The position numbers were made by a program, and so were the translations under genes. A stretch of DNA of 10,686 nt from Candidatus Thorarchaeota archaeon (lineage in GTDB: Archaea > Asgardarchaeota > Thorarchaeia > Thorarchaeales > Thorarchaeaceae): NCBI GenBank assembly GCA_016841005.1, contig JAEORG010000294.1:1-10686 (forward strand), written 5' to 3'. This document shows positions 1-10,686 of the stretch, one piece after another; position 1 is the stretch's first letter, and the number at the start of each line of letters is the position of its first letter. The notes under the pieces are model-generated. The model was not told the DNA's origin. It was given only the letters and a program-made list of their open reading frames with translations, and ran no database searches.

Positions 1-1019
1 ATATAGTTAACACCTTGATACTCAGCCTCTTCTGAGAGTTCCTCATAGGATAATGGAAATCCTGTTTCTTGCATCCATACATCTCTACATCTTTGAATCA
101 ACCAAAGTCCCATGACATTCTTGAGTAGTCTGACTTTCCCAAAGGCACCACCTTCATTTGTCAGATTGAACTTACTACTTGATTCATTAATAATCGGTGA
201 TTCAATTTCTACTCCTATTAACGACCATGTTCCGGACGACAGAAAAGCCCAATTCTCTCCCTCAGCTGGTACTCCTATAACGGCAGAAGCTGTGTCATGA
301 CTAGCCACTGACCAAATCGGTATTGAACCTAGCTCTGTTTCTTTCTGAACAGAATCTTTTAAAGAGCCAATCATAGTTCCAGGATTTTGCGTAGCTGGAA
401 ATATTAGAGGACTCAAATCAAGTGACTGGAGAAGTTCTTTAGAGAAGGATTTCTTTTTGGCATCAAAAAACTGAGTTGTTGTTGCATTCGTGTATTCCGT
501 TTGTAATTGTCCAGTAAGTAGATAATTGAAGTAGTCTGGAATCATCGCAATCGATTTTGTTCTCGCAAGAACATCAGGGTACAATTCCTTTACACCAAAG
601 AGATGGACTAGTCCATTGTACTTTACTTCTTGAATTCCAGTTATTTCATAGACCCTACTCATATCAAGCGACTTTCTCATTGCTTCATCGCCTGTGTGGA
701 TGAGATTATCGCGGTAATGAAATGGAAGACAGACCAATTCATTATTTTCATCTAAGTAGACCAAGTTGACACCCCAGGAGTCAACTCCTATGCCCTGAAC
801 ATCCAGACCTGTCTTCTTGGAAACTCTATTGAGCCCTTTCTTTATCTCCGTCCAATATGATGGCAGGTCCCACCTGAACACTCCGGAATCGTCAAATCCC
901 TTAGTAGGAAATCTATACACCTCTTCAAGTATCAGGTTACGATTTCTCAATGTCCCTAATACTATCCGTCCAGATTCTGCGCCAAGGTCTATTGCTACAA
1001 AGGACTCTCCATGGGACAT
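1..1019 (-). CDS. rhaB: Rhamnulokinase (FGGY sugar kinase), C-terminus cut by window edge
   Basis: This gene encodes the ATP-dependent kinase that makes L-rhamnulose-1-phosphate from L-rhamnulose in the cytoplasm. The frame is open for 339 codons and leaves the window; family members have about 480-490 residues, so roughly 70% is present. The phosphate-binding loop DLGAESGR (residues 11-18) is the RhaB form of the FGGY signature. Further RhaB-like blocks are GIGVDSWGVNLVYLD (76-90), EYTNATTTQFFD (175-186), SHDTASAV (240-247, with Asp242 as the likely catalytic base), SSGTWSLIG (261-269) and NEGGAFGKVRLLKNVMGLW (288-306). I recall the same blocks in Escherichia coli RhaB. The ATG at 1019 lies 10 bases after the aldolase stop with no clear ribosome site, so translation is probably coupled; a GTG at 1028 is an in-frame alternative. 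It is the last visible gene of the operon. The specificity call is strong because the neighbour is rhamnose isomerase. Confidence 0.94.
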   Translation of the reverse strand, partial: MSHGESFVAIDLGAESGRIVLGTLRNRNLILEEVYRFPTKGFDDSGVFRWDLPSYWTEIKKGLNRVSKKTGLDVQGIGVDSWGVNLVYLDENNELVCLPFHYRDNLIHTGDEAMRKSLDMSRVYEITGIQEVKYNGLVHLFGVKELYPDVLARTKSIAMIPDYFNYLLTGQLQTEYTNATTTQFFDAKKKSFSKELLQSLDLSPLIFPATQNPGTMIGSLKDSVQKETELGSIPIWSVASHDTASAVIGVPAEGENWAFLSSGTWSLIGVEIESPIINESSSKFNLTNEGGAFGKVRLLKNVMGLWLIQRCRDVWMQETGFPLSYEELSEEAEYQGVNY

Positions 1020-1029
1020 TGAAACCACA

Positions 1030-1644
1030 TTACCAGTTATGGAAATCTTTCTCTTCACTATAATCGCGTTTCAGGGGCATTCCGGTTAGCTTTGTCAAGT
1101 ACCTTATCTGAGCAGAGAATTCAGTTCCAGTAACATTCTGCAGTGCATCCTCCAAGGTAGTACCCTTTGCGAATACACCGTGGCTACGAACGATGACAAC
1201 AGGATAATTCTTGAGAAGTGGTGGGACCTTCTCAGCAGCTTCAGAAGCTCCTGCAGGAACATCGAGCTCAACAACTGGGATCTTCTTGTACATGAAAATT
1301 CCTTCTGCATCAATACAGGTCACTTCATCTTCGATCATTCCAAGAACGACACTGTATGGCGAATGGGCATGTATGATTGCCATCGCATCAGTTTCCTTGT
1401 ATATGGCACGGTGGACACCGAGCTCAGTACTTGCCAATAGAGACGAGGAATCTTCTTCCTCAAGTGAACATTCGATAAGATCATCAGGTTCGAGCCAACC
1501 TAACATTGCTGCACGTTTCTTGATGATTATTTTACCACCAGAACGAATCGATATATTGCCTGAATGACTTGTTTCCAAATTTCTCATTACGAGTGCTTTA
1601 CCAACTTTCTCAAAACTTCGAAATGTTTCTTCATCTATTGGCAT
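1030..1644 (-). CDS. Class II sugar-phosphate aldolase, probable L-rhamnulose-1-phosphate aldolase (FucA-like size)
   Basis: This is a zinc-dependent class II aldolase of the FucA/AraD/adducin family, 204 residues long. Visible active-site parts, numbered from the ATG at 1644, are the phosphate-binding SGNISIR (29-35), Glu74 in the STELGVH block, the zinc ligands His92 and His94 in IIHAHSP, and the third ligand His155 in VRSHGVFAKG. In this operon it should cleave L-rhamnulose-1-phosphate to dihydroxyacetone phosphate and L-lactaldehyde. In length it resembles L-fuculose-phosphate aldolase (about 215 residues) rather than E. coli RhaD (about 274), so the substrate is inferred from the neighbours; fuculose- or ribulose-phosphate activity cannot be excluded. 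The ATG at 1644 is chosen over an in-frame TTG at 1650 because AGAGG (1652-1656) lies seven bases before the ATG but only one base before the TTG. It starts 12 bases after the AOR stop. Confidence 0.88.
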   Translation of the reverse strand: MPIDEETFRSFEKVGKALVMRNLETSHSGNISIRSGGKIIIKKRAAMLGWLEPDDLIECSLEEEDSSSLLASTELGVHRAIYKETDAMAIIHAHSPYSVVLGMIEDEVTCIDAEGIFMYKKIPVVELDVPAGASEAAEKVPPLLKNYPVVIVRSHGVFAKGTTLEDALQNVTGTEFSAQIRYLTKLTGMPLKRDYSEEKDFHNW

Positions 1645-1651
1645 TCTCAAA

Positions 1652-1656
1652 CCTCT
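1652..1656 (-). promoter_or_regulatory. Ribosome binding site of the aldolase gene
   Basis: AGAGG on the minus strand lies directly after the AOR stop codon and seven bases before the ATG at 1644. It decides the aldolase start against the TTG at 1650, which would leave only one spacer base. Confidence 0.6.
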
Positions 1657-3441
1657 TCAAATTAAATCAAGTTCAGCAAGCTTATCCTGTGTGGGTACTC
1701 CATTCTTATCCCACTTTCTTATGCTGTAGTAATCTTCAAGTAATGAATCCAGTGGCACAGTAATCCCTTTCGAATAACCCTTCTCCAATGGTGTTGAGAG
1801 AAAACGTTCTGGCAGAGTATCTGTTTCCTTCGTGAGACCTGCCTTGATATTGAAAAGCCGTTCAAGGTTGTAGATTCGTTCTCCAATTCTCATTAGCTGT
1901 GTGATATTGAAATCTTCTCCAGTTATAGCAGTGGCAAATCTAGAATAGAAGTCAAATCCAAGTGCGTATCCAACAAATTTACACACAATTAGACTATCCT
2001 CAATGGCACTCTGGTGCTGTTTCAAAACAAGAAGATCAGCCTTACTACCTGCGGTCTTTCGAGGAATTTTCTTAGGAGCAGCAAAAATCTCCATTGCTGC
2101 GAGATATCCTGTTAGATGACATCCTCCTCGATTTGAAGTCGCATATCCTAATGCATGACCTATCGCACCACGAGGATCATATGCAGGTAATTCCATACCT
2201 TTCACATGCATAGCTGATGCTTGACTACCATACTTCTCAGCTAGCTTTGCAGAACCAGATGCAAGATCCTTACCAATTCCCTCTTGGTTTGAAATCTGAT
2301 GGATAAGATCAATTAGTACGTCCTTGTTGCCAAAGTGTATTCTATCATCATTTAATAACCCGATCTCTTGGAGCTCCATAGCGCAGGATATTGTTCCAGC
2401 AGCTGATATGGTGTCAAGACCTAAAAGATTACAGTGATAGTTGGCATGAGTGACTGTTTCTAAATCAAAAATACAAGTCAGTGTTCCAAGCAGTATGGAC
2501 TCGAACTCTGGGCCTTTACCATTCATCGATTTTGTCTTTGTTAAACGTCCACACCTTATTGGGCATGCATAACATCCTTCACTTTCTTCAAAGATTTCTT
2601 CTCGAATGACTTCCCCGCTTAGTTTCTCTGCTTGATCAGAAAAGCCCTGCTGAAAGTTCTTGATTGGTAGCATTCCTAATTCATTGATCACATTAACAAG
2701 TGCAGGGGTACCAAATCGGGGGAGGGAAGATCTAGTGATTGGTATCACTTTGATCTTATCTCTAGCTGATTTGACATAAGTTGAAAGAAGAGCAGTGTCT
2801 GCAACGTCAGCCCTTGAATTCCCAACCTCAATCACGATCGCCTTTAGATTCTTTGAACCCATGACTGCTCCAGATCCACCTCGACCAAAAGCACGATGGT
2901 TCCCGTCATTCATGATTGAAGCATAGAGAACACCATTCTCTCCTGCTGGACCAATCATTAGGGTGTGAAATCTCTGTTCCATTCGCTCTTTGAATTGGCT
3001 TTGCGTTGCGAGTGTATCCTGTCCCCAAAGGCTACTACAATCTACAATTTTAGATTCTCCATTCGTGGATATGCGAAGGTATCCCGGTTCATTCAATTTT
3101 CCCTTTACAAGAAGGGCATCATATCCAGTCGATTTCAAGGCATATCCAACAGTGCCTCCTGTATTTGAGTAGAGGATAAGACCTGTAAGCGGGGATTTCG
3201 TGACAAGTGAGAATCTACCACTAGTTGGTACAGAGGAACCAGTCAAAGGACCTGTCGTAAAGACCAACATGTTTTCAGCTGAACGAGGGTCAGTTTTGGG
3301 ATTAACAACATCTGTAAACAGCTTTAGTCCAAGACCACGTCCACCTAAATAATGTATGAAATTGTTTTCTGAAATTTCGATAGTTTCGATTGTATTATCT
3401 GTTAAATCAACAGAGAGTGCCTTTCCATGCATCCCTTTCAT
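1657..3441 (-). CDS. Tungsten-type aldehyde:ferredoxin oxidoreductase (AOR), likely oxidising L-lactaldehyde
   Basis: AOR family enzymes are oxygen-sensitive cytoplasmic enzymes that use a tungsten (or molybdenum) bis-pterin and one 4Fe-4S cluster to oxidise aldehydes to acids with ferredoxin. The 594 residues match the family's usual size of about 600. Visible signatures are GGRGLG (33-38), GPLTGSSVPTSGR (64-76), GRGGSGAVMGSKNLKAI (186-202), and the cluster ligands Cys290, Cys293, Cys297 and Cys487. Glu314 (GPEFES) and His442 (RGGCH) align with Glu313 and His448 of Pyrococcus furiosus AOR as I recall its sequence; LPAYDPRGA (418-426) is also conserved. The DxxGxC motif reads Asp482-S-L-I-V-Cys487, with Ile instead of Gly. 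The ATG at 3441 follows the rhaA stop by one base; the ATG at 3432 is possible and gives the usual MHGK-type start. Between rhaA and the aldolase, its expected substrate is lactaldehyde, which is an inference; the family call is secure. Confidence 0.96.
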   Translation of the reverse strand: MKGMHGKALSVDLTDNTIETIEISENNFIHYLGGRGLGLKLFTDVVNPKTDPRSAENMLVFTTGPLTGSSVPTSGRFSLVTKSPLTGLILYSNTGGTVGYALKSTGYDALLVKGKLNEPGYLRISTNGESKIVDCSSLWGQDTLATQSQFKERMEQRFHTLMIGPAGENGVLYASIMNDGNHRAFGRGGSGAVMGSKNLKAIVIEVGNSRADVADTALLSTYVKSARDKIKVIPITRSSLPRFGTPALVNVINELGMLPIKNFQQGFSDQAEKLSGEVIREEIFEESEGCYACPIRCGRLTKTKSMNGKGPEFESILLGTLTCIFDLETVTHANYHCNLLGLDTISAAGTISCAMELQEIGLLNDDRIHFGNKDVLIDLIHQISNQEGIGKDLASGSAKLAEKYGSQASAMHVKGMELPAYDPRGAIGHALGYATSNRGGCHLTGYLAAMEIFAAPKKIPRKTAGSKADLLVLKQHQSAIEDSLIVCKFVGYALGFDFYSRFATAITGEDFNITQLMRIGERIYNLERLFNIKAGLTKETDTLPERFLSTPLEKGYSKGITVPLDSLLEDYYSIRKWDKNGVPTQDKLAELDLI

Positions 3442-3442
3442 T

Positions 3443-4693
3443 TCAAGAACGCTTCCTTAGAACTGATGCTTCATATTCTTCTACGCGTTTGATCCAGTCG
3501 CTACCTTTTGGAACGTTCATCTCGGAGCAGAAGTAATCCCAAATAGCACCAAAAGGCATAGATTTCAATTCTTCTAACAGGGCCAGGCGTTGAAAGTTCT
3601 TGCCCTCTTCTTCGTATTCTAGGAGCAGGTCCCAAGGTTCTAACAGTGCATATAGTATACTCTTTAATGTCGCTCGGGATCCGATCACCCAAGCACCAAT
3701 TCGATTTATTGATGCATCAAAGAAGTCCATCGCTAGATGTACTCTATTCAATGCCTTCGCTCTAACTATTTCTTCAGCAAGTTGAATCAGTTCATCATTA
3801 AGAAGAACAACATGATCACTATCCCACCTTACACCACGGCTTACATGAATGAGCAATTCATTAGCAAATGGGAGTATAGAGGATATCTTGTCTGCAACGG
3901 ATTCAGTCGGATGATAATGGCCTGTGTCCATTGTAAGTAGCAGATTATTTGAAAGAGAATAGCCTAGGTAGAAATCGTGACTTCCAACCACGAATGACTC
4001 ACTTCCAATACCAAACAATTTCCCTTCCACTGCGTCCTTCAAAGTATCTGGAGAGTATTTCTTGGAGAATATGTCATCGAGAGATTCTTTCAGTATCAGT
4101 CTGTGACCAATTCTATCGACTGGTATATCCTTCGTACCATCAGGAATCCAAATGTTGTGAATTACTGGATTCTGTAATTGCTTTCCAATTTCTGAGCTTA
4201 TTTCCCTACATCGTTTCACATGCTCTATCCAAAATTCTCTGATCTTCAGATTTTTGCTACTTAGGGTGAAACCTGAATCGGCATTGGGATGAGAGAAAAG
4301 TGTTGCATTGAAATCGATACCTAGATTTCGTTCATTTGCCCAATCAACCCAACTTTGATAATTATCGATAGTAATCTCATTTCTTTCAATTTTGCGTTCA
4401 GAAAAGTCACCATAAATTGCATGAAGATTGACACGATGAGTTCCAGGTATTAGTGAGAAAGCAAAATCATAGTCTGTACGCAATTCATCTAGTGATCTTG
4501 CTCGTCCCGGATAACATCCGGTTGCGATAATTCCTCCTCCTGAAAGAACAGCCTCTGGCGATTCGAATCCAACAACATCATCACCCTGCCAACAATGAAT
4601 CGATAATGGGATATGTTTTAGCAACTCAATAGCAGCATTTGTATCCACACCAAGCTCGTTATACTGCATCACCGCCTGAGTATATGGATCCAT
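3443..4693 (-). CDS. rhaA: L-rhamnose isomerase
   Basis: This gene encodes the metal-dependent isomerase that interconverts L-rhamnose and L-rhamnulose, the first step of the phosphorylating rhamnose pathway. The protein has 416 residues, against 419 in E. coli RhaA, and can be aligned by eye from end to end. The signature HCWQGDDV (33-40) is intact. Metal ligands corresponding to E. coli Glu234, Asp267, His294 and Asp334 are Glu223, Asp256, His283 and Asp323, and second-site residues are His259, Asp291 and Asp293 (RWDSDHV). NIWIPDGTKDI (180-190) and MDFFDASINR (322-331) are typical. The ATG at 4693 lies about 40 bases after an A/T box and follows a degenerate GGGGCGAT ribosome site. It is the first enzyme gene of the operon, 59 bases behind the MarR gene, and has its own promoter and candidate operator. 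The gene looks complete and functional. Confidence 0.97.
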   Translation of the reverse strand: MDPYTQAVMQYNELGVDTNAAIELLKHIPLSIHCWQGDDVVGFESPEAVLSGGGIIATGCYPGRARSLDELRTDYDFAFSLIPGTHRVNLHAIYGDFSERKIERNEITIDNYQSWVDWANERNLGIDFNATLFSHPNADSGFTLSSKNLKIREFWIEHVKRCREISSEIGKQLQNPVIHNIWIPDGTKDIPVDRIGHRLILKESLDDIFSKKYSPDTLKDAVEGKLFGIGSESFVVGSHDFYLGYSLSNNLLLTMDTGHYHPTESVADKISSILPFANELLIHVSRGVRWDSDHVVLLNDELIQLAEEIVRAKALNRVHLAMDFFDASINRIGAWVIGSRATLKSILYALLEPWDLLLEYEEEGKNFQRLALLEELKSMPFGAIWDYFCSEMNVPKGSDWIKRVEEYEASVLRKRS

Positions 4694-4715
4694 TTATTAT
4701 CGCCCCAGTTTTTAA

Positions 4716-4735
4716 TTAGGTAATCCATTACTTAA
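4716..4735. promoter_or_regulatory. Candidate operator of the rhamnose operon
   Basis: The plus strand reads TTAGGTAATCCATTACTTAA. The inner 12 bases are a perfect inverted repeat (GTAAT, two bases, ATTAC), and the outer arms extend it to 20 bases with one mismatched pair. It lies between the MarR gene and rhaA and overlaps the presumed A/T box, a position where a bound MarR dimer would block transcription factor access. Assignment to the adjacent MarR protein is inference. Confidence 0.55.
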
Positions 4736-4738
4736 AAT
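4731..4738 (-). promoter_or_regulatory. TATA-like box for rhaA
   Basis: ATTTTAAG on the minus strand is centred about 41 bases before the rhaA ATG. With the usual archaeal distance of about 25 bases to the transcript start, the leader would be about 15 bases and include the GGGGCGAT ribosome site. Confidence 0.45.
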
Positions 4739-4752
4739 GATAATTATTCTTT

Positions 4753-5214
4753 TCAACCTCGAATCTCAGTGTACAGACCTTGAAGACCAAAGAGAAGTTT
4801 CACAATAATCCTATGGAATTCAGTCATCTCAGATTTTGATAAGGAAGAAAAAATCATCTTCATGTTTTCATAGTTCTCTTTCTCCCGCTCTTCCCAGAAC
4901 TTATCGTTATCGGCTGTTAAATGTAAGAGTCGCCTTCTTCTATCCTTAGGATCAACTACAATTTCAACAAATCCTCTTTTCCTGAGATTGAGGGCTATTT
5001 GTTTCACATTCTGATGAGAAGTACTTAGTACATCAGCTACCTCACTCAATGATGGATTGTAATCAAAGGCATTACCAATTGCGATTAGAGTTAGAAGTTG
5101 TTTAGTCGTCAAATCATATTTTTCAAGAAATGAGTCTATGATGTACTCTATTCTCTGGTTTAGGACGAAGAGATAACTGAAGACTTCGGCCATCTTTCTG
5201 GTTTCTTTACTCAT
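4753..5214 (-). CDS. MarR-family transcriptional regulator, probable rhamnose operon repressor
   Basis: This is a 153-residue winged-helix regulator of MarR size. The N-terminal helices (about 5-35) would form the dimer interface together with the C-terminal helices (about 105-153). LTTKQLLTL (35-43) leads into the fold, the recognition helix region is about 55-80 (LSEVADVLSTSHQNVKQIAL), and the wing carries DPKDRRRRLLHLT (88-100), which is the typical MarR wing. It is transcribed toward rhaA, 59 bases upstream, and the palindrome at 4716-4735 is the likely target. The ligand is unknown; a sugar, sugar phosphate or lactaldehyde would make sense but is not visible. The ATG at 5214 is preferred over an upstream in-frame TTG at 5238 because AAGGA lies 10 bases before the ATG, while nothing resembling a ribosome site precedes the TTG. 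The control of rhamnose genes is inferred from position only. Confidence 0.87.
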   Translation of the reverse strand: MSKETRKMAEVFSYLFVLNQRIEYIIDSFLEKYDLTTKQLLTLIAIGNAFDYNPSLSEVADVLSTSHQNVKQIALNLRKRGFVEIVVDPKDRRRRLLHLTADNDKFWEEREKENYENMKMIFSSLSKSEMTEFHRIIVKLLFGLQGLYTEIRG

Positions 5215-5248
5215 TGATCGTCCATCCTTAGTGCCCAAGGAAAGTAGT

Positions 5249-5258
5249 GATATTTGTA
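5249..5258 (-). promoter_or_regulatory. TATA-like box for the MarR gene
   Basis: TACAAATATC on the minus strand is centred about 40 bases before the ATG at 5214, the same spacing as seen for rhaA. A second A/T box, CTTTAAAT (5319-5326, minus), would give a longer leader of about 80 bases and is less favoured. Confidence 0.35.
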
Positions 5259-5262
5259 CTCT

Positions 5263-5273
5263 ATGGATACCAT
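5263..5273. promoter_or_regulatory. Possible second regulator site upstream of the MarR gene
   Basis: ATGGATACCAT is a short inverted repeat (ATGG and CCAT around ATA) just upstream of the proposed MarR promoter box. On the minus strand its core GGTATCCAT differs by one base deletion from GGTAATCCAT in the rhaA operator. It could serve autoregulation, but it is short enough to be chance. Confidence 0.25.
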
Positions 5274-5343
5274 TCGTTGTTGAAGGATGAATAGATTAGA
5301 TACCCTGCAAGTATTGACATTTAAAGAACAATTATTGATTCAT

Positions 5344-5353
5344 CTAAATTTAT
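5344..5353 (+). promoter_or_regulatory. TATA-like box for the phzF-like gene
   Basis: CTAAATTTAT is centred about 40 bases before the GTG at 5389. The resulting leader of about 15 bases would just include GGTGA at 5379-5383. It lies in the 140-base divergent region shared with the MarR gene. Confidence 0.4.
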
Positions 5354-5388
5354 GAGGAAGGATGTTATAACTAAAACAGGTGATTAAG

Positions 5389-6297
5389 GTGCGAAAAATA
5401 CCGTTTGTGCAAACTTCTGTTTTTATAGATAAGAGGTATGATTTTGGTGGAAACCAGCTTGCGACCTTCTGGAATATTGAAGCAAATCAAAAAGTGACAG
5501 ATGAGGAAATGCAGGGTATTAGCAAAGAGATGAATTATTCCGAGTCCACATTTATTTTTCAATCAAAAAGAAAGGACTGCTCATATAAGGTCCGTATTTT
5601 CACCCCAAGGATTGAAATTCCATTCGCTGGGCATCCCACATTGGGAACAGGGTATGTATTACGACATCAAAAGCTGGTTGATTCAAAAACTGATAACATT
5701 CGGTTGGAGCTAGGAATAGGACCAATAGATGTTGAATTCTTAGGCAAGGATATAATCAGCATGAAACAGAAATCACCAGAATTTTTGGGGGAATTGGAAA
5801 ATCCAAGTGCGGTAATGAAAGCAATTAGTTTACCAGAGAAGTCAATACATGAAGATTATCCCATACGCTTTGTTTCTACTGGGTACCCATTTCTAATAAT
5901 TCCTCTAAAATCACTATCCTCAGTTCAGAAAGCGTCTCCCAATTCAAAAGCTATTATCAAAGCTCTAGAAGGAGCGGTATCGCAAGATGTTCTCATCTTC
6001 AGCACTGAAACTATCCATGCTGATGGAAATGTTCATGCTAGAGTGTTCGCTCCATCGGCGGGAGTACTTGAGGATCCAGCTACTGGGAGTGCGATAGGCC
6101 CACTTGGTGCTTATCTCGAACATCATTCCGTTCTTCCATCTCATGGTAGTGGTGACATAATTGTGATCGAGCAAGGATATGAGATGCAGAGACCAAGTAG
6201 ACTCAAAGTTCAACTTGTAAAGAAAAAGCAGAAAATCAATGTTCTAGTATCAGGGAGAGTAAGAGCAACTGCAGAAGGTATGTTCTTCTTGAAGTGA
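5389..6297 (+). CDS. PhzF-family isomerase/epimerase-like enzyme
   Basis: This is a 302-residue cytoplasmic protein of the PhzF/diaminopimelate-epimerase fold family, whose members catalyse proton-transfer isomerisations; most have no known substrate. Family signatures are GGNQLATFW (20-28), a Glu at position 52 in NYSESTF matching the catalytic Glu of PhzF, RIFTPRIEIPFAGHPTLGTG (about 68-87) and FAPSAGVLEDPATGSAIGPLGAYL, which carries the typical DPATGSA turn. The length is normal and both halves of the duplicated fold seem complete. The GTG at 5389 is chosen because GGTGA (5379-5383) lies five bases before it; the in-frame GTG at 5380 would overlap that ribosome site. It stands alone, with a promoter upstream and a possible terminator downstream. 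No phenazine genes are nearby, so a role in phenazine synthesis is not supported, and none of the neighbours suggests a substrate. Confidence 0.9.
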   Translation: MRKIPFVQTSVFIDKRYDFGGNQLATFWNIEANQKVTDEEMQGISKEMNYSESTFIFQSKRKDCSYKVRIFTPRIEIPFAGHPTLGTGYVLRHQKLVDSKTDNIRLELGIGPIDVEFLGKDIISMKQKSPEFLGELENPSAVMKAISLPEKSIHEDYPIRFVSTGYPFLIIPLKSLSSVQKASPNSKAIIKALEGAVSQDVLIFSTETIHADGNVHARVFAPSAGVLEDPATGSAIGPLGAYLEHHSVLPSHGSGDIIVIEQGYEMQRPSRLKVQLVKKKQKINVLVSGRVRATAEGMFFLK

Positions 6298-6315
6298 ATA
6301 TTTGAATTCTTCAAC

Positions 6316-6353
6316 CTCAGACATAGAGATAGCTGAGACCCCTGACCTTTTTT
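6316..6353 (+). terminator. Possible terminator after the phzF-like gene
   Basis: CTCAG (6316-6320) and CTGAG (6333-6337) can pair, and a run of six T (6348-6353) follows about ten bases later, then more T-rich sequence. Archaeal termination depends mainly on such T-runs; the stem is short and its loop long, so the hairpin may be incidental. Confidence 0.35.
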
Positions 6354-6418
6354 GTTCCTTCCACCCATCAACAAAGAGTAGGGAGTATTGTGATAACTGT
6401 ACTCTGCTGAGAATCATA

Positions 6419-6426
6419 GTTATAAC
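6419..6426 (+). promoter_or_regulatory. TATA-like box for the hydrolase gene
   Basis: GTTATAAC (perfectly palindromic, inside AGTTATAACT) is centred about 40 bases before the ATG at 6463 but only 16 before the ATG at 6439. If it is the promoter box, the transcript would start near 6447, inside the longer reading frame, which favours the start at 6463. Confidence 0.4.
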
Positions 6427-6462
6427 TTAGAAAGCGTAATGGCTGATTCCAAGGCGAAATAT

Positions 6463-7644
6463 ATGGATGATGAACGAACAGCATTCGTACAACGGAGCAG
6501 ACGAAAAATCTTCTTCGAACACAAAGACATGGATTATTATCTCTCATGGATAATTGGTCGGGAGTTTACTGGAGGTAGCCTAAGAGAAGATTGCATGAAC
6601 GTTGCTGAAAAAATAACTGATGGAGATTATATAAGCTGGCAAAGAGAATGGCTTAACCTCGCAAAAGAAACAGAATCCAGAGCAATTCATGAACTTGGCC
6701 ACGGTAACAATGAACAAGCTCGTGATGCATATCTCAGAGCATGCACCTATTATCGCGCACCACTTTTTATGATGAGTCCGAATGATAATCATTTTCCTAT
6801 TCTAGCTGAAAAAATGCGTAGTTGTTTCAGAATTGCAGCAGAATTTTTTATTCCAGAGATTGATTGTGTTTCAGTACCTTATTCAAATTCCACCCTCTCA
6901 GGATACTTATGGCGTCCTGATGAAGCAGAAATGAAGAATGGAACATTAATTGTAGTCGGAGGAATTGAAACCTTCGCAGAAGATTGCTACTTTATGATTG
7001 GACAAAGAGGTGTAGATGAGCCATACAACCTTATCGCTGTTGATTTACCAGGTCAAGGGATGAATCCATTTCAGCAACTGTTTCTAGAAGCAAAATCGGA
7101 AAAGCCCATCAAAGCCATTATCGATTATTTGAACACACGGAATGACATTGATAATAAGAGTTTCTACATGTTTGGTTTCAGTTGGGGAGGCCATATCGTA
7201 CTTCGAGGGGCTCAATTTGAACCTCGAATTAAAGCACTAATAGCAAACCCAGCAACAATTAACATCTTCAGCTCTGCACTCGCACAGCAAGGGGACCATG
7301 GTAGGAATGATCCAATAGGAAGAGTTGTATTTGAACAGATAGCGTGGAGGTTTGGTGTGAATCTAGGGCAGACATTCCGACGTCTGGTGAGAGGTATAAG
7401 TTTCCTAAGGTATGCACGGGTTAATCCAAAGAAAATTGAGTGCCCTACTCTTTGCATGGCAGGAGAGTCCGAAGCAGAAATCACTCTAAAGCAGACGACT
7501 CAATGTTTTGAGCAGTTACCTAATTCATTGAAACGGTTAGCAATCTTTTCTGAAGAAGATGGTGGTGCTGCACATTGTCAGATTGATAATCTACCTTTGT
7601 TACATAGGACCATATTCGACTGGCTACAGGATATAACCAGTTAA
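6463..7644 (+). CDS. Alpha/beta hydrolase with N-terminal helical domain (FrsA / DHPON-hydrolase-like)
   Basis: This is a 393-residue serine hydrolase, probably cytoplasmic; no signal peptide is visible. The N-terminal third is helical and carries the motif pattern GDYISWQREW, then GHGNNEQARDAYLRACTYYR. I associate this pattern with the branch containing 2,6-dihydroxypseudooxynicotine hydrolase and FrsA-like proteins. The hydrolase core follows, with VDLPGQG, the nucleophile elbow GFSWGG (Ser240), a probable acid in AGESEAE and the catalytic His371 in GGAAHCQID. Numbering is from the ATG at 6463, preferred because AAGG lies eight bases upstream and an A/T box sits at the expected distance; an in-frame ATG at 6439 would add eight residues. 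The substrate is unknown: members cleave carbon-carbon, ester or amide bonds. It is flanked by a T-run upstream and a separate promoter downstream, so it appears to be a single-gene unit. Confidence 0.85.
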   Translation: MDDERTAFVQRSRRKIFFEHKDMDYYLSWIIGREFTGGSLREDCMNVAEKITDGDYISWQREWLNLAKETESRAIHELGHGNNEQARDAYLRACTYYRAPLFMMSPNDNHFPILAEKMRSCFRIAAEFFIPEIDCVSVPYSNSTLSGYLWRPDEAEMKNGTLIVVGGIETFAEDCYFMIGQRGVDEPYNLIAVDLPGQGMNPFQQLFLEAKSEKPIKAIIDYLNTRNDIDNKSFYMFGFSWGGHIVLRGAQFEPRIKALIANPATINIFSSALAQQGDHGRNDPIGRVVFEQIAWRFGVNLGQTFRRLVRGISFLRYARVNPKKIECPTLCMAGESEAEITLKQTTQCFEQLPNSLKRLAIFSEEDGGAAHCQIDNLPLLHRTIFDWLQDITS

Positions 7645-7655
7645 TTAATTTCATA

Positions 7656-7673
7656 ATTTCAGAATACTGAAAT
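7656..7673. promoter_or_regulatory. Perfect inverted repeat, candidate operator of the regulator/FAD-oxidoreductase operon
   Basis: ATTTCAGAATACTGAAAT has two perfect 7-base arms around a 4-base centre. It abuts the A/T box at 7673-7680 on its upstream side, where the transcription factor B recognition element would lie. A dimeric regulator bound here could control the downstream operon; the first gene of that operon is a DNA-binding protein, so autoregulation is the simplest reading. Confidence 0.5.
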
Positions 7674-7680
7674 ACTTAAA
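7673..7680 (+). promoter_or_regulatory. TATA-like box for the regulator/FAD-oxidoreductase operon
   Basis: TACTTAAA is centred about 38 bases before the TTG at 7714. The predicted transcript start near 7700 lies after the GTG at 7690, which argues against that longer start. Confidence 0.4.
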
Positions 7681-7703
7681 TCTCTCTATGTGGTAATCAA
7701 TTC

Positions 7704-7707
7704 GGAG
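7704..7707 (+). promoter_or_regulatory. Ribosome binding site deciding the regulator start
   Basis: GGAG followed by six A residues precedes a TTG at 7714. The spacing is ideal for the TTG and long (15 bases) for the ATG at 7723. Confidence 0.4.
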
Positions 7708-7713
7708 AAAAAA

Positions 7714-8211
7714 TTGCCATCAATGGTACTACGTAGAGAATTCTTAGAATTGATAGGTCATACATATGAGCAATATGGGTACCCAGAGTATTGTGGATGG
7801 ATCGAAGGCCTAATGGTTCTAGAACCTCAAAACTGGACACAACATGGAATTTCGGAACGTCTAAGTAATCTCTTTCCTGAGTCCAAATATCCAACTTCAG
7901 TTCCGTCTGTGAATCGCGCACTCAAGATACTTGAAACATATGGAGTAGTTGAGAAAAATGGGTCACGAAAGACTGGTTATCTATATTCAATAATCTCACC
8001 TACAAATCTTGTTTATTCCATGCTTCATCAATTCTTGGAAATGAATAAAGTATTCATCGCTCAGATGAAGGATCTATCAGCTAGAACTTCAACGAACGAC
8101 TCTACTTTGAAGAAAGCAGTACGAGCAGAGCTAAAAGCATGGCAACTCTGGGATAGGACAGTGAGAGCTATGGTAGACTCACTCAATGATGATAGGGAGA
8201 GTAAATCATGA
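7714..8211 (+). CDS. Winged-helix transcriptional regulator, GbsR/MarR-like
   Basis: This is a 165-residue DNA-binding protein. An N-terminal helix leads to YGYPEYCGWIEGLMVLEP, which resembles the entry of GbsR-type MarR regulators. A helix-turn-helix follows (ISERLSNLF, then VPSVNRALKILETYGVVEKN), and a short wing (SRKTGYLYSI) ends near residue 97. The last third is helical and probably dimerises. The start is taken as TTG at 7714 on ribosome-site and promoter spacing; GTG at 7690 and ATG at 7723 are in-frame alternatives that do not change the domain. Its stop overlaps the next gene's ATG (ATGA), so the two are translated together and the regulator probably controls its own operon through the inverted repeat at 7656-7673. 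The family call is by pattern and moderately sure; the ligand is unknown. Confidence 0.75.
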   Translation: MPSMVLRREFLELIGHTYEQYGYPEYCGWIEGLMVLEPQNWTQHGISERLSNLFPESKYPTSVPSVNRALKILETYGVVEKNGSRKTGYLYSIISPTNLVYSMLHQFLEMNKVFIAQMKDLSARTSTNDSTLKKAVRAELKAWQLWDRTVRAMVDSLNDDRESKS

Positions 8212-9713
8212 GTAGAAATTCGATGATTATAATCGGTGCTGGTCTTGCGGGTCTGGCAACTGGGGTCTACGCACAACTGAATGGATATGATAGTAGGATT
8301 TTCGAATATCACACTAAACCAGGCGGAGTAGCTGCGATGTGGCGAAGAGGTGAATACCTAATTGATGGTGGAATCCACTTCTTAATCTGTCACAAACCTG
8401 GTACTCAAATTCATGATGTATATACAGAGGTTGGCGCAGTTGGAGAATATGAGATTGCGGACATGACAACCTATCTCAAATTTATTGATGAAACAGGAAC
8501 AAAGTCGATTGAATTTACTGAAGATATTGAAAAGCTAGAGCAAGATCTGATTACAATTGCACCGGAAGATGAGAAGGAGATAAGGAGCTTCATCAAGGAA
8601 ATAAACTGGCTTAAGAATTCACCATTTCTAACAGATCTTGGTATGAGTACATCCCCTTCAGAACTTCGAGGTAGATTCGATTCGCTGAGAGATATGTGGC
8701 AAATGAGAGGATTCATGAAGTATTTCACTGGCAAATTCTCAAAATCGTCAGCAAAGTATGCAGAGAACTACAAGAATCCATTCCTAAGAACCGTTATCCA
8801 AAATCTATTTGCTCCTTCTGCACCGGTGTGGTTTGTTATCATGATTATAGCAACTGTGGCAGCAGGATATTTGGGTTTGCTCAAAAAGGGATGCCACGAG
8901 TTCGTAATGCCTATGGTGGAACGATACAAATCTCTCGGAGGAGAAATACAATATCATGCGAAGGTTGAGAAGATACTCGTAGAGCAAGATAGGGCCGTTG
9001 GAATCAGACTAAAAGATGGCTCTGAACATAGAGCAGATGTAGTTGTTTCTGCTGCGGATGGTAGAAGTACAATTTTCGATTTGCTAGAAGGAAAGTATAT
9101 TGATGAGAAAATCAAGAAAAGGTACGAAACTTGGATTCCCTATGATCCAATGGTCGTAATTAGTCTAGGAGTAACCCGCACTTTTGAAGATGAAGCTCCA
9201 TTGACTATGTTCATGATGCCAGAGCCCTTAAAATATGGAGAACGAGAGATATCATGTCTTCCACTCAGAGTATTTAATTATGGAGATGAGTTTGCACCTA
9301 ATGGAAATTCGGTCATTCAAGTCATATTGGAAACTGAGTGGGAATATTGGAATAGGCTCAGACAGAATAAAGAAGAGTATGATATCACGAAAACAGATCT
9401 TGCTCAAAAAATAATCCAACGGCTTGAAAATCAATACCAAGGGATATCATCGCAAATAGAAATGATTGATGTTGCAACACCATACACATCATGGAGATAC
9501 ACACTAAATGATAGAGGTTCTCCAATGGGTTGGTTGCTTACAAGGAAAACTCTGACAGAATTAATACCTAGAACACTTCCAGGTTTGGATAATTTTTACA
9601 TGGCGGGTCATTGGGTACTACCAGGAGGAGGAGTACCTGGAAGTATCTACACAGGTAGGAATGTACTACAAATTTTATGTAGAAGGCAGGGAAAGAAATT
9701 CAGATCAAAGTAA
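8208..9713 (+). CDS. FAD-dependent oxidoreductase, phytoene desaturase / retinol saturase-like (CrtI family)
   Basis: This is a 501-residue flavoprotein of the CrtI/CrtISO/RetSat group, which desaturates, isomerises or saturates polyprenyl chains. The N-terminal dinucleotide-binding fold is clear: IIIGAGLAGLATGVYAQ (7-23), the acidic Glu33 and KPGG (37-40), as in the family. A second FAD-contact region, RADVVVSAADGR (275-286), and the C-terminal block NFYMAGHWVLPGGGVPGSI (462-480) followed by TGRNVLQIL are typical. The hydrophobic stretch at about 206-225 matches the substrate/membrane-facing region of this family and is not called as a true transmembrane helix. GGGAG (8195-8199) lies eight bases before the ATG. 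In an archaeon the substrate might be a carotenoid or an isoprenoid lipid chain, but no carotenoid genes are visible, so desaturase versus saturase is left open. Its end overlaps the opposite gene by 14 bases. Confidence 0.87.
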   Translation: MSRNSMIIIGAGLAGLATGVYAQLNGYDSRIFEYHTKPGGVAAMWRRGEYLIDGGIHFLICHKPGTQIHDVYTEVGAVGEYEIADMTTYLKFIDETGTKSIEFTEDIEKLEQDLITIAPEDEKEIRSFIKEINWLKNSPFLTDLGMSTSPSELRGRFDSLRDMWQMRGFMKYFTGKFSKSSAKYAENYKNPFLRTVIQNLFAPSAPVWFVIMIIATVAAGYLGLLKKGCHEFVMPMVERYKSLGGEIQYHAKVEKILVEQDRAVGIRLKDGSEHRADVVVSAADGRSTIFDLLEGKYIDEKIKKRYETWIPYDPMVVISLGVTRTFEDEAPLTMFMMPEPLKYGEREISCLPLRVFNYGDEFAPNGNSVIQVILETEWEYWNRLRQNKEEYDITKTDLAQKIIQRLENQYQGISSQIEMIDVATPYTSWRYTLNDRGSPMGWLLTRKTLTELIPRTLPGLDNFYMAGHWVLPGGGVPGSIYTGRNVLQILCRRQGKKFRSK

Positions 9714-10686
9714 AGTCCGAGGATTTTTCTATATCGCCAAGAGCAGGTAGAGGTGCAGGGCCTTTGATAAGATAGTCATTATCAAGACATGTAAATACCA
9801 TGAGATATGACTGTCTCTCATCAAATCCTGTTTTTGTAAGTAGTTTGATAATCGCCTCTGGTGTGACACCATGCCCCTTTTCGAGTGCAGATATTGCGTT
9901 TCCAACAGGTTGTAACTTGATTGGAATATCCTTCTTAATTCCTACATATGTAATCCTCAGTGGTATTTCAAATAATTCGTTGAAAGCTGGTGTTATAGTT
10001 TCCATGAAAGAGTTCGATGGATCAAATCCTCGTACAATTGTTTCCTTGAGTTCTTCATCATGGTCGAAGAGTACTCCAATCTCCCGGCTAATTTCTTCAA
10101 GCTTCTGTTTCTGGCCTACTGTTGCAATTTCAAGAGATATCAATGCACAAACGAATGACTCAGTTTGAACTACTGCAATCATTTCTGTGATTGGAATGAC
10201 TGTCCACATAGGTTCATCCATGGCAAATTCCGACCTGAAATGGGAGATTGCACTGATAAACGAAGAAAGCAGCGTATCCTCAAAGCCACCTTTCAAGATT
10301 TTCGAATATACGGGAAGCCCTGTTACACGATGAATAACAAGAAATCCAATTAGGTTCTTACTTTCTTCAAGTCTGGTCTTCAATTCTAGAAGTTCCAAGC
10401 TTCTCTCAGTCATTATCTTGGTGTAAAACTTCCTGCTTACTTGAATGGTGACAATAATTATGAAAATTGCCAATGCTCCGATTATACCTGCTCCAAGTGT
10501 TGCATAATAGAGAGAATTAGGATCTACAATTGAATTCAAGACACACTCCTGCACAAGGGTTTCATAATTCTCCTTTGATATGACCAATCGTAATACGTAG
10601 AGACCTGCCTTAGGAATTGAAATGTTAGCAGAGTAAACACCCATGGTTTCTCGAAATGCCCCAGATTGAAGGATGTTATTGAGAGC
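9700..10686 (-). CDS. Membrane-anchored roadblock/longin-like domain protein, N-terminus cut by window edge
   Basis: The frame is open to the window edge; 328 codons are visible and the true start lies beyond. An ATG at 10644 is internal to a continuing domain, so it is not taken as the start. From the N-terminal side there is the end of an extracellular beta-rich domain (KAGLYVLRLVIS), one strong membrane helix (about residues 61-84 of the visible part, GAGIIGALAIFIIIVTI) followed by basic residues, then a charged helix likely to be coiled (about 90-110). A domain with IHRVTGLPVYSKILKGGFED and FISAISHFRSEF follows (about 115-200), the pattern of roadblock/longin-type sensor domains abundant in Asgard archaea. 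The remainder (about 200-310) is mixed helix, with a possible winged-helix-like part at GVTPEAIIKLLTKTGFDE. A role in signal reception or small-GTPase regulation is inferred, not shown. Orientation is predicted as outside N-terminus, inside C-terminus. Confidence 0.78.
   Translation of the reverse strand, partial: ALNNILQSGAFRETMGVYSANISIPKAGLYVLRLVISKENYETLVQECVLNSIVDPNSLYYATLGAGIIGALAIFIIIVTIQVSRKFYTKIMTERSLELLELKTRLEESKNLIGFLVIHRVTGLPVYSKILKGGFEDTLLSSFISAISHFRSEFAMDEPMWTVIPITEMIAVVQTESFVCALISLEIATVGQKQKLEEISREIGVLFDHDEELKETIVRGFDPSNSFMETITPAFNELFEIPLRITYVGIKKDIPIKLQPVGNAISALEKGHGVTPEAIIKLLTKTGFDERQSYLMVFTCLDNDYLIKGPAPLPALGDIEKSSDFTLI

Follow-up and report, generated by a model that had tools for sequence, protein, structure and literature searches.

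Among the 92 clades of tungsten oxidoreductases recognized in a 2026 survey, only five include an enzyme whose physiological role is defined, according to the available portion of that text (PMC13328260). The accessible part of a study of Asgard archaea places unclassified aldehyde:ferredoxin oxidoreductase (AOR) genes among the most expressed in one lineage, and describes most AOR families as biochemically uncharacterized (PMC11291895). Lactaldehyde has been offered to one such enzyme, the product of a DHPS-induced gene of Desulfovibrio DF1. The recombinant AOR, made in E. coli, was inactive on lactaldehyde, acetaldehyde, and sulfolactaldehyde, and the available portion of that report leaves its role unclear (PMC6278857). 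This negative assay would count against assigning lactaldehyde to the AOR described below, but it concerns a different AOR, and one made in E. coli.

The AOR gene of interest lies in a window of 10,686 nucleotides, which is the whole stretch of Thorarchaeota DNA that was analyzed. An earlier note had recognized a four-gene rhamnose operon there, and its order and spacing were confirmed by re-reading the DNA. The genes rhaA (3443..4693), AOR (1657..3441), a class II aldolase gene (1030..1644), and rhaB (3..1019) are consecutive on the minus strand. The AOR start is 1 base past the rhaA stop, with 12 bases between AOR and the aldolase gene and 10 between the aldolase gene and rhaB. The operon can be read, with a probability of roughly three in four, as an L-rhamnose pathway of the phosphorylative type that has an oxidative branch coupled to ferredoxin. 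RhaA would convert rhamnose to rhamnulose, RhaB would phosphorylate rhamnulose, and the class II aldolase would cleave rhamnulose-1-phosphate, yielding DHAP along with L-lactaldehyde, which the AOR would oxidize to L-lactate while reducing ferredoxin. In this scheme, we infer the specificities of the aldolase and the AOR, the use of tungsten, the ferredoxin acceptor, and the onward use of lactate.

The product of rhaA (416 amino acids) matches PF06134 with 589.5 bits, passes the L-rhamnose isomerase model NF002203 in a profile search (630.7 bits, cut-off 572), and scores slightly under the cut-off of TIGR01748 (570.8, cut-off 584.95). Solved L-rhamnose isomerases match it at E 3.6e-145. For rhaB, which starts at ATG 1019 and carries the FGGY domains PF00370 and PF02782, the best model is the rhamnulokinase TIGR02627, with 319 bits over positions 1-303 of 454. 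This score is under the cut-off of 528, a shortfall probably due to truncation: rhaB runs off the contig, so that its 3' end is lost at the window edge and the gene content of the operon is read up to there. A MarR-family gene (4753..5238, minus strand, start uncertain; PF12802, 36.7 bits) shares the strand of rhaA, which it precedes by 59 bases, and is possibly a local regulator of the operon; no relative was found at E 1e-8 across 80 AOR loci. Elsewhere in the window, a CrtI-like gene searched against 19 genomes has a match of 73 percent identity in genome G191, and a hydrolase has matches in none of 227 Asgard genomes at E <= 1e-60.

The claim that the operon includes a rhamnulose-1-phosphate aldolase holds for the enzyme class, but not for the expected family. 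The product of 204 amino acids, counted from an ATG although a TTG at 1650 is a possible alternative start, carries a class II aldolase domain (PF00596, 109.4 bits). Its best model is NF006413 (193.8 bits, cut-off 203), and it reaches 25.1 bits against the RhaD model NF002963 (cut-off 170), which places it outside the E. coli RhaD family. Residues E76, H94, H96, and H157, numbered from the TTG, are kept in 36 of 36 relatives and are presumably the zinc ligands and the catalytic glutamate. The window aldolase is proposed to split rhamnulose-1-phosphate.

The AOR gene encodes a predicted large subunit of 594 amino acids with N- and C-terminal AFOR domains (PF02730, 241.7 bits; PF01314, 421.6 bits), and its closest named relative is at a Thorarchaeota locus (L005 in genome G001, 74 percent). 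Within the contig, WorS and WorN are absent beside the gene, whose flanks are rhaA and the aldolase gene, leaving the large subunit alone as in Class I WOR. Cysteines C290, C293, C297, and C487 are present at positions that we take to be those of the 4Fe-4S cluster ligands. Also present are the tungstopterin-site residues T245, E314, Y421, and H442; those of P. furiosus AOR (PfAOR) are Thr243, Glu313, Tyr427, and His448 in the available part of the survey (PMC13328260). Both sets are kept in 81/81 inner rows of the AOR clade discussed below and in 26/26 sister rows, a count that leaves aside 10 basal clade rows. The window AOR is probably a tungsten enzyme. The aldolase also produces DHAP, from which glyceraldehyde-3-phosphate arises, and the family includes a GAPOR in the same portion of the survey (PMC13328260), so the AOR might instead act on this or another triose, or catalyze the reverse reaction. 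This is very improbable, because the window AOR does not pass the GAPOR model NF040818 (50.4 bits, cut-off 1300) and its best solved match is PfAOR (1aor, 513.7 bits).

Another question is whether lactaldehyde would be oxidized or reduced. The claim that neither fucO nor aldA lies beside the AOR-aldolase pair has stood, in that Fe-ADH and ALDH genes were absent by tblastn (6 queries, with limited sensitivity) from 63 loci and from the window up to the contig end. Elsewhere, generic Fe-ADH homologs occur in 203 of 227 Asgard genomes and ALDH in 32 of 35 genomes tested. Under anaerobic conditions, lactaldehyde is also usually reduced in E. coli (PMC10986504), Clostridium (PMC6384099), and Bacteroides (PMC11669328), as far as the available portions of these sources go. 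The AOR might thus merely detoxify leaked aldehyde, while a distant Fe-alcohol dehydrogenase reduces most lactaldehyde to 1,2-propanediol. This alternative seems unlikely, given that the cut-off of the lactaldehyde reductase model is passed in 0/227 Asgard genomes, and that the AOR gene directly follows the rhaA stop, ahead of the aldolase gene, as expected of a stoichiometric step. If the oxidative branch does operate, it would run counter to what is usually expected of anaerobes, namely reduction of lactaldehyde to propanediol, because the aldehyde would be oxidized and its electrons kept as reduced ferredoxin.

In comparison with other loci, it is the AOR-aldolase pair that forms the conserved core. 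Of 40 clade loci, 33 have an aldolase gene after AOR on the same strand, versus 2 of 40 other AOR loci, and 29 of the 33 clade pairs have a gap of <= 111 bases. The earlier note had asked whether rhamnose-linked copies form one clade; AORs with an aldolase partner do group together in one (SH-aLRT 99), with few pairs outside. The AOR of genome G019 has an aldolase neighbor yet falls just outside the clade on a weakly supported branch, and this genome was left out of the 25 clade genomes counted below. Conservation of the wider adjacency was found in part: rhaA-AOR-aldolase is seen again in Lokiarchaeota and, probably, in close relatives of the window, but the exact four-gene order is found in no other locus, and where rhaB is present it is placed elsewhere in the cluster. 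DHDPS-type neighbors occur in four loci.

The sugar isomerase associated with the pair varies. The rhaA gene lies <= 126 bases upstream of AOR in 6/40 clade loci and anywhere in the locus in 8, FucI is found in 6, both are found in L013, and neither is present in the 40 non-clade AOR loci. At least two switches between rhamnose and fucose partners are indicated over 14 labeled rows, two of which are labeled by fucosidase alone. In one Bacteroidales locus, genes for an FGGY kinase, FucI, FucP, AOR, and the aldolase are consecutive, and a sweep of 295 Bacteroidales genomes yielded 7 positives, 6 of which were already in the set. A rhamnose unit that includes an AOR is upheld for the window, but it is not specific to rhamnose, as the pair also occurs in fucose clusters and in some genomes with neither isomerase. 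Because the pair is found with rhaA, FucI, or both, and because DHAP and L-lactaldehyde are the common products, lactaldehyde is the best candidate substrate, and the pair is proposed to be an end-module that the rhamnose and fucose routes share.

Gene content across genomes follows the same pattern. Among 227 Asgard genomes, RhaA or FucI accompanies a clade AOR in 19 of 25 cases and occurs in 5 of 202 genomes without one (Fisher 3e-18, a value overstated because the genomes are related). With G058 added, RhaA or FucI is present in 20 of 26 Asgard clade genomes, and the aldolase (E <= 1e-12) in 25 of 26, plus G019. The aldolase is found at this threshold in none of the four isomerase-positive Asgard genomes without a clade AOR (G099, G102, G136, and G163). 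The six clade genomes without a strong RhaA or FucI are G001 (the home of L005), G010, G017, G097, G098, and G110, and five of these have the aldolase. Among 16 non-Asgard genomes with clade loci, RhaA is found in 1 and FucI in 6, and all six from Thermoplasmata and Aerophobetes have neither.

Such isomerase-free genomes favor a reading in which the AOR acts alongside a general-purpose class II aldolase with a varying aldehyde product, such as acetaldehyde or methylthioacetaldehyde from 5-deoxypentose salvage or glycolaldehyde from ribulose-1-phosphate, with rhamnose and fucose as just two of its uses. The DHAP shunt of E. coli, in which a class II aldolase yields acetaldehyde in the accessible part of its description (PMC10986504), provides a precedent. 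This possibility deserves consideration but is doubtful, because the window isomerase and kinase are of the rhamnose type, and because neither isomerase occurs in the 13 Asgard genomes whose only AOR is a non-clade one of similar score (E <= 1e-165). Also, in the three Thermoplasmata loci with both AOR and aldolase, the two are separated by 0.9-1.8 kb that holds further genes.

For the clade as a whole, the balance tips modestly toward a dedicated, tungsten-containing L-lactaldehyde:ferredoxin oxidoreductase tied to a single aldolase, which would take both rhamnulose-1-phosphate and fuculose-1-phosphate. The two would form a portable deoxyhexose end-module in Asgard archaea and some Bacteroidales, turning lactaldehyde into a supply of low-potential electrons, used for hydrogen or passed to syntrophic partners, and into lactate for conversion to pyruvate. 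One AOR clade would thereby gain a concrete, testable substrate. LarA-like and GlcD-like genes lie beside AOR in L013 and L019, which are near relatives, an LdhH/LutB-like gene lies beside AOR in L024, and GlcD-like and CCG genes lie beside FucI in L192; all lactate-type neighbors that were scanned score under curated cut-offs. A lactate link for the Heimdall-type AOR locus L058, which has GlcD-like and CCG-type genes within ~6 kb, was rejected because L065 and L073 are without them. The data suggest that Asgard archaea and a few Bacteroidales convert lactaldehyde to lactate for energy instead of discarding it as propanediol. Judged from sequence, the interpretation in the earlier note is supported overall, with the lactaldehyde and ferredoxin biochemistry as its inferred part.

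The enzyme family and the pathway are each known, and it is their combination that is new. Literature searches, whose spaced phrases miss the colon spelling of the enzyme name, turned up no AOR described as linked to rhamnose or fucose. The operon shares its isomerase, kinase, and aldolase steps with the phosphorylative rhamnose and fucose pathways of E. coli, Clostridium, and Bacteroides, but it has an AOR where no FucO- or AldA-type gene is adjacent, and its aldolase is distant from the RhaD model. P. furiosus GAPOR and Caldicellulosiruptor GOR are listed among WORs with a role in glycolysis in the available portion of the survey (PMC13328260), but their substrates are glycolytic, and the window AOR falls far below the GAPOR cut-off and is set apart from GOR by description only. 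The DHPS cluster of Desulfovibrio DF1 offers a parallel, by description only, in its co-encoded AOR, its lactaldehyde-like intermediate, and the induction of that AOR with the pathway; the sulfolactaldehyde step, however, is performed by the NAD enzyme SlaB, according to the accessible part of the report (PMC6278857). PfAOR, a Class I WOR, resembles the window AOR in both AOR domains, in the pterin-site and cluster residues, and in having no partner subunit in the operon, whereas the window AOR has H and I at the positions of PfAOR's iron-bridge residues, E332 and H383. Residues Q477 and E481 of the window AOR, which may have a part in substrate choice, correspond to L and I in PfAOR. Furthermore, PfAOR is believed to remove toxic aldehydes that arise in peptide fermentation, as stated in the available text of the survey (PMC13328260), whereas the window AOR gene is tied to that of a sugar aldolase.

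The window carries rhaA (3443-4693), the gene for an aldehyde:ferredoxin oxidoreductase (AOR; 1657-3441), a class II aldolase gene (1030-1644) and rhaB (from 1019, cut by the window edge), all in this order on the minus strand. This order and the gaps of 1, 12 and 10 bases are confirmed as an earlier note had described them. RhaA scores over one equivalog cut-off, and 59 bases upstream of its gene there is a MarR-family gene. In a profile scan, the aldolase reached 193.8 bits with NF006413, below the cut-off of 203, and only 25.1 bits with the RhaD model; its sequence places it among the class II aldolases but leaves its specificity uncertain. Elsewhere in the window (8208-9713), a CrtI-like FAD oxidoreductase gene shares 73 percent identity with a copy in the Asgard genome G191, and the remaining matches in 19 genomes searched share at most 46 percent.

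Genomes were scanned with an alignment of 30 AORs chosen from the best 120 of 7985, and the best 80 of the 221 confirmed matches were made into loci reaching up to 10 kb either side of the AOR. In a tree of 133 rows (including 37 of 40 clade loci and 37 of 40 others), built by a quick method and with some long branches flagged, aldolase-linked AORs all fall within one 91-row clade (SH-aLRT 99), save two Bathyarchaeota rows, and the idea that linked copies form a single clade is to that extent upheld. Six loci absent from this tree took the expected sides in a later one. The adjoining clade holds Bacteroidota/Chlorobiota and Heimdall AORs without an aldolase neighbour.

Within the clade, an aldolase gene lies 3' of the AOR on the same strand in 33 of 40 loci, and in 29 of these no more than 111 bases separate the two. 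Four of the other seven (L004, L006, L010, L068) stop within the AOR or at most about 210 bases past it, and no aldolase was found in L014, L034 or L056. The AOR match in L014 ends at residue 526 and is followed by a further open frame, reflecting either a broken gene or an assembly fault. In two Lokiarchaeota-type loci, AOR and aldolase are separated by a gene of about 305 codons (L016 2233-3165; L176 7259-8176), and the L176 product has no Pfam match. Among the 40 loci outside the clade, only L062 and L070 of Bathyarchaeota have an aldolase, a distant class II type directly upstream of a distant AOR, and this pairing possibly arose independently. The AOR of L105 (genome G019) falls just outside the clade with weak support, although the gene next to it encodes an aldolase (38 percent identity), and is either a separate further pair or a misplaced clade member.

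Sugar isomerase genes accompany the pair in a minority of clade loci: rhaA in 8, FucI in 6 and either in 13 of 40, with 16 holding any of rhaA, FucI, a GH29 fucosidase or a GH78 or GH106 rhamnosidase. Outside the clade, each of these was found in 0 of 40 loci. Of the rhaA-AOR-aldolase-rhaB adjacency to be sought in related genomes, AOR next to aldolase is the part that recurs most, and six loci have rhaA no more than 126 bases from the AOR. In L013 and L019, rhaB lies between rhaA and AOR on the other strand, and about 10 kb of L013 holds rhaA, rhaB, AOR, aldolase, LarA-like, GlcD-like and FucI genes on mixed strands. One strand of the Bacteroidales locus L188 encodes an FGGY kinase (best model rhamnulokinase, under its cut-off), then FucI, FucP (597.2 bits, cut-off 280.4), AOR and aldolase. 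Partners switched between rhamnose and fucose at least twice on the AOR tree. Both sugars yield DHAP and L-lactaldehyde, according to passages of PMC10986504, and it is mainly because of these shared products that lactaldehyde is named as the AOR substrate.

In four clade loci (L028, L029, L031, L035), a DHDPS-family gene lies directly upstream of the pair (by Pfam for L029, by cluster for the others). These members may have a non-phosphorylative, perhaps second, source of lactaldehyde; their genomes (G164, G165, G167, G168) have RhaA and FucI on other contigs. A Sde182 nucleoside-hydrolase-like gene adjoins rhaA in L171 (8585-10024; G136) and L175 (8420-9853; G118), and in both genomes rhaA does not adjoin the AOR.

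An AOR at E <= 1e-165 was found in 38 of 227 Asgard genomes, of which 25 were assigned to the clade by the tree or by sharing a contig with a placed locus, and 13 were placed outside it (5 read as loci, 8 by score alone). RhaA matched in 23 genomes and FucI in 30. We discarded a weak RhaA match in G099 (37.4 bits, although the cut-off is 22) along with 15 weaker FucI matches (8 over cut-off), those of clade genomes G098 and G017 included, and kept 15 strong ones. Clade AOR and RhaA or FucI occur together in 19 genomes, the AOR only in 6, an isomerase only in 5 and neither in 197 (Fisher 3e-18, only a guide because the genomes are related), and the 13 genomes having other AORs only gave no RhaA or FucI. 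In one isomerase-only genome, G058, pieces of AOR sit at the ends of contigs, next to rhaA and next to aldolase and FucI; counting it as a clade genome changes the table to 20, 6, 4 and 197. Clade genomes without RhaA or FucI would reflect either incomplete assemblies or other aldolase substrates.

Aldolase occurrence follows the clade AOR. At E <= 1e-12, the paired family is present in 25 of 26 clade genomes (G058 included; in G142 as a fragment where a contig begins) and also in G019. None of the 4 genomes that have RhaA or FucI and lack the clade AOR contains it. Among the clade genomes the exception is G110, whose AOR is truncated. In G102, rhaA, a different class II aldolase (best match the L070 aldolase, 31 percent identity) and rhaB stand in a row without an AOR. 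Thirteen Asgard genomes have both isomerases, with one AOR at cut-off in 12 and one aldolase of the pair family in all 13, which suggests that a single pair serves both rhamnose and fucose.

Six of the eight other AORs in the window's subclade (P0002, P0003, P0004, P0005, P0008, P0015) could be matched, among the best 120 listed for each protein, to a close RhaA from the same source with an equally long longest contig (19398, 7012, 24101, 12266, 17533, 4743). One distant pair likewise matches (64505), and we infer that matched genes share a contig. Among the matches listed, P0006, P0007 and P0009-P0014 (the group of L005) had no such RhaA; a match at 10285 was dropped because the sources differ. 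The 16 non-Asgard genomes with clade loci include one with RhaA (G235) and six with FucI, one of them weaker (G015, 111 bits). Neither isomerase was found in G014, G233 or G236, nor in six Thermoplasmata and Aerophobetes genomes with clade loci, and three Thermoplasmata loci holding AOR and aldolase have other genes in between.

Searches with tblastn (three Fe-ADH and three ALDH queries, E 1e-8) found neither enzyme in 63 loci and the window, a result of limited reach because a weak ALDH match in G118 escaped it. The lactaldehyde reductase cut-off was reached in 0 of 227 Asgard genomes, and weaker matches, listed in part, occur in 203. ALDH is present in 32 of 35 genomes tested; the three without it (G009, G154, G012) all have AOR and isomerase. 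Three ALDHs were seen on contigs bearing the pair or an isomerase: one in G006, some 71 kb away from the AOR; a partial one in G118 (64.5 bits), some 5 kb from rhaA; and one in G098, some 9 kb away from a weak FucI-like gene. LarA-like and GlcD-like genes lie within about 2 kb of the pair in L013 and L019, and an LdhH/LutB-like gene in L024, all on the opposite strand; in L192, GlcD-like and CCG genes adjoin FucI rather than the pair. These neighbours would fit lactate as the product without proving it. All lactate-type genes scanned fell under curated cut-offs (L013 LarA, 422.7 of 460, with 397 for the malate racemase model), and TfrB is a further match for both the CCG and the LdhH-like proteins.

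A search of open-access literature for AOR together with lactaldehyde found nothing under the spelling with spaces, and looser wording led to PMC6278857. Passages of that paper describe a Desulfovibrio DF1 AOR encoded alongside a sulfolactaldehyde pathway and inactive on lactaldehyde, acetaldehyde and sulfolactaldehyde. Bacteroides thetaiotaomicron has a lactaldehyde reductase within its rhamnose cluster and produces propanediol (excerpts of PMC11669328). The main text of a 2026 survey of tungsten oxidoreductases (WORs; PMC13328260) mentions neither rhamnose, fucose, aldolase nor lactaldehyde.

The window AOR aligns over its full length with the P. furiosus AOR (513.7 bits), and identity as a GAPOR was rejected (50.4 bits versus a cut-off of 1300). 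Four cysteines that we take to bind the cluster (C290, C293, C297, C487) are present in it and in 81 of 81 inner-clade and 26 of 26 sister rows. The same holds for the four pterin-site residues named in PMC13328260 (T245, E314, Y421, H442 in the window AOR), a paper that also names ferredoxin as the carrier of Class I WORs. Nine positions, including D469, Q477 and E481, distinguish the inner clade from its sister, and we would guess that such positions take part in substrate binding. The P. furiosus enzyme has L and I where the window AOR has Q477 and E481, and the window AOR is like Class I WORs in that its gene adjoins none for a second subunit.
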